Shown here: in pieces, positions 1 to 64,000 of the stretch
Layout: each line of letters begins with the position of its first letter
How positions within the stretch are numbered: the first letter of the stretch is position 1
Origin: Homoserinibacter sp. YIM 151385
GTDB taxonomy: Bacteria > Actinomycetota > Actinomycetes > Actinomycetales > Microbacteriaceae
Assembly (NCBI RefSeq): GCF_027912415.1
Contig: NZ_CP115175.1
Coordinates: forward strand, 1,674,001 to 1,738,000
Direction: 5' to 3'
DNA: 64,000 bases
The notes under the pieces: generated by a model
Databases searched by the model: none
What the model saw: only the letters and a program-made list of their open reading frames with translations
What the model was told of the DNA's origin: nothing
Made by a program: the position numbers and the translations under genes

Positions 1-61
1 GCGCGCCATTGACGCCGCCCGCCCGGATGCGAGCCCGGGCGCCTCAACCCGGCATCCTGCT

Positions 62-628
62 TCAACGCCTGAGCAGGCTCAGCACGTCGCTGACGAGGTC
101 GGCAGCGTCGGCGCGCCCTTTGCCGTCTGCGGCGAGGTGCCCTGCGGTCTGGAGCTCGGCGGCTCCGCGCACCATCGCGCGCAGCAGCGCGGAGACCCGC
201 TCCGGCTCGCCGGGGGCGATGGCGCCACTCGCCTGCGCGTCGGCGACCGTGCGGGCCATGAGGGCGGAGGACTCGAGCGCGACGCCGTCGAGCACCTCGG
301 TCGACTCCCACCGACCGTAGATCAACCGGTACCGCTCGGGATACGCGACGGCGCGGGCGACCTGCTCGGCGCACGAGCGTTCGAGCGCGTCGACGGGCGG
401 AGCGCCGGCATCGAGGTCGCGTGCGAGCGCCTGGTGGAGGTGCGTGAGCTCGAGCGCCGCGAGCTCGGCCAGCAGGAGCTCCTTGCTGTCGAAGTGCTTG
501 TAGGGGGCGTTGTGCGAGACGCCGCTGCGCCGGCCGACCTCGCGCAGCGTCACCGCCGCGGGCCCGCCCTCGTCGAGGAGCTCCTGTGCGGCATGCAGCA
601 GTCTGCCGCGGGTGTCGACGGGGCTCAT
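62..628 (-). CDS. TetR-family transcriptional repressor
   Basis: 188-residue TetR-type regulator. The N-terminal helix-turn-helix lies at about residues 10-56 (TLREVGRRSGVSHNAPYKHF), followed by the usual variable ligand-binding helical domain. The ATG start has a good ribosome site (GGAGAAGGCC) just upstream. It is divergently transcribed from a short-chain dehydrogenase, and the shared 98-bp gap carries two perfect palindromes that are very likely its operators, so it probably represses the dehydrogenase and itself. The inducer is unknown. The family and DNA-binding role are sure; the target is inferred from context. Confidence 0.92.
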   Translation of the reverse strand: MSPVDTRGRLLHAAQELLDEGGPAAVTLREVGRRSGVSHNAPYKHFDSKELLLAELAALELTHLHQALARDLDAGAPPVDALERSCAEQVARAVAYPERYRLIYGRWESTEVLDGVALESSALMARTVADAQASGAIAPGEPERVSALLRAMVRGAAELQTAGHLAADGKGRADAADLVSDVLSLLRR

Positions 629-647
629 GGCCTTCTCCGCTCACGTG

Positions 648-662
648 GTTGACAAGGTCAAC
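648..662. promoter_or_regulatory. Palindromic operator O1
   Basis: Perfect inverted repeat GTTGAC-AAG-GTCAAC in the gap between the TetR and SDR genes. It overlaps a TTGACA -35 box, so binding would block transcription of the SDR gene. A second copy lies 37 bp away, centre to centre. Confidence 0.8.
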
Positions 663-676
663 TTCGATGATACAGT
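649..676 (+). promoter_or_regulatory. Promoter of the SDR gene
   Basis: TTGACA (649-654) and TACAGT (671-676) separated by 16 nt, followed by the downstream operator and an AAGGAG ribosome site (714-719) 7 nt before the ATG. Both operators overlap this promoter or its predicted start site. Confidence 0.55.
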
Positions 677-683
677 TCTCGTC

Positions 684-700
684 GGTTGACGACGTCAACC
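684..700. promoter_or_regulatory. Palindromic operator O2
   Basis: Perfect inverted repeat GGTTGAC-GAC-GTCAACC sharing the GTTGAC/GTCAAC arms and 3-nt spacer of O1. It falls at the expected transcription start of the SDR gene. Confidence 0.8.
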
Positions 701-726
701 AGCCCGAACGAATAAGGAGCTTCACC

Positions 727-1596
727 ATGAAGGCACTCATCACCGGCGCGACCAGCGGCATCGGCGAGGCGCTCGCGCAGCGCTTCGCCGCCGACGGCCA
801 CGACGTCGTCCTGGTCGGCCGCAGCGCGGACCGCCTCGCCGCGACCGCGGCGAAGCTGCAGCGCATCGCCCCGACCGTGCAGATCACGACCGAGCAGGCC
901 GATCTCGGCGACCTCGAGCAGGTTCGCGCACTCGCCGACCGCCTGGTCACCCAGGGCGCCCTCGACGTCGTCATCAGCAACGCCGCCCTCATCGCGCCCG
1001 TCGACCAGCGCGACGCGGCCGGCGTGCCGCTGACCATCGCGGTGAACTACGTCGCGCCCTACCTCCTGCTGCGCCGCCTCGTCGAGGTCTTCCCGCAGCA
1101 CGCCGCCCGCTACGTCATCCTCGGTGCCGAGCCCGCCGGGTCGGCGAACCTCGTGGTCGATGTCGACGACCTCACCTACCGGGGCGTCGACCTGCTCTTC
1201 CCGGACGACGACCTGCGCGCCTTCGCCCTCTACGGGCACAGCAAGAACATGGACGTCATGCTCGCCGCCGGCCTCGCCGAGCGCCTCGCCGGCACCGCCA
1301 TCACCGTCAACGGCGCCCACCCCGGCATCATCGGCGGCACCGGCATCATGGGCGGCATCGACGGACTCGCCGAGAAGGCCCTCGCGATGTTCGGCGCGAC
1401 GGAGCACGACGTCCCGCTCCCCGAGGATGGCGCCGACACGCCCTACTGGGTCGCCACCGCCCCAGATCTCGAGGGCGTCACCGGCCGCTACTTCGCGAAC
1501 CGCGAGGAGGTCGAGACCGCTCCGCACACCACCGCCCCGGAGCGCCTCGCCCGCCTCTGGACCACCACCGCCCAGCACGTCGGCCTCCCCGCCTGA
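727..1596 (+). CDS. Short-chain dehydrogenase/reductase (SDR)
   Basis: 289-residue classical SDR oxidoreductase. It shows the cofactor motif TGATSGIG at residues 7-14, an NAA segment (SNAALIA) and the active-site YxxxK as YGHSK. The length is slightly above the common 250. The start is the ATG preceded by AAGGAG with 7-nt spacing; an upstream in-frame start exists but lies beyond the operators. It is divergent from the TetR gene and probably controlled by it. The substrate cannot be told from sequence; a role in detoxifying or modifying a small carbonyl compound that induces the TetR is a guess. Confidence 0.9.
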   Translation: MKALITGATSGIGEALAQRFAADGHDVVLVGRSADRLAATAAKLQRIAPTVQITTEQADLGDLEQVRALADRLVTQGALDVVISNAALIAPVDQRDAAGVPLTIAVNYVAPYLLLRRLVEVFPQHAARYVILGAEPAGSANLVVDVDDLTYRGVDLLFPDDDLRAFALYGHSKNMDVMLAAGLAERLAGTAITVNGAHPGIIGGTGIMGGIDGLAEKALAMFGATEHDVPLPEDGADTPYWVATAPDLEGVTGRYFANREEVETAPHTTAPERLARLWTTTAQHVGLPA

Positions 1597-1767
1597 CACG
1601 CGCGCCGGGTGCGCTCGAGCGCAGCTCCGCCGAAGGAGCCGTCGATCAACCGCGGATCGCTGGGCCATCGATCCGGCCGCGCGAGCGAGAGCTTCGTCTC
1701 CCGCCCGCACGGCCGGATCGTCGGCATCGGCGGCGCCGCTCCGGACCGCGCGCGCCGCCGGACGGCG

Positions 1768-2211
1768 TCAGTCGTTCTCGGGGTCGGCCTGCGGTCCCTG
1801 ATCCCAGGCGTAGTAGGTGTCGTCGACCTGGAATGCGATCCAGCGTCCGCAGTCCCAGCCGTCGGCAGGCACGTCCGGCCACCAGTCGGTCCTCAGCACG
1901 GTCTCGCCCGAGATGGGTCCCTTCGCGCAGTAGCCCGCGGTGATGCCGTCCTCGCTCGACCAACGCAGGTTCGCTCCGACTCGTTGATAGTCGACGTGGA
2001 GCGACACGTCGGTCGCATCGCCGCTCAGGAAGCGCGGGATGCGCCATGCCTCCTCGGACGCGCGAGCCTCGTCCGCCGATGCGAAGTCGAACTGAGGGGT
2101 GCCCTGCAGCCCTTCTTGCTCGAAGAGCGAACAGCCCGCGAGGGATGCGATCGCGGCCGCGGCCGTGGCGGCGGCGATACTGCCGCGAAGAATTCGTGTT
2201 CGTGTGGTCAT
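1768..2211 (-). CDS. Small lipoprotein of unknown function
   Basis: 147-residue protein starting MTTRTRILRG with a typical lipoprotein signal: basic N-terminus, alanine-rich hydrophobic stretch and lipobox LAGC at about residues 25-28. The mature part is short, tryptophan- and aspartate-rich, with two later cysteines (GYCAKG, DCGRW) that could form a disulfide. A longer reading is open upstream, but only the internal ATG gives a signal sequence. No family recognised. It is probably anchored on the outer face of the membrane. Confidence 0.7.
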   Translation of the reverse strand: MTTRTRILRGSIAAATAAAAIASLAGCSLFEQEGLQGTPQFDFASADEARASEEAWRIPRFLSGDATDVSLHVDYQRVGANLRWSSEDGITAGYCAKGPISGETVLRTDWWPDVPADGWDCGRWIAFQVDDTYYAWDQGPQADPEND

Positions 2212-2394
2212 ACATCGATGGTCGGGAGCGGTCGCGTCGGTTTCGACATGCTCGGGGATGACCTGCATCGTCCGCTCGGGTGAACGGCGTTCAGCCGGTC
2301 GGATCGTCAGCCGCGGCGGGACCGACGGCCGCACGCCGCCTCCGTATCCGGCAGATCCGCGCATCGGGCAGGACGCAGACTTCCTCGCGCCCGA

Positions 2395-3024
2395 TCACGG
2401 CGCGGCACCCCGCACGAACTGGTCGACGGCGGTCTCGACGAGCGCGTCCAGACGCCCGAGGTCGACGAGCCCCGTATTGACGAGCGTCACGAGCCCGTTG
2501 ATCGTGGCGTACAGGACGAGGCCGATCTCCTCGACCGGACCGGCTCGCAGCCTCCCCGTCGCCTGACCCTCCCGGATCAGATCGACGAGCGGCGCGAACG
2601 CCTCGTTCGCGGCGTGCTCGACCGCCGGATGCTGCGGCCGGTGCTTCGCGGCGTTCATCAGCGCGAGGAGCTCCGGGTCGTCGGTCGCGAAGCGGGCGAA
2701 GGCCGCCGTCGCGCCCGCGACCTGTGCCGAGAACGATGTCGCGTCGCCGCCGATCGACGCGCGGATCGACGTTCCGAGACGACGGAACCCCCGCTCCGCG
2801 AGCGCATCGAGCAGATCGCGCTTGTCCGAGAAGTGCCGGCGGGGTGCGCCATGACTCACGCCCGCTTCACGCGCGAGATCACGCAGCGAGAGCTGCTCGA
2901 CGCCGCCGCTGCGCAGACTGAGTTCGGCAGCATCGAGCAGTGCCACGCGCAGGCCGCCGTGGTGATACGGGCGCCGCTGCGACTGATCGCTCACGAGATC
3001 GAGGCTACCGGCAGCTGTAGGCAT
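2395..3024 (-). CDS. TetR-family transcriptional repressor
   Basis: TetR-type regulator of 209 residues from the chosen ATG. The helix-turn-helix segment (LSLRDLAREAGVSHGAPRRH) is clear and the C-terminal part resembles the WHG-type ligand domain. Possible starts are 3024 (MPTAAG), 3033 (MLSMPT) or further upstream. A near-perfect inverted repeat overlaps the 3033 start and abuts 3024, suggesting autoregulation. It is divergent from the SDR remnant and SDR gene that follow, which it probably controls. Confidence 0.88.
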   Translation of the reverse strand: MPTAAGSLDLVSDQSQRRPYHHGGLRVALLDAAELSLRSGGVEQLSLRDLAREAGVSHGAPRRHFSDKRDLLDALAERGFRRLGTSIRASIGGDATSFSAQVAGATAAFARFATDDPELLALMNAAKHRPQHPAVEHAANEAFAPLVDLIREGQATGRLRAGPVEEIGLVLYATINGLVTLVNTGLVDLGRLDALVETAVDQFVRGAAP

Positions 3025-3043
3025 TGACAACATGGTGTTGACA
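3025..3043. promoter_or_regulatory. Probable TetR operator
   Basis: Inverted repeat TGACAACA-tgg-TGTTGACA with one mismatched pair, lying exactly between the TetR start and the divergent SDR region. On the plus strand a TACATT -10 box (3049-3054) ends 7 nt before the ATG at 3061, so the plus-strand transcript may be leaderless and repressible from this site. Confidence 0.6.
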
Positions 3044-3060
3044 GTGGCTACATTGTGCTC

Positions 3061-3318
3061 ATGTCCGCTTTCGGAGTCAATCACCTGAGCCACTTCGCGC
3101 TCACCAACCTGCTGCTGCGACGGATCCGCGACCGCGTGTTCACCGTCGGCTCACTCGGACATCTCATCGGCAGGATCGACTTCGCCGACCTCGACTGGAC
3201 GAGCCGCGCGTACCGCCCGTACGGCGCCTATGTGCAGTCGAAGCTCGCGAATCACCTGTTCGCGTACGAGCTGCATCGCCGACTCGTCAGCATCAGCTCC
3301 ACGGTGACGCAACGGTGA
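3061..3318 (+). pseudogene. Truncated SDR remnant
   Basis: An 85-residue open frame corresponding only to the middle of an SDR of the retinol-dehydrogenase-like type: an N(H)LSHFALT segment, a TVGSLGH serine strand and the YxxxK active site (YGAYVQSK). The N-terminal Rossmann TGxxxGxG motif and the C-terminal substrate region are both missing, and the frame ends with a few unrelated residues (STVTQR). It overlaps the next SDR start by 4 nt. It looks like a deletion remnant still sitting behind a promoter. It could be expressed but cannot be a normal SDR. Confidence 0.65.
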
Positions 3319-4175
3319 CGCGGCCGATGAACGAGCTGATCCTCGTCTCCGGCGCGTCGACCGGGATCGGAGCAGCCACAGCGCGTGCGCTGGCGACGCG
3401 CGGGTTCCATGTCCTCGCGGGCGTCAGGCGCGATGACGACGCCGAGGCCATCAGCGCCGAAGGCATCGAGCCGATCAGACTGGACGTCACGGACCCCGCC
3501 GACGTCGCGGCACTTCGCGCGCGCGTCGACGCCGATCCGCACAGCAGGCCGCTGCGAGCGATCATCAACAACGCGGCGATCGAGATCAATGCGCCTGTCG
3601 AGGTGCTCCCGCTCGAGATCTGGCGACGACAGTTCGAGGTCAACCTGTTCGGACACATCGCTGTGACCCAGAGCCTGCTGCCCGCTCTGCGGAAGAGCCG
3701 AGGTCGGATCGTCAACATCAGCTCGGTCGGAGCCCAGATCGCCCTGCCCATCTACGGCGCCTACGCGGGAACCAAAGCCGCATTCGAGGCGGCCAGCGAT
3801 GCGTTACGCCGCGAAGTCGCCGCACAGGGCATCGAGGTCGTGATCGTCCGATCCGGAGGAGTGCGGACCCCGATGGCGGCAGAGAGCGGCCCGCTCTCCC
3901 TCAGACTCGCCGAGCAGATGAGCGCCGAGCACTCTCACCTCTACGGCGACCTGATCAGCGCGACCGTGGCCTTCCAGGCCAGGTTCCTCGACCGCGCGAT
4001 CACTGCCGAGCGCGCCGCCCGTCGGATCGCGCAGGTCGCCATCGCGAAGCGACCGCGCACCACCTACACGCTCGGCCCGGATGCGGCGCTCACCCTGCCG
4101 TTGAACCGCCTCCTCCCGACCCGCCTCATGGATCGAATCCTTACTCCCCGGAACCCGAAGGGCCCCACACCATGA
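3315..4175 (+). CDS. Short-chain dehydrogenase/reductase (SDR)
   Basis: 286-residue SDR with cofactor motif SGASTGIG, NNAAIE, the catalytic serine strand (NISSVGA) and YxxxK as YAGTK. The start is GTG at 3315, overlapping the stop of the SDR remnant (GTGA), or ATG at 3327. Its stop overlaps the next ATG (ATGA), so it is translated together with the SnoaL-like gene. Likely an NAD(P)-dependent oxidoreductase; the substrate is unknown. Probably regulated by the divergent TetR. Confidence 0.9.
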   Translation: MTRPMNELILVSGASTGIGAATARALATRGFHVLAGVRRDDDAEAISAEGIEPIRLDVTDPADVAALRARVDADPHSRPLRAIINNAAIEINAPVEVLPLEIWRRQFEVNLFGHIAVTQSLLPALRKSRGRIVNISSVGAQIALPIYGAYAGTKAAFEAASDALRREVAAQGIEVVIVRSGGVRTPMAAESGPLSLRLAEQMSAEHSHLYGDLISATVAFQARFLDRAITAERAARRIAQVAIAKRPRTTYTLGPDAALTLPLNRLLPTRLMDRILTPRNPKGPTP

Positions 4176-4657
4176 CCACCGACACCGACCGCGCCGAGAT
4201 CATCGAGCTCTTCGGTCGCTACGCCGATATCGCCGATCTGAAGGACTTCGACGAGCTGCCTCCGCTCGTCCACACCGACCCCTTCACCATGGACTTCGAA
4301 TCCGTCACCGGCATGCCGCCACAGCAGACGACGCTCGCCGACTACGTGACGGCCCTCAGCGGCGCGTTCGCACCGTTCGACGCCACCCACCACGCCATCA
4401 CCGGACACGTGGTCGAGGTCACGGGAGACCGTGCGACCGCCCACGCCCAGGTGCGGGCCGAACACTGGGTGCCGCGGGAGCTCGCGGAGGGCGGGCCGAA
4501 CCGGTGGCTCGTCGTCGGGCACTACGACAACGACGTCGTCCGGACAGCGCACGGGTGGCGATTCAGCACAGTCAGACTCGCCGCCGCATTCCAGGAGAAC
4601 GCGCATCTCATCGAGCGAATCCACACCGACCCGAGAGGCGGAGACAGGAACGTGTGA
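4172..4657 (+). CDS. SnoaL-like / NTF2-fold protein
   Basis: 161-residue small protein with the SnoaL-like alpha+beta barrel pattern: an N-terminal helix (IIELFGRYADIAD), a FTMDF strand, a THHAITGHVVEV strand and a closing GWRFSTVRLA strand. Members are polyketide-cyclase-like or isomerase-like enzymes or small-ligand binders. ATGA overlap with the upstream SDR indicates a two-gene operon in which both may act on the same compound. The exact reaction is not predictable. Confidence 0.75.
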   Translation: MTTDTDRAEIIELFGRYADIADLKDFDELPPLVHTDPFTMDFESVTGMPPQQTTLADYVTALSGAFAPFDATHHAITGHVVEVTGDRATAHAQVRAEHWVPRELAEGGPNRWLVVGHYDNDVVRTAHGWRFSTVRLAAAFQENAHLIERIHTDPRGGDRNV

Positions 4658-5085
4658 CAGGCCAGAGCGAATGACGTGGCGGAGACTATCGGCGCTCAGT
4701 TATCGGGTGTTGGAGACCCGTTCGCCGTGCCGCCTCGACTCGAGTGCAGATCTCCGTGACTGTCTTCTCCGCTTCCGCGCGGAGCGGCTCGGTGAGCGCA
4801 GTAGCTCGCGTAACAGGACGGGTCGACCTTGACTCGTCTTGGGTCGGGGCCTTCTTCGCCGGCCGCCGGTAGGAATTGAGGGTCGCGTGACGCTCGTGAA
4901 TCGACCATTCGATCTTGCTGCGCCTCACAGCGTCATTCAGCGCCCCCGCCAGCGGCTCCATCGGCGCGATCGCGACGGATGACAACTCCTGCCGGCCGAT
5001 GCGTCCGCCAGAGCGGTGACACCTAGTATCGCGATCGCTCAAGCGGGCGGCCTGCCGAGCCACGCCCGCCAGCCTCAGGGTTCCA
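4658..5085. other. Gene-poor, lower-GC stretch at the island edge
   Basis: About 430 bp without a convincing gene. A minus-strand frame of 125 codons (4686-5063) is open, but no family is recognisable and its composition is not protein-like, so it is not called. The base composition is less GC-rich than the surrounding genes. It marks the left edge of the toxin island and may hold degraded DNA. Confidence 0.4.
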
Positions 5086-5313
5086 CTACAGGCGCGTAAT
5101 CCCGAAGACGATCCCGAATATCCCGAGCGCGACCCCTACGATTCCAACGAAGGCGATCATGCCAGCCGAGGGCGCTCTGAAGAAGCGCGTGGATTCTCTT
5201 GCCTCATACCTGGAGTACAGATTCGCTAGAGGCTTACGCCACCTGATCATCGCTAGCCCGAGCAAACAGGCCGGAACGCCGAAGAACAAGATCGTCATCC
5301 ATACATTGCTCAT
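5086..5313 (-). CDS. Candidate immunity protein of the orphan RHS tip (two-helix membrane protein)
   Basis: 75-residue membrane protein. One hydrophobic helix is at about residues 3-20 and a second, glycine- and isoleucine-rich helix at about 52-73, with a short basic loop between (YSRYEARES). The ATG is preceded by GAGGTG, and the stop codon of the orphan RHS cassette lies inside that ribosome-site sequence 7 nt upstream, so the two are translated together. A small gene directly behind an RHS C-terminal tip is the classic place of an immunity gene. The membrane location suggests that the cognate toxin acts at the membrane. Function is inferred from position only. Confidence 0.6.
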   Translation of the reverse strand: MSNVWMTILFFGVPACLLGLAMIRWRKPLANLYSRYEARESTRFFRAPSAGMIAFVGIVGVALGIFGIVFGITRL

Positions 5314-5320
5314 GAACACC

Positions 5321-6751
5321 TCACAGTGGTACGTCCCACGATCCGCTAAATCCTGCCGAACAGCCCAGTTGGGCCCCGGCCGCCGCCCCGGCCGCAATAT
5401 AGCCAGTCCCCGGTCCGCCCCAACCGGCCTCGATGTTGCCGCCGCCTGTTACCACGGCGCTGCAGCGCCCGAGCACCGCCATGCCGGCTGATCCCCCCAA
5501 GGTTAGTACCGGCCCCACTGAGACACCGACTTCGTTGCCGGCCCCGGCTTGGACTGAAATTCTGAGGGCATCGCTGTTGATGTAAGACACACCCACGCCC
5601 GCACACACGAAGAAACAAGCATCAAAACTCACGCCGACACCCACCTTGTTGACGACGGCCGCACGCACTTCCTTCCGGACAGTCTCAATGAGGTCTTCAA
5701 CCCACTGCGGAAGGCTGAACTTAGGCCGATCCGGCGACGGCGGAGCTGGCCCGAGCGCGATCCCACCTCGTGAGGTGCGCCCTGGTCTAGCCTTCTTCGC
5801 CGCTGCCATCGCCTTGATCGCCGCCAGGGTGCCGATCCCGTCGATCCACATGACCTCACCGCTCAGGTCGAAGCCGTTGATGGGATCGGAGGGGTAGTCG
5901 TAGTTGTTGGTGACGCCGCCTTCGACCGGGTCCACCTCCAGGAACCGCCCGAGCGCCGGCGCGTAGACCCGCGCTCCCATCTGGATGATGTGAATGCTGC
6001 CCTGCCGCTCGGTGAGCTTGCGGTGTGAGCCCACCCACCCGTAGTCCGCATCCGAACCGCCGATCGTGTCGGGTCCGGCATCGTCCGCAGCCGATGTGCC
6101 GATCCGTCCGGTGACCGGGTCGATCGGCTGTCCGAACGGGTCGTATGTCGCACGTGTTCCGGTGCGAGCGCCGGCGTCGTCGGCGGTGAGGATCAGGTCA
6201 CCGTGCAGGTTCGGGTACGCCCACCGCTCGTCCGCACCCGCGGGCAGGGTCACCATCGCCCCGCCGGGCAGCGAGATCGTGCGCTCCAGGACCTGCCCGG
6301 CTTGGTTGAGCGTCGCCCACGCCCCGTCCCCGTCACCGGTGAAGGTGAAGCGGAGCACCTCCGGGTTCTCGCCTGGTGGAGTCATGGTGCGCTCGATGAT
6401 TCGATCGGATGCGTCTCGCAGGTACTCGATCACCGTCCCGTCGTCGAGTTCCGATCGGATGTGCCGGTCGGCGACGTCGTAGACCAGCCGGTGGTCGGCG
6501 AGGCGGGTCGTGTTGCCGTGCGCGTCATAGGTCAGCGACGGCAGCGGGGCCGTCATCGACAGGCTCACGCTGCCGACCGGCGCCGTGTCCGGGTGCGCGC
6601 CCGTCACCTGGGTTCCGGTGAGGCGGTCCACCCAGTCGTGGCAGTAGGTCACGGTTGTCGGGGTGCCGCCGTCGAAGGTGTCCGAGAACGAGGTGCGGTT
6701 GCCGAAGTTTACGGCCGCGGTGTCCTCTGCAAACGCGTTTCGCCCTCGCAT
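5321..6751 (-). CDS. Orphan RHS C-terminal cassette (RHS core plus alternative toxin tip)
   Basis: 476 codons. Residues 17-299 repeat, without a gap, the last 283 residues of the RHS core of the large gene upstream (about 80% identical by hand count), ending in the cleavage-region motif [11 protein letters not shown]. After that point similarity stops. Residues 300-476 form a different tip: a basic linker, an amphipathic segment ([17 protein letters not shown]), then a long glycine/valine/alanine-rich hydrophobic stretch with several cysteines, suggestive of a membrane-inserting domain. The protein lacks a signal sequence and RHS barrel, and no good ribosome site is seen before the ATG at 6751. 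It is best read as a silent, displaced tip that can recombine into the main gene, carried with its own immunity gene. Confidence 0.8.
5855..6703 (-). repeat. RHS core duplicate, copy 2 (GC-rich)
   Basis: 849-bp segment encoding 283 residues colinear with 7917-8765. Protein identity is about 80% and most nucleotide differences are third-position. This copy keeps the high GC of the host; a 60-bp sample gave 77%. It is a stretch in which homologous recombination could swap toxin tips. Confidence 0.85.
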
Positions 6752-6981
6752 GCGGATTCGACATCGCGATCACCGGTGGTCACTGGACCGGACATAACGA
6801 GGATTATCGGACATCTGAGAATCGCGATAATGGCTGGACCGCCTTTTGGCAATGCGATAGCTCACAACCCCCGAGCCCAAGGGTGCGGTCCTGCAAGCGC
6901 CTGGTTGAGCGAGGCTTCAGCTGATCGAGGTCCCGCAACGCACCTCGGCTGATCGCGCACTATAACTGCCTTCAGTCCGCG
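6752..6981. other. Junction between the two toxin cassettes
   Basis: 230 bp between the candidate lipoprotein immunity gene and the orphan cassette, of lower GC. It holds a direct repeat CGGACAT (6789-6795 and 6808-6814) and an inverted repeat ATTATCG ... CGATAAT (6803-6809 and 6825-6831). These could be an old insertion-sequence end or a recombination site, but no transposase or integrase is nearby. The orphan homology begins just inside the neighbouring frame at 6703. Confidence 0.35.
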
Positions 6982-7407
6982 TCAGTCATCATCGGCCGCG
7001 GAGACCTTTTCGAATTTAGTGATGGTGGCTGTAAGCCTCGACAACGCTTCGCTACCGGTCTCGGCGTTGTCGCGTTCGACGATGCACACCCATTTGAACG
7101 TCTCGTCGCCTCCCGTCACCGCCTCCGTCCCGCCGGTTTCGAGCTTGCCCTCAAGTCGGTACCGATAGGGGCCGGAGCCGTCCTCCGGTGTGCTTTCCTG
7201 GATGGGGTCAGAGATATCGGAGAGCTGGGTTCTCTGGGGCGCGCGATCAGAGGGCCGCAGCGATCCGTCAGCGGCTGCCCATGCGCAGGCGCGAGCGAAG
7301 CCGTCTTGAGATCCTGAGTACTCGACCTCGATGTCATCCGACTCCGTGTAGCTCGAGCAGCCAGCCAGAAGACCCGCCGACGCAGCGGCCGCCAGTGCCA
7401 CTCGCAT
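6982..7407 (-). CDS. Candidate immunity lipoprotein of the main RHS toxin
   Basis: 141-residue lipoprotein. Its signal sequence ends in lipobox LLAGC at about residues 14-18, and the mature domain carries cysteines at ARACAW and KWVCIV. The start is ATG at 7407, or GTG at 7416 that overlaps the toxin stop codon; either way it is directly coupled to the RHS gene. A surface-anchored protein translated immediately after an RHS tip is best explained as immunity against a toxin arriving from outside or exported by the cell itself. No family recognised. GC content is lower than in the host genes. Confidence 0.6.
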   Translation of the reverse strand: MRVALAAAASAGLLAGCSSYTESDDIEVEYSGSQDGFARACAWAAADGSLRPSDRAPQRTQLSDISDPIQESTPEDGSGPYRYRLEGKLETGGTEAVTGGDETFKWVCIVERDNAETGSEALSRLTATITKFEKVSAADDD

Positions 7408-7412
7408 CGATC

Positions 7413-10400
7413 TCACCAGTTGCACGCGCCCCCCAGCCCTCGCTGCTCTATGATCCTTGCTCCCGCTGACATACCCCAGTCGGGGAGGTCCGGACGTCTC
7501 ATTTCCAGATCGTAGTAGGGATCGTTTGTGTACACGAGACCAGAATGCCCGGCAACATGGCAATCATATTGTTGCTTCACCGACGGTACGTCTAGCAGAT
7601 GGCCGTGCGCCTCGACCAACTGCTTCCACCCGAGTTCACCGAGTGAACCATTGGCCAGCTCGAACGTGAACGCGGGTGTGAATTTCACTCTGAGTTTCGG
7701 TCGCCCGCCCTGACCTTCCTCCACGATCACCTCGGAGTACTCGAATCTCTCACCGGCTGGGTAACGCACACGCTTTCGCGCAATGTGTACTCGGGCTCGT
7801 AGCGCAGCAGACGCCCGGCGGGACTGCTCGTGAAAACGCTCGATGACAGCGATCGATCGACTGATACCGCGATTGCCGCCCGGGCCGCCGCTACAGAAGT
7901 TTCTGACGCACATGCGTTCACCTGACAGATCGAAGCCGTTAATTGGATCCGCGGGGTAGTCGTAATCGTTCGACACGCCGCCTTCGATCGGGTCAATCCC
8001 GAGGAATCGGCCCAAGGCCGGCACATATACTCGGGCACCCATCTGAATGACGTGGATGTTCCCCTGTCGCTCTGTGAGCTTCCGGTGCGAGCCGACCCAC
8101 CCGTAGCCAGCATCTGAGCCGCCGATCGTATCGGGGCCGGAGTCGTCCGAGGTATTAGTGCCGATTAGCCCAGTGAGGGGATCGATCGGCTGCCCGAATG
8201 GGTCGTACGATGACCGCGCCCCGGTTCGCGCTCCGTTCGAGTCCGCCGTCACGATCAGGTCACCGTGGAGATTTGGGTACGACCAAGTCGCGTTTCCACC
8301 CGCCGGCAGAGTCATCATTGCTCCGCCTGGCAAGGAAATCGACCGCTCGATCACGTGACCCGCCCCGTTCAATGTTGCCCATGCCCCGTCACCCGAGCCG
8401 GTGAATGCGAAACGGAGCACCTCTGGCGCCTCGCCAGGCACGCTGAGAGTACGTTGGATGATCCGATCGGACGCGTCCCGCAGGTACTCGACGACGGTTC
8501 CGTCGTCGAGTTCAGAACGTATATGCCGGTTAGCTGCGTCGTAAGAGAGCTGATGGTCGGAAAGTCGAGTCGTGTTCCCATGCGCGTCGTACGTCAGCGA
8601 GGGCATCGGGCCTTCCATAGTCAGGTTTACGCTTCCGACCGGCGCGGTGTCCGGGTGCGCACCTGCAACTTGAGTTGCGGTAAGCCGGTCCGCCCAGTCG
8701 TGACAATACGTGACCGTCGTCGGAATTCCGCCATCGAGGGTGTCTGAGAAAGACGTGCGGTTGCCGCTCTTGCCGGCGTGCGAATTTTCACCGCAGCTGG
8801 TGTTCATATCGAAGCGATACTCGAGTACGTGTCTTGGGATTTCCGCCTTCGTCAGCCGGCCGGCGGCATCATATGTGTAGTCGGAAATTTCTACGGTTGT
8901 GTCGTCGGTGAGAACGCTCCGAACGATACGGCCAGCCTGCGATCTCTTGACTTGCTCTGCCACGTCGGCGCCGGTGGCGAAGTTCCAGGTGGAGCCGGTC
9001 TGTACGCCGGCAGCGTTTCGAGTGAGGCTGGTGAGAGCGGAGCCATTGCCATACTCGACCGATTCGAGGAGTCCTGTGGGGCCATATGTGGACTGAGCCA
9101 TCTCCACCCCGTCGACAGTCGTGGTGAGCAGGTTCCCGTCCAGGTCATAGGTGAACTCACTGACCGAGTCGGCGCCCGAGGGCGGCTCGACCTTGGTCGA
9201 GAGCACCCGGCCTGTCCTCGATTCGTACTCCGAGCTCGTCCTAGTACCCCAGACATCCACATACGAGACCGACTGGCCGAGCACATCAATCTCTGCCGTC
9301 GTCGTTCCGGTTGGATCGGTCGTTGCAGCCACCAACGGGTTGCCGCCTACTGCATAGTCATTGGTCACTACGCGCTGGGGTTCGCCTCCGAAGGCGGCAT
9401 AGGTTGAACTTGTTGCTCTCCCCCGGGTGTCGTAGGTGACGCACGACCAGTCGCTGTCGCCGGATCGCTTGGTGCCGACGGTGCGGCCCATGACGTCGTA
9501 GACGTACTGCGTCTGGAGCCGGTTGCCGGAGGAGTTGAGCGGTCCCTGCGAGCTCTTCGCCATCCCGTACTGCTTGCCGCTGGCATTCGTGCAGGTATTG
9601 GCGAGCGCGTTCTCGGTGGCGCCGTAGGCCTGGAACTTGGACTCACCGGCGTCCGAGCTCGCACCGACCGCCGCCGGGAGGCGCTTCGTGAGGCGGCGCA
9701 GGAACCCGTCGCCGGGCTGCTCGTACGTGGTCGCGGTCGCGAGTGCGAGGCCGTCGGGGTCGACGATCGACTTGGTCGCCGCGCCGAGCCACGGGTGCTC
9801 GTACTGGACGCTCGCCGTCAGCGAGGTGACCTGGGTGGCGGCGACACCGGCGGGCGCTTCGTCGTGGGTGATGGTCTTGTTCGCGAGACCGTAGTCCGGC
9901 GACAGTGCCGACGCGGGGACGGCCTCCCACGGGGTGCTCGCGCCGGGGCGCTTCCACTGCAGTCGGAGCTTGGCGTTGCCGGTCCGGTCGACGTAGTGGA
10001 GGCGGATCTTCTCCTGCTGCCCGGCCGTCGCGGGGTAGGTGAACGGCACGGTCAGCTGCGCACCTTCGTTGTTCCACCGGTCGAGCACCTCGATGTCGTC
10101 GAGCCACATCGAGACGCCGTCGTCGGCGTTGATGCGGAACTGGTAGTCGCCGGTGTCGGGGAAGGTGATGAGGCCGGTGATGCGGGCGGACCAGTTGTTG
10201 TTGCTGGTCGCGCCGAGCTCGGCCGGCTGAGAGGCGACCCAGTCGTGATCGATCACGCCGCCCTGTTCGTCGTCCTCGAGGCCGAAGGTGTGGATCTTCG
10301 GGACGCCGGCGAGGTAGGGGTTGGCGTGGTACATGACGTGCAGCCCATGAAGCGATTCGTCGTACCGCGTCTCCGAGTGCGCCGGCGTGATCGGGCAGCT

Positions 10401-13400
10401 GGCGAGCGGTGTCCGATCCGCGGCGAAGCAGCTCGCGGGTGCGGGGCCGTAGCTGTGGGTGGGGCGGTCGCTCGAGTCGTAGATCGTGGTGGTCATCAGC
10501 CCCTGCGGGTCGGTGGCCGAGAGCACCTTGTCTTTCGGATCCCACACCTGGGTTGCGGTGAGGCCCATCGCGCTCGTGGTCGTGAGCTGCCGCCACGCAT
10601 CATCGAAGGTGACGGTGGTGGCGTGCGTCCCAGGGGGCATGTCGAGGCCGTCGACGTCGACGTGAGTCGTGTCGGCGGCGGCGTAGGTGTAGATCTTCTT
10701 CGGCCGGTCTGCCGCGGTGGCCCCGTCGGGGGCGGGAAGGGTGACCGAGGTGATCTTGCCCTCCGTGTCGTACTCGAGCTGGGTGGTGACGAGCTCAGGA
10801 GTGGCGGTCGGGTTGACGGCGAGCCAGTCCATCGCGAGCGAGTCGGTGATGGCGTTCAGCCGTCCGAGGCTGTCGCCGTAGGAGAAGCGCGTGATCTCCG
10901 ACCCCGGGTCTTCGATCTCTCCGAGCCGGTAGACCTTGAGGTCGGGGACGTTGTTGCCGGGAAGGTCGACGATCTGCTCGGTGTACTTCAGCTTCGTCTT
11001 CGTGCCGTCCGGGTAGCGGATCTCGCACAGGTACCCGGGGTGCGGCCGCTTGAAGTCACCTGCGGTATCGCACGTGGGAGTCGTGCTGCTGGTCTCGTAG
11101 TGGAAGGTGACCTGCCGGTCGTAGACCGGTGGATTCGCGGTTCCGACCCGGGATGCCGGGTCGCTGATCGAATCCAGGACGGATGTCCCGGGCTTGTAGG
11201 CCGGGATCGGCGTCGACTCCTTCTTCGAGTCCCCCGGCGCGGCGACGGCACTGAGCTTGCCGGCCTTCGTGAACGAGTACACGGTGCCGTCATCCTCGAC
11301 GAGCGTCACCGCACCCTTGCTGTCGAGGGCGAGAGTGCCGTACTCGCCCTTCGGGGTCTTGAAGCTGCGCTTCGTGGCCTCCCCGTTCTTCTTCGTCTTC
11401 TTCTTCGGATAGGTGTGCTTGCCGCCCTTCCGGTCGGTCAGCACGACCGCGGACTCGGTGACCTTCGCCTTCACGTAGGCGCTTGGGCCGCCGACCAGCG
11501 GCGCCGACGCGTCCCATCCGGCGGGGAGGGTCTGCTCGTCCGGGGTGAACCACTGGGACGGCACGACGAAAGACGGGCCGTAGGTGCTGCCGGTCATCTC
11601 GCGGGCCCAAAGCGAGACCTCAGCGCCGTTGCGGTGATCGAAGAACGCAAACCGCATCGGCACCGCGGAGCCGTTGAAGGTGTGGTTGCCGCCCCACTTG
11701 AGTCCGGTGCGGTCGACGTCCCAAGCATCGAAGACGGTCTTCTCGGCCGCCCCAGGCGGTGCGAGGATCATCTTGACGCCGGCGTCTCGCCGGTACCCGA
11801 ACTGCCACTTCCCCGCCGGCGGACGGATCTGCCCGGTCCACCGGATCATGAAGTCATCGTGCGGCACACCCTCCGCGGGCGACTCGTTCTTCGCCCACTT
11901 CGCGTTGATGGCCGACTCGGTGCGCACCAGCACCGGCTCACGACTGCCGAAGATGTACGACGGCTCGGTCTCGCCCTCGTCGATCGCGTTGTAGTACGAC
12001 GCGGTGAGTCCGAACTCGGAATCCGGCGCGGTCAGGGTGTCGTAGTTGAACGACATCCCCATCGGCCCGCCGAGGGTGTTCACCATCGGAGAGCCGAAGC
12101 TGAGGTTGCCGTTGCCGTTCGCGAGGTTCACCGTGATCGGCCCAGCGGTGTCCTGCGGTGACGGACCGGCAGTCCCGACGCGACGGTTGACGGTGAAGGA
12201 GTGCGTCCAGGAGGCGTCGAGCTCGGAGTCCACACCGTCGTCGGTGAGGATCATGTACGAGTACCGTCCACCGTCCTCGAGGACCCCGGTCGGCACCGTG
12301 AACGACGGCGACGGCTTCCACTCGGAGGTGTACACAACGCCGTTGATGCCGTCGTCGCCGGTCACGACACGCAGCCGATACGTGACTGGCGACGACGGTG
12401 TCGACGAGTCCGGGTCGGTGACGGTGCCGGTCGTGATGGTCGGGGTGAGCGAGGTGATGACCGCGTCATCGTCGATGCTCGCCGAGGCTTCGGCGGGAGT
12501 CGGCGCCGGCTGCTGTGTGGTGAAGTTGCGGCCGTCCTGGGACTCGTCGAACTTGTCCGGCCCCAGAGCGTTGAAAAACTTGTCGCGGACGTACGCCTTC
12601 CAGTAGTACTTCTTCCCCGGATCGAGAGGGCCGCTCGGGACCTGCTGCTCGGCCTCCTTCGACCAGTCCGACTCCCACACGGTGTCCGAGTGATCCGACT
12701 TCGTGCTGATCCGATACTTGAACGCAAGACCATCACCGGAGGGATCAGTCGCGGTGATCTTGAACGTCGGCATCAGCGACACCTTCGTCTCTCCGTTCCC
12801 CGGAGACGGGGCGGGAGCTCCCGTGATGTCAGGGAGGTTCTTATAGGCCACACCGAGCTGGAGGTCGAGCTGCTTGTAGCTGTACGCGGAGCCCTCAGCT
12901 CCTCGGATCATCAGGCTCTTCCCGACGACCTCCTTTCGCACCCAGTACTCGATCTGCTCTTGCAGGTTCGGGCCGTTGGCAGTGCCCGACGTGTCGATGC
13001 TCCACAACTGCAGACGCTCGCCCACACAGGAGTATCCGGCGCAGTCGGAGGTGTTGACCGATCCCTGCTGCGAAGTCGTGGTCCCTCCGACATACCCGGC
13101 GCCGAGAGCAACTTCCCATACCTGCTTGCCGAAGAGATTCGAGTACGGGAACTTCACCTGCGAACGCCAGTAGGCGTTCGTGTTCGATTCGCGGGTGTTG
13201 CCGATGAACACGCCGTCCGTCCGGGTGGCGCCGTTCGACTTGAACGCCGCCACGTTGCTGTCGCCGTAGGTCGTCGTCGGGTCCACCGACACCGGGTACA
13301 CACGGGCAGGGTCCGTCAGCCAGTCCAGATCCGGGGCGAGCGAGAACCACCACTTCGATCCCGCCTCGACCACCGTCGCATCGACCGGCGCGCTCGCCGG

Positions 13401-14276
13401 CTCACGCATCCCCTCGACCCCGGAGGAATCCCACATGAGCGGCGCCGGGATCGAGAAACGGATCTCATCGTCGGCATCGAGGAACTCGAAACCGCCGAGC
13501 TCGTTCTCCACGATCTCCAGACCGGGAGCGTCGACCTCGAAGACCCACACCGGCGCCGAGTCCGGGGCGCCGTCGAGGACGAGCGTCTCCTTGACCGCAC
13601 CGGTCTGGACCTCGTAATTGAGGTCGACACCGGAGAACACGTTCGCGTAGGTGACCTCGTTGTCGTCCGCCGTCGCCGGACGCGCCGCAGCGCCGAGCAG
13701 CGAGAAGGACACGTCGTAGTCGCCATCCGTCACCGTGAGCAGATCCGGATTGCTCGAGGAGTTCTCGAACTCCGGCGCCAGCGGGTGCTCATCCGCGACC
13801 AGATCCCCTCCCCCGGCCGAGACGACCTCGTCGGACGCGGCAACCCACTCCCCGTCTGCCAGCTGCACGTTCTTCGGCAGCCGCGACAGCAGGGAGACGT
13901 TCATGCCGTCGCCGGCGTCGTAGACGGTCTCGTACAGCGAACGCGAGATCACATCGGACTCGGCCGGGACGAAGTCCTCGAGCACGTCCGCATCGACACC
14001 TGCACCCTCCGCCGGCGTCGACACCTCCGTGTCGCCCGCCGACAGCGAGGCGTCCCCGGAGAAGTCACCCTGCGGCACGAACTGCGCTTCGCCCTCCACC
14101 ACCGCGTTGGGGATCAGCGGGACCGCGCTGTGCGTGCCCGGATCGGTGAGATCGACCTCGACGGACTCAGCCGCAGCGTGAGGGACCTCGGCCGCCGTCA
14201 ACGTCCCGGCGACAAGTGCGGTCGCGGTCAGAGCGACAAGGCAGACAGTCCGAACCGAATGCGAAAGGAGTGACAC
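7413..14276 (-). CDS. Secreted RHS-repeat polymorphic toxin with PA14 domains
   Basis: 2287 residues from a GTG start that gives a Sec signal peptide (hydrophobic [16 protein letters not shown], cleavage near AAAES). The open frame continues upstream but without a signal. Order: N-terminal beta-rich secretion region (about 35-450), fibronectin-like repeats (about 500-740), a first PA14-like domain (about 755-895, FGLTASYY), a clear second PA14 domain (about 1310-1450, ending LRLQWKRPG), many YD/RHS repeats (for example YDVMGRTVG and YDAAGRL), then the RHS-associated core (YDPFGQP ... GRFLGIDP), ending at residue 2120. Residues 2121-2287 are the variable tip. It ends QYDCH ... [14 protein letters not shown] ... 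CNW, a cysteine/tryptophan pattern like DUF2599 proteins (from memory, not searched). The toxin activity is unknown. GC drops from about 70% to under 60% inside the gene near 9420, so the last 670 codons look imported. Confidence 0.9.
7917..8765 (-). repeat. RHS core duplicate, copy 1 (lower GC)
   Basis: 849-bp segment within the large RHS gene, colinear with 5855-6703 and about 80% identical at protein level. A 60-bp sample gave 58% GC against 77% at the matching place in the orphan copy. The two copies therefore did not arise by a recent local duplication. Confidence 0.85.
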
Positions 14277-14405
14277 GTGGCCCCCGAGGCCTCGGCGGCG
14301 CGCCGCCTGCCGGCGCAACCGCGACGAAGTCTCACGACCCCGATGCTGAGAATTTACCCAGAAACACGTCGTTCCACCCTCCCCCGTGTGGGGGGCACCG
14401 CACGG

Positions 14406-14438
14406 CGCGCGGGACCCCGGAGGCCGGGATCCCGCGCG
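14406..14438 (-). terminator. Hairpin after the arabinose/sugar transport operon
   Basis: 15-bp stem with one mismatch (CGCGCGGGA...) and a 3-nt loop, just downstream of the permease stop codon on the minus strand. It separates the transport operon from the RHS gene that follows on the same strand. Confidence 0.7.
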
Positions 14439-14445
14439 GGCGCGA

Positions 14446-15669
14446 TCAGCGCGAGCGGGTGCGGCGCTTGTTCCAGACGTCGAAGGCGACCGCGACGAGC
14501 AGCACCATGCCCTTGATGAACTGCTGGTAGTCGGTCCCGACGCCCATGAGCGACATCCCGTTGTTGAGCACGCCCATGATGAGGCCGCCCGTGATGGCGC
14601 CGACGACGGTGCCGACACCGCCCTGCACGGCCGCGCCGCCGATGAAGGCCGCCGCGATCGCATCCAGCTCGAAGAGGTTGCCCGCGCCGGGGCCCGCGGA
14701 GTTCAGGCGGCCCGTGAAGACGAGGCCCGCGAGCGCCGCGAGTGCGCCCATGTTCACGAACAGCCAGAAGTCGATGCGCTTCGACTTGATGCCCGAGAGG
14801 TCGGCCGCGTGCCGGTTGCCGCCCACCGCGTACACGTGGCGGCCGAAGACGCTGCGGTTCGCGAGCACCGTGTACACGACGACGAGGAGCCCCAGCACGA
14901 CGAGCACCACGGGGGTGCCGCGCGATCCGTCGGCGACGCCGAGCAGGTAGGTGAGCACGAGGATGAGGCCCGCGCCGAACGCGACCTTCACCGCGAACCA
15001 GGCCACCGGCTCCGACTCGAGGCCGAGGCGCACCCGCTTCGCACGACCGCGGAGCTGCGCGCCCACGAAGAAGACGAAGGCGAAGGCCCCGAGGCCGACC
15101 GTGATCCACTCGACCGGCGACGAGCTCGGCGGGAACAGCTGCGGGAACAGGTACCCGCCGCCGAGCTGCCGGTACTCGGTCGGGAACGGCGTGATCTGCG
15201 TGTTGCCGAGCACGATCTGGGTGAGCCCGCGGAACACGAGCATGCCCGCGAGCGTGACGATGAAGGCCGGGATGCCGACCACCGCCACCCAGAAGCCCTG
15301 CCACGCGCCCACGGCGAGGCCGATCGCGAGGGAGGCGAGCATCCCCGCCCACCACGGCCAGCCCCAGTCGACCACCATGACGCCCGACATGGCGCCGACG
15401 AAGGCCGCGACCGAGCCGACCGAGAGGTCGATGTGGCCCGCGATGATGATGAGCACCATCCCGATCGCGAGGATCAGGATGTAGCTGTTCTGGACGATGA
15501 TGTTCGCCACGTTGCCGGCCGTGAGCAGGCGCCCGTCGGTCAGCACCTGGAACAGGGCGACGATGACGAGCAGGGCGATGAAGATGCCGATCTGCCGCAG
15601 GCGGCTCGCGAGGAAGCCGGCGGCGCTGCGGATCGTCGAGGGTGCGGCGGTGCGCTCAGCCGAGGACAT
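14446..15669 (-). CDS. mmsB: Sugar ABC transporter permease (MmsB/XylH type)
   Basis: 407-residue inner-membrane permease of the ribose/xylose (BPD_transp_2) family with about ten hydrophobic helices. It carries the family signatures [27 protein letters not shown] and [18 protein letters not shown]. It starts ATG within the end of the ATPase gene (14-nt overlap), so the two are coupled. With the adjacent ATPase and binding protein it forms a ChvE-MmsAB/GguAB-like importer. Lying directly behind araBDA, it most likely brings in L-arabinose and related monosaccharides. Confidence 0.92.
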
Positions 15670-17200
15670 GGTCGGCCTCCTTCTCCTTGGTCATGTACTG
15701 CATGAGCAGCTCGGGGGTCGCCTCGGCCGCGGGCACCTCGCCCGTGATGCGGCCCTCCGAGAGCGTGTAGATGCGGTCGCAGATGCCGAGCAGCTCGGGC
15801 AGCTCGCTCGAGATGACGAGCACGCCCTTCCCCTCGGCGGCGAGCCGGTTGATGATCGTGTAGATCTCGTACTTCGCGCCCACGTCGATGCCGCGCGTCG
15901 GCTCGTCGAGGATGAGCACCTCGGGGTCCGAGAACAGCCACTTCGAGAGCACGACCTTCTGCTGGTTGCCGCCCGAGAGCTTGCCGACCACGGCATCCAC
16001 CGAGGGCGTCTTGATGCTCATGGACCGGCGGTACTCCTCGGCGACGAGGTGCTCGCGCCCGTCGTCGACGAGGCCTGCCGCCGCGAGCTTGTCGAGCGCC
16101 GCCATCGACACGTTCCGCTTGATGTCGTCGATGAGGTTGAGGCCGTAGCGCTTGCGGTCCTCGGTCGCGTAGGCGATGCCGACGCGGATCGCGTCCGCGA
16201 CGGAGCGGATCTGGACCTCGCGGCCGTGCACGAGGATCCGGCCCGAGATGCGGGTGCCCCAGCTCCGGCCGAAGACGCTCATGGCGAGCTCGGTGCGCCC
16301 GGCGCCCATGAGGCCCGCGATGCCGACGACCTCGCCCGCCCGGACGGCGAGCGACGCGTCGTGGATGACGACCCGCTCGGGGTCGGCGGGGTGGTGGACG
16401 CGCCAGTCCTCGATGCGGAGCACCTCCTCCCCGAGCTTCGCGTTCCGATCCGGGTAGCGGTGCTCGAGGTCGCGGCCGACCATGCCCTTGATGATGCGGT
16501 CCTCCGTGACCTCGCCGCTGTCGAGCTCGAGCGTCTCGATCGTGCGGCCGTCGCGGATGATGGTGACCTCGTCGGCGATCTCGCGGATCTCGTTGAGCTT
16601 GTGGCTGATGATGATCGAGGTGATCCCCTGCTCGCGCAGGTGCCGGATGAGGTCGAGCAGGTGGGCGGAGTCCTCGTCGTTGAGCGCCGCGGTCGGCTCG
16701 TCGAGGATGAGGAGCTTCACCTCCTTCGAGAGCGCCTTCGCGATCTCGACGAGCTGCTGCTTCCCCACCCCGATCTCGCTGACGCGGGTAGCGGGGCTGT
16801 CGCCGAGTCCGACGCGCGCGAGCAGCTTCGAGGCCTCGAGGTTGGTGGCGTCCCAGTCGATGAAGCCGCGCCGCTGCCGCTCGTTGCCGAGGAAGATGTT
16901 CTCGGCCAGCGAGAGGTGCGGGCTGAGCGCCAGCTCCTGGTGGATGATGACGATCCCGGCGCGCTCCGAGTCGCGGATGTCGCGGAACGACTGCTCCTCG
17001 CCCTCGAACACGATCGCGCCGTCATAGCTCCCGTGCGGGTACACGCCCGAGAGCACCTTCATCAGGGTGGACTTGCCGGCGCCGTTCTCGCCGCAGATCG
17101 CGTGGACGTGACCGCGCTCCACCTGGATCGTCACATCCTGCAGGGCCTTCACGCCCGGGAACTCCTTCGTGATGCCGCGCATCTCGAGGATCGTGCTCAT
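15656..17200 (-). CDS. mmsA: Sugar ABC transporter ATP-binding protein (MmsA type)
   Basis: 514-residue double ATPase typical of monosaccharide importers. The first half has Walker [10 protein letters not shown], the unusual signature [14 protein letters not shown] and Walker [12 protein letters not shown]. The second half has a degenerate P-loop ([10 protein letters not shown]) but an intact [15 protein letters not shown] signature and [14 protein letters not shown]. It energises the permease encoded by the overlapping downstream gene. The neighbouring ara genes point to L-arabinose as the main substrate. Confidence 0.94.
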
Positions 17201-17231
17201 CTCGCCTCCTTCGCGTCGTCGCGTGGCTGCG

Positions 17232-17268
17232 CGGGAGGCGGGGCGGCGCGGTGCCGCCCCGCCTCCCG
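17232..17268 (-). terminator. Strong hairpin between binding-protein and ATPase genes
   Basis: Perfect 16-bp GC-rich stem with a 5-nt loop (CGGGAGGCGGGGCGGC and its complement) in the 73-bp gap. Such hairpins commonly stabilise the upstream binding-protein transcript or cause partial termination, giving more binding protein than ATPase. No U-tract is present. Confidence 0.65.
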
Positions 17269-17273
17269 GCGGA

Positions 17274-18386
17274 TCACTTCAGATCGTCCTCGGTGTAGTA
17301 GTCGCTGTCCACGAGGATCTCCTCGTAGTCGTCGACCGTGACGATCGTCGACGCGAGCAGGAACGAGGGCACGACCTTCACGCCGTTGTCGTAGGTCTCC
17401 GTGTCGTTGACCTCCGGCTCGTCGCCCTGAAGCACCGAGTCGACCATCGTGACGGCCTGCTCCGCGAGGAGGCGGGTGTCCTTGAAGATCGTCGAGTACT
17501 GCTCGCCGGCGATGATCGACTTGACGCTGCCGACCTCCGCGTCCTGGCCGGTCACGACCGGCAGGTCGGAGGCGGCGTAGCCGCCCGAGGTGAGGGCCGA
17601 GATGATGCCGATCGAGAGGCCGTCGTAGGGCGAGAGGACGCCGTCGAGCTGCGTGTCGCCGATGACGGTGAGGATGTCCTCCATGCGGGTCTGCGCGGTC
17701 TCGGGCAGCCAGCGCAGGATCGCCGCCTGCTCGAACTCGGTCTGGCCGGACGGGACCTCGATCGTGCCCGCGTCGAGGTACGGCTGGAGGGTGTCGATCG
17801 CGCCGTCCCAGAAGAACTTGGCGTTGTTGTCGTCGGGGCTGCCCGCGAAGAGCTCGACGTTGAAGGGGCCCTCCTCGCCGGTCTCCTCGCCGCTCTCGTC
17901 GAGGATGCCGAGCCCGGTGAGCAGGGACGTCGCCTGCTGCACGCCGACCTCGTAGTTGTCGAAGGTCGTGTAGTAGTCGACGTTCTCGGTGCCGTTGATG
18001 AGACGGTCGTAGGCGATGACCGGGATGTCCTGGTCGGCCGCCTGCTGGAGCACGTCGGTGAGGGTGGTGCCGTCGATCGAGGCGATGATGAGCGCCTCGG
18101 CGCCCGAGGAGATCATGTTCTCGATCTGCGAGACCTGGGTGGGGATGTCGTCGTTCGCGTACTGGAGGTCGACCTTGTAGCCGAGCTCCTCGAGCTGCGT
18201 CTTCACGTTGTCGCCGTCGGCGATCCAGCGCTCCGACTGCTGCGTCGGCATGGCGACGCCGACGGTGCCGCCGGCGGTCTCGCCGTCGTCGCCGCCGCCG
18301 GTGCGGTCTCCCGAGCAGCCGGCGAGCGCGAGCGACGCGATCCCGAGGGCCGCGATCCCGATGAGGGTCTTCTTCGACTTCTTCAC
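17274..18386 (-). CDS. chvE: Sugar-binding lipoprotein of the ABC importer (ChvE type)
   Basis: 370-residue periplasmic-binding-protein-like lipoprotein starting GTG, with AAGGAA upstream. Basic N-terminus, hydrophobic helix and lipobox LAGC at about residues 21-24, then a Peripla_BP_4 sugar-binding fold with [40 protein letters not shown] and [10 protein letters not shown], as in ChvE. It captures the sugar outside the membrane for the downstream ATPase and permease. It lies 86 bp after araA in the same direction, which fits one araBDA-transporter operon. Confidence 0.92.
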
Positions 18387-18472
18387 GGTGGTTCCTTCCC
18401 GATCTGGGTGGTGCAGGTGGTGGTGGGTGGATGGGGTGGTGCGAGGGGTGGTGCGGTCCGGTCCGCGGGCCT

Positions 18473-19999
18473 CTAGGTGGCGAGGCCCTGCGCGAGCCGG
18501 TGGTAGGCGGCGTTCCAGCGGAGCTCCCGCTGGAAGCCGCCGAGCTCGGTGCTCTCGTCGATGACGAGGAGCTCGGTGCCCGTCATCTCGGCGAAGTCGC
18601 GGATCACGTCGATCCCGAGCTGCGTCGTCATGACGGTGTGGTGGGCGGCTCCCGCGGCGAGCCACGCGGCGGCGCTCGTGCGGAAGTCGGGGGCGGGACG
18701 CCAGACGGCGTGCCCCACGGGGAGCTTCGGCATCGGCTCCGGGAGCGGGACGTTCTCGACCACGTTCGCGGTGAGGCGGAAGCGGTCGCGGAGGTCGCTC
18801 ATGGCGATCACGAGCGCCGGGCCGGGGTCGGCGGTGAAGACGAGCCGGACCGGGTCGTCCTTGCCGCCGATCCCGAGCGGGTGCACCTCGAGCCGTGGCC
18901 GGCTCGTCGTGAGCGAGGGGCTCACCTCGAGCATGTGCGCGCCGAGGATGAGCTCGGCGCCGGGCTCGAGGTGGTACGTGTAGTCCTCCATGAGGCTCGC
19001 GCCGCCGGGCAGGCCCGCGCCCATGACGGCGGCGGCCCGCACGAGCACGGCGGTCTTCCAGTCGCCCTCCGCGCCGAAGCCGTAGCCGTCCGCCATGAGG
19101 CGCTGGACCGCGAGGCCCGGCAGCTGCCGGAGCCCGCCGAGGTCCTCGAAGCTCGTCGTGAACGCGCCGAAGCCGCCCGCCTCGAGGAAGGATCGCAGCC
19201 CCGCCTCGATCGCCGCGCCGTCCCGGAGCGCGTCGTGGCGCTCGCCGCCCGGACGCAGCTCGGGCGCGACCTCGTAGGACTCGAGGTACTCCTCGACGAG
19301 CGCGTCGACCTCGGGGGCCGGGGCGGCCTCCACCGCCTCCGCGAGCTCGGTGACGCCCCAGGTGTTGACCTGCACGCCGAAGCGCAGCTCCGCCTCCGTC
19401 TTGTCGCCCTCCGTGACGGCGACGTAGCGCATGTTGTCGCCGAAGCGGGCGAGCCGCAGCTCCCGCAGCGCCGCCCGGCCGGCGGCGGCCCGCGCCCAGG
19501 TCCCGACACGCGCGGTGACGGCGGGATCCGAGACGTGCCCGACGACGATCGTGCGCGGCACGCCGAGCCGGGCCGTGATGTAGCCGAACTCGCGGTCGCC
19601 GTGCGCGGCCTGGTTGAGGTTCATGAAGTCGAAGTCGATCTCCGACCAGGGCAGCGCGAACTCCGCCTGCGTGTGGAGGTGGAGCAGCGGCTTGTCGAGC
19701 GCGTCGAGCCCCGCGATCCACATCTTCGCGGGGCTGAAGGTGTGCATCCACACCATCACCCCGATGACGCGCTCGTCGGAGTTCGCCTCGAGCGCGGCGC
19801 GGCGGATCGCGGCCTGGTCGGTGAGGACGGGCCGCCAGACGACGCGCGCCGGCACGTCGGCGCTGCCCTCGAGGCCCGCCGCGACGCGCTGCGACTGCTC
19901 CGCCACCTGGCGGAGGGTCTCCTCGCCGTAGAGGTGCTGGCTCCCGGTGAGGAGCCAGATCTCGCGCTCGGCGGGATCGGGGACGATGCTGCGGGTCAC
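18473..19999 (-). CDS. araA: L-arabinose isomerase
   Basis: 508 residues, the normal length. It converts L-arabinose to L-ribulose, the first step of arabinose breakdown in the cytoplasm. Family hallmarks include [11 protein letters not shown] near the N-terminus, [26 protein letters not shown], the metal/substrate region [11 protein letters not shown] and the C-terminal [12 protein letters not shown] with its metal-binding histidine pair. The GTG start overlaps the araD stop (GTGA), so araD and araA are translationally coupled. Confidence 0.97.
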
Positions 20000-20706
20000 T
20001 GGAGGGCTCCTTGCGGCGACTGGCCGTAGACGTTCTGGTAGCGGTCGTAGAGGGCGTCGATCTGCTCGGGGGCGAGCGCGACCGGCTCCCCCAGCTGCCG
20101 GGCGATGTGGATGGTGCGCGCCGCATCCTCGACCATGACGGCCGCCTTGACGGCATCCCGCGCGTCGCGGCCGATCGTGAAGGGGCCGTGGTTCGCCATG
20201 AGGACGGCCCGCGAGCGGTGGCCGCGGAGCGTCCCGACGATGCCCCGGCCGATCGAGTCGTCGCCGATGAGGGCCAGGGGGCCGATCGGGATCTCGCCGC
20301 CGAACTCGTCCGCCATCCCGGTGATGACGCAGGGGATCGGCTCGCGGCGGGCCGCCCAGGCGGTCGCGTAGGTGGAGTGCGTGTGCACGACCCCGCCGAC
20401 CTCCGGCATCTCGCGGTAGACGTAGGCGTGCGCGGCCGTGTCGGACGAGGGGCTGCGGTCGCTCCCCGGCGTCGCCGGGACGACGACCCCGTCGAGGTCG
20501 CAGAGGACCATGTTCTCGGGCGCGAGCTCGTCGTAGCCGAGGCCGCTCGGCTTGATGACGAAGAGCTCGGCGCCGGGCACGCGGCCCGAGACGTTGCCGC
20601 CCGTCCACACGACGAGGCCGTTGCGGGTGAGCTCGCCGTGGAGCGCCGCCACCTCCTCGCGGACGCGCGCGATCTGCACCTCGATCTCGGGGGCGAGCGT
20701 CGGCAT
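19996..20706 (-). CDS. araD: L-ribulose-5-phosphate 4-epimerase
   Basis: 236-residue class II aldolase-family epimerase that makes D-xylulose 5-phosphate, the last step before the pentose phosphate pathway. It shows the phosphate-binding [18 protein letters not shown], the zinc site [13 protein letters not shown] and the later ANHGPF histidine. The ATG overlaps the araB stop by one base and is preceded by GGAGGT. The gene order araB-araD-araA is compact and co-translated. Confidence 0.96.
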
Positions 20707-22442
20707 CACGCCACCTCCTCGGCGGTGCTCGCGAGGGCGGCCGCACGGCGGCGCTTGAGCCGGCGCATGACCTCGCTGCCGCCCCGGCCGAAGTGGTCGT
20801 GCAGCTCGCGGTAGTCGGCGAAGAGCGCGTCGTAGGCGTCGGCGGATGCGGCATCCGGCACGAAGGCGGCGTCGATCCGGCGGCCCATGGCCTCGCCCGC
20901 GGCCCGCACGTCCGGGTAGGCGCCGGCCGCGACGGCGGCGTGGATCGCCGCGCCGAGGGCGGGACCCTGCTCGCTGCCGATGACGTCGATCGGCATCCGG
21001 AGCACGTCCGCGTAGGTCTGCATGAGGCGCCGGTTGCGGATCAGCCCGCCCGCCGCGACGAAGCGCGTGACGGGCACGCCCGCATCCCGGAAGGTCTCCA
21101 CGATCTGCCGCGCGCCGAACGCGGTCGCCTCGACGAGCGCGCGATAGACGTCCTCGGGGCGGGTCGCGAGCGTGAGCCCGACGACGAGCCCCGACAGCTC
21201 GGTGTCGACGAGCACGCTGCGGTTGCCGGAGTGCCAGTCGAGGGCGAGGAGGCCGTGCGCGCCGACGGGGCGCGCCCAGGCCAGCTCGGAGAGGTGCTCG
21301 TGGACGCTGCGCCCGGCGGCCTCGGCCTCGGCGCGCAGCTCCCCCGGCACCTGCCGCTCGACGTACCAGCCGAGGATGTCGCCGACGCCCGACTGGCCCG
21401 CCTCGTAGCCGTAGAGGCCGGCGACGATCCCGCCGTCGACGACTCCGCACATCCCCGGCACCTCGGCGAGGCGGTCGGAGCTCATGACGTGGCAGGTCGA
21501 GGTGCCCATGATGGCGACCATCTCGCCCGGCGCGGTCGCGCGGGCGGCGGGGGCGGTGACGTGCGCATCCACGTTGCCGACCGCGACGGCGATCCCCTCG
21601 GGGAGGCCCGTCCAGGCCGCGGCCTCGGCCGTGAGACCGCCGGCGCGGTCGCCGAGCTCGCCGATCTCGTGGTCGAGCTTGTCGTCCGCGAACCCGGCGA
21701 AGTCCGGGTTCAGCGCGCCGAGGAACGCCGCGCTCGGCGAGGCGCCGTCCTGTCGGATGCCCTTGTAGCCGGCCGTGCAGGCGTTGCGGAGGTAGACGCC
21801 CGAGAGCTGCCACACGATCCAGTCGGCCGCCTCGATCCAGTGCACCGTCCGCGCGTAGACCTCGGGGTCCTCCTCGAGCAGCTGGAGCGCCTTCGCGACC
21901 TCCCACTCGCTCGAGATCGAGCCGCCGTAGCGGGGCAGCCAGGTCTCGCCGCGCTCGGCCGCGAGCTCGGTGATGCGGGTCGCCTGCGCCTGCGCCGCGT
22001 GGTGCTTCCAGAGCTTCACGTAGGCGTGCGGGTGCTCGCGCAGCTCGGGCAGGTCGCTGAGCGGCGTGCCGTCGGCGAGCACCGGCATCGGGGTGGATGC
22101 GGTGAAGTCGGTCGCGACCCCGATGACGCTCGCGGGATCGATGCCGGCCGCGCGGATCGCGGCGGGCACGGCCTCGCGCAGCACCTCGACGTAGTCGGCG
22201 GCGTCCTGGAGCGCCCACTCGGGCGGGAGCTCGGCGCCGGTCGCCGCGAGCTCGCGATCCATGACGCCGTGGCGGTACTCGTGGACGGCGGAGCCGAGCT
22301 CGGCGCCGTCCTCGACGCGGACGACGAGCGCGCGGCCCGAGAGCGTGCCGAAGTCGATCCCGACGACGTGGCGGGCGGGCTGCCGCGCCGACGACGCCGC
22401 GTGCGGCTCGGCCTGCGGCTCGGCGGGGGATGCGGCGTTCAC
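20706..22442 (-). CDS. araB: L-ribulokinase
   Basis: FGGY-family kinase phosphorylating L-ribulose. It has the N-terminal ATPase motif [11 protein letters not shown], the substrate segment [28 protein letters not shown] and the C-terminal [20 protein letters not shown] place the start at GTG 22442 (578 residues), which has GGAG with 5-6 nt spacing. The frame stays open to GTG 22502, but that start would lie inside the operator. First gene of the arabinose operon. Confidence 0.95.
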
Positions 22443-22488
22443 GGCGACTCCGGTGTCGGCGGGTGGGGGCGACGGTGCTCCCGGCCTC

Positions 22489-22504
22489 GTGTGACCGTTC
22501 ACAT
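22489..22504. promoter_or_regulatory. Arabinose operator (LacI/AraR-type)
   Basis: Read on the minus strand it is ATGTGAACGGTCACAC, an inverted repeat with the central CG typical of LacI-family sites. It lies just downstream of the araB promoter, where bound repressor would block initiation or elongation. A related half-site, ATGTGACCG, overlaps the promoter at 22524-22539. Confidence 0.72.
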
Positions 22505-22515
22505 CGCGTGCGACG

Positions 22516-22546
22516 ACTCTACCGGCGAAACGGTCACATCTGTCAA
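22516..22546 (-). promoter_or_regulatory. araB operon promoter
   Basis: TTGACA (22546-22541) and a TAGAGT or GGTAGA -10 (22521-22516 or 22523-22518) with a 17-19-nt spacer, upstream of araB and flanked by operator-like sites. Confidence 0.5.
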
Positions 22547-22604
22547 GACCCGATCCCGCACACGGTCTGCGGGGCGTGCGGCCGGCAGGCGCGACGCGGC
22601 GGCC

Positions 22605-23618
22605 TCAGACCGCCGCGGGCCCCGTCGACTCGCGCACGACGAGCTCCGGCGCGATCATCGCGTGATCCGCGTCGAGCGACCCGCGGAGCTCCTCGAGCAG
22701 GATTCCCACCGCGCGCCGGCCCATCTCCGCGAAGTTCTGCCGCACCGTCGTGAGCGGCGGCAGGAAGTGCGCCGACTCGGGGATGTCGTCGAAGCCGACG
22801 ACCGAGAGCTCGCCCGGCACGTCCACGCCCGAGTCGCGCGCCGCGTGCAGGAGCCCCAGCGCCATCTGGTCGTTGCCGGCGAAGATCGCCGTGAAGTCGC
22901 GCACCCGCAGCAGCTCGAGCCCCGCGTAGTAGCCGAAGGAGGCCGACCAGTCGCCGAGGATCGGGGCGCGCGTGCGCAGCTCCGCATCCCCCAGCTCACG
23001 CAGGTAGCCCTGCATGCGGGCCTCCGCCTCGATCCAGTCCTGCGGGCCCGCGATATGGAGGATGTCGGTGTGCCCGAGATCGATGAGGTGCCGGGTCGCG
23101 AGCCGGGCGCCCGCGACCTGGTCGACCGAGAGGCTGCGGCCGATGTCGCGGCCCGTCGACTCGATCGCCACGAAGGGCACCGAGATGCTGAGCTCGTGGA
23201 TCGCCTCGTAGACCCGCACCTGCGGCGCGATGACGACGAGCGCCTCGATCGACTGGGAGAGCAGGTAGTCGAGGCTCGCCTTGATCGAGGCGTAGTCGCT
23301 CGTCTGCGAGTTCGTGATGGTGAGCCGGTAGCCGGCCTCCCGGGCGGCGAGCTCGATCGCGTTGATCGCGGTCTGCGGGCCGTAGTGGGTCGTCATCGCC
23401 GACAGGATGCCGATGGTGCGCGAGCGGCTCGTGACGAGCGCGCGGGCGGCCTGGTTCGGGCGGTAGCCGAGCTCCGCGATCGCGGCGAGCACCCGGTCCC
23501 TCGTCGCCTCGCGGATGCTGGGACTGTCGTTGAGGACGCGCGAGACGGTCTGATACGACACCCCGGCGCGCGCGGCGACATCGCGGATGTTCGGGGCGCG
23601 GACCCGGTCTGTCTCCAT
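22605..23618 (-). CDS. LacI-family repressor, probable arabinose regulator
   Basis: 337 residues from ATG 23618 (or 347 from 23648). N-terminal LacI helix-turn-helix NIRDVAARAGVSYQTVSRVL with hinge helix NQAARALVTSR, then a sugar-binding type 1 periplasmic-like domain ending ELVVRESTG. It lies upstream of araB on the same strand. An operator-like palindrome sits before its own start and a better one before araB. Both fit autoregulation plus control of araBDA-transport by the sugar. The effector is inferred to be arabinose or a metabolite of it. Confidence 0.9.
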   Translation of the reverse strand: METDRVRAPNIRDVAARAGVSYQTVSRVLNDSPSIREATRDRVLAAIAELGYRPNQAARALVTSRSRTIGILSAMTTHYGPQTAINAIELAAREAGYRLTITNSQTSDYASIKASLDYLLSQSIEALVVIAPQVRVYEAIHELSISVPFVAIESTGRDIGRSLSVDQVAGARLATRHLIDLGHTDILHIAGPQDWIEAEARMQGYLRELGDAELRTRAPILGDWSASFGYYAGLELLRVRDFTAIFAGNDQMALGLLHAARDSGVDVPGELSVVGFDDIPESAHFLPPLTTVRQNFAEMGRRAVGILLEELRGSLDADHAMIAPELVVRESTGPAAV

Positions 23619-23650
23619 CGAATCGTCCTCGTCGGGGTGCCGCCGCATCC

Positions 23651-23666
23651 ATGCGCACGTTCACAT
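23651..23666. promoter_or_regulatory. Operator-like site before the LacI gene
   Basis: Minus-strand reading ATGTGAACGTGCGCAT shares the full left arm and central CG with the araB operator, with four of six bases of the right arm. Its position immediately before the regulator suggests autorepression. Confidence 0.5.
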
Positions 23667-23731
23667 GGGCGGGCGAGCCCATTATGCCCCGAGCCCTGCT
23701 CGCATCCCGTGCCCGCCCTCGCCGTTCCCCC

Positions 23732-23808
23732 CTTCCGGAGGTGTTCTGCCCGACACGCCGGGGTTCGGGCCTGCGCCGTCGGCGTGTCGGGCAGAACCCC
23801 TCCGGAAG
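23732..23808. repeat. Long inverted repeat (29-bp arms)
   Basis: Arms 23732-23760 and 23780-23808 pair over 29 bp with a single mismatch around a 19-nt loop; the core word is TTCTGCCCGACACGCC. It lies between the LacI start and the end of the cyclase-family gene. It has no T-run, and is far longer than a normal terminator, though it could end transcription of the cyclase gene. Confidence 0.85.
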
Positions 23809-23826
23809 AAGAAGACGAGGAGGAGG

Positions 23827-24510
23827 TCAGCCGAGCGTCGCGTAGGCGCGCACCGGGAAGGTGCCGAAGCCCTCGATCGCCGGCGGCGCCGCCGTGAAGC
23901 GCGCACCCCGCGACGGCAGGCGGTCGAGGCCGCGGAGGTGCTCGACGACGTGCACGCCCGCGCCGAGGAGCCCCGAGTGCGCCGGGCGCTCGCCGCCGGA
24001 CTCGGTGTCGTCGATGTTGAGGGAGTCGATGCCGACGAGCACCGCGCCCGCGGCGACGAGGTACTCGGTCGCCTCGCCGGTGAGGAAGGGCGCGCCGCTC
24101 GCGTACTCCGGCGTGCCGAAGTGCGCATCCCAGCCGGTGTCGAGCAGCACGGCGGCGCCGCGCAGCTCGCGGTCGTGGAACACCTCGGGCGGGATGCCCC
24201 GCGTGCCGAGATCGCGGAGGTGCAGCACCTCGGCCGGCAGGTCGACGAGGGAGTCGAGCGGCAGCCCCGCGAGATCGGCGCCGCCCTCGTAGCGGTGGAA
24301 GGGGCTGTCGAGGTAGGTGCCGGTGTTGCCGATGAGGGTCATCACGTCCATGCGGAACTCGGTGCCCGGCGCGTAGCGGCCGCGCGAGTCCTCGCGCGTG
24401 AGGTGCGGGGTGATGACGGGCTCGGGGAGGCCGGGGTAGGTGAGCAGTCCCTCGCGGATGGGGTGGCTGAGGTCGATCACCCGGCGGGATCGGGGCTCGG
24501 TGGTCGTCAC
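23827..24510 (-). CDS. Cyclase-family metal-dependent hydrolase
   Basis: 227-residue member of the cyclase / kynurenine-formamidase-like family (Pfam Cyclase): IDLSHPI at the N-terminus, central NTGTYLDSPFH at residues 62-72, and VGIDSLNIDD later. The canonical HxGTHxDxPxH metal motif has lost its first and second histidines (N and Y here) but keeps the aspartate and last histidine. It starts with GTG. The substrate is unknown; a link to tryptophan breakdown is not supported by neighbours. Confidence 0.82.
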   Translation of the reverse strand: MTTTEPRSRRVIDLSHPIREGLLTYPGLPEPVITPHLTREDSRGRYAPGTEFRMDVMTLIGNTGTYLDSPFHRYEGGADLAGLPLDSLVDLPAEVLHLRDLGTRGIPPEVFHDRELRGAAVLLDTGWDAHFGTPEYASGAPFLTGEATEYLVAAGAVLVGIDSLNIDDTESGGERPAHSGLLGAGVHVVEHLRGLDRLPSRGARFTAAPPAIEGFGTFPVRAYATLG

Positions 24511-24663
24511 GCGGTGGACTCCTCTGGGCGGTGCGGGGCGGGGGAGGCGGCGATCGCCGCGACCGCGATCCGGCGCGGTCGTGCGTTCATGATGGCATGA
24601 GGAACGCGAGACCGGACATCGCGATCCTGCCAGTGCCCGCGCCGGAGCCGCCGCACACGCGGA

Positions 24664-24691
24664 AGGGCCGCCCGGTCGCCCGGACGGCCCT
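24664..24691 (-). terminator. Terminator hairpin after second sugar transporter
   Basis: 12-bp stem with one mismatch (AGGGCCGcCCGG / CCGGaCGGCCCT) and 4-nt loop, 17 bp past the binding-protein stop codon on the minus strand. Confidence 0.75.
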
Positions 24692-24708
24692 CCTCGACTG
24701 CGAGCGGA

Positions 24709-25794
24709 CTACTTGGTGAGCGGCTCGAGGTCGGGGTTGTCGGCGTAGACCTCGGCGGCGTTCTCCGCCGTCACGGTCACCGGGTCGAGGTAGAACGTCG
24801 GGACCTCGATGGTCTTGTTGTTCTCCTCGGCGTTCGTCTCCGGCTCGTCGCCGGCGGCGAGGGCCTTGACCATGTCGAGGGCCGCGGCGACGAGGCGACG
24901 CGTGTCCTTGTAGATGGTCATGTACTGCTTGCCCTCCATGATCAGCGGGATCGAGGCGGCCTCGGAGTCCTGGCCGGTGATCACGATGTCGGGCTTGCCG
25001 GCCTGCTCGACCGAGGTGATGACGGCGCGGGCGAGCGTGTCGTTCGGCGAGAGGACGCCGTCGAGCTCGGTCGAGCCGTAGTTGGCCTGGAGCAGCGTGT
25101 CCGCGCGGCTCTGGGCCTCCTCGGGCGCCCAGCCCTGGGTGACGACCTGCTCGAACTCGGTCTGACCCGAGACGATGTTGAGCGTGCCGTCGTCGATCTT
25201 CGGCTGGAGGATGTCGAGCGCGCCGTTGAAGAACACGGCGGCGTTCGGGTCGTCCGGCGAGCCGGCGAAGAGCTCGACGTTGTACGGGCCATCGCCCTTC
25301 GCCTCGAGGCCGTCGAGGAGCGCCTGGCCCTGGGCCTGACCCACCGCGAAGTTGTTGAAGGCGAGGTAGTAGTCGATGTCCTCGGTGTTCTCGAGGATGC
25401 GGTCGTAGGCGATCACGACGGCACCGGACTCGCGCGCCGCGGCGACCTGGGCGCCGAGCTGGCCGCCGTCCTTCGCGCCGATGATGATGACCTTGGCGCC
25501 GTTGGTGACCATGGCGTCGATCTGGGCCTGCTGGTCCGGGACCGGGGTCGACTGGCCCGCGTACTGCACCTCGCCCTTGAAGCCGGCCTCGGCGATCGCG
25601 TCCTCGAAGAGGCCGCCCGCGAGCACCCAGTTCTCCGAGGTCTTGTCGGGCAGCGCGACGCCGATCAGCGAGTCGGCCGCGAAGCCGCCGTCGCCCTCGG
25701 TGCCGGTCTCGGTGTCGGCGCGGGAGGAGCATCCCGCGAGCGCCATCAGCGCGACCGCGGCGACTGCCGTAGTCGTGAGTGCGATCTTTCGCAT
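24709..25794 (-). CDS. chvE: Sugar-binding lipoprotein, second importer (ChvE type)
   Basis: 361-residue lipoprotein, paralogue of the binding protein at 17.3-18.4 kb. It has lipobox LAGC near residue 21, the sugar-binding fold with [41 protein letters not shown] and DGVLSPNDTLARA. The ATG at 25794 is preceded by an in-frame GTG at 25806; neither has a strong ribosome site. Unlike in the first cluster this gene comes last in the operon, 60 bp after the permease. The substrate is a monosaccharide; xylose, glucose or galactose are possible but not shown. Confidence 0.9.
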   Translation of the reverse strand: MRKIALTTTAVAAVALMALAGCSSRADTETGTEGDGGFAADSLIGVALPDKTSENWVLAGGLFEDAIAEAGFKGEVQYAGQSTPVPDQQAQIDAMVTNGAKVIIIGAKDGGQLGAQVAAARESGAVVIAYDRILENTEDIDYYLAFNNFAVGQAQGQALLDGLEAKGDGPYNVELFAGSPDDPNAAVFFNGALDILQPKIDDGTLNIVSGQTEFEQVVTQGWAPEEAQSRADTLLQANYGSTELDGVLSPNDTLARAVITSVEQAGKPDIVITGQDSEAASIPLIMEGKQYMTIYKDTRRLVAAALDMVKALAAGDEPETNAEENNKTIEVPTFYLDPVTVTAENAAEVYADNPDLEPLTK

Positions 25795-25854
25795 GTGTTC
25801 AGTCACTTTCGTTGTGATGGGTTGGTGGTGCAGGGATGGAGCGCGATGCTCCGG

Positions 25855-27222
25855 CTACGCGTTCGGCGTAGTGCTCGGGGGCCGGGAGGAGGCGTCGGGG
25901 CCTCCCTCGCCGGGAACGACCTCGGGTCGCTGCATGGGCGTCGAGACGGTGAGCGGGTCGCCCGCGTCCGAGGGCTTCCCGCGGCCGAACCGGCCGAGGA
26001 TCGAGGGCCGTCCGCTGCGCTTCGAGAGCACGTCGACGGCCACCGCGAGGAGCAGCACGAGCCCCTTGATCATCTGGACGCGGTCGGCGCCGACGCTGAG
26101 GAGCTGGAGGCCGTTGTTGAGGACGGCGATGACGAGACCGCCGACGATCGAGCCGATGACCGTGCCGATGCCGCCCGAGACGGCCGCGCCGCCGATGAAG
26201 ACCGCCGCGATCGCATCCAGCTCCCAGCTGTTGCCGTCGAGCGGGCCCGAGGAGCGCGAGCGGGAGATGAAGACCATGCCGGCGACGGCCGCGAGGATCG
26301 ACATGTTCATCATGACGAAGAAGTTGACGCGCTTGATCTTGACGCCCGAGAGCTCGGCCGCGTGCGAGTTGCCGCCGAGCGAGTAGATGTGCCGGCCGAT
26401 GATCGTGTGGTTCGTCACGAAGGAGTAGACGAGCACGAGCGCGATGAGGATGACGCCCGAGATCGGGAGGCTCTGGCCGGGCCGGCCGCTCGCGAAGAGG
26501 AGGGAGGCGGCGACGATGACGGCGATGAGCGCCGCGATCTTGATGCCGGAGACCCAGACCGGCGCCATCTCGGCGCCGATCTTCGCCTGGCGGCGGCGGA
26601 GCGAGATCTCGTTGTAGATCACCGCGGCGATCGCGAGGACGCCGAGGACGAGCGTCGTGAGGTTGAGCGGGACGCCCCACGCCGGGTCGGGCAGGTACCC
26701 GCCGCCGATCTGGCGGTAGGCCTCGTTCGCGATGGGCTCGGTCGTCGAGCGGCCCACGAACTGGTTGGCGCCGCGGAACAGGAGCATGCCGGCGAGCGTC
26801 ACGATGAACGCCGGCACCCCGACATAGGCCACCCAGAACCCCTGCCAGGCGCCGATGAGCGCGCCCACGACGAGGCCGAGGAGGATCGCGGCCGGCCACG
26901 GGAAGTCCCAGCGGTTCATGGAGATCGCGACGATGATGCCGACGAAGGCGGCGATCGAGCCGACCGAGAGGTCGATGTGCCCCGCGATGATCACCATGAC
27001 CATGCCGATCGCGAGGATCAGCACGTAGGAGTTCGCGAGCACGATGTTGATGACGTTGCCCGGCTGCAGCGTCTTCCCGCCCGTGAGGATCTGGAAGACG
27101 ATGATGATGGCGATGAGGGCGCCGAGGATGCCGAACTGGCGCAGGCTGGACTGCCCGCCGCCGAACATCTTGCCGAGGTCGCGGATCCCTCCGGACTTCT
27201 GGGGTGCAGTGGTGTCGCTCAT
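25855..27222 (-). CDS. mmsB: Sugar ABC transporter permease, second importer (MmsB type)
   Basis: 455-residue multi-helix permease of the xylose/ribose family with [29 protein letters not shown] and ELDAIAAVFIGGAAVSGG. It is clearly paralogous to the permease at 14.4 kb but carries a proline-rich C-terminal tail of about 50 residues (KPSDAGDPL ... TTPNA). The ATG overlaps the ATPase stop (TGATG), so the two are translationally coupled. Confidence 0.92.
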   Translation of the reverse strand: MSDTTAPQKSGGIRDLGKMFGGGQSSLRQFGILGALIAIIIVFQILTGGKTLQPGNVINIVLANSYVLILAIGMVMVIIAGHIDLSVGSIAAFVGIIVAISMNRWDFPWPAAILLGLVVGALIGAWQGFWVAYVGVPAFIVTLAGMLLFRGANQFVGRSTTEPIANEAYRQIGGGYLPDPAWGVPLNLTTLVLGVLAIAAVIYNEISLRRRQAKIGAEMAPVWVSGIKIAALIAVIVAASLLFASGRPGQSLPISGVILIALVLVYSFVTNHTIIGRHIYSLGGNSHAAELSGVKIKRVNFFVMMNMSILAAVAGMVFISRSRSSGPLDGNSWELDAIAAVFIGGAAVSGGIGTVIGSIVGGLVIAVLNNGLQLLSVGADRVQMIKGLVLLLAVAVDVLSKRSGRPSILGRFGRGKPSDAGDPLTVSTPMQRPEVVPGEGGPDASSRPPSTTPNA

Positions 27223-28781
27223 CAGGCGGCGTCCTTCTTCTTCGCGTTCGGGTTGCTGGTCATGTTCTTCATGAGGGTCTCGGGCGTCGCCTCGGCGACG
27301 GGGAGCTCGGCCGTGATGGCCCCCTCGAAGATCGTGTAGATGCGGTCGGAGACCCCGAGCAGCTCGGGCAGCTCGGAGCTGATCATGATGACGCCGGCGC
27401 CGCGCTCCGCGAGCTTGCGGATGATGCCGTAGATCTCGGTCTTGGCGCCCACGTCGATGCCGCGGGTCGGCTCGTCGAGGATGAGCAGGTCGGGGTCGGT
27501 GAACATCCACTTCGCGAGGACGACCTTCTGCTGGTTGCCGCCCGAGAGCTTGTTGACGCCCTCGTCGACCGTCGGGGTCTTGATGCGGAGCTCCTTGCGG
27601 TACTCCTCCGCGATCTTGTGCTCCTGGAGGTCGTCGACGACGGGCCCGCGCGAGATCTTCGGCAGCTTCGCCGAGACGACGCTCGTCTTGATGTCGTCGA
27701 GCAGGTTGAGGCCGAGCGCCTTGCGGTCCTCGCTCACGTAGGCGAGGCCGTGGCCGATCGCGTCGGAGACGGTGCGGAGCTCGATGCGCTCGCCGTCCTT
27801 GATGATCTCGCCCGAGAGGAAGGTGCCGTAGGAGCGGCCGAAGATGCTCATCGCGAGCTCGGTGCGGCCGGCGCCCATGAGCCCCGCGAAGCCGACGACC
27901 TCGCCGCGGCGGACGGTGAAGCTGGAGCCCTTCGCGACGAGCCGCTCGGCCGTCTGCGGGTGCTGCACGGTCCAGTCGCGGACCTCGAAGAACACCTCGC
28001 CGATCGAGGAGCCGTCGTGCTCGGGGAACCGGTTCTCGAGCGTGCGCCCGACCATGCCGCGGATGATGCGGTCCTCGTCGACGCCGCCCGCGGCGACATC
28101 CAGGGTCTCGATCGTCTTGCCGTCGCGGATGATCGTGATCGAGTCGGCGATGCGCTCGATCTCGTTGAGCTTGTGGCTGATCATGATGGACGAGATGCCG
28201 CGGCTCTTGAGCCCCTCGATGAGGTCGAGGAGGTGCGCCGAGTCGCTCTCGTTGAGGGCCGCGGTCGGCTCGTCGAGGATGAGCAGCTTGACGTTCTTGT
28301 TGAGCGCCTTCGCGATCTCGACGAGCTGCTGCTTGCCGACGCCGATGTTCTTGATCTGCGTCTCGGGGTCGTCGCGGAGCCCGACGCGCGCGAGGAGGTC
28401 GACGGCGCGCTGGTGGGCGGCGGTCCAGTCGATGCGGCCGAAGCGGGCGGGCTCGTTGCCGAGGAAGATGTTCTCGGTGATCGAGAGCTCGGGGATGAGC
28501 GCGAGCTCCTGGTGGATGATGACGATGCCCTCGGCCTCGGACTGCTTGATGTCGCCGAAGCGGGCCACCTCGCCCTGGTAGACGATGTCGCCGCCGTAGG
28601 TGCCGAAAGGGTAGACGCCCGAGAGGACCTTCATGAGCGTCGACTTGCCGGCGCCGTTCTCTCCGCAGATGGCGTGGATCTGACCGGCCCGGACCGTCAT
28701 CGAGACGTCGTCGAGGGCCTTCACCCCGGGGAACTCCTTGGTGATGTTCCGCATCTCGAGGATCACGGGTGAGTCCGCCAT
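27222..28781 (-). CDS. mmsA: Sugar ABC transporter ATP-binding protein, second importer (MmsA type)
   Basis: 519-residue two-domain ATPase. First half: Walker [37 protein letters not shown]. Second half: degenerate [25 protein letters not shown] and [14 protein letters not shown]. Start at ATG 28781, which gives the usual [19 protein letters not shown]. First gene of the ATPase-permease-binding-protein operon. A promoter with TTGGCG and TACAGT (18-nt spacer) and a dyad with CTGTTG/CAACAG arms lie upstream, next to the ROK gene. Confidence 0.93.
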
Positions 28782-28836
28782 GTCTGGCCCTTCGCGTCGG
28801 TGGGAAGCCGTCTTCGGCAACTGTAGGCGGTCATCC

Positions 28837-28865
28837 CTGTTGTCGCCAACTCTTGAACGCAACAG
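28837..28865. promoter_or_regulatory. Possible ROK-regulator operator
   Basis: Dyad CTGTTG ... CAACAG with 17 bp between the arms, at the -35 region of the second sugar-transport operon. A further CAACTG lies at 28818. The arms are short, so this is a weak candidate. Confidence 0.3.
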
Positions 28866-28904
28866 TTCGGTCACGACCCCGCCCGTCGGCGCGGTGGGGC
28901 GGTG

Positions 28905-30107
28905 TCAGGCGGGCGCGGCGGCGCGCGCGTGGCGCAGCGCGAGGGAGGCGCCCCCCAGCGCCTCCGCGCGGGCGCCGAGCGAGGAGGTGGTGACGATCGT
29001 CGCCTCCCCCACGAGCGGGATCGCGTGACGGCGCATCGAGCGCGCGATCGGCTCCGTGATGACGGGGCCGACATCGGCGAGCGGGCCGCCGATCACGATC
29101 ACCGCGGGGTTCACGAAGTTCGCCACCGAGCCGAGCGCCTTGCCGATCGCGGCACCCGCGTCGTCGAGCACGCGGAGCGTCCCCGCATCCCCCTCGAGCG
29201 CGCGCTGGACGATGTCGCCCGTCGTCACCAGGCCGGGCGAGCTGCGGCTCAGGAGCCCCATCATCACGGTCGTCGAGGCGACCGTCTCGAGGCAGCCGCG
29301 GTTGCCGCAGTGGCACACCGCGCCGTAGTCGTCGATCGCCATGTGGCCGATCTCGCCGGTGACGCCCGTGTGGCCGTAGTAGGGGCGGCCGTCGATGATC
29401 AGCCCCGAGCCGATGCCGGAGCCGATCTTCACGAAGAGGAGGTTGTCGACGGCCGAGTGGGCGCCCCAGGTGACCTCGGCGAGCGCCCCCAGATTCGCGT
29501 CGTTGTCGAGCAGCACGGGGTGCCCGAGGCGGATCTCGAGGTCCTCGCGGGTCACGCCGAGCCACTCCGGGAGGATCGTGCCCTGGACGACGGTCGAGGT
29601 CCGGCGGTCGATGGGGCCGGGGATGCCGAGGCCGATCCCGAGGACGGTCGCGTTCTCGAGGTGCTCGTGCGCGAGGAGCTCGCGCAGCACCCGCGCTGCG
29701 GCGTCGACGCCCTCCATGGCCGGGTAGCCGAGCGGGAGCTCGATGGCCGCCTCGCCGAGCACCTCGTAGCCGGGGTTCACGACGACGACGCGCGCGTGGC
29801 GGCGGCCGAAGTCGATGCCGACCACGACCTCCCCGTCGCTGAGGAGGCGGATGGCGGCGGCCCGGCGGCCGGAGCTCGTGATCTGCTCGGCGGCGGCGGC
29901 GCCGTCCTCGATCATGAGCCGGACGATGTTCGAGACGGTCGCGGCGCTGAGACCGGTCCGTCGCGAGAGGTCGGCCTGCGTCAGCGGGCCGTTGGCCGCG
30001 AGCGCGCCGACGATCCGATCCCGGTTGAGCTGGCGGAGCGCGGTCTGCGAGCCGGGCCGTCGGGGCCGGCGCACCTTCGCGCCGGCGGGGGGTGGTGTGT
30101 TCGACAC
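28905..30107 (-). CDS. ROK-family transcriptional regulator
   Basis: 400 residues. A winged helix-turn-helix at about 25-80 (LTQADLSRRTGLSAATVSNI) is joined to a ROK sugar-kinase-like domain with GIDFGRRHARV, LLDNDANLGALAE, GEIGHM at 251-256 and the zinc motif CHCGNRGCLE at 265-274. This is the XylR/NagC-type repressor layout. It precedes the second MmsAB transporter on the same strand, so it most likely represses it in the absence of the sugar. Starts with GTG. Confidence 0.92.
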   Translation of the reverse strand: MSNTPPPAGAKVRRPRRPGSQTALRQLNRDRIVGALAANGPLTQADLSRRTGLSAATVSNIVRLMIEDGAAAAEQITSSGRRAAAIRLLSDGEVVVGIDFGRRHARVVVVNPGYEVLGEAAIELPLGYPAMEGVDAAARVLRELLAHEHLENATVLGIGLGIPGPIDRRTSTVVQGTILPEWLGVTREDLEIRLGHPVLLDNDANLGALAEVTWGAHSAVDNLLFVKIGSGIGSGLIIDGRPYYGHTGVTGEIGHMAIDDYGAVCHCGNRGCLETVASTTVMMGLLSRSSPGLVTTGDIVQRALEGDAGTLRVLDDAGAAIGKALGSVANFVNPAVIVIGGPLADVGPVITEPIARSMRRHAIPLVGEATIVTTSSLGARAEALGGASLALRHARAAAPA

Positions 30108-30194
30108 GGGGTGTCCTTGCGATCAAGAAGTGAACACAACCATAGTCCCTCCCGAGCGCCCCGCGCGCCATCCCGGCGCCCCCATCCCTCCCGA

Positions 30195-30252
30195 GGTGGG
30201 TTTCTCCGCACTCGCCGCGGGGATCCGCGCGGCGAGTGCGGAGAAACCCACC
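30195..30252. repeat. Palindromic repeat, family GTGGGTTTCTCCGCA, copy 1
   Basis: Perfect 25-bp inverted repeat (30195-30219 and 30228-30252) with an 8-nt loop, 27 bp past the metB stop. It shares its outer 17 bases and GC-rich centre with the 66-bp palindrome at 34329-34394. It may terminate metB, but the repetition of the sequence points to a dispersed element. Confidence 0.88.
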
Positions 30253-30279
30253 CGGCGGGGCGGGTGGCGGGGCGCGAGG

Positions 30280-31431
30280 CTAGAGGCGCTCGAGCCCCTG
30301 GAGGACATCCGCGAGGAGGTCGTCGACGGACTCGATCCCGACCGAGAAGCGCAGCAGGCTGCCCGGCACCTCGAGCTCGGTGCCGCGGACCGAGGCGTGC
30401 GTCATCTGCGCGGGGTGGTTGACGAGGGACTCGACGCCCCCGAGCGACTCGGCGAGCTGGAAGAGCTCCATCGACCCGGCGAGCCGCAGCGCCGCCGCCT
30501 CGCCGCCCGCGAGGGCGATCGAGAGCATGCCGCCCGCGCCCCGCGGCATCTGCCGCGCCGCGACCTCCGCGCCCAGGTGCCCCTCGAGGCCGGGGTAGTA
30601 GACGCGCTCGACCGCGGCGTGGCCGTGGAGCGCTCGCGCGATCGCGAGCGCGTTCTGCGAGTGGCGGTCCATGCGGACCGCGAGCGTCTTGATGCCGCGG
30701 ACCGTCAGCCACGCGTCGAGCGGCCCCGAGACGGCGCCGGCCGCGAACTGCAGGAAGCCGACCTGCTCGGCGAGCTCGCCGTCGCGCAGCACGACCGCGC
30801 CGCCGACGACGTCGCTGTGGCCGCCGAGGTACTTCGTCGTCGAGTGCACCACGACATCGGCCCCGTGCGCGAGCGGCTGCTGGAGGTAGGGCGTCGCGAA
30901 GGTGTTGTCGACCACGACGACCGCGCCCGCCGCGCGGCCGATCTCGGCGATCGCCTCGATGTCGGTCACCTTCATGAAGGGGTTGCTCGGGGTCTCGACC
31001 CACACGACCTTCGTGTTCGGGCGGATCGCGGCGCGCACCGCGTCCGCATCCCCGAACTCCGCGGTCGAGAGCTCCACGCCCCAGGGCCCCAGCACCTTGC
31101 GGACGAGGCGGTGCGTGCCGCCGTAGACGTCGTTCCCCATGAGCACGTGGTCGCCCGGCTTCACGAGCGCCCGGAGCAGGGCGTCCTCGGCCGCGAGGCC
31201 CGAGGCGAAGCTGAAGGCGCGGTCGCCGCCCTCGAGGGAGGCGAGCAGCTCCTGGAGGGAGTCGCGCGTCGGGTTCGCGGCGCGCGCGTACTCGTAGCCG
31301 CCGCGGAGGCCGCCCACGCCGTCCTGCACGAAGGTGGAGGTCAGGTAGACGGGCGGGACGACGGCGCCGGTCGTCGGGTCGAAGGCCTGGCCGGCGTGGA
31401 TGGCGCGGGTCGCGAAGTCGTGATCGGTCAT
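30280..31431 (-). CDS. metB: Cystathionine gamma-synthase
   Basis: 383-residue PLP enzyme of the Cys/Met metabolism family. PLP lysine K200 lies in HSTTKYLGGH; VVDNTFATPYLQ, ANPTRDSLQELLASLEGG and the C-terminal SVGIESVDDL are typical. It makes cystathionine from an activated homoserine and cysteine, in the cytoplasm. It sits 20 bp after the cystathionine beta-synthase gene. The pair suggests transsulfuration between homocysteine and cysteine, and gamma-lyase activity cannot be excluded. Confidence 0.9.
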   Translation of the reverse strand: MTDHDFATRAIHAGQAFDPTTGAVVPPVYLTSTFVQDGVGGLRGGYEYARAANPTRDSLQELLASLEGGDRAFSFASGLAAEDALLRALVKPGDHVLMGNDVYGGTHRLVRKVLGPWGVELSTAEFGDADAVRAAIRPNTKVVWVETPSNPFMKVTDIEAIAEIGRAAGAVVVVDNTFATPYLQQPLAHGADVVVHSTTKYLGGHSDVVGGAVVLRDGELAEQVGFLQFAAGAVSGPLDAWLTVRGIKTLAVRMDRHSQNALAIARALHGHAAVERVYYPGLEGHLGAEVAARQMPRGAGGMLSIALAGGEAAALRLAGSMELFQLAESLGGVESLVNHPAQMTHASVRGTELEVPGSLLRFSVGIESVDDLLADVLQGLERL

Positions 31432-31451
31432 GGTGCTCTCGTCCTCGAAGG

Positions 31452-32816
31452 TCAGCGGCTCAGGAAGGTCAGGAGGTCGTGGCGCGTCAGGACGGCGGCC
31501 GGCTTGCCGTCGCCGACCACGAGCAGCGCGTCGGAGGCGGTCAGCTTCTCGCGCACCGCGTCCACGTGCTCGCCGAGGCCGATGAGCGGCAGGGGCGGCG
31601 CGATGAGGCCCTCGAGCGCGTCGGTGAGCTGGGCCCGCCCGCTGAACACCGCATCCACGAGGGCCTTCTCGTCGATGGCGCCCACGACCTCGCCCATCAC
31701 GACGGGCGGCTCGGCGGTGAGGACCGGCATCTGCGAGATGCCGTGACGGCGCATCTTGTCGATCGCGTGCCGCACGGTGTCGCTCGGGTGCACGTGCACG
31801 AGGCCCGCGAGATCGGGATCCTTCGTGCCGACGATGTCGGCGACCGTCTGCTCGCCGTCCGGCGGCAGGAAGCCGTAGGACCGCATCCAGCGGTCGTCGA
31901 AGATCTTGCCGAGGTAGCCGCGGCCGCCGTCCGGCAGGAGGATCACCATGACCGCCTCCGGGCCGAGCTCGCGGGCCGCCTTGAGCCCGGAGGCGACCGC
32001 GAGGCCGCTCGAGCCGCCGACGAGCAGGCCCTCCTCGCGGGCGAGGCGGCGGGTCAGCTCGAAGCTCTCCGCATCGGAGGAGGCGATGATCTCGTCGACG
32101 ACGGACGGGTCGTAGGCGCTCGGCCAGAAGTCCTCGCCGACGCCCTCCGTCAGATACGGCCGCCCGCCGCCGCCCGAGTAGACCGAGCCCTCCGGGTCCG
32201 CGCCGATGATGCGCACGGCATCCCCCGCCACCTCCCGCAGGTAGCGGCCGGTGCCCGTGATGGTGCCGCCCGTGCCGACGCCCGCGACGAAGTGGGTGAT
32301 GCGGCCATCGGTGTCGCGCCAGATCTCGGGGCCGGTCGTCTCGTAGTGGCTGAGCGGGCCGTTCGGGTTCGAGTACTGGTCGGGCTTGAAGGCGCCGGGG
32401 ATCTCGCGGGCCAGCCGGTCGCTCACCGAGTAGTAGGACTCGGGGCTGTCGGGCGCGACCGCGGTCGGCGTGACGACGACCTCGGCCCCGTAGGCCCGGA
32501 GGGTGTTGATCTTGTCGGCGCTGACCTTGTCGGGGCAGACGAAGACGCAGCGGTAGCCGCGCTGCTGGGCGACGAGGGCGAGGCCGATCCCGGTGTTGCC
32601 GGAGGTCGGCTCGACGATCGTGCCGCCCGGCTTCAGGTGCCCGTCGCGCTCGGCCGCGTCGATGATGCGGGTCGCGATGCGGTCCTTCGAGGAGCCGCCG
32701 GGGTTCACGTACTCGACCTTCACGAGCACCGTCGCCCGGATCCCCTCCGTCACGCGGTTGAGCCGCACGAGCGGGGTGTCGCCGACGAGATCGAGCACGG
32801 ACTCCGCGTAGCGCAT
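31452..32816 (-). CDS. Cystathionine beta-synthase
   Basis: 454 residues. A PLP-dependent catalytic domain with K44 in NPGGSSKDR, the PLP phosphate loop GTGGTITG and TSGNTGIG at 71-78, followed from about 335 by two CBS modules (one containing HVHPSDTVRHAIDKM). It condenses serine and homocysteine to cystathionine. The ATG at 32816 follows a TAGCCT -10 box by 7 nt, so the message is probably leaderless; GTG 32822 is the alternative. Operon with metB. Confidence 0.9.
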   Translation of the reverse strand: MRYAESVLDLVGDTPLVRLNRVTEGIRATVLVKVEYVNPGGSSKDRIATRIIDAAERDGHLKPGGTIVEPTSGNTGIGLALVAQQRGYRCVFVCPDKVSADKINTLRAYGAEVVVTPTAVAPDSPESYYSVSDRLAREIPGAFKPDQYSNPNGPLSHYETTGPEIWRDTDGRITHFVAGVGTGGTITGTGRYLREVAGDAVRIIGADPEGSVYSGGGGRPYLTEGVGEDFWPSAYDPSVVDEIIASSDAESFELTRRLAREEGLLVGGSSGLAVASGLKAARELGPEAVMVILLPDGGRGYLGKIFDDRWMRSYGFLPPDGEQTVADIVGTKDPDLAGLVHVHPSDTVRHAIDKMRRHGISQMPVLTAEPPVVMGEVVGAIDEKALVDAVFSGRAQLTDALEGLIAPPLPLIGLGEHVDAVREKLTASDALLVVGDGKPAAVLTRHDLLTFLSR

Positions 32817-32954
32817 GCCCACGAGGCTACCGGGGCGGCGCGTCTGTTACGCGGGCGGGCGGACTCCCGGGATCGGATGGGGGACAATGTGGTTGCACCT
32901 GCATGGATCGTGTCGACAGGTCACCCATCCCACCGCGCGACGAGAGGCCACGCG

Positions 32955-33632
32955 ATGAACCAGCCCAGCGACGGCAAGCCCACCATCAAGCAGCAGCGAG
33001 CCGCCCAGCGCGAGGAGAAGCTCGCCTCCTTCAGGCGGAAGCAGGCGGCCGAGAAGCGCAACCGCCGCATCGGCATCGCGGCCGCGATCACGGCCGGCGT
33101 CGCCGTCCTCGGCCTCGTGATCGGCTTCGTCGTCGTCCCGGCGCTCGTGCCCGCGCCGCCGCGCGACCCCGCCGCGACCGGCGAGGTGCAGACCTGGGAC
33201 GACCTCGAGAGCGTCCACACCGGCAGCACCGTCGACTACGAGGGCGAGTACGACATGTACCCGCCCGCCGGCGGCCCGCACAACCCGGCCTGGCTCAACT
33301 GCGCCATCTACACGGAGCCGCAGAAGAACGAGAACGCCGTGCACTCCCTCGAGCACGGCGCGCTCTGGTTCACCTACGACCCGGCGCAGGTCGAGGGCGC
33401 CGAGCTCGAGGCGCTCGCGGCCGTCGTGCCCGACGAGTACGCGATCCTCTCGCCGTTCCCGAACCTGGATGCGCCCATGGCGGTCTCCGCCTGGGGCGCG
33501 CAGCTGAAGTTCGAGGACCCGGCCGACGCGGCCGTCGCCGACTTCATCGAGCAGTACTGGCGCTCGCCGGACGTGCCGGAGCCGGGCGCCTCCTGCGCCG
33601 GCGCGATCGACGGCCCCGGCAAGCAGGCGTGA
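32955..33632 (+). CDS. DUF3105 membrane-anchored protein
   Basis: 225 residues. A long, charged cytoplasmic N-terminus (KQQRAAQREEKLASFRRKQ) is followed by one membrane helix (about 40-65) and an extracytoplasmic DUF3105 domain with HNPAWLNCAIYTEP, the hallmark VHSLEHGALWFTYDP and a second cysteine near the C-terminus, which probably forms a disulfide. The biochemical role is unknown. The GTGA overlap couples it to the DUF305 gene, a pairing that suggests a shared process outside the membrane, possibly metal-related. Confidence 0.85.
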   Translation: MNQPSDGKPTIKQQRAAQREEKLASFRRKQAAEKRNRRIGIAAAITAGVAVLGLVIGFVVVPALVPAPPRDPAATGEVQTWDDLESVHTGSTVDYEGEYDMYPPAGGPHNPAWLNCAIYTEPQKNENAVHSLEHGALWFTYDPAQVEGAELEALAAVVPDEYAILSPFPNLDAPMAVSAWGAQLKFEDPADAAVADFIEQYWRSPDVPEPGASCAGAIDGPGKQA

Positions 33633-34330
33633 CCCGGGTCGAGGAGGCCGTGGGGCCCGATCCTGAGACGGAGCCCGCCCGAGGCGGCGGCTCCGGCCGG
33701 CTCGTCCTCGCGGCGGTCCTCGTGACGCTCGTGCTCGTCGCGAGCGCCTTCGTCGTCGGACGGATCAGCGTCGGGCAGACGGCGCCGCCGACGAGCGAGA
33801 GCCCCGCCGCGGGCTTCCTGCGCGACATGCAGGTGCACCACGCGCAGGCCGTCGAGATGTCCTTCATCGTGCGCGACGGCACCCTGGACGAGGACGTCCG
33901 CCGCATGGCCTACGACATCGCGACCTCCCAGTCCAACCAGGCTGGCCAGATGTACGCGCTCCTGTTCTCGTGGGATCTCCCCCAGGCGAGCCGCCAGGAG
34001 CGGATGACCTGGATGACGATCCCGCCGATCGACGGGAGCGGCCACGAGCACGAGGGCGGGGCGCACGTGCCCGGCGAGCCCATGCCGGGGCTCGCGACCG
34101 ACGCCCAGCTCGACCGCCTCCGCGCGCTCGAGGGCGCCGACGCCGAGCGGTACTTCCTCGAGCTCATGCTCGCCCACCACCGGGGCGGGGTCGAGATGGC
34201 CGATGCGATCGCGGTGCGCACCGATCAGGAGAAGGTGCTGACCCTCGCGCGGAGCATGCAGCTCGCGCAGACCTCGGAGATCGACGCCATGACGGAGATG
34301 CTCGAGGAGCGCGGCGGCCCCCTCCCCTAA
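33629..34330 (+). CDS. DUF305 membrane-anchored protein
   Basis: 233 residues: a single N-terminal membrane helix (LVLAAVLVTLVLVASAFVVG) and an outside four-helix DUF305 domain with the paired motifs MQVHHAQAVEMS and MLAHHRGGVEMA. Histidine/methionine pairs of this kind are ferritin-like and often linked to copper, though the function is unproven. The GTG start overlaps the upstream stop. The stop overlaps by 4 nt the stop of the convergent ABC exporter gene. Confidence 0.88.
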   Translation: MTRVEEAVGPDPETEPARGGGSGRLVLAAVLVTLVLVASAFVVGRISVGQTAPPTSESPAAGFLRDMQVHHAQAVEMSFIVRDGTLDEDVRRMAYDIATSQSNQAGQMYALLFSWDLPQASRQERMTWMTIPPIDGSGHEHEGGAHVPGEPMPGLATDAQLDRLRALEGADAERYFLELMLAHHRGGVEMADAIAVRTDQEKVLTLARSMQLAQTSEIDAMTEMLEERGGPLP

Positions 34331-36303
34331 GAGGTGGGTTTCTCCGCATCCGCCGCGCGGATCCGCGCGGCGGATGCGGAGAAACCCACCTCTTCGGGGC
34401 TCGGGAGCGGGGCGGACGCGCTGCGCCCCGCGAGCTGCTCGGCCACGAGCCGCGCGTAGACCCCGCCCGCCGCGAGGAGCTCCGCGTGGCTGCCGCGCTC
34501 CACGATCCGCCCGCCGTCGACGACGAAGATGACGTCGGCCCGGACGACGGTCGAGAGCCGGTGGGCGATCGCGATCGTCGTGCGGCCCGCGGCGGCCGTG
34601 TCGAGGGCGTGCTGCACGACGCGCTCGCTCACGGTGTCGAGGGCGCTGGTCGCCTCGTCGAGGATGAGCACGGCCGGATCCTTGAGCAGCACGCGCGCGA
34701 TCGCGACCCGCTGCTTCTCGCCGCCCGAGAGCCGATAGCCGCGCTCCCCCACGATCGTGTCGTAGCCGTCCGGGAACGCGGCGATCGTCTCGTGGATGTT
34801 CGCGGCGCGCGCCGCCGCCTCCAGCTCCTCCTGGCTCGCGTCCGGCCTCGCGTAGCGGAGGTTCTCGGCGATGGACGCGTGGAACAGGTAGGTCTCCTGG
34901 CTCACGATCCCGATCGCGCCGACGAGCGACTCCTGCCGGAGCTCGCGGACGTCGTCCCCCGCGAACTCCACCCGGCCCGACACGGCCTCGTGGAGCCGGG
35001 GCACGAGGTACGAGACGGTCGTCTTGCCGGCACCCGAGGGACCGACGAAGGCCGCGTGCTGCCCGGGCAGGATCTCGAAGTCGACGTGCTCGAGCGTCGG
35101 GCGGGAGTCGGCGGGCGCGTCCGGATACCGGAACGTCACGTCGCGGAAGGCGACCTCCCCGAGGCGGTCCCGCCGGACCTCCCTCGCATCCTCGCGGTCC
35201 ACGATCGCGGGCACGAGGTCGAGGTACTCGAAGATGCGCGCGAAGAGCGCCTGCGAGGTCTGGAGGTCGAGCGCGACCCGCATGAGCCCCATGAGCGGCC
35301 AGGTGAGCCGAGCCTGCACGGTCGTGAACGCGACGACGGTGCCCGCCGTCACCGCCACATCCTGGAAGATCAGCCAGGCCGCCACGAGGTAGATGACCGC
35401 GGGGATGATGCTGAGGAAGATGTTGACGAGCGCGAAGAAGCCCTGGCCGGTCATCGTCTGCCGCACCTGCAGGCGGATCTGGCGGCGGTTCTCCTCGCGG
35501 TAGCGGCCGACCTCCGAGCCCTGCTGGGTGAAGGCCTTCGCGAGGAGGATGCCGGAGACGCTCAGCGCCTCCTGCGTGATCGCCGTCATCTGCGAGAGCG
35601 ACTCCTGCGTCTCGGTCGCGACCCGCGCGCGCACCTGCCCGACGCGCCGCTGCGCGAACGCGATCGCCGGCAGGAGCACGACCGCGACGAGCGTCATCTG
35701 CCAGCTCAGCACGAGCATCGAGACGAAGGCGGCGATGACCGTCACGGTGTTGCCGATGACGCTCGAGACCGTGTTGCTCAGCACCCCGGCGACCCCGCCG
35801 ACGTCGTTCTGGAGCCGCGACTGGATGACGCCCGTCTTCGTGCGCGTGAAGAAGCCGAGCTCCATCGCCTGCAGGTGCGTGAACAGGCGCACGCGCAGCG
35901 ACCCCATCACCTCGTTGCCGACCCGGGCCGTGAGGTAGGTCTGCCACACGCCGAGCAGGGCGGACCCGATCCAGAGCACGACCATGAGCGCGACGAGCTC
36001 GACGAGCACGGGGACGTCGGGGCGACCGGATGCGGGGAAGAGCCCGCGGTCGAAGGCCTGCTGGGTGAGCAGCGGCGGCACGACGCTGATGCCGGCGCCG
36101 ATGAGCACGAGCACGACCGTCAGCACGAGCGCCCGGCGGTGCGGCCGGAACAGCGAGCCGATGCGCGGCAGGAGGTCGGGAATGCGGGGCGCGGCCGCGT
36201 TCTCGGCGCGCTGCGCCGCGGCGTCGGCGGCGCCGATGCGGGTGCGCGGCTTGCCGTAGCGTCCCGGGCTCCCGGCCCCGCCCGGCCGCCCCGGCGCTCC
36301 CAT
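34327..36303 (-). CDS. ABC exporter (fused membrane and ATPase domains)
   Basis: 658-residue half-transporter: six-helix ABC membrane domain (about 60-350) and a C-terminal ATPase with Walker A GPSGAGKTT, signature LSGGEKQRVAIARVLL, Walker B VLILDEATSALD and H-loop AIAHRLS. It is a multidrug/lipid-exporter type (MsbA/LmrA-like), probably acting as a dimer. The last 22 residues (EEVGFSASAARI ...) are encoded by a 66-bp perfect palindrome and are not part of the family fold. Start ATG 36303 or GTG 36309. Confidence 0.93.
   Translation of the reverse strand: MGAPGRPGGAGSPGRYGKPRTRIGAADAAAQRAENAAAPRIPDLLPRIGSLFRPHRRALVLTVVLVLIGAGISVVPPLLTQQAFDRGLFPASGRPDVPVLVELVALMVVLWIGSALLGVWQTYLTARVGNEVMGSLRVRLFTHLQAMELGFFTRTKTGVIQSRLQNDVGGVAGVLSNTVSSVIGNTVTVIAAFVSMLVLSWQMTLVAVVLLPAIAFAQRRVGQVRARVATETQESLSQMTAITQEALSVSGILLAKAFTQQGSEVGRYREENRRQIRLQVRQTMTGQGFFALVNIFLSIIPAVIYLVAAWLIFQDVAVTAGTVVAFTTVQARLTWPLMGLMRVALDLQTSQALFARIFEYLDLVPAIVDREDAREVRRDRLGEVAFRDVTFRYPDAPADSRPTLEHVDFEILPGQHAAFVGPSGAGKTTVSYLVPRLHEAVSGRVEFAGDDVRELRQESLVGAIGIVSQETYLFHASIAENLRYARPDASQEELEAAARAANIHETIAAFPDGYDTIVGERGYRLSGGEKQRVAIARVLLKDPAVLILDEATSALDTVSERVVQHALDTAAAGRTTIAIAHRLSTVVRADVIFVVDGGRIVERGSHAELLAAGGVYARLVAEQLAGRSASAPLPSPEEVGFSASAARIRAADAEKPTS
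34329..34394. repeat. Perfect 66-bp palindrome, family GTGGGTTTCTCCGCA, copy 2
   Basis: 33-bp arms with no loop and no mismatch, centred on GGATCC. It starts inside the DUF305 stop codon and covers the 3' end of the ABC exporter frame, so it is translated on the minus strand. Copy 1 at 30195-30252 shares the outer sequence and differs mainly at two bases per arm and in the centre. Confidence 0.95.
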
Positions 36304-36406
36304 GCTCACGAGGCGAGCCTACGGCGGCCCGCCGACGGTGCGCTCGCGCCCGCCGACCCGGACCGCCCGCCCTCGGCCCGCCCTCGGCCCGCCCCCGGCA
36401 GAGGAC

Positions 36407-36440
36407 GGGGGCCGGGCGCCCTCCGCGGCACCCGGCCCCC
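36407..36440 (-). terminator. Terminator of the sugar transporter operon
   Basis: 10-bp stem GGGGGCCGGG / CCCGGCCCCC with a 14-nt loop, 23 bp past the last permease stop on the minus strand. Three near-copies of an 11-bp GC-rich unit lie beside it at 36363-36395. Confidence 0.65.
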
Positions 36441-36462
36441 GGCCGGTCTGGACCCTCCCGGA

Positions 36463-37401
36463 TCAGCCCTTCGTCGAGCCCGCCAGGAGGCCGCGCACGA
36501 AGTAGCGCTGCAGCGAGAAGAACACGATGAGCGGGACGATGATCGAGATGAACGCGCCCGCCGGCAGCAGCTGCCAGTTGCGGCCGAATTCGCCCGTCAG
36601 CTCGCCCAGCGCCCGCGTGATCGGCGAGGCCTGCCCGCCGGCGAAGATGATCGCCACGAGGAGGTCGTTCCAGACCCAGAGGAACTGGAAGATCGCGAAG
36701 GACGCGATCGCGGGCAGCGAGAGCGGCAGGACGATCCGGAAGAAGATCTGCCCGTGGCTCGCGCCGTCCACGCGGGCCGCCTCGATGACATCCCCGGGGA
36801 TCTGGCTGATGAAGTTGTGCAGCAGGAAGATCGCGAGCGGGAGCGCGAAGATCGTGTGCGCGACCCACACCTGCGAGAAGAGCCCCGCCTGCTGCAGGCC
36901 CTCGTAGATGACGTTGTCGTTGTCGAGCTTCACGCCACGCGAGAACAGCGACAGCAGGGGCACGAGCGCCATCTGGATGGGGACGATCTGGAGGGCGAAC
37001 ACGAGGATGAAGATCGTGTCGCGCCCCTTGAACGGCATCCAGGCGAAGGCGTAGGCGGCCATCGAGGCGATCACGAGCGGGAACACCGTCGCCGGCAGCG
37101 AGATCGCGATCGAGTTGATGAACGGCCCCATGAGGCTCTCGCTGCCGAACAGCACGGCCTCGTAGTTCTCGAAGGTGACCGTCGGGTTGACGAAGATCTC
37201 CCACCAGCCGGTGCGGATGATCTCGTCGCGGGGGCGGATCGAGGTGACGAAGAGGCCGACCGTGGGGATCGTCCAGAGCACCGCGATCACGAGCGAGGCG
37301 ATCGTCGCCCCGCGGCTGGTGAGCCGGCGCTTCGTGCGCTTCGTCGCCGCCCTGAAGCTGCGCTCGTCGATGGCGGGGGCCGCCGAGACTGCCGTGGTCA
37401 T
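36463..37401 (-). CDS. Sugar ABC transporter permease (MalG/AglG type)
   Basis: 312-residue inner-membrane permease of the carbohydrate CUT1 type, with six hydrophobic helices and the EAA loop EAARVDGASHGQIFFRIVLP. C-terminal YFVRGLLAGSTKG is the usual end of this subfamily. ATGA overlap with the upstream permease. It works with the other permease and the binding protein; the ATPase is not encoded here and is probably a shared MsiK-type ATPase elsewhere, as is common in actinobacteria. The substrate is likely an oligosaccharide or alpha-glucoside. Confidence 0.9.
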   Translation of the reverse strand: MTTAVSAAPAIDERSFRAATKRTKRRLTSRGATIASLVIAVLWTIPTVGLFVTSIRPRDEIIRTGWWEIFVNPTVTFENYEAVLFGSESLMGPFINSIAISLPATVFPLVIASMAAYAFAWMPFKGRDTIFILVFALQIVPIQMALVPLLSLFSRGVKLDNDNVIYEGLQQAGLFSQVWVAHTIFALPLAIFLLHNFISQIPGDVIEAARVDGASHGQIFFRIVLPLSLPAIASFAIFQFLWVWNDLLVAIIFAGGQASPITRALGELTGEFGRNWQLLPAGAFISIIVPLIVFFSLQRYFVRGLLAGSTKG

Positions 37402-38528
37402 CGGATCTCCCTCTGCTTCTGGATCTGCCGGGCGTTGAAGATGACGATCGGGAGCACGAGCAGGAACAGGATCACGGCGAAGGCGGAGGAGCGGCCGGTC
37501 TCGAAGTTCTGCAGCAGGCTCACCATGTCGTTGGCGATGACGCCCGTGTCCGGATAGGCCATGCCCATGGTGCGGACGATGTCGAACACCTTGAGCGAGG
37601 CGATCGAGATCGTCGTGATGACGACGACGAGCGAGCTCGAGATCCCCGGGATCGTGACGTTCCAGAAGCGCTGCCAGGCGTTCGTGCCGTCGAGCTGCGC
37701 CGCCTCCATCTGCTCCGCGGGCACCCCCTTGATGGCCGCCGAGAGGATCACCATCGCGAAGCCCGTCTGGACCCAGATGAGGACCACCATGAGCAGGAAG
37801 CTGTTGAGCGGCACCTGCTGCAGCCAGTTGACGGGGCTCCCGCCGAACCACACCACGATCTGGTTGAGGAGGCCGTACTGGCTCTGCCCCTCCTCGCGGT
37901 ACGCGTAGATGAAGCGGAAGATGATCGACGCCCCGACGAAGCTGATCGCCATCGGCATGAAGACGAGCGCCTTGAAGAACCGCTCGCCGCGGGAGCGGTC
38001 GATGAAGACCGCGTAGGCGAGGCCGATCGCGGTCGAGACGATCGGCACGACGAGGACCCAGATGATCGTGTTGCGGATCGTCACGAGGTTGTTCTCCGAG
38101 CTGAAGATCCAGACGAAGTTGTCGAAGCCGATGAAGTTGCCGCGCGAGCTGAGGAACGAGTTGATGAGCGTCTGGATCGTCGGGTAGACGAGGCCGATCA
38201 CGAGGAGCACGAAGGCCGGCGCGAGGAAGCCGGCCAGCGCGAAGAGGTAGCCGGTCCCCTCCTTCTGCCGGTAGTCGAGCACGAAGAAGACGCCGCCCAG
38301 CACGGCGGCGACGGCGGCGGCCCACCAGACGGAGCCGAGGAGGAGGAAGACCGCGACGGGGATCAGGATGCAGGCGACGGCCCGGATGATCGTGTACGTG
38401 CGGCCCTTGCGCGGCGCGATCTCGATGAGGAACAGCACGAGGGCGGCCGCGGCGAGGAACAGGAGGATGACGATCGGGATCTGCGCCAGCGGAGGCAGCT
38501 TCCCGATCGCGGACAGGAGGTCTTTCAT
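37398..38528 (-). CDS. Sugar ABC transporter permease (MalF/AglF type)
   Basis: 376-residue permease, longer than usual because of two or three extra N-terminal hydrophobic helices before the conserved core, which begins near LFALAGFLAPAFVLLVIG. EAA-type loop MEAAQLDGTNAWQRFWNVTIP. Its stop overlaps the next permease start. It lies 106 bp after the binding-protein gene, with a hairpin in between. Confidence 0.9.
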   Translation of the reverse strand: MKDLLSAIGKLPPLAQIPIVILLFLAAAALVLFLIEIAPRKGRTYTIIRAVACILIPVAVFLLLGSVWWAAAVAAVLGGVFFVLDYRQKEGTGYLFALAGFLAPAFVLLVIGLVYPTIQTLINSFLSSRGNFIGFDNFVWIFSSENNLVTIRNTIIWVLVVPIVSTAIGLAYAVFIDRSRGERFFKALVFMPMAISFVGASIIFRFIYAYREEGQSQYGLLNQIVVWFGGSPVNWLQQVPLNSFLLMVVLIWVQTGFAMVILSAAIKGVPAEQMEAAQLDGTNAWQRFWNVTIPGISSSLVVVITTISIASLKVFDIVRTMGMAYPDTGVIANDMVSLLQNFETGRSSAFAVILFLLVLPIVIFNARQIQKQREIR

Positions 38529-38587
38529 GATGCCTCTCTCGTTGTCGGCGTTGACGACGTGGGCTCAGCGGCGAGCCGAGGGGCGAG

Positions 38588-38621
38588 CGGGCCGCCCGGG
38601 GAGGGATCCCCGGACGGCCCG
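38588..38621 (-). terminator. Intercistronic hairpin after the binding-protein gene
   Basis: 15-bp stem with one mismatch (CGGGCCGcCCGGGGA) and loop GGGA between the binding-protein and first permease genes. It probably gives partial termination or RNA stabilisation so that the binding protein is made in excess. Confidence 0.65.
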
Positions 38622-38634
38622 CGCACCGCGCTGA

Positions 38635-39960
38635 CTACTCGCTCGGCCAGCCGGCCTCGATCTGCTCGAGGACGGTGTCGAGGTCGTCCCCGTTCACCCA
38701 GGCGACCATCCCCTTGAAGAAGGTGCCCGAGCCGACGGCGCCCGGCATGAGGTCCGAGGCGTCGAAGCGGAACGTGGTGTTCTCGTCCTGGAGGATCTCG
38801 ATGGCCTGCGTGAGGATGCCGCTCGACGCGTTCGCCGGGTCGAGGCCCTTGTTCGCGCTGATGACGCCGCCGAGGCTGACTCGGCTGTTGGCCCAGTCGG
38901 CGCTCGAGAGGTACTCCTGCACCGCGATCGTGTCCTCGTCGTTCGAGAACGCGGCCACGATCTCGCCGCCGCCCGTGACGGCGCTCGCGCCCGCCTCGGT
39001 GCCCGGGGTCAGGAACGCCCAGATGTCGCCGTCCTCCGCGACCTCGCCGCCGGCGTCGGAGATGAAGCCGTCGTAGAAGGAGGCCTGGTGGTGGAGGGCG
39101 CAGTCGCCGTCGACGAGGGCCGTCGCCGGGTCGCCGAAGGGGGTCGAGTTGATCGTCGTGACGTCGCCGTAGCCCGCGTTGACGTAGTCCGGGTTGAGGA
39201 GGATCTCGCCCACCGACTCGAAGGCGGTCTTGATCGCCGGGTCGGTGAAGGGGACCTCGTTCTCGACCCACTGGTCGTAGACGTCGGGGCCGGCCTCGCG
39301 GAGGACGAGGTCCTCCACCCAGTCGGTGCCCGGCCAGCCGGTCGCGGCGTCGGAGCCGAAGCCCGCGCACCAGGGCTTCTCGCCCGTGTCGGCGATGGTC
39401 TGGCTGAGGGCGAGCATCTCGTCCCAGGTCTGCGGGACCTCCCAGCCGTTCTCCTCGAACTGGCTCGGCGAGTACCAGACGAAGCCCTTGACGCTCGCCA
39501 TGAGCGGCGCGCCGTAGAGGGTGTCGTTGACGGTCGCGTAGCCCGCCCAGTCCTCCGACCAGCCCTCGGCGACGTTGTCGGCGACGCCCTCGGGGGCGGG
39601 CTGCACGTAGCCGCGGTCGGCGAGGTCGCCGAGGAGGCCCGGCTGCGGGAAGATCGCGAGGTCGGGGGTGTCGCCGGCCTGCGCGCGGCTGCCGATCTCG
39701 GCCTCGAACTGCTTCGACGACTCGTACTGGATGTCGATGTCGTTCTCGGTCTCCCAGTCGGCCCACGACTGCTCGAGGAGCTCGGCCTCGGTGTCGGCGA
39801 TGGTGCCGTAGATGGTCACGACGCCATCGGCCTCGCCGCGGTCGCCCGGGCCGTCGCCGGCCGGTCCGCCGCCGCCGGAGCAGGCCGCGAGGGTCAGGGC
39901 TGCGATGCCGCCGATCGCGATCGGCAACAGCACGCGACGGTGCAAGGTGGTGGAACCCAT
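38635..39960 (-). CDS. Sugar-binding lipoprotein (CUT1 / AglE type)
   Basis: 441 residues from ATG 39960, chosen for its excellent GGAGG site 6 nt upstream. Lipobox LAACS near residue 23 and a type 1 extracellular solute-binding domain: IQYESSKQFEAEI, TPDLAIFPQPG, YGAPLMASVKGFVWYSP. Resembles alpha-glucoside-binding proteins. It delivers the sugar to the two downstream permeases. The promoter region carries a LacI-type operator, so it is repressed by the divergent LacI protein. Confidence 0.9.
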   Translation of the reverse strand: MGSTTLHRRVLLPIAIGGIAALTLAACSGGGGPAGDGPGDRGEADGVVTIYGTIADTEAELLEQSWADWETENDIDIQYESSKQFEAEIGSRAQAGDTPDLAIFPQPGLLGDLADRGYVQPAPEGVADNVAEGWSEDWAGYATVNDTLYGAPLMASVKGFVWYSPSQFEENGWEVPQTWDEMLALSQTIADTGEKPWCAGFGSDAATGWPGTDWVEDLVLREAGPDVYDQWVENEVPFTDPAIKTAFESVGEILLNPDYVNAGYGDVTTINSTPFGDPATALVDGDCALHHQASFYDGFISDAGGEVAEDGDIWAFLTPGTEAGASAVTGGGEIVAAFSNDEDTIAVQEYLSSADWANSRVSLGGVISANKGLDPANASSGILTQAIEILQDENTTFRFDASDLMPGAVGSGTFFKGMVAWVNGDDLDTVLEQIEAGWPSE

Positions 39961-40064
39961 GAACTGCCTCCTCATCGAGGTCTCCATTCGGACTCGGGTC
40001 GAGCCCTTCGTGCCCGCGTGTCCCGCGGACGGGGGGAGCGGATCGACGCTGTGATCCTCCGACC

Positions 40065-40078
40065 CGCAACCGCTTCCA
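40065..40078. promoter_or_regulatory. LacI-type operator, binding-protein side
   Basis: Minus-strand reading TGGAAGCGGTTGCG: perfect left arm and central CG of the site at 40213-40226, with a degenerate right arm. It lies about 105 bp upstream of the binding-protein start. Confidence 0.45.
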
Positions 40079-40212
40079 CACGTCACGTTATGGGAGCCCG
40101 GCGACTCCTGCAAGTGCTTTGGCGGCCTCCGGATGTCACGATTCCGTGACGGGACTGGAACGGCGAGGCGCCCGGAATCCGGGCTCGACGGCGCGCGGGA
40201 TGCCTGCAATCA

Positions 40213-40226
40213 TGGAATCGGTTCCA
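40213..40226. promoter_or_regulatory. LacI-type operator before the regulator gene
   Basis: Inverted repeat TGGAA-TCGG-TTCCA with the central CG expected for LacI-family proteins, 46 bp before the LacI start. With the weaker copy at 40065 it could allow looping over the shared promoter region. Confidence 0.6.
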
Positions 40227-40272
40227 CACCGGATGACGGCGTCCGGTGGCCGCGGATGCCGAGGAGGGATCC

Positions 40273-41295
40273 ATGGGCTCGCTCTCCGAGGTGGCGCGCC
40301 GTGCCGGCGTCTCGAAGGCGACCGCCTCCCGAGCGCTGAGCGGCGCCGGCTACGTCTCCGACACGACCCGCGCCCGAGTCGTCGAGGCGGCGGCCGACCT
40401 CGGCTACGTGGCCTCGAGCGCGGCGGCGAGCCTCGTGACCGGCTCGACCCGCAACGTCGGCGTCGTCACGCCGTACATCAGCCGATGGTTCTTCGCAGAG
40501 GTGCTCGAGGGCGTCGAGGGCGCGCTCATCGAGGCCGGCTACGACCTCACCCTCTACCGGATCGGCGACGACGCGACGCAGCGCCGCCGGGTGTTCGACT
40601 ACTTCCTCATGCGGAAGCGGGTGGATGCCGTCATCGCGATCGGGGTCGCGCTGAGCCGGGAGGAGGTCGATCTCCTCCACCTCCTCGGCAAGCCGGTCGT
40701 GGGGATCGGAGGCGACGTCCCCGGGATCCCGACCATGCGCATCGACGATGTCGCGGTGACCCGCCTCGTCACGGAGCACCTGCTCAGCCTCGGGCACCGG
40801 CGGATCGTGCACCTCGGCGGCGAGCAGGACGAGCAGATGGACTTCCGGGTGCACGGCAAGCGGCTCGAGGGCTTCCGCGCGGCGCTCGCGGCGGCGGGGG
40901 TGCCGACCGGGGATGCGGCCGACGACTTCGTCGCGACGCCGTTCTCGGTCGCGGGCGGGTATCACGCGGCGATCCACCTCCTCGCGGACCCGCGGACCCG
41001 CCCCTCGGCGATCGTGGCGGGCTGCGACGAGATCGCGATCGGCGCGATCACCGCGGCACGGCAGCTCGGCATCCAGGTGCCGGCGCAGCTCTCGGTCGTC
41101 GGGATCGACGATCACGAGCTCGCGGAGATCTTCGGCCTCACGACCGTCCGGCAGTCGCCCCGCGAGCAGGGCGCCGCCGCGGTGGAGGCGATCCTGGGCC
41201 CGCTCGGCGGCGGCAGGCCGCTCGACGCCCGGCCCCGGCTGATCCCGACGAGCCTGCGGGTCCGGACGAGCACCACGGCGCCGGCCGCCGAGTAG
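40273..41295 (+). CDS. LacI-family repressor of the CUT1 sugar transporter
   Basis: 340 residues from ATG 40273, preceded by GGAGGGAT. N-terminal LacI helix-turn-helix SLSEVARRAGVSKATASRAL, hinge region SSAAASLVTGS, then a sugar-sensing domain ending ARPRLIPTSLRVR. It is divergent from the binding-protein/permease operon, and the shared gap holds palindromic sites. The effector is probably the transported sugar or a product of it. Confidence 0.9.
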   Translation: MGSLSEVARRAGVSKATASRALSGAGYVSDTTRARVVEAAADLGYVASSAAASLVTGSTRNVGVVTPYISRWFFAEVLEGVEGALIEAGYDLTLYRIGDDATQRRRVFDYFLMRKRVDAVIAIGVALSREEVDLLHLLGKPVVGIGGDVPGIPTMRIDDVAVTRLVTEHLLSLGHRRIVHLGGEQDEQMDFRVHGKRLEGFRAALAAAGVPTGDAADDFVATPFSVAGGYHAAIHLLADPRTRPSAIVAGCDEIAIGAITAARQLGIQVPAQLSVVGIDDHELAEIFGLTTVRQSPREQGAAAVEAILGPLGGGRPLDARPRLIPTSLRVRTSTTAPAAE

Positions 41296-41337
41296 GCGCT
41301 CGCCGCCGGGCGGGCACCCGCCGCCGAGCAGACGCAC

Positions 41338-41369
41338 GGAGGGGCCGGGCCGCGTGGCCCGGCCCCTCC
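41338..41369. terminator. Bidirectional terminator
   Basis: Perfect 14-bp stem GGAGGGGCCGGGCC with loop GCGT between the converging LacI and surface-protein genes. Confidence 0.75.
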
Positions 41370-41393
41370 GCTCTGGGCAACCCCTCCGGTCGC

Positions 41394-43397
41394 TCAGCTG
41401 GCGCGTCGACGGCGGACGAATCCGATGACGACGAGGGCGAGGCCGATCTGCAGGAGCGCGAGCGCGCCGACCACCGGGCCGGTCGCCGAGGCGCCGGTCA
41501 TCGCGAGCGTCGGCAGGTCACCCGGCGGGATCGGCAGCGTCGGGAGCTCGCTCGGGCAGGCCCGCGCGGTCGCGGTCTCCGAGGCGTGCAGGACGCCGGT
41601 CGAGTTCGCCACGGTCACGCGGTAGTCGCTGCCCGCGACGAGCTTGTCGAAGGTGACCCGCTCGTCGCCGCTCACGATGCCGGCGACCTTCCCGGCCGCG
41701 ACGTAGTCGCCGTCGACGACCCGCTCGAGCTTCGCGGTGTAGTCCTCGCCGTCCTCGAGGTCCTTGAGCCCGACCGAGATGGCGGTCTTGCCGCCGACCG
41801 CGGTGCACTGCTCGAGGTCCATCGCGAGCGCGGGGTTCCGCGGGCAGGCCGCGACCTGCTCGGTCACGGAGGCGCGGGCGCCGTCGTCGCGGGTGTCCGC
41901 GACGGTGACCGTGTAGTCGAGGCCCGGGGTCAGGCCCCGGTAGACGACGGGCTCCATGCCCGCGCTCGCCACGACCGTCTGCACGCGCTGGTTCGGAACG
42001 GGCTCGAGGTCCTGCGAGATCGCGACGTCGTAGCTGCGGCCCGCGGCCAGGCGGCCGTCGAGCTCGACCGTGAGGTCGGCGCTGTCGCCGGGCGCCGTGC
42101 AGACGCTCGCCGCGAGCGAGAAGCTCGGCACGAGCGCGCAGGCGAGGGAGGTCACGGTGTCGCTGCTCGCGTACTTCGACGCGAGCACGTCCGCCACGGT
42201 GACGGAGAGGCGCTTGCCCGGCTCCACATCCACGACGAGGTCCTTCTGCGCGGCGTCGGCCGTGAAGCGGCCGCCGTCGATCGCGGCGCCGTTGATGGTG
42301 ACCTCGTACTCGCGGCCCGGCTGGAGCTGGTCGAGCGAGATCTTCAGCTCGCCGGCCGCCTGGCCGAGCGTGCAGTCCGCGAGCTGGAGCACGGGGGTCG
42401 CCGGCTGCGTGGGGCAGGGCACCGCGGTGACGGTGTTCGAGGTCGTGACCTTCTTCGTGACGGAGTCGGTCAGCGTGACCCGGTACTCCGTCCCGGGGGC
42501 CGGAGCGGAGAAGGTGAGCGTCTCGGAGGGGCCCTGCGCGACGAAGGTCCGCGTGCCGTTCGCGCCGACGAGCGTCGCGGTGTACTGGCGGCCCGCGACG
42601 AGATCGGACAGCAGCACGTTGACCGTGGCGCTGTAGCCGGGGGCGGTGCACTGATCGATCGTGATCTCGATGGCCGCGTTCTCGGGGCAGGGCTCGATCG
42701 TGACCGACTTCGCGGCGCTCAGCGTCGTGCCGCGCTCGGTGACGCGCACCTCGTAGCTCGCGCCCGGCTCGAGGCCGGTCCAGCTCACCGAGTGCTCCGT
42801 GCGGTCGGCCGTGAAGGACTTGGCGAGCGCATCGACCGTCGAGCCGTTCTTCGAGATCGCGACGTCGTAGGCCTTGGAGGCCACGAGACCCGTGAAGCCC
42901 GCGGTGAGGTCGCTCGTCGCGCCCGGCTCGGTGCACTGGGTCGCGCTGAGGTCGATCGCCGGCGCGGGGCACGGCTGGCTGGTCTGGGAGGTCGTGTAGT
43001 CCCAGCCCTTGGTGCCCGGGTCGTCCCACGCGTCGACGTCGACCGACCAGGTGGTGGCCGTGCTGGGATCGGTGAAGGGGATGAACTTCTCGAACTTCGA
43101 CCCGAACTTCGTCGTCGTCGCGACGCCGTCCTGCGTGAACGTGACCGAGTTGGCCTCGCCCTTCGAGCCGTTGTAGCTGAGCAGGCTGACCTGCACGCCG
43201 GAGCAGCTCGGGGCGACCTTCGGCGTGTGCGCCTCGGCCGTCGTGGTCGTGGCGAGCACGACGCCGGAGGCGACCAGCACCGCCGCGGCCGCGGCCGCGA
43301 TGAGCTGGATGATCCGCCGACGCGGGCGGGGGACGGTTGCGCCGTCACGGCGCGCTCGGGTGCGGGCACCAGAAAGCATTCGGGGGAGCTCTCTCAT
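41394..43397 (-). CDS. Sortase-anchored surface protein with repeated Ig/fibronectin-like domains
   Basis: 667 residues. Signal peptide at about 28-55 (IIQLIAAAAAAVLVASGVVL). An N-terminal domain follows, then five or six repeats of about 90 residues, each with the pattern C-P ... L ... C-T ... G ... YDV/YTATL-type strands, so cysteines recur once or twice per repeat. It ends LPTLAMTGA, a hydrophobic helix and RRRRAS. LAMTG at 631-635 fits the LAxTG motif of class E sortases rather than LPxTG. Probably a cell-wall-linked stalk or adhesin. No sortase gene is in the window. It is divergent from a LuxR-type regulator. Confidence 0.85.
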   Translation of the reverse strand: MRELPRMLSGARTRARRDGATVPRPRRRIIQLIAAAAAAVLVASGVVLATTTTAEAHTPKVAPSCSGVQVSLLSYNGSKGEANSVTFTQDGVATTTKFGSKFEKFIPFTDPSTATTWSVDVDAWDDPGTKGWDYTTSQTSQPCPAPAIDLSATQCTEPGATSDLTAGFTGLVASKAYDVAISKNGSTVDALAKSFTADRTEHSVSWTGLEPGASYEVRVTERGTTLSAAKSVTIEPCPENAAIEITIDQCTAPGYSATVNVLLSDLVAGRQYTATLVGANGTRTFVAQGPSETLTFSAPAPGTEYRVTLTDSVTKKVTTSNTVTAVPCPTQPATPVLQLADCTLGQAAGELKISLDQLQPGREYEVTINGAAIDGGRFTADAAQKDLVVDVEPGKRLSVTVADVLASKYASSDTVTSLACALVPSFSLAASVCTAPGDSADLTVELDGRLAAGRSYDVAISQDLEPVPNQRVQTVVASAGMEPVVYRGLTPGLDYTVTVADTRDDGARASVTEQVAACPRNPALAMDLEQCTAVGGKTAISVGLKDLEDGEDYTAKLERVVDGDYVAAGKVAGIVSGDERVTFDKLVAGSDYRVTVANSTGVLHASETATARACPSELPTLPIPPGDLPTLAMTGASATGPVVGALALLQIGLALVVIGFVRRRRAS

Positions 43398-43710
43398 TCA
43401 CGGCACGTCGCTGTCGACGGGGCTTCGTGGGCGGCTCGACAGAGGGTAAGGCTCTCGAGACGCAGCTCCAGTCGACCGGCGTCGGGCCAGTCGGGACCGA
43501 TCGTGGGGGGCGATCGGCAACTCGGCTCGTGGGGGGTGAGCAAAGTTGTCCTCAGTATGGTGGACACCCATCTGGGCCGCAAGTACCCTGTCGAAGGATG
43601 TGCATAACCCGCATCCGGGGACTGGGAACCCGGATTCGGCGCCCCGCATCGAGCCCGACCTCCCTCGGCGCCCCACCCCCGACGGCGCCGTCCGAACGAG
43701 AGAACGCTCC
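43398..43710. other. Intergenic region between the surface protein and LuxR genes
   Basis: 313 bp between two divergent genes, less GC-rich than the genes. No strong palindrome or repeat is visible. It must hold both promoters. The LuxR reading frame is open back to 43546, so part of it could be coding if an upstream start is used. Confidence 0.5.
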
Positions 43711-45318
43711 GTGGACCCCGGATTCCCAGACACGCTGCAGCACGCGGTGCGCTCCGCGCGCGCCGACGGCGACCCGGACGGCGCCGCCGACGCCATCGAG
43801 GCGGGATGGCGCATCGCGGCCTCCGAGCACGGCGCCCTCCTCCGCGTCCTCGTCCGCGAGCTGTCCCCCGACGTCTGGCGCCGCCGTGCGGCGATCGCAG
43901 CCGCGCTCGGTGCGAGCCACCGCTCCCCCGACCCCCTCGAGCCGGGCGCCGCGCTCGCCTACTTCGAGGCGGCCCGCGGCATCCTCGTCTCCGCGCCCGA
44001 CGACGGCGGGCGGCGGCTCGCCGTGCGCCTCGCGCACGCCGCCGCCCTGCGCTGCGCGGGGCGGCTCGACGACGCGCACGAGCTCCTGTCCGAGCCGGAG
44101 GAGCTCGCGGACCGGACCGGCGCCGAGCTGCCCGAGCGCATCGGCGCGGAGGCGGGCCTCGCGCTCGAGCGCGGGCTGCTCGCCATGCACCGCGGCCGGC
44201 TGCACGACGCCGAGCGCGAGCTCCGCACGGCCGACGGCCTCCGCAGCCACCTCCTGCGGTCCGAGCGCATCGAGATGCTCGGGGCGCTCGCCCTCATCCG
44301 CCACGCCGACGGCGAGCCCGAGACCGCCCTCGGCGCCGTGGCGGAGGTGCGCGCCCTCGCCGCCGGCACCCGCCTGCTCGCCTCGCCGGTCGCCGCGCCC
44401 GCGCTCATCGCGGAGCAATTCGTCGCACTCGAGCGCGACGAGCTCGAACGCGCCGAGCATCTGGCGCCCGAGATCGCGCGCGCGGCCCGGCGGAGCGACT
44501 GGCTGCCGCTCGCCGCCGTCTCCTCCGCGCGGCTCGCGGCCCTCCGCGACGACCTCGTCGGATCCCTCGAGCACCTGCGCGCGGCGAGCCGCGCGCTCGA
44601 GTCCTGGCAGGGCGAGCCCATCGTCGGGCCGCTCGCCGAGACGCTGCGCGCCGCCGCGCTCATGGCGCTCGGGCAGGGCGACGAGACCTGGCGCATCCTC
44701 ACCGCGATCGCACCGGATCCCCGGCATGTCGCATGCCCCGGCCGGATCATCGCGCGCCTCCGGCTCGAGAACGGCGACCTCGCCGGCGCCGAGCGGGCGC
44801 TCGAGGCCTGCGGCGAGGCCGGCGACGCGCACACGGGCCGCACCCTCGTCGAGGTCATGCTGCTCCGCGGCGCGATCGAGCACAGTCGCGAGCGCGGACG
44901 CGCGACCGGCCACTGGATCGACCGGGCCCTGCGCCGGATGGCGGAGGGCGGCCTCCACCTGCCCGCGCTCATCATCCCCGACGCGCTCCGCCCCGGCATC
45001 CTCGAGGCCGCCGCCGCGCGCCCGCAGCCGGAGGTCGTGCTCGCGCTCATCGAGGGGCTGCGCTCGGTCGGAGGATCGGCCGCGGTCGCGACCGTCGATC
45101 CCGTGGACGGCGACGCGCTGCCGGGCCCGCTGAGCGATCGCGAGCTCGGCGTCCTCGAGCAGGCCCGCCTCGGGCACGGCGTCGCCGGTGTCGCCGGCGC
45201 CCTGTACCTCTCGCCCAACACCGTGAAGACCCATCTGCGCAACATCTACCGGAAGCTCGGGGTCCGATCCCGCGAGGAGGCGGTCCGCAAGGCGGAGGCC
45301 CTCGGCCTCTACCTGTGA
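43711..45318 (+). CDS. LuxR-family transcriptional regulator
   Basis: 535 residues from GTG 43711, which has GAGAG upstream; the frame continues to 43546. A long alpha-helical, TPR-like middle region ends in a LuxR-type helix-turn-helix (LSDRELGVLEQARLGHGVAG ... LSPNTVKTHLRNIYRKLGV). It resembles the C-terminal part of large ATP-dependent LuxR (LAL/MalT-type) regulators but lacks the N-terminal P-loop ATPase. The divergent surface protein is a possible target. Signal unknown. Confidence 0.88.
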   Translation: MDPGFPDTLQHAVRSARADGDPDGAADAIEAGWRIAASEHGALLRVLVRELSPDVWRRRAAIAAALGASHRSPDPLEPGAALAYFEAARGILVSAPDDGGRRLAVRLAHAAALRCAGRLDDAHELLSEPEELADRTGAELPERIGAEAGLALERGLLAMHRGRLHDAERELRTADGLRSHLLRSERIEMLGALALIRHADGEPETALGAVAEVRALAAGTRLLASPVAAPALIAEQFVALERDELERAEHLAPEIARAARRSDWLPLAAVSSARLAALRDDLVGSLEHLRAASRALESWQGEPIVGPLAETLRAAALMALGQGDETWRILTAIAPDPRHVACPGRIIARLRLENGDLAGAERALEACGEAGDAHTGRTLVEVMLLRGAIEHSRERGRATGHWIDRALRRMAEGGLHLPALIIPDALRPGILEAAAARPQPEVVLALIEGLRSVGGSAAVATVDPVDGDALPGPLSDRELGVLEQARLGHGVAGVAGALYLSPNTVKTHLRNIYRKLGVRSREEAVRKAEALGLYL

Positions 45319-45551
45319 AGGGGAGACCGCCCGGTCCTCCCGCGCCGAGCGGTCGGGTGACCTCCGGGCGTCACCCCCTCCTCACCCGCGCGGGCGCGCC
45401 GAAACGCGGTCCGGGCTGATTGGATGGCCGAGGCCCGAAACTCGCGCGGTCCCTGATCCCCGTGCGAGCGCGGTCTTCGAGCGGGGGCGACCGGCTGGCT
45501 CCGGATCGTCCCCGCTCATCTCGGCGCCGCACGCGCCCTCGCACTCGGGGA

Positions 45552-45594
45552 CGACGAAGGGCGCCGCACCCCGGAGGATGCGACGCCCTGTCGT
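45552..45594 (-). terminator. rplJL terminator
   Basis: Extended imperfect hairpin (AGGGCGcCGCA / TGCGaCGCCCT, with outer ACGA/TCGT pairs) 14 bp past the rplL stop on the minus strand. Confidence 0.65.
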
Positions 45595-45607
45595 GTGGTG
45601 CGGGTCG

Positions 45608-45997
45608 TTACTTGAGGACGACCGTCGCGCCGGCAGCCTCGAGCTGCTCCTTGGCCTTCTCGGCGGTCTCCTTGTTCGCGCCCTCGAGCACGGTGCCGGG
45701 GACGCCGTCGACGAGGGCCTTCGCCTCACCGAGGCCGAGGCTGGTGAGGGCACGCACCTCCTTGATGACCTGGATCTTCTTGTCGCCGGCGGCCTCGATG
45801 ACGACGTCGAAGGAGTCCTTCTCCTCGACCTCGGCAGCGGCGCCCGCGCCACCCGCGGCGGCGGGAGCGGCGGCGGCGACCGGAGCGGCGGCGGTGACCT
45901 CGAAGGTCTCCTCGAACTTCTTGACGAAGTCGCTGAGCTCGATGAGCGAGAGCTCCTTGAAGGCGTCGAGCAGCTCGTCAGTGGTGAGCTTGGCCAT
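45608..45997 (-). CDS. rplL: 50S ribosomal protein L7/L12
   Basis: 129 residues: N-terminal dimerisation helices ([27 protein letters not shown]), an alanine-rich flexible hinge at about 36-56, and the conserved C-terminal factor-binding domain ([25 protein letters not shown]). It forms the ribosomal stalk on L10 and recruits translation GTPases. Normal partner and order with rplJ. Confidence 0.98.
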
Positions 45998-46042
45998 GGT
46001 GTTTCTCCTTGGGTGTGTGGGTGTCTATTCGCCGGGGCGCCC

Positions 46043-46561
46043 TCAGGCGGCCTCGGACTCCTGCTTCGCGCGCAGCGCGTCGACCGTGCGGACGGCCTGC
46101 GCGAGGGGCGCGTTGAACATGTAGGCAGCGCCGAAGAGCGAGGCCTTGAAGGCGCCGGCCAGCTTGGCCAGCAGCACCTCACGGGACTCGAGATCGGCGA
46201 GCTTGGTGACCTCAGCCGCGTCGAGGGGGGCGCCATCGAAGTAGCCTCCCTTGACCACGAGCTGCGGGTTCGCCTTGGCGAAGTCGCGCAGTGCCTTCGC
46301 GACGGTGACGGTGTCACCGTGCACGAACGCCATCGCGGAGGGACCAGCGAGCTGGTCGTCGAACGAGGTGATACCCGCCTCGTTCGCCGCGATCTTCGTC
46401 AGCGTGTTCTTCACCACGGCATAGGTCGCGTCGTCGCTGATGCTCTTGCGCAGCTGCTTGAGCTGAGCGACGGTGAGACCGCGGTACTCGGTGAGCAGGA
46501 CCGCGTTCGAGTCGCGGAACTTCTCCGCGAGCTCGGCGACGGCAGCTTCCTTGTTCGCCAT
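46043..46561 (-). CDS. rplJ: 50S ribosomal protein L10
   Basis: 172 residues from the ATG giving [18 protein letters not shown]. Conserved [17 protein letters not shown] and [11 protein letters not shown] segments. It anchors L7/L12 dimers at the stalk base. A 45-bp gap separates it from rplL. The leader upstream carries a hairpin, consistent with autoregulation by L10 binding its own mRNA. Confidence 0.97.
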
Positions 46562-46680
46562 GGTGCTCCTGTGCTTGTCGTGGATGATCTGCCGCGGAGC
46601 CGTGTCCTGGATGCGGGATCCTGGACGGAAAAGAGAAGAGCTCCGGCGCATGCGCACGGAGCTCTGGGAATCGGATCTCG
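46562..46680 (-). promoter_or_regulatory. L10 leader (rplJL mRNA autoregulation)
   Basis: The untranslated region before rplJ contains a strong hairpin: AGAGCTCCG (46637-46645) pairs with CGGAGCTCT (46657-46665), with a GCGCATGCGC inner palindrome. Position and structure match ribosomal L10 leaders, where the L10-L12 complex limits its own translation. The exact limits are not determined. Confidence 0.6.
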
Positions 46681-46800
46681 CGATCCGTCACATCGTTCGT
46701 GTCACCTGCGCGGGACCCTCTCTCGAGGACTTCGTCGACGCATCCGATCGGACGGATCCGGTCGGGCGCGTCGAGACCAGCGGTCTGCGGCTCGGACAGG

Positions 46801-47520
46801 CTACCCCGTGCGCGGGCCGCGCGCAAACCGGCGCCCGCGCATGATGAGGAGCGCGGCGACGACGATGAGGAGCAGGAGCACGGCCGCGACGACCGCACCG
46901 CTCGGGTCGACCGTGCCGGGCGGGGTCGCGGCGCCGTCCGGCCGCTCGACCCGGGCCTCGTCGATCGCGACCGGCGCCGCGATCCCCGAGCCGCCCGAGC
47001 GCAGCGCCGACAGCGTGCCGTCGTCGTCGAGGGCGAGCCAGGCGCCCGCCTCGGGGACCTCGATCAGCTGCGCCGCCTCCGGCATCCCCGCGATCGCCTC
47101 GGCGGCGTCCGGGTCGGCCGCGAAGCCGGCGAGCTCGGGAGCCTCGACGTCGGGGTCGATCCAGACGATCGCGTAGCCGGGACGCCCGTCGCCGACGCGC
47201 ACGGGGACGACCCACGCGTTCGCGAGGACCGTCGGCGGCTCGGTCGCGGGATCCTCGAACCAGGCCTCGGCGAGCCACCAGACCCGGTGGATGCCGTCCG
47301 GCTCCGCCTCGGAGGCGTCGAGCCCCTGCCCCGCGGCGTCGTCCCCATAGAAGCGGTCGAGCCGATCGACGAGGTCGTCGCGCACGAAGTCCCGCACCTC
47401 GAGCGGGACGGAGCCGGCCGAGTCGCCGGACTCCGCGACCGCGGCGCCCGGCGCCGCGACGAGCGCGAGCAGCGCCCCCGCGGCGAGCGCCGCGAGCACG
47501 CGGCGCGCGGACCCGATCAT
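46801..47520 (-). CDS. Secreted protein with C-terminal membrane anchor, unknown function
   Basis: 239 residues. Signal peptide at about 5-29 (ALAAGALLALVAAPGAAVA), an acidic tryptophan-containing extracytoplasmic domain, then a membrane helix (VVAAVLLLLIVVAALLIM) and a basic tail RGRRFARGPR. No catalytic motif or known family recognised. It stands alone between rplJL and a dehydrogenase gene. Confidence 0.75.
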   Translation of the reverse strand: MIGSARRVLAALAAGALLALVAAPGAAVAESGDSAGSVPLEVRDFVRDDLVDRLDRFYGDDAAGQGLDASEAEPDGIHRVWWLAEAWFEDPATEPPTVLANAWVVPVRVGDGRPGYAIVWIDPDVEAPELAGFAADPDAAEAIAGMPEAAQLIEVPEAGAWLALDDDGTLSALRSGGSGIAAPVAIDEARVERPDGAATPPGTVDPSGAVVAAVLLLLIVVAALLIMRGRRFARGPRTG

Positions 47521-47599
47521 GGCACGACGGTACCGCCCGCCCCACGCCGCTCCGCCTCACTCCGCCTCACGTCACGTCGCTCCACGTCACGTCACGTCT

Positions 47600-47688
47600 C
47601 TTCCGAAATGCAGGAGCGGCGCCGACCGGACCCCGGGATGCCGGGGCCCGGACGCGGCGCGGGGGCGGCCGGTCCTGCATTTCGGAAG
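47600..47688. repeat. Long inverted repeat with extended inner structure
   Basis: Perfect 16-bp outer arms CTTCCGAAATGCAGGA (47600-47615) and its complement (47673-47688) enclose 57 nt that themselves fold around CCCCGG-GATG-CCGGGG. It lies 60 bp past the stop of the Gfo/Idh gene. Just beside it, at 47550-47600, short CTCCGCCTCA and CGTCAC direct repeats occur. Confidence 0.85.
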
Positions 47689-47747
47689 GTGATGGCGGGC
47701 GGGGACCGGCGGGCGGAGTGCAGCGGCGGCGCAGGCGGGGGCGGCGG

Positions 47748-48857
47748 TCAGAGGGTCGCGGCGCTCGGGTCCCAGTCGGCGGGCAGCGGGGCCTGCGGGC
47801 CGACCGTGCTCGCCACGTCGACCGCGCGGCCGCGCGCCGCGGCATCCGCGATCGACACCATGACGTCGAGCACGTGGAAGGCGAGCTCGCCGCTCGCCCG
47901 CTCCGGGACGCCCGCGCGGATCGCCCGCGCGAGATCGACGACGCCCGAGCCGCGACCCCAGGTGGAGCCCTCGGCGTCGAGCTCGCGGCCCGGCTCCCCC
48001 GGCTGCCAGAGCGTCGACGCGCCCTCGAAGGTGTTCGGGTCCGGCAGCTCGATGCCGCCCGCCGAGCCGCCGACCTCGACGATCGCCTCGCGCGCGATGT
48101 GCGTGTCGAAGCTGAAGATCGCCTGCGCCGAGGCGCCCGACTCGAACTCGAGCAGCGCCGCGTGGTGGCTCGGCACGACGACCGGGAAGTCGGTGCCGGC
48201 GAGCGGCCCCGACCCGATCGTGCGCGAGGGGCGCGCGGTGGAGGCCGTCGCGCTCACCCGCGACACGGGGCCGAAGATCTGCACCAGCGCCGTCAGGTAG
48301 TACGGGCCGATGTCGAACAGCGGGCCCGCCCCCGTGTCGAAGAGGAACGCCGGATTCGGATGCCAGGACTCGGGACCCGCGGACTGCGCGGCCGCGAGCG
48401 CCGTCAGCGGCTGGCCGATCTCGCCCGCCGCGAGCGCGCGGAACGCCGTCTGGAGTCCCGCGCCGAGGAAGGTGTCGGGCGCGCACGCGACCCGCACGCC
48501 GGCCGCGGCCGCCGCATCCAGGAGTCGCCGCCCGCTCTCGCGGTCGAGCGCGATCGGCTTCTCGCTCCACACGTGCTTGCCGGCGGCGACGATCTGGAGG
48601 CCGACCTCGACGTGCACGGCCGGGATCGTGAGGTTGACGACGATCTCGACGTCCTCGCGGGCGAGGAGCTCGTCGACCGTGCCGTGGCCGGCGACGCCGT
48701 AGGCCTCCGCCTGCGCCTGGGCCCGCGCGAGGTCGAGGTCGGCGATGAAGCGCACCTCGACATCCGCGAAGGAGGTCAGGTTGTCGAGGTACTGGCCGCT
48801 GATGACGCCCGCGCCGATGATCCCGACGCCGACTTGGCCGCTCGCCGCGGCGCTCAC
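47748..48857 (-). CDS. Gfo/Idh/MocA-family oxidoreductase
   Basis: 369-residue NAD(P)-dependent sugar or inositol dehydrogenase. N-terminal Rossmann motif VGIIGAGVISGQYL, the family hallmark SEKPIAL (EKP) at about 95, and a C-terminal GFO_IDH_MocA domain with GPLFDIGPYYL. The GTG start overlaps the upstream isomerase stop (GTGA), so both are made together. Substrate not predictable. Confidence 0.92.
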   Translation of the reverse strand: MSAAASGQVGVGIIGAGVISGQYLDNLTSFADVEVRFIADLDLARAQAQAEAYGVAGHGTVDELLAREDVEIVVNLTIPAVHVEVGLQIVAAGKHVWSEKPIALDRESGRRLLDAAAAAGVRVACAPDTFLGAGLQTAFRALAAGEIGQPLTALAAAQSAGPESWHPNPAFLFDTGAGPLFDIGPYYLTALVQIFGPVSRVSATASTARPSRTIGSGPLAGTDFPVVVPSHHAALLEFESGASAQAIFSFDTHIAREAIVEVGGSAGGIELPDPNTFEGASTLWQPGEPGRELDAEGSTWGRGSGVVDLARAIRAGVPERASGELAFHVLDVMVSIADAAARGRAVDVASTVGPQAPLPADWDPSAATL

Positions 48858-49600
48858 GGGCGCACCCCCGACTCGAGGTAGTCGTAGCTGTCGATCAGCG
48901 CCTGGAAGACGTCGCCGCGGGTGTCGTCGAGCTCGGCGACCGGCTGCGCCGAGGGGGCCGCCGCGAGCACGGCGGGCACATCCATCGCGCCCGTCCCGAC
49001 CGCGACCTGCGCCTCGTTGTCGTGCGAGAGGTCGCCGTCCTTGATGTGGAGGTGCGTCACCCGCTCGCCGAGGCGGAGCAGCAGCTCGGGCGCGTCCACG
49101 CCGCCGACGGCCGCCCAGTAGGTGTCGACCTCGAGGACGACCGCATCGCCGAGGAGGTCGGCGAGGACCTCGAGGGCCGGGGTGCCGTCGATGCGGCTCG
49201 AGAGCTCCCACGCGTGGTTGTGGTAGCCGAGGCGGAGACCGTGCTCGGCCGCCTGCGGTGCGAGCTCGACGAGGCGGGCGGCGGTCTGCTCGACCTGCTC
49301 GCGGGTCTCCCAGCGCTCGGCGGGGATGAAGGGGTCGATGATCGTCTCCAGCCCGAGCCGGGCGGCGGCGCGGAAGGCGGGCGCCGGATCCTCGGCGTCG
49401 ACGAGCGGGGCATGGCCGGAGGGGGCGCGAAGGCCGGCGGCGGCGAGGCCCTGCTCGAGCTCCTCGACGCGGTCGACGAAGCCGAACAGCTCCACGTCGC
49501 GGTAGCCGATCTCGGCCAGGCGGGAGAGGGTGCCGGGCAGATCGGCGGCGAGGGCGTCTCGCACGGTGTAGAGCTGCACGGAGAGAGGTTGACGGGACAC
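48854..49600 (-). CDS. Sugar phosphate isomerase/epimerase (xylose-isomerase-like TIM barrel)
   Basis: 248-residue AP-endonuclease-2 / xylose-isomerase-like barrel: SVQLYTVRDAL at the N-terminus, GYHNHAWEL, VLEVDTYWA and THLHIKDGD give the metal-binding E, D, H residues along the barrel strands. GTG start. It is coupled to the dehydrogenase that follows. Such pairs interconvert and oxidise cyclitols or unusual sugars; the exact substrate is unknown. Confidence 0.9.
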   Translation of the reverse strand: MSRQPLSVQLYTVRDALAADLPGTLSRLAEIGYRDVELFGFVDRVEELEQGLAAAGLRAPSGHAPLVDAEDPAPAFRAAARLGLETIIDPFIPAERWETREQVEQTAARLVELAPQAAEHGLRLGYHNHAWELSSRIDGTPALEVLADLLGDAVVLEVDTYWAAVGGVDAPELLLRLGERVTHLHIKDGDLSHDNEAQVAVGTGAMDVPAVLAAAPSAQPVAELDDTRGDVFQALIDSYDYLESGVRP

Positions 49601-49699
49601 GGTGTCGACTCCAGACGTCGTCGGCGGACTGATTTCGGACCCGCGTCGAGTCTAGGCGCTCACGGCGTCGTGCGTCGCCTCGTGACGCCGGCAGGGGCG

Positions 49700-50323
49700 A
49701 TGATGGATGCCGTGACGATCGTGCAGCCGCAGCTCCCCCTCTGGGGCGAGGAGCGCGCGCCGTCGCACCGCGACCGCATCGTCGCGCACTCCGACGACCG
49801 GGTCGGCTGGCTCCGCGCCCGCGCCCGCGGCGTGACCGCGACGGATGTCGCCCGCATGTCGAGCCGGAGGGCGCTCCAGGCGCTCGCCCTCGAGAAGCTG
49901 CTCGGCACGGGATTCACCGGCAACGCCTTCACCGCCCACGGCCGCGCGCGCGAGCCCGAGATCGGCCGCTGGGCGAACCGCGTCTACGGGATGCGGCACT
50001 CCGGCGAGCTGTTCCACGCGGAGGCCGACCCGCGCCACCTCGCGACGCCCGACGGCTACCGGGAGCGCGAGGGCGTGCTCGAGCTCTGCGAGATCAAGAC
50101 GACGTCATCGACCTGGCGCAGCATCCCCCGCTCGTACCTGCGGCAGGTGTGGTGGCAGCAGTACGTCCTCGGCGCCGAGCGCACGCTCGTCGTGTGGGAG
50201 CGGCACGTCGACTTCGTGCCGGTCGACCCCGAACCGAGCTGCCGCTGGGTGGACCGGGACGAGTCCGAGATCCACCGGCTCGTGGGGCTCGCCGACGAGC
50301 TCCTCGAGCTCATGCGCCGCTGA
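49700..50323 (+). CDS. YqaJ-type viral recombinase / exonuclease domain protein
   Basis: 207 residues (start ATG 49700 or 49703). PD-(D/E)XK nuclease of the YqaJ/lambda-exonuclease family: GVTATDVARM at 44-53, HGRAREPE at 80-87, TPDGY with D118, and catalytic E131-x-K133 in LCEIKTT, followed by the conserved YLRQVWWQQYVLGAERTLVVWERH. In phages it makes single-stranded DNA for recombination. No other phage gene is nearby, so it is a stand-alone host-adapted copy. The 3' end overlaps the convergent DUF998 gene by 219 bp. Confidence 0.88.
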   Translation: MMDAVTIVQPQLPLWGEERAPSHRDRIVAHSDDRVGWLRARARGVTATDVARMSSRRALQALALEKLLGTGFTGNAFTAHGRAREPEIGRWANRVYGMRHSGELFHAEADPRHLATPDGYREREGVLELCEIKTTSSTWRSIPRSYLRQVWWQQYVLGAERTLVVWERHVDFVPVDPEPSCRWVDRDESEIHRLVGLADELLELMRR

Positions 50324-50947
50324 CGCGGCCGTCGCGGCGCGTCGGAACGCGATCGAGCAGCCGAGCGCGAGGATCCAGGCGAGTCCGATGGTCGTCGCGA
50401 CGAGCTCGAGCCGGCTGCCGAAGGCGGCGTTCCAGCGCAGCAGCGACATGAGGCCGCCGGCGCCCGCGATCAGCGCGACCGAGAGCGCCGCGGCGAGGGA
50501 TGCGCGGGCGAGCCCGCGGTGCCCGACCGCGAAGGAGCACTGCAGCATCGCCCAGCACGCCGCCGCGAAGGCGAGCACCGCGACGACCGTGTGCACGAGG
50601 TCCTGCCAGGTGAAGGTCGCACCCAGCGGCAGGGGGCAGCCCGCCGTGCAGTTCGCCTGGGAGGCGACGAGGAAGAAGGCGCACGAGATCCAGAGCGAGA
50701 GCGAGGGGCTCCAGGCGGCGAGGACGGCGGGACGCGAGCGGATGCCGCGGGCGGCGAGCGCGACGAGGCTCGCCCCGGCCACGATCCCGAGGAGCGCCGC
50801 CTCGAACCAGTGCTCCGTCGGCATCCCGACCGCCCCGAGCTCGGAGACGTAGAGGTCGCGCCGGACGGTCGAGCGCGCCGCCCAGATGGCGGCGAGCGCG
50901 GCGGCGATGAGCGCGGCGCCGCCGGCGGCGAGGATCCGGTCGCGCAT
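50105..50947 (-). CDS. DUF998-like membrane protein with antisense C-terminal extension
   Basis: 280 residues. About six hydrophobic helices in residues 1-207, with cysteines in an outside loop (ASQANCTAGCPLPLG), resemble DUF998 membrane proteins. After about residue 207 the frame runs on for about 70 residues that are simply the antisense of the YqaJ catalytic region and have no membrane or domain character. The original stop was probably lost, extending the protein into its neighbour. Function unknown. Confidence 0.75.
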   Translation of the reverse strand: MRDRILAAGGAALIAAALAAIWAARSTVRRDLYVSELGAVGMPTEHWFEAALLGIVAGASLVALAARGIRSRPAVLAAWSPSLSLWISCAFFLVASQANCTAGCPLPLGATFTWQDLVHTVVAVLAFAAACWAMLQCSFAVGHRGLARASLAAALSVALIAGAGGLMSLLRWNAAFGSRLELVATTIGLAWILALGCSIAFRRAATAASAAHELEELVGEPHEPVDLGLVPVHPAAARFGVDRHEVDVPLPHDERALGAEDVLLPPHLPQVRAGDAAPGR

Positions 50948-51133
50948 CAGACCTCGGCGTCCGCCGGCCGTGCGCCCGCCCCGGCGCGCGGGACCCGGGT
51001 CGCGCCCACCACGCCGACGACGCGGAGGGCGGTGCAGCGCGGTCGCATGCCTCGGATGCTACTCGCGACCGTGACCCGGCCGTAACATCCACGACTCATC
51101 GATGCGGTGGGATGAGACCAGATCGGGGAGGCG

Positions 51134-52105
51134 ATGACGATGTCGACGATGCGGGCCATGACGTTCTCGGGCGCCGGGGGGCCCGAGGTGCTCAGGATGG
51201 GGAGCGCGCCGATGCCGGTGCGGGCCAATGCCGAGATCCTCGTGAAGGTCGTCGCGGCGGGAGTGAACCCGATCGATGCGAAGACCCGCGCGGGCCGCGG
51301 GGCGTACGGGGCGATCGCGCAGTTCCCGGCGGTGCTCGGCAACGACTTCAGCGGCATCGTCGTCGAGGCGCCGTACGAGGCGCACGCGCTCCAGCCGGGC
51401 ACCGAGGTCTACGGGATGGGCATGGTGCCGCGCATGTCGGGCGCCTACGCCGAGTACCTCAGCGTCACGGAGCTCAGCGTCGTGCGGAAGCCCTCGACGC
51501 TCTCGCACGTCGAGGCGGCGGGCGTGCCCCTCGCGGCGCTGACCGCGTGGGGCATGGTCGTCGAGACCGCGAAGGCGCACGAGGGGCAGCGGATGCTGAT
51601 CCACGCCGGCTCCGGCGGCGTCGGGCACTTCGCGGTGCAGTTCGCCGCCTACTTCGGCGCGCACGTCATCGCGACGGGCTCGACCCGCAACGGCTCGTGG
51701 CTCCGCGAGCTGGGGGCGGCGGAGGTGATCGACTACTCGACGGAGCGCTTCGAGGAGGCGGCGCGAGAGGTGGATGTCGTGATCGACCTGATCGGCAACG
51801 TCCAGGACGAGACGGGCACGCGATCCCTCCGCGTCCTCCGACCGGGCGGCCTGCTCGTCAACGCGCCGACGGGCAGCTGGCCGGGCATGGCCGAGGAGGC
51901 GGCGGCGGCCGGGGTGCGCGCGACCGGCTACCGGGTCGCCCCCGACGGCACGCGCCTCGCGGTCATCTCGCGGCTGCTCGAGTCGGGCGACGTCCGCGTC
52001 TACGTCGACGGCGTGTACGACCTCGCCGACGCCGCGGAGGCGCACCGCCGCCTCGAGACGGGGCACACCCGCGGCAAGCTCGTCCTCAAGGTCTGCGAGG
52101 GCTGA
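51134..52105 (+). CDS. Quinone-oxidoreductase-like NADP-dependent dehydrogenase (MDR family)
   Basis: 323-residue zinc-free medium-chain dehydrogenase/reductase. GroES-like N-terminal domain with VAAGVNPIDAKTR and GNDFSGIVVE, then the nucleotide-binding motif HAGSGGVGHFAVQFA (AxxGGVG). No zinc-ligand cysteines are present. Likely reduces quinones or enones with NADPH. Several ATGs are possible; the first is used here. Stands alone, converging on the isomerase gene. Confidence 0.9.
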   Translation: MTMSTMRAMTFSGAGGPEVLRMGSAPMPVRANAEILVKVVAAGVNPIDAKTRAGRGAYGAIAQFPAVLGNDFSGIVVEAPYEAHALQPGTEVYGMGMVPRMSGAYAEYLSVTELSVVRKPSTLSHVEAAGVPLAALTAWGMVVETAKAHEGQRMLIHAGSGGVGHFAVQFAAYFGAHVIATGSTRNGSWLRELGAAEVIDYSTERFEEAAREVDVVIDLIGNVQDETGTRSLRVLRPGGLLVNAPTGSWPGMAEEAAAAGVRATGYRVAPDGTRLAVISRLLESGDVRVYVDGVYDLADAAEAHRRLETGHTRGKLVLKVCEG

Positions 52106-52114
52106 CCCTCCCCA

Positions 52115-52136
52115 CGCGAGAGACATGTCTCTCGCG
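52115..52136. repeat. Perfect 22-bp palindrome, copy 1
   Basis: CGCGAGAGACATGTCTCTCGCG, a perfect palindrome centred on ACATGT, 10 bp past the dehydrogenase stop. Repeated 52 bp downstream. Confidence 0.85.
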
Positions 52137-52166
52137 GGAGGGACGGCGTCACCGCGCTGTCCAACA

Positions 52167-52188
52167 CGCGAGAGACATGTCTCTTGCG
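52167..52188. repeat. 22-bp palindrome, copy 2
   Basis: Same word as at 52115-52136 with one base changed (TTGCG for TCGCG). The two copies fill the 87-bp gap between converging genes and are each followed by a G/C-rich base pair or two but no T-run. Confidence 0.82.
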
Positions 52189-52192
52189 ACCG

Positions 52193-53206
52193 TCACTCGG
52201 CGTTGGCGGCGAAGGCGGCGTCGAAGGAGGCCGTCGGCAGCTCCCAGAGGAGGGAGCGCACGAAGCGCTGCGCCTCCTCGGCGCCGTGCAGGCGGTCCAT
52301 CCCCGCGTCCTCCCACTCGACGGAGATCGGCCCGGCGTAGCCGATGTGCCGCAGCGCGCGGAAGGCGTCCTCCCACGGGACGTCGCCGTGGCCGGTCGAG
52401 ACGAAGTCCCAGCCGCGGCGCGGGTCGCCCCAGCCGAGGTGCGAGCCGAGCACGCCCGCCCGCCCGGAGGAGGGCCGGATCCGCGTGTCCTTGCAGTCGA
52501 CGTGGTAGATCCGCTCCGCGAAGTCGGAGATGAAGCCGACCGTGTCGATGCCCTGCCACATCATGTGCGAGGGGTCCCAGTTGAAGCCGAAGGCCTCCCG
52601 GTGCCCGATCGCCTCGAGCGCCCGCACGCAGGTCCAGTGGTCGTAGGCGATCTCGCCCGGGTGCACCTCGTGCGCGTAGCGGACGCCCTCGGCGTCGAAG
52701 ACGTCGAGGATCGGGTTCCAGCGGTCGGCGAAGTCCTGGTAGCCCGCCTCGATCACGTGGTCGGGCACGGGCGGGAAGAGCGCCACGTAGGGCCAGATCC
52801 TCGAGCCCGTGAAGCCCGTGATGGTGTCGACGCCGAGCTTGCGCGCCACCTTCGCCGTCAGCTTCATCTCCTCCGCCGCACGCTGGCGAACGCCCTCCTG
52901 GTCGCCGTCGCCCCAGACCCGCTTGCGCACGATCGCCTCGTGCCGGAAGTCGATCGGGTCGTCGCACACCGCCTGGCCGGTCAGGTGGTTCGAGATCGCC
53001 CACACCTTCAGCCCGTGCCGGTCGAGGATGTCGACCCGCGACTGCAGGTAGTCGTCGTCCTCGGCGGCCCGCCAGACGTCCAGGTGCTCGCCCGAGCACG
53101 CGATCTCGAGGCCGTCGTAGCCCCACGAGGCCGCGTGCGCCGCGACCTCCTCGAGGCTCAGGTCGGCCCACTGGCCGGTGAACAGGGTCACGGGGTGGGT
53201 GCTCAT
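52193..53206 (-). CDS. Sugar phosphate isomerase/epimerase (TIM barrel)
   Basis: 337-residue xylose-isomerase-like barrel protein: VTLFTGQWADLSLEE, YDGLEIACSGEHLDV, YAHEVHPGEIAYD, FNWDPSHMMWQ, YHVDCKDT and ISVEWEDAGMDR give the usual metal-binding glutamates, aspartate and histidines. Its ATG overlaps the stop of the dehydrogenase upstream (ATGA). It resembles isomerases found with Gfo/Idh dehydrogenases in cyclitol or sugar-acid pathways. Reaction unknown. Confidence 0.9.
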   Translation of the reverse strand: MSTHPVTLFTGQWADLSLEEVAAHAASWGYDGLEIACSGEHLDVWRAAEDDDYLQSRVDILDRHGLKVWAISNHLTGQAVCDDPIDFRHEAIVRKRVWGDGDQEGVRQRAAEEMKLTAKVARKLGVDTITGFTGSRIWPYVALFPPVPDHVIEAGYQDFADRWNPILDVFDAEGVRYAHEVHPGEIAYDHWTCVRALEAIGHREAFGFNWDPSHMMWQGIDTVGFISDFAERIYHVDCKDTRIRPSSGRAGVLGSHLGWGDPRRGWDFVSTGHGDVPWEDAFRALRHIGYAGPISVEWEDAGMDRLHGAEEAQRFVRSLLWELPTASFDAAFAANAE

Positions 53207-54330
53207 GCGGGATCCTCCTCGATCTCGGTCCAGATGCCGCGGCCGTCGGCCGAGGCGAGCACGGCGTCGACGATCCGCGCCGAGCGCAGGCCGTCGGCGA
53301 TCGTCGGGAGCCCCTCCGGGGCGGCGCCGCCGATCGCGGCGTAGGTGTCGCCGACGAAGGCGTCGAAGCAGTCCTGATATCCCTGCGCGTGGCCGCCGGG
53401 CACGTAGCTGAGCCGCGCCGCGTCGTCCGCCGCCCGGCCCGCGCCGCGGGCGATCGTCACGCCCTGCTCGGGGCTCCCGATCCACGCGGTCTCCGGCTCC
53501 TCCTGGTCGAAGACCGCGGAGGCCTCCGCGCCGTCGAGCTCGAACCACAGCCGGTTGCGGCGCCCGCCCGAGACCTGCGAGACCATGACGTTGCCGAGGA
53601 TGCCGGAGCCGGTCCGCATCGTCACCGCCGCGAGGTCCTCGGTGCTGACCCGCACCTTCGGGGCGTCCGCGTCGGCGAGCGTGAAGGTCTCGGCCGAGGG
53701 CGCCGGACGCTCCGGGATCGCGATCGCGGTCGTCGCGCTCAGCTCGGCGAAGCGCTCGCCCGAGACGAACTCGACGAGGTCGCACCAGTGCGAGCCGACA
53801 TCGCCGAAGGCGCGCGAGCGCCCGCCCTCCTCCGAGTCGACGCGCCAGTTGCCCGCCGACGGCGACAGCATCCAGTCCTGCAGGTACGAGCCGTGGAGCG
53901 CGTACCAGCGGCCGAAGTCGCCGCGGATCCGCCGGGCGCGGAGCTCGCGGATGATCGGGTGGAAGCGGTAGACGAAAGGCACGGTCGCCGTGAGCCCCGT
54001 CTCCTCGGCGACCCGCGCGATCTCGGCGGCGTCGGCGGCGGAGGTCGCGACCGGCTTCTCGACGACGACGTGCTTCCCGGCGCGGAGGGCCGCGAGCGCG
54101 ACCGGCGCGTGGGTCTGGTTCGGGCTGCACACGTGGACGACGTCGACGTCGAGCTCGAGCAGCGCCTCGAGGGAGTCCGCGGAGTCGACGCCCCAGCGGT
54201 CGGCGAGCGCCGCGCTGCGCTCCGGACGGGACGACATGACGGCGACGAGCTCGCCGCCGGCGGCCTGGATCGCACGGCGGTGGACCGCGGCGATCATGCC
54301 GCCGCCGACGATGGCGGAGCGGATGCGCAT
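53203..54330 (-). CDS. Gfo/Idh/MocA-family oxidoreductase
   Basis: 375 residues. Rossmann motif SAIVGGGMIAAVHRRA, EKP hallmark as VVEKPVAT at about 90, and the C-terminal domain with FGDVGSHWCDLVEF. Start ATG 54330 lies 7 nt after a TAGGCT -10 box, so a leaderless message is likely. It is translated with the barrel isomerase that follows. Only distantly similar to the dehydrogenase at 47.7 kb, so the two pairs probably serve different substrates. Confidence 0.92.
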   Translation of the reverse strand: MRIRSAIVGGGMIAAVHRRAIQAAGGELVAVMSSRPERSAALADRWGVDSADSLEALLELDVDVVHVCSPNQTHAPVALAALRAGKHVVVEKPVATSAADAAEIARVAEETGLTATVPFVYRFHPIIRELRARRIRGDFGRWYALHGSYLQDWMLSPSAGNWRVDSEEGGRSRAFGDVGSHWCDLVEFVSGERFAELSATTAIAIPERPAPSAETFTLADADAPKVRVSTEDLAAVTMRTGSGILGNVMVSQVSGGRRNRLWFELDGAEASAVFDQEEPETAWIGSPEQGVTIARGAGRAADDAARLSYVPGGHAQGYQDCFDAFVGDTYAAIGGAAPEGLPTIADGLRSARIVDAVLASADGRGIWTEIEEDPA

Positions 54331-54357
54331 GCGCCCCAGCCTAGACAGGCGCCGGGC

Positions 54358-54894
54358 TCAGAGGGGTCGCTCCCGGACGAAGTCGCTCTCCCAGCGGTCC
54401 CCGAGCCGGAAGCGCTTGCGGCCCACCTGCTCGAAGCCCTGCCGGGCGTAGAACGCGTTCGCGCGCGCGTTCTGGTCGTTGACGCCCAGCCAGATGCCGG
54501 CCGCACCCGTGCCGCGCGCCGCATCCAGGCTCGAGGCCATGAGCCGGGCCGCGAGCCCGGCGCCGTGGTGCCCGGGGTGCACGTAGATCTTCGAGAGCTC
54601 GATCGTCGGGCGGATGCGGATCGCGCCCGCGACGTCCTCGTCCGAGGGCTCACCCCCGATGAGCATCGTGTAGCCGAGCGGCTCGCCGCTCGAGGCCTCG
54701 ACCGCGATGAGGAGGATGCGCGCCGGGTCCGCGAGGTAGCGCCCGAAGGCCTCCTCGCTGAGGTGCTCGGCGATGAAGGAGCGCTTCGCCGCCTCCGTCG
54801 CGTCGGGCGGGCAGGCGAGCGGGAAGGTGAGGGCCGCGATGCGGTGCAGCGCGGCGGCGTCGGCGGGCAGCGCGAGGCGGATGAGATCGGGCAC
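54358..54894 (-). CDS. GNAT-family N-acetyltransferase
   Basis: 178 residues with the acetyl-CoA site: ELSKIYVHPGHHGAGLAARLMASSL (Q/RxxGxG/A variant), preceded by a central strand LGYTMLIGG and followed by WLGVNDQNARANAFYARQGFEQVG. The GTG start follows a TAGACT -10 box by 7 nt, consistent with a leaderless message. Acetyl acceptor unknown. Confidence 0.9.
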   Translation of the reverse strand: MPDLIRLALPADAAALHRIAALTFPLACPPDATEAAKRSFIAEHLSEEAFGRYLADPARILLIAVEASSGEPLGYTMLIGGEPSDEDVAGAIRIRPTIELSKIYVHPGHHGAGLAARLMASSLDAARGTGAAGIWLGVNDQNARANAFYARQGFEQVGRKRFRLGDRWESDFVRERPL

Positions 54895-54991
54895 GCGAGG
54901 AGTCTAGGGATCCGACGCGCGCGCCGATTGCATCCCGGGGCGCCGCCCCGCTTGAATGGACCCCGCCCCAGGACCCGACGATGGAGACCAC

Positions 54992-56440
54992 ATGGCGCGC
55001 GGCACGACCGTCTACGAGCGCTATCCCGCGCCCGCTGCCGCCATCGAGCACGCGCTCGAGGGCACCCGGCAGTCGGCGTTCTGGCTCGACTCCCTGCCGG
55101 ACCGGCCCGCGCATCCCCCGCTCCGCGGCGACGCCCGCGCCGACCTCGTCGTCGTCGGGGGCGGGTACACGGGGCTCTGGACGGCCGTCCGCGCCAAGGA
55201 GCGCGACCCGGGCCGACGCGTCGTTCTCCTGGAGGCGAAGCGGATCGCGTGGGCCGCCTCCGGCCGCAACGGCGGCTTCGTCGAGGCGAGCCTCACGCAC
55301 GGCGAGGAGAACGGACGCCGCCGCTGGCCGGAGGAGCTCGAGGAGCTCGACGAGCTCGGCCGCGAGAACCTCGAGGGGATGCAGGCGACGATCGAGCGCC
55401 ACGGGCTCGACGTCGAGTGGGAGCGCACCGGCTCGCTCGAGGTCGCCGTCGAGCCGCACCAGCTCGACTGGCTCGAGGGCGAGGAGCCGGTCGGCGACGA
55501 CCCCGCCGCCTGGCCCGAGGTCGTCCGGCTCGACGCCGCCCGCCTCCGGCAGCAGGTCGACTCCCCCGCCTACCTCGGCGCCACCTGGCACCGCCGCACG
55601 ACCGCGCTCGTGCACCCCGCGAAGCTCGCCCTCGAGCTCGCGCGCCTCGCGGCCGCGCTCGGGGTCGAGATCCACGAGGGCAGCCGCGTCCTCCGGCTCG
55701 AGACGCGCGGCCGCGGCGCGGTCGAGGTGCGCACGGATGCCGGCCGCATCCTCGCCGACCGGGTCGCCCTCGCGACCAACGTCTTCCCCTCGCTGCTGCG
55801 CCGCGACCGGCTCATGACCGTGCCCGTCTACGACTACGTGCTCATGACGGAGCCGCTGAGCCGCCGCCAGCTCGACGCCATCGGCTGGGCGGGGCGCCAG
55901 GGCATCGGCGACCTCGCCAACCAGTTCCACTACTCCCGCCGCACCGCCGACGACCGCATCCTCTACGGCGGCTACGACGCCGTGTACCACGCGGGAGGCC
56001 GTGTCCGGGCCGAGCACGAGCGGCGCCCGGAGAGCTTCCGGCGTCTCGCGAGCCACTTCCTCACGACCTACCCGCAGCTCGAGGGGGTGCGCTTCACGCA
56101 CCGCTGGGCGGGTGCGATCGACACCTCGACCCGCTTCTGCGCGTTCTTCACGACCGCCCGCCACGGCCGAGTCGCGAGCGCCGCCGGGTTCACCGGCCTC
56201 GGCGTCGGCGCGGCGCGCTTCGCCGCCGACACCGTGCTCGACCTGCTCGGCGGCGAGCCCACGCACCGCACCGAGCTGCGGATGGTGCGCGAGCGGCCGC
56301 TGCCGTTCCCGCCCGAGCCCGCGGCATCCCTCGGCATCAACGCGACCCGCTGGTCGCTCGACGAGGCCGACCACCGGGGCGGACGCCGCAACATCCTGCT
56401 CACGACGCTCGACGCGCTCGGACTGGGGTTCGACTCGTGA
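54992..56440 (+). CDS. FAD-dependent amine/amino-acid oxidoreductase (DAO family)
   Basis: 482 residues from the ATG with GGAG upstream. Dinucleotide-binding motif VVVGGGYTGLWTAV at about 52, then AASGRNGGFVEASLTHG and C-terminal GFTGLGVGAARFAADTVLDL, typical of the DAO fold and like gamma-glutamylputrescine oxidase. It probably oxidises an amine or amino acid with oxygen as acceptor. The stop overlaps the cupin start (GTGA), giving a two-gene operon. Confidence 0.88.
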   Translation: MARGTTVYERYPAPAAAIEHALEGTRQSAFWLDSLPDRPAHPPLRGDARADLVVVGGGYTGLWTAVRAKERDPGRRVVLLEAKRIAWAASGRNGGFVEASLTHGEENGRRRWPEELEELDELGRENLEGMQATIERHGLDVEWERTGSLEVAVEPHQLDWLEGEEPVGDDPAAWPEVVRLDAARLRQQVDSPAYLGATWHRRTTALVHPAKLALELARLAAALGVEIHEGSRVLRLETRGRGAVEVRTDAGRILADRVALATNVFPSLLRRDRLMTVPVYDYVLMTEPLSRRQLDAIGWAGRQGIGDLANQFHYSRRTADDRILYGGYDAVYHAGGRVRAEHERRPESFRRLASHFLTTYPQLEGVRFTHRWAGAIDTSTRFCAFFTTARHGRVASAAGFTGLGVGAARFAADTVLDLLGGEPTHRTELRMVRERPLPFPPEPAASLGINATRWSLDEADHRGGRRNILLTTLDALGLGFDS

Positions 56441-56826
56441 CCGGCGTCGACATCCCCGGGGCGCCCGGCGAGCCGCTCGAGCCCGGCATGGCGATCCTCG
56501 CCGCCGCCCTCGAGCTCGAGCACGAGCCGCTGCCGCCCGAGCAGGTCATCCACGGCGCCCCGACGACGGCGGTCCGGATCCTCGAGGAGCGCGAGGGCCG
56601 CGAGCTCGGCGTCTGGGAGATGACGCCCGGCATCGCGTGGGACGTGGAGGTCGACGAGACCTTCGTCGTGCTCTTCGGGGATGCGACGGTGGACTTCGAG
56701 GACGGCGTCGACCAGGGACGCTCGGTCGCGCTCGCGCCCGGCACGATGCTCCGGCTGCGCGAGGGCCAGCGGACCCGCTGGACCGTGCGGCAGACCCTGC
56801 GGAAGGTCTACTCGGCGACGCTCTGA
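56437..56826 (+). CDS. Cupin-fold protein
   Basis: 129 residues with a small beta-barrel of the DUF861/cupin_3 kind: REGRELGVWEMTPGIAWDVEVDETFVVLFGDATV ... LAPGTMLRLREGQRTRWTVRQTLRKVY. The usual metal-binding histidines are replaced, so it may be a non-metal ligand binder. It accompanies the FAD oxidoreductase, a pairing seen in polyamine or amino-acid breakdown. Function not proven. Confidence 0.82.
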   Translation: MTGVDIPGAPGEPLEPGMAILAAALELEHEPLPPEQVIHGAPTTAVRILEEREGRELGVWEMTPGIAWDVEVDETFVVLFGDATVDFEDGVDQGRSVALAPGTMLRLREGQRTRWTVRQTLRKVYSATL

Positions 56827-56861
56827 CGCCATCCCTCCGCATCATCCCCCGCAGACGCGGA

Positions 56862-56890
56862 ACGGGGCCCGCGCGATGCGCGAGCCCCGT
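56862..56890 (-). terminator. rplKA terminator
   Basis: Hairpin ACGGGGC-ccGCGC-gat-GCGCga-GCCCCGT, 19 bp past the rplA stop on the minus strand. It may also serve the converging cupin gene. Confidence 0.72.
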
Positions 56891-56909
56891 CCGTGGTGCG
56901 GTGACCGGG

Positions 56910-57596
56910 TCAGATGACGCTGACGTCCAGCGGCACGCCCGGGCCGAAGGTCGTCGAGACCGACGCCTTCTGGATGTAGCGGCCCTTCGAGGAGGACGGC
57001 TTGGCGCGGTTGATCTCGTCGAGCGCGGCCTTGAAGTTCTCGTCGAGCTGCTCGGCGGTGAAGCCCGCCTTGCCGATCACGAAGTGCACGTTCGCGTGCT
57101 TGTCGACGCGGAACTCGATCTTGCCGCCCTTGATGTCCTCGACGGCCTTCGCCGCGTTGGGGGTGACGGTGCCGGTCTTCGGGTTGGGCATGAGGCCGCG
57201 GGGGCCGAGCACCTTGCCGAGACGGCCGACCTTGCCCATGAGCTCCGGGGTCGACACCGCGGCGTCGAACCCGGTCCAGCCGCCCGCGACGCGCTCGATG
57301 AGCTCGTCGCCGCCGACCTCGTCCGCGCCGGCCGCGATCGCGGCCTCGGCCGCCGGGCCCGTCGCGAACACGATGACGCGCGCGGTCTTGCCGGTGCCGT
57401 GCGGGAGGATGACGGTGCCGCGCACCATCTGGTCCGCCTTGCGCGGGTCGACGCCGAGCTTGAGCGCGACCTCGACGGTCGAGTCGAACTTGGCGGAGCC
57501 GGTCTCGCGGATGAGCGTGACGGCCTCGGTGGGGCCGTAGAACTTGTCGGCCTCGATCTTCTCTGCTGCGGCGCGGTACGCCTTCGACTTCGCCAT
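56910..57596 (-). CDS. rplA: 50S ribosomal protein L1
   Basis: 228 residues. Conserved [21 protein letters not shown] and [22 protein letters not shown] segments. It binds 23S rRNA at the L1 stalk and usually represses its own operon by binding the rplK leader. Two bases after the rplK stop, so tightly coupled. Confidence 0.98.
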
Positions 57597-57598
57597 GA

Positions 57599-58030
57599 TC
57601 AGCCCTCCACCGTGATGCCCATGGAGCGGGCGGTGCCCGCGATGATCTTCGACGCCGCGTCGATGTCGTTCGCGTTCAGGTCGGCCTGCTTCTGCTCGGC
57701 GATCTGACGCACCTGCTCCTTGGTGAGCTTCGCGACCTTGACGGTGTGCGGGGTCGAGGACCCCTTGGCGACGCCGGCGGCCTTCTTGATGAGCTCGGCC
57801 GCGGGCGGGGTCTTGAGGATGAACGTGAACGAGCGGTCCTCGTACACGGTGATCTCGACCGGGATGACGTTGCCGCGCTGCGACTCGGTCGCCGCGTTGT
57901 ACGCCTTGCAGAACTCCATGATGTTCACGCCGTGCTGACCCAGCGCGGGGCCGATGGGCGGCGCGGGGTTCGCGGCGCCGGCGTTGATCTGGAGCTTGAT
58001 CAGGCCGGTCACCTTCTTCTTCGGTGCCAT
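57599..58030 (-). CDS. rplK: 50S ribosomal protein L11
   Basis: 143 residues of normal length: [34 protein letters not shown] at the N-terminal domain and the C-terminal rRNA-binding domain ending [13 protein letters not shown]. It forms the GTPase-associated centre with 23S rRNA. The 130 bp upstream, behind vapC, holds a TAAGAT box (58134-58129) and a GGAAG ribosome site, so it has its own promoter rather than depending on nusG. Confidence 0.98.
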
Positions 58031-58160
58031 GTGGCTTCCTTCTCTCGTGCGTCCGAGGACGCGCTTCCACGAACCGGACCGAGCCCGGCAGTGGTGGGAT
58101 GGGATGTCGGCCGACGGCCAACCTGGGTATCTTACGCGATCGGCGGGCCCAGCGCGACGG

Positions 58161-58547
58161 TCAGGCCGCGCCGATGACGGCTACGCCCTCGAGCCGCGCC
58201 GCCGCCGCGAGCTTCGCATCGAAGGTCGCGAGTCCCGCGTGATCTCGGCGCGCAGCGAGGAGGACGCAGGCGTCCGGGAGGCGGAGGCCGGTCCGCGCCC
58301 GCAGCACCGCCAGCTCGACGGGGTCGTCCGGCTCGTCCAGACGGCCGATCCCGACCGCATCCAGCGAGGAGGCGGCCTCGACCACACGGCCGATGCCCGC
58401 GGCCCCGACCAGGGATTCGGCCAGCGTGAGCCGATGCGCGACGAGCCGTTCGTCGACGTGGTCCAGGAAGATCCTCCGCGCCGAGGCGTGATGGGCGTCG
58501 ACCCGGCGGAGCCATGCAATCATCACGCTCGCGTCGAGGACGATCAC
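58161..58547 (-). CDS. VapC-type PIN-domain ribonuclease toxin
   Basis: 128 residues with a PIN fold: D5 ([10 protein letters not shown]), E44 (LTLAESLVG), D92 ([12 protein letters not shown]) and D110 (LATFDAKLA) form the acidic metal site expected of an active endoribonuclease. The GTG start overlaps the antitoxin stop (GTGA), with AAGGAC upstream. Free toxin would cleave tRNA or rRNA; the bound antitoxin neutralises it. Set between nusG and rplK. Confidence 0.85.
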
Positions 58548-58807
58548 TCGGGCCAGTCCTTCCGCAGCTCCTCGAGATACCCGGGCGGGTAGGCCTCGGA
58601 GAAGCCGGCGTCGAAGGCCTCGATCGCCGCGCGCCGACGGGCCGCCTCCTCCCTGCCGACCTCGGCCATGCGCAGCCCGCTCTCGACGAGCAGACGGACG
58701 ACGAGCCGGGATCGCGGCTCCCCGGGCCAGCGGAGCTCGGCGGCATCCAATGCGAGAGCGACCTCGTCGGTGTCGGTGATCTGGTACCTCGGCTTGGTCG
58801 TCGGCAT
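58544..58807 (-). CDS. VapB-type antitoxin
   Basis: 87 residues from the ATG giving MPTTKPRYQITDTDEVALAL. N-terminal half looks like a ribbon-helix-helix DNA-binding segment (RYQITDTDEVALALDAAELRWPG ... SRLVVRLLVESG) and the C-terminal half is a charged helix (GREEAARRRAAIEAFDAGF) suited to wrapping the toxin. It overlaps vapC. The short gap upstream contains a GTCGGTGaCACACCGAC-like dyad that may be its autoregulatory site. Confidence 0.8.
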   Translation of the reverse strand: MPTTKPRYQITDTDEVALALDAAELRWPGEPRSRLVVRLLVESGLRMAEVGREEAARRRAAIEAFDAGFSEAYPPGYLEELRKDWPE

Positions 58808-58860
58808 GCCCGGAGTGTACCACTGACGAGTCGGTGACACACCGACCCGTCTGCAGACGA

Positions 58861-58896
58861 CGAGGGCCCCGACAGCGGATGCCGTCGGGGCCCTCG
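58861..58896 (-). terminator. nusG terminator
   Basis: Perfect 13-bp stem CGAGGGCCCCGAC / GTCGGGGCCCTCG with a 10-nt loop, 13 bp past the nusG stop. It isolates secE-nusG from the vapBC-rplKA genes. Confidence 0.85.
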
Positions 58897-58909
58897 GTGC
58901 GGGACGCCG

Positions 58910-59911
58910 CTAGAGCTTCGTCACCTGGTCGAAGCTGAGCTCGACCGGCGTCTCGCGCTCGAAGAGCGAGACGAGCACGGTGAGCTTGCCGCGCTCCGGC
59001 GTGATCTCGGAGATCGTCCCGGGGAGGCCCGCGAAGGAGCCCTCCTTGATGGTGATGGTCTCGCCGATCTCGAAGTCGACCTCGGCCGCGACGACGCGGG
59101 GCGCCGCCTTGCCGGGGCCGCCCGACTTCGCGGCGCCGGCCTTCGCCGGGGCCTCGGTGACCTGGACGAGGCTCTTCAGCATGTTGAAGGCCTCCTCGAA
59201 GCGGAGGGGCGTCGGGTTGTGGGCGTTGCCCACGAAGCCGGTGACGCCGGGCGAGTGGCGCACGACCGACCAGCTGTCCTCGTTGAGGTCCATGCGGACG
59301 AGCACGTAGCCGGGGATGCGCACGCGGTTGACGAGCTTCCGCTGGCCGTTCTTGATCTCGACGACGTCCTCCATCGGCACCTGGACCTCGAAGATGTGGT
59401 CCTCCATGCCCATGGACTGGCGGCGCGACTCGATGTTCTGCTTCACGCGCTTCTCGAAGCCCGCGTAGGAGTGGATGACGTACCACTTGCCGAGCTTCGT
59501 GCGGAGCTCCATGCGGAACTCGGCGTAGGGGTCGACCTCCGCCTCCTCCGCGTCCTCGGCGGCCTCGGGCGCCTCGGCCGCAGCGGCCTCGCCGTCCTCG
59601 TCCGCCTCGTCGTCGGTCGCGGCGACCGCGGCCTCGGCCTCGTCGCGGGAGTCGATGTCGAGCGCGTCGTCGACGATCGCGTCCGCCTCGGGGTCGGCTG
59701 CCGCGTCGAGCGCGTCGAGCAGGCCCTCGAGGTCGCTCGTGTCGCTCTCGGCCTCGTCCGACTCGTCGACGACGTGGATGGCGCCGTGCTCGGCGGAGCC
59801 GACGGCGCTCTCCTCGGCGGCGAGGACGTCGCCCTCCTGGGCCTCGTCCTCCTCTGACGACTGCTCGGCGGCCGTCGCGAGATCGATGTCGCGGCGCTCT
59901 TCTTCAGACAC
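58910..59911 (-). CDS. nusG: Transcription termination/antitermination factor NusG
   Basis: 333 residues. A very acidic, alanine-rich N-terminal extension of about 130 residues, as in other high-GC actinobacteria, precedes the NGN domain ([20 protein letters not shown] ... [13 protein letters not shown] ... [11 protein letters not shown]) and a C-terminal KOW domain ([13 protein letters not shown]). Links RNA polymerase with Rho and with the ribosome. It lies 80 bp after secE. Confidence 0.97.
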
Positions 59912-59991
59912 GGGATGCTTCCTTACCTTGCGCCCGGCACCACACCGGGCTTGCTTGTCGCGTTGCGTGCGCGGTCGCGGACGCGCGGGGA

Positions 59992-60273
59992 TCAGCCGGT
60001 GAACTGCCCGTCGCCGAAGACCCAGGAGATGAGCCAGCCGAAGCCGTAGTCGAGGCCCGTCACGATCGCCATCATGATGACGACGAAGACGAGCACGACG
60101 GCCGTGTAGCTGAAGAGCTCCTTGCGGGTCGGCGTGACGACCTTGCGGAGCTCCGCGAACACCTGGCGGATGAAGAGGGCGATGCGGCCGAACGGGTTGC
60201 GCCGTGCGGCGCGCTCCTGCTTCGCGCTCGCGACGAGGTCCTCGCTGGGCTCGTCCGCGGTCGTGCGTGCCAC
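59992..60273 (-). CDS. secE: Preprotein translocase subunit SecE
   Basis: 93 residues from GTG 60273, which has GAGAGGAAT upstream. A soluble N-terminus ([29 protein letters not shown]) and a single membrane helix ([26 protein letters not shown]), the actinobacterial short form. Stabilises SecY in the Sec channel. Follows tRNA-Trp by 40 bp, the standard order. Confidence 0.96.
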
Positions 60274-60312
60274 GTCGTCATTCCTCTCGGTTCGTCCGGG
60301 ATGCCGGACCAG

Positions 60313-60385
60313 CAGGGCGGACAGGACTCGAACCTGCAACCTGCGGTTTTGGAGACCGCTGCTCTACCAATTGAGCCACCGCCCT
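60313..60385 (-). tRNA. tRNA-Trp (anticodon CCA)
   Basis: 73-nt cloverleaf on the minus strand: acceptor arms AGGGCGG/CCGCCCT with G discriminator, D arm GGCTCAATTGGTAGAGC, anticodon loop CTCCAAA and T arm GGTTCGAGTCC. The CCA end is not encoded. It lies directly before secE. Confidence 0.97.
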
Positions 60386-60517
60386 ATTCGGCGCGAGACC
60401 TGCCAGACCACGCCGCGCATCCCCCGGCTTCCCGGGTTCGGCGCCCCATCACGGGCACGACGAAGTATGGCGGATTTCAACCACCTGCGCCCAGTGTACG
60501 TCACTAGGCTTGAGGTC

Positions 60518-61708
60518 GTGGCACGCATCTCCCAGCGCATCGGTTCCATCGCCGAGTCGGCGACCCTCAAGGTCGACGCCAAGGCCAAGTCCCTCAAGGC
60601 CGCGGGGCGGCCCGTCATCAGCTTCGCCGCGGGCGAGCCGGACTTCGCGACGCCCGAGCACATCGTCGAGGCGGCCGCCGCCGCCGTGCACGACCCGCGC
60701 AACCACCGCTACACGCCCGCGGCCGGCCTCCCCGAGCTCCGGGAGGCGATCGCCGCGAAGACGGCGCGCGACAGCGCCTGGGCCGTCGAGCCCTCGCAGG
60801 TCGTCGTCACGAACGGCGGCAAGCAGGCCGTCTACCAGGCCTTCGCGACCCTCCTCGACCCGGGCGACGAGGTCCTCGTGCCGACCCCGTTCTGGACGAC
60901 GTACCCGGAGGCGATCGCGCTGGCCGGCGGCACGCCCGTCGAGGTCTTCGCGGGCTCGGAGCAGGAGTACCTGGTGACGGTCGAGCAGCTCGAGGCCGCC
61001 CGCACCCCGCGCACCAAGGTGCTGCTCTTCGTCTCGCCCTCCAACCCGACCGGCTCCGTCTACAGCCCCGAGCAGACCGCCGCGATCGGCGCCTGGGCCG
61101 AGGAGCACGGGCTCTGGGTCATCAGCGACGAGATCTACCAGAACCTGACCTACGACGGCGTCCGCGCGGCATCCATCGTCGAGGCGACGCCGGCGCTCGC
61201 CGACCGCACGATCCTCGTCAACGGCGTCGCGAAGACCTACGCCATGACCGGCTGGCGCGTCGGGTGGATGGTCGGCCCGGCCGATGCGATCAAAGCGGCC
61301 TCGAACCTGCAGTCGCACCTCTCCTCGAACGTCTCGAACGTCTCCCAGCGCGCCGCGATCGCCGCCCTCACCGGCCCGCAGGAGCCGGTGGCCGAGATGC
61401 TCGCCGCCTTCGACCGCCGCCGCCGGGCGATCGTCGAGGGGCTCAACGCGATCGACGGCATCCGCACCCCCACGCCCACCGGCGCCTTCTACGTCTACCC
61501 GGACGTGAGCGGCCTGCTCGGCCGCGAGTGGGCGGGGCGCACGCCGAGCACCTCGCTCGAGCTCGCCGACCTCGTGCTCGAGGAGGCGGAGGTCGCGGCC
61601 GTCCCCGGCGAGGCCTTCGGCCCCTCCGGCTTCCTGCGCTTCAGCTACGCCCTCGGCGACGACGCCCTCGCGGAGGGCGTCGCGCGCCTGCAGCGCCTCT
61701 TCGCGTAG
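60518..61708 (+). CDS. PLP-dependent aminotransferase (class I, aspartate type)
   Basis: 396 residues from GTG 60518 ([17 protein letters not shown]), the normal N-terminus of this group. PLP lysine K239 in [21 protein letters not shown] at 175-180, and a C-terminal LRFSYAL arginine. Resembles bacterial aspartate/prephenate aminotransferases. An upstream ATG at 60469 would add unrelated residues. A TAGGCT -10 box 7 nt before the GTG suggests a leaderless message. Transcribed away from tRNA-Trp. Confidence 0.92.
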
Positions 61709-61901
61709 CGCCGGGACGGACACTGCCGGCGGCGCCCGCCGTGGCGTCGAGGCCCCGGTACCGCGGCGCGCCCGCACTCGTCGCCGAGGTGCGTGTGCAG
61801 ATCGACATCCGAACGATACCGATCCGTGATCGAGTATTCCTCTGGAAGGCGGCGTCGCGCTCTAGGTTGAGCATCACGATCCCGTCGAACAGGAGCACCC
61901 G

Positions 61902-63797
61902 ATGTCCCGCCTCAGCAGAACCGCCGCCGCCGCCGCGGCCGCATCCCTCCTCACGACGGCGGTCGCGCTCCCCGCCTCGGCATCCGCCGAGCAGCTGGAG
62001 TACCACTCGCCGAGCACCTCCGCCGACGGCGAGGTCGCGTACTTCGCCGGCTTCGCCCGCGGCAAGGGCGTCGAGCTGTTCAAGACCGACGGGACGGACG
62101 CCGGCACCACCCTCGTCAAGGACATCGCCCCCGGCGCCGCGAGCTCGCTGCACGGCGAGACGCCCGAGCGCAACGCCGCCCGCTTCACGAGCATCGGCGA
62201 CCGGACCTTCTTCGAGGCGCAGACGGCAGACCTGGGCCGACAGCTCTGGGTGACCGACGGCAGCGCCGCCGGGACGGTCACGCTGACCTCCGAGATCCCG
62301 ATCCCGGGCTTCGGCGGCGCGGCCCCGACCGATCTGACACCCTTCGGCGGGCTCCTCTACTTCGCCGCGGTCGACGAGGAGCGCGGCAAGGAGGTCTGGA
62401 CCTCGGACGGCACGCCCGCCGGCACGCGGCTCGCCTTCGACATCCGGACGACGGAGCCCGCCCACCGCGCGCCGGGCTCCTTCCCGCACGACTTCACCCA
62501 GGTCGGCGACCTCCTGTACTTCGTGGCGTCCGCCACGGGGCGCGAGGACCTCTACGTCACGGACGGCGACGACGTCGAGGTGGCGCTCTCGATCGACCCG
62601 GCGGACGGCTCCTTCCAGGAGGAGGGTCAGCTCGTCGAGCACGACGGCCGCCTCGCCTTCGTCCTCCAGCGCGGCAGCGCGCGCGACATCTGGGTGACCG
62701 ACGGCACGCCGGCCGGCACCGAGCGGATCGTCGCGAACTCGGGCATCCGGTTCGGGGAGGAGCTCGTCTCCTTCGACGGCGCGCTCTACTACCGGGTCTC
62801 GGGCGACACGCTCCGCAGGGTCGTGCCCGGCTCGGCCCCGACCACGGTCTCGACCGCGCCCGCGCAGGGCGTGGCCGTGCACGGCGACCGCCTCTGGTTC
62901 CTGACCTACTCGGCGGGGACGCGACTCGGCGTGCTCCACGCCGTCGCCCCCGGCGGCGACGCCGTCCGCGTCGCGGACGTCTACCGCTCCTCCCGGCGCA
63001 CGGAGACCTTCGACACCGCCTACGCCGACGGCGTGCTCTACCTCATCGCGAACGGCAGCCTGATCCGCTCGGACGGCACCGAGGCGGGTACCCGCCTCGT
63101 GCAGAGCCTCGGGATGTCCCGGAACACCGCATCCCATTCGGAGCTGGCGGTCGCCGGCGATCATGTCGTCCTCGCGGTGCGCGACCGCCTCGAGGTCGGC
63201 GCGCTCTGGCTCAGCGACGGCACCTCGGAGGGGACGTACCAGCGGATGCCGCAGCGGACCTTCACCGGCGCGACCCCCCGGATCCTGGGCACCGCGACGG
63301 TCGGCGAGACCCTCCGCGGCCACGTCGGCACCTGGACGCCCAAGCCGGCCGGGTACCGCTACCAGTGGTACGCGAACGGGAGCCCGATCGAGGGCGCCAC
63401 CGCGAAGAGCTACACCCTGACGGCGGACGAGGCGGCCGACACCGTCACGCTCGTGGTGACCGGCAGCGCGCCCGGGTTCAAGTCGCTCAAGCGCGAGTCC
63501 GCCGCGAAGCTCGTCCGCGGCACGTTCACCAGCGCGCCCGTGCCGACGATCTCGGGCACGGTCGCGGCCGGCGAGCTCCTCACCGCGGTCCCCGGATCGT
63601 GGACGCCCGCCGCGACCTTCGAGTACCAGTGGTTCGCCGACGGCAAGGCGATCAAGGGCCGCTCGACCTCGGCGAGCTACAAGGTCACGTCCACCTCGCA
63701 GTACAAGCAGCTGCAGGTCCGGGTGACCGGCCTCCGTCCGGACACCCCGGCCGTGCAGCGGATGAGCGAGCCGGTGACCCGCAGCCAGGCGCGCTGA
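61902..63797 (+). CDS. Secreted repeat protein with ELWxTDGTxAGT motifs and C-terminal Ig-like domains
   Basis: 631 residues. Signal peptide at about 1-29 (VALPASASA). Residues 30-445 hold about seven repeats of about 50-60 residues marked by (E)LW.TDGT.AGT and YFAA/YFVA strands, suggesting a beta-propeller. Residues 450-627 hold two similar domains (LGTATVGETLRGHVGTWTPK, ISGTVAAGELLTAVPGSWTP) with YQWYANG/YQWFADG, typical cell-surface Ig-like modules of actinobacteria. No anchor is present, so it is probably secreted. Function unknown. Confidence 0.85.
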   Translation: MSRLSRTAAAAAAASLLTTAVALPASASAEQLEYHSPSTSADGEVAYFAGFARGKGVELFKTDGTDAGTTLVKDIAPGAASSLHGETPERNAARFTSIGDRTFFEAQTADLGRQLWVTDGSAAGTVTLTSEIPIPGFGGAAPTDLTPFGGLLYFAAVDEERGKEVWTSDGTPAGTRLAFDIRTTEPAHRAPGSFPHDFTQVGDLLYFVASATGREDLYVTDGDDVEVALSIDPADGSFQEEGQLVEHDGRLAFVLQRGSARDIWVTDGTPAGTERIVANSGIRFGEELVSFDGALYYRVSGDTLRRVVPGSAPTTVSTAPAQGVAVHGDRLWFLTYSAGTRLGVLHAVAPGGDAVRVADVYRSSRRTETFDTAYADGVLYLIANGSLIRSDGTEAGTRLVQSLGMSRNTASHSELAVAGDHVVLAVRDRLEVGALWLSDGTSEGTYQRMPQRTFTGATPRILGTATVGETLRGHVGTWTPKPAGYRYQWYANGSPIEGATAKSYTLTADEAADTVTLVVTGSAPGFKSLKRESAAKLVRGTFTSAPVPTISGTVAAGELLTAVPGSWTPAATFEYQWFADGKAIKGRSTSASYKVTSTSQYKQLQVRVTGLRPDTPAVQRMSEPVTRSQAR

Positions 63798-63803
63798 GCC
63801 GGC

Positions 63804-63836
63804 TGAGCCCCGGGCGGCGACCGCCCGGGGCTCAGC
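63804..63836. terminator. Bidirectional terminator
   Basis: Perfect 15-bp stem CTGAGCCCCGGGCGG with loop CGA between the converging secreted-protein and LysR-type genes; it overlaps the stop of the latter. Confidence 0.8.
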
Positions 63837-64000
63837 TCAGGACCCGGTCCGCCTCCGCCCGCACCTCGGCGGCGATCGCGTCGACGAGGCTCGAGCGCAG
63901 ATCCCACTGCTGCCAGTGCAGCGGCACGTCGAGGTGCCGCCCGGGGGCGAGGTCGACGATCTCGCCCGCCGCCTCCGCCTCGTCGGCGTGTGCCGCCGGC
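63833..64000 (-). CDS. LysR-family regulator, 3' end (ArgP/LysG-like)
   Basis: Only the last 55 codons lie in the window. They read GEIVDLAPGRHLDVPLHWQQ and WDLRSSLVDAIAAEVRAEAD and match the C-terminal end of ArgP/LysG-type LysR regulators, which control amino-acid (lysine/arginine) exporters such as LysE/ArgO. The gene is cut by the window end, so the identification is partial. Confidence 0.68.

Follow-up and report, generated by a model that had tools for sequence, protein, structure and literature searches.

A lower-GC relative probably supplied the rhs gene of Homoserinibacter sp. YIM 151385 with a new tip, on an import of about 2.7 kb that displaced the gene's old 3′ end. The gene lies in a window of 64,000 nucleotides (contig NZ_CP115175.1, positions 1,674,001 to 1,738,000), to which all coordinates below refer. 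Rhs arrays are thought to grow as new tips displace old ones, and incoming and resident cores are usually too alike to delimit the imported tract. Here a composition step marks both tract ends, and the tip seems to have travelled together with about 1.5 kb of core and a candidate immunity gene. The features concerned are the following.

9420..14276, minus strand: 5′ part of the rhs gene, with a secretion-signal-like N-terminus (judged by eye), PA14 and RHS/YD repeats
9417..9441, minus strand: composition junction at codon 1748/1749, within a YD-repeat stretch (YDTRGR)
7914..9419, minus strand: 3′ core of imported appearance (codons 1749-2250), with a GC3 of 0.695 and with Rhs_assc_core and DLSG at its end
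7413..7913, minus strand: attached tip, a toxin candidate with DUF2599 in its C-terminal part, GC3 0.651
6982..7425, minus strand: candidate immunity gene for a small protein, its GTG start overlapping the tip stop
6673..9417, no strand: low-GC block, the presumed insert, found gene-blind (GC 0.610 inside against 0.671 outside)
5843..6706, minus strand: orphan core, homologous to active codons 1967-2249 (81% amino acid and 75% nucleotide identity), GC3 0.878
5321..5842, minus strand: orphan tip, without a Pfam family, GC3 0.688
5086..5391, minus strand: small membrane-protein-like open reading frame (ORF) after the orphan tip, a candidate for the old immunity gene, judged solely from position and by eye

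The rhs gene is a single open frame of 2416 codons on the minus strand (14663-7413), intact across the junction. Its mechanical ORF start at 14663 falls inside the upstream permease gene; by our own count, translation likely begins at a GTG, codon 130 (about 14276), which immediately precedes the secretion-signal-like stretch. The gene has the make-up of a Rhs/YD-repeat polymorphic toxin, with RHS/YD repeats and a core domain that precedes the tip. PA14 scores 89.8 bits, the RHS repeats 33.3 bits for PF05593 (cut-off 22) and 42.1 for TIGR01643 (cut-off 15.8), and the Rhs-associated core TIGR03696 33.5 bits in the active gene and 39.2 in the orphan (cut-off 32.5). A DLSG motif near codon 2249 closes the active core. 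DUF2599 (PF10783) reaches 25.7 bits against a gathering score of 25 when the tip is scanned alone, and 20.0, below that score, in the whole protein. The AlphaFold model of the tip (alignment A2) was too poor to rely on (mean pLDDT 45.8, pTM 0.30). Downstream of the gene, the orphan frame (6769-5321) contains 283 codons of homologous core followed by a different tip; outside the aligned core, the two tips do not match. The best Pfam hit of the small ORF at 5086..5391 is TauE, below its cut-off.

The attached tip is matched in three of 397 other genomes of the family (E ≤ 0.001), and its stop is overlapped by the small ORF taken as the candidate immunity gene. The predicted product has a lipoprotein-like start, as judged by eye, and found one weak match among the fetched loci, in Agromyces albus (L075, 37%). 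DUF2599-type tips with a partner frame that overlaps the tip stop occur in the window (7413-7425) and at L061 (12445 and 17174), L087 (11302) and L046 (14431). These partner frames start with M/V-QLV; by eye, the partner is lipoprotein-like in the window and membrane-protein-like in L061, L087 and L046.

The composition break within the rhs gene is real and sharp. GC3 is 0.894 over codons 151-1748 (as over 9420-14213 for the 5′ part) and 0.684 afterwards. A likelihood scan from codon 151 to the gene end places the change point after codon 1748, at window position 9420 (2-log-unit interval 9417-9441), with a log-likelihood ratio (LLR) of 68.7. No permutation came as high: shuffling codons gave at most 7.5 and shuffling 50-codon blocks at most 43.4, in 300 runs each. 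In steps of 50 codons, GC3 runs at 0.84-0.96 through codons 1051-1750 and at 0.60-0.82 over the rest of the gene, from codon 1751 on; codon positions 1 and 2 stay at 0.49-0.63 GC on either side, without a step. A break at 9425 inside one rhs frame had been proposed from the letters of the sequence, and its position was essentially right. The sampled GC values behind that proposal, about 70% and then 57-62%, agree with 500-bp windows of 0.706 at 9501-10000 and 0.594-0.634 in those spanning 8001-9500, and the profile is stepped rather than smooth. GC3 is a better measure than raw GC, because raw GC also falls to 0.62 at 12.5-13.2 kb, where GC3 is 0.72-0.90. The adjoining ABC transporter genes (permease, ATPase and binding protein) have a GC3 of 0.978-0.986.

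How unusual this break is can be judged from 35 aligned core-spanning genes, the window gene included, from Microbacteriaceae, Cellulomonadaceae and a few MAGs. Genes entered the set with a match from before codon 1100 to after codon 2200, or if they exceeded 1500 aa and included the end of the core. The set includes genes truncated at a contig end or by a frame break, and excludes the remaining partial or orphan ORFs. The fall in GC3 across codon 1749 is largest in the window gene (−0.233, against −0.148 to +0.119 in the 34 relatives), and so is the LLR for a break within the core, 51.4. Next come Okibacterium fritillariae L056, with 29.4 at about codon 1648, and L099, with 17.1 at about codon 1571; in 32 of the 34 relatives the value is 14.5 or less. 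As the window gene far exceeds these 32, the core break is not a family trait.

These figures also bear on the extremely unlikely reading that no recombination took place, the step being a regional trend of rhs codon usage or the product of a chimeric assembly. In keeping with a trend, each of the 34 genes in which a tip was measured (the window gene among them) has a lower GC3 there than in its 3′ core, and weaker core breaks occur in two relatives. Tips of lower GC are a known Rhs pattern. The contrast of 51.4 with values of at most 14.5 in nearly all relatives argues against it, and a chimera is at odds both with the intact frame at the junction and with the contig, one sequence of 2.88 Mb (completeness 99.84%, contamination 0). 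In L056, the GC3 of the rhs gene (5060-11836) changes from 0.797 to 0.628 near reference codon 1648, and no orphan core is listed within the fetched stretch; this gene may be a second case of such a break.

The extent of the tract emerges from a GC scan over 5843-14213 that took no account of genes. At a step of 5, it returned one low block, 6673-9417; at a step of 20, the block spans 6723-9422 with an LLR of 14.8, a value not reached when 60-bp blocks (200 permutations, maximum 9.2) or 150-bp blocks (200 permutations, maximum 9.9) were shuffled. The step-5 LLR of 15.1 compares with a maximum of 13.4 in 40 permutations, a less even comparison as these were made at step 20. One end of the block coincides with the codon-1749 junction and the other is no more than about 35 bp from where the orphan core starts (6706). 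It holds the last 500 core codons, the DUF2599 tip and the candidate immunity gene (GC3 0.725 over 6982-7395), besides a spacer at 6707-6981 with 60.0% GC; blastn found no match to 6707-6990 in the rhs gene. As core end, tip, partner gene and spacer all fall in one low-GC block, they look like a single import of about 2.7 kb. That a new tip had come with part of its core was anticipated by the original prediction, and about 500 core codons do lie beyond the GC3 step. The longest word shared between the block ends has 8 bases, so this search for microhomology was not informative.

In its composition, the orphan core resembles the 5′ part of the rhs gene, which supports its being the displaced old 3′ end. 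Its GC3 of 0.876 (248/283) is close to that of the 5′ part (1429/1598, 0.894; p=0.35). Over the corresponding codons, the active gene has a GC3 of 0.693 (196/283), with p=1.5e-16 against the 5′ part and p=1.3e-7 against the orphan. The foreign-looking sequence thus sits in the active gene and not in the orphan, as had been claimed, even if the GC values first quoted for the pair (77% for the orphan, 58% for the active gene) were extremes of short samples; over their whole lengths, the orphan core has 68.5% and the active 3′ core 61.0% GC.

The active and orphan cores align over 283 codons without gaps, at 80.6% identity in protein and 75.4% in DNA, and differ at 87 of 136 fourfold sites (0.64), so that their synonymous divergence appears near-saturated. 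Differing sites with AT in the active and GC in the orphan core number 41, against 13 of the reverse kind. Among 31 core pairs from the same locus elsewhere, the window being left out, the fourfold difference is 0.01-0.52 (median 0.25) at a median amino acid identity of 91%; pairs were required to share at least 150 columns and at least 40 fourfold sites. A set of 88 cores, whose matches exceed 110 aa and extend past codon 2230, gave 24 pairs of the longest ORF with another core, from 15 other loci; in L083, L086 and L094, which have no full-length gene, the longest ORF was taken as the main one. Identity in these pairs is 0.69-0.98 and fourfold difference 0.01-0.44; GC3 differs by at most 0.07, compared with 0.18 in the window pair. 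Several loci of the family, namely L045, L046, L062 and L077, carry three to four further core-and-tip frames beside one rhs gene.

The window pair resembles pairs drawn from different genera (n=3004), in which the fourfold difference has a median of 0.58 and an upper quartile of 0.64, and falls within their range. In 20 other-locus pairs with a protein identity of 0.80-0.86, it is 0.35-0.65 (median 0.45). The value of 0.64 therefore stands at the extreme among pairs of similar identity as well, and part of it may reflect the difference in composition itself.

Strong divergence between the two cores would also be expected if the orphan were a separate acquisition and the import had replaced the old 3′ end completely. 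The orphan lacks codons before 1967, moreover, so its continuity with the 5′ part is not directly readable. This reading is unlikely given that the orphan core equals the 5′ part in GC3 and abuts the low-GC block, and that further cores stand beside a related core in the 15 other loci (not all on the same strand, e.g. in L054). Survival of the old end as the orphan, as originally proposed, is consistent with its 5′-like composition, with the amendment that this end survives only from codon 1967 on.

Trees were made for two core segments, 35 rows each, with codons 1250-1748 as the 5′ segment. This segment pairs with a gene of Salinibacterium SWN248 (99/91); grouping with Homoserinibacter L045+L070 was not rejected (p=0.135) and grouping with L061+L062+L063 was (p=0.007). 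The 3′ segment falls within a clade of seven rows that includes the Salinibacterium SWN248 gene (L046), with the order inside the clade not resolved; the best tree again joins the window gene to this gene, as a weak pair (72/35), and grouping with L045+L070 (Homoserinibacter and its sister) was again not rejected (p=0.569). With a window branch of about 0.6 changes per site in both, the segment trees cannot decide, and no discordance between the 5′ and 3′ segments was found among these rows. Phylogeny had been named as a check on the original prediction; it gave a partner for the 5′ side and a clade for the 3′ side, and speaks neither for nor against a grouping of both sides with shared relatives. 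As the trees do not decide, the claim of an import rests on composition and synonymous divergence.

The low GC3 of the Salinibacterium gene, the nearest relative of the 5′ segment, could be taken to mean the opposite polarity, with the low-GC 3′ part original and the 5′ 1748 codons replaced by high-GC DNA. The orphan core and the 5′ part, however, match each other and are nearer to the host in composition, and the low-GC block, which has one end close to the orphan, takes in the tip together with its small partner; all this makes the reversal highly improbable. Taken together, the import-and-displacement interpretation is partly supported.

In a quick tree of 74 cores of at least 200 aa, the active and orphan cores of the window are sisters (SH-aLRT 100), on branches of 0.19 and 0.056, respectively; the donor would therefore belong to the same core lineage. 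Matches to the 3′ core were sought in 398 genomes of the family, 27 and 9 of two other genera and 396 of the order, as well as in 288 relatives and 59 genomes, sets that overlap and are samples, and the donor was also sought on plasmids (at the DNA level) and genome contigs. It was not found, and nothing in the sampled genomes is as close as the orphan, which matches along the 3′ core at 78%, compared with 55% for the best of the others. Short pieces of the 3′ core reach at most 64% in the genome searches and, among the named loci, 72% over 53 aa at best. The codon usage of the 3′ segment, compared with the relatives' rhs genes, pointed to no clear donor genus. On this reading, the donor would be a relative of the same core lineage in another, lower-GC genome that is absent from the samples searched.

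A sequence of events that could account for the locus is as follows. About 500 core codons, the DUF2599 tip and the candidate immunity gene would have entered the rhs gene by recombination at codon 1748/1749, and the old 3′ end (the core from codon 1967 and the old tip) would have been pushed downstream as the orphan. Core homology would anchor one end, and the other would join without homology; codons 1749-1966 of the old copy were presumably deleted at this joining, which would explain the missing 650 bp or so of old core. By analogy with known Rhs biology, the new tip would be displayed as a toxin against bacteria, and the old module would persist, probably silent. By our reasoning, a simple crossover with a circle would not fit, because the orphan core starts at codon 1967 and would be expected to start at or before 1749. 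We favour one-sided homology joining over a later deletion of the 218 codons.

Displacement of Rhs C-termini is known from Enterobacteriaceae, with crossover with a circle as the model (PMC2935791). According to that paper, very high core identity is thought necessary; attached and dissociated cores share 91.6% of amino acids in Serratia and are ‘always identical’ in the E. coli strains. The window locus has the same plan, an intact, active rhs gene followed downstream by a partial core with an unrelated tip, and shares with the loci described there core fragments of variable length and GC-poor tips. It departs from them in its cores, which are far from near-identical (81% amino acid and 75% nucleotide identity, 64% of fourfold sites different), and in a compositional step some 500 codons before the tip. 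It is filed here as a variant of Rhs C-terminal displacement with a diverged donor.

Two further systems offer partial parallels. For T6SS effector-immunity modules of Vibrio cholerae, PMC5361080 proposes homology-facilitated illegitimate recombination, with one homologous anchor, one illegitimate end and older pieces shifted downstream, as suggested here. The proteins and the secretion route are different, and mainly old immunity genes remain in Vibrio, whereas the window locus retains an old core with its tip. In Salmonella (PMC3967940, as related in PMC5361080), a main gene is likewise accompanied by an adjacent orphan module, and the orphan replaces the variable end of the main gene within the strain; the mismatch in the window points instead to an outside donor. 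Among the open-licence papers listed for Rhs in Actinobacteria or Microbacteriaceae, or for DUF2599, none names this family in its title or at the start of its abstract.

It is conceivable, though we hold it only tentatively, that Rhs tips are exchangeable in this way, by one-sided homology, across diverged cores (about 75% DNA identity now). If this is true, near-identical cores are not a requirement for tip displacement, which can then also take place between genera of the Gram-positive Microbacteriaceae. With the GC3 step placing the core end of the incoming tract within about 25 bp, the locus forms a natural test of circle crossover against one-sided homology, and of how much core difference exchange tolerates.

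Where the swap occurred is a separate matter. The rhs locus lies directly behind an ABC transporter/arabinose gene cluster (14446-22215), whose part at 18476-22215 encodes L-arabinose isomerase and a class II aldolase family protein. The 3′ core, matched in 58 of 398 sampled family genomes including its own (E ≤ 1e-20), has no match in any of the four other genomes of the genus (E ≤ 0.001). In three of the four stretches fetched from these, arabinose genes come directly after a related permease, and rhs is not matched; in the fourth, no window ORF is matched on that side. The locus itself may thus be foreign, with the displacement older than its arrival, and the whole may have come as a ready mosaic island after a swap in an earlier host, a reading to which we give a real chance, somewhat short of even. 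Besides these findings in the genus, it draws on relatives on two plasmid records and on the GC3 of the rhs 5′ part, which at 0.890 lags the flanking-gene median of 0.962 by 0.07. This lag, however, is within the family range, ranking fifth among 34 loci (crude ORF calls). The island reading overlaps with the displacement favoured here, as it concerns where the swap occurred, not whether it did.

Related rhs cores are present on plasmids NZ_CP021994.1 and NZ_CP040793.1 (Cryobacterium and Clavibacter), typed as mobilizable in PLSDB; mobilizable plasmids are a possible route of rhs spread. One locus of the comparison, L108, is on a contig labelled Acidobacteria, and its rhs gene pairs with one from a Glaciihabitans MAG (97/90 in the 5′ tree), which indicates either a mis-binned contig or a distant transfer. 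Finally, an antisense open frame of 209 codons (8778-9407, plus strand) runs over the imported core and ends near the junction; it is probably a chance frame in GC-rich DNA.
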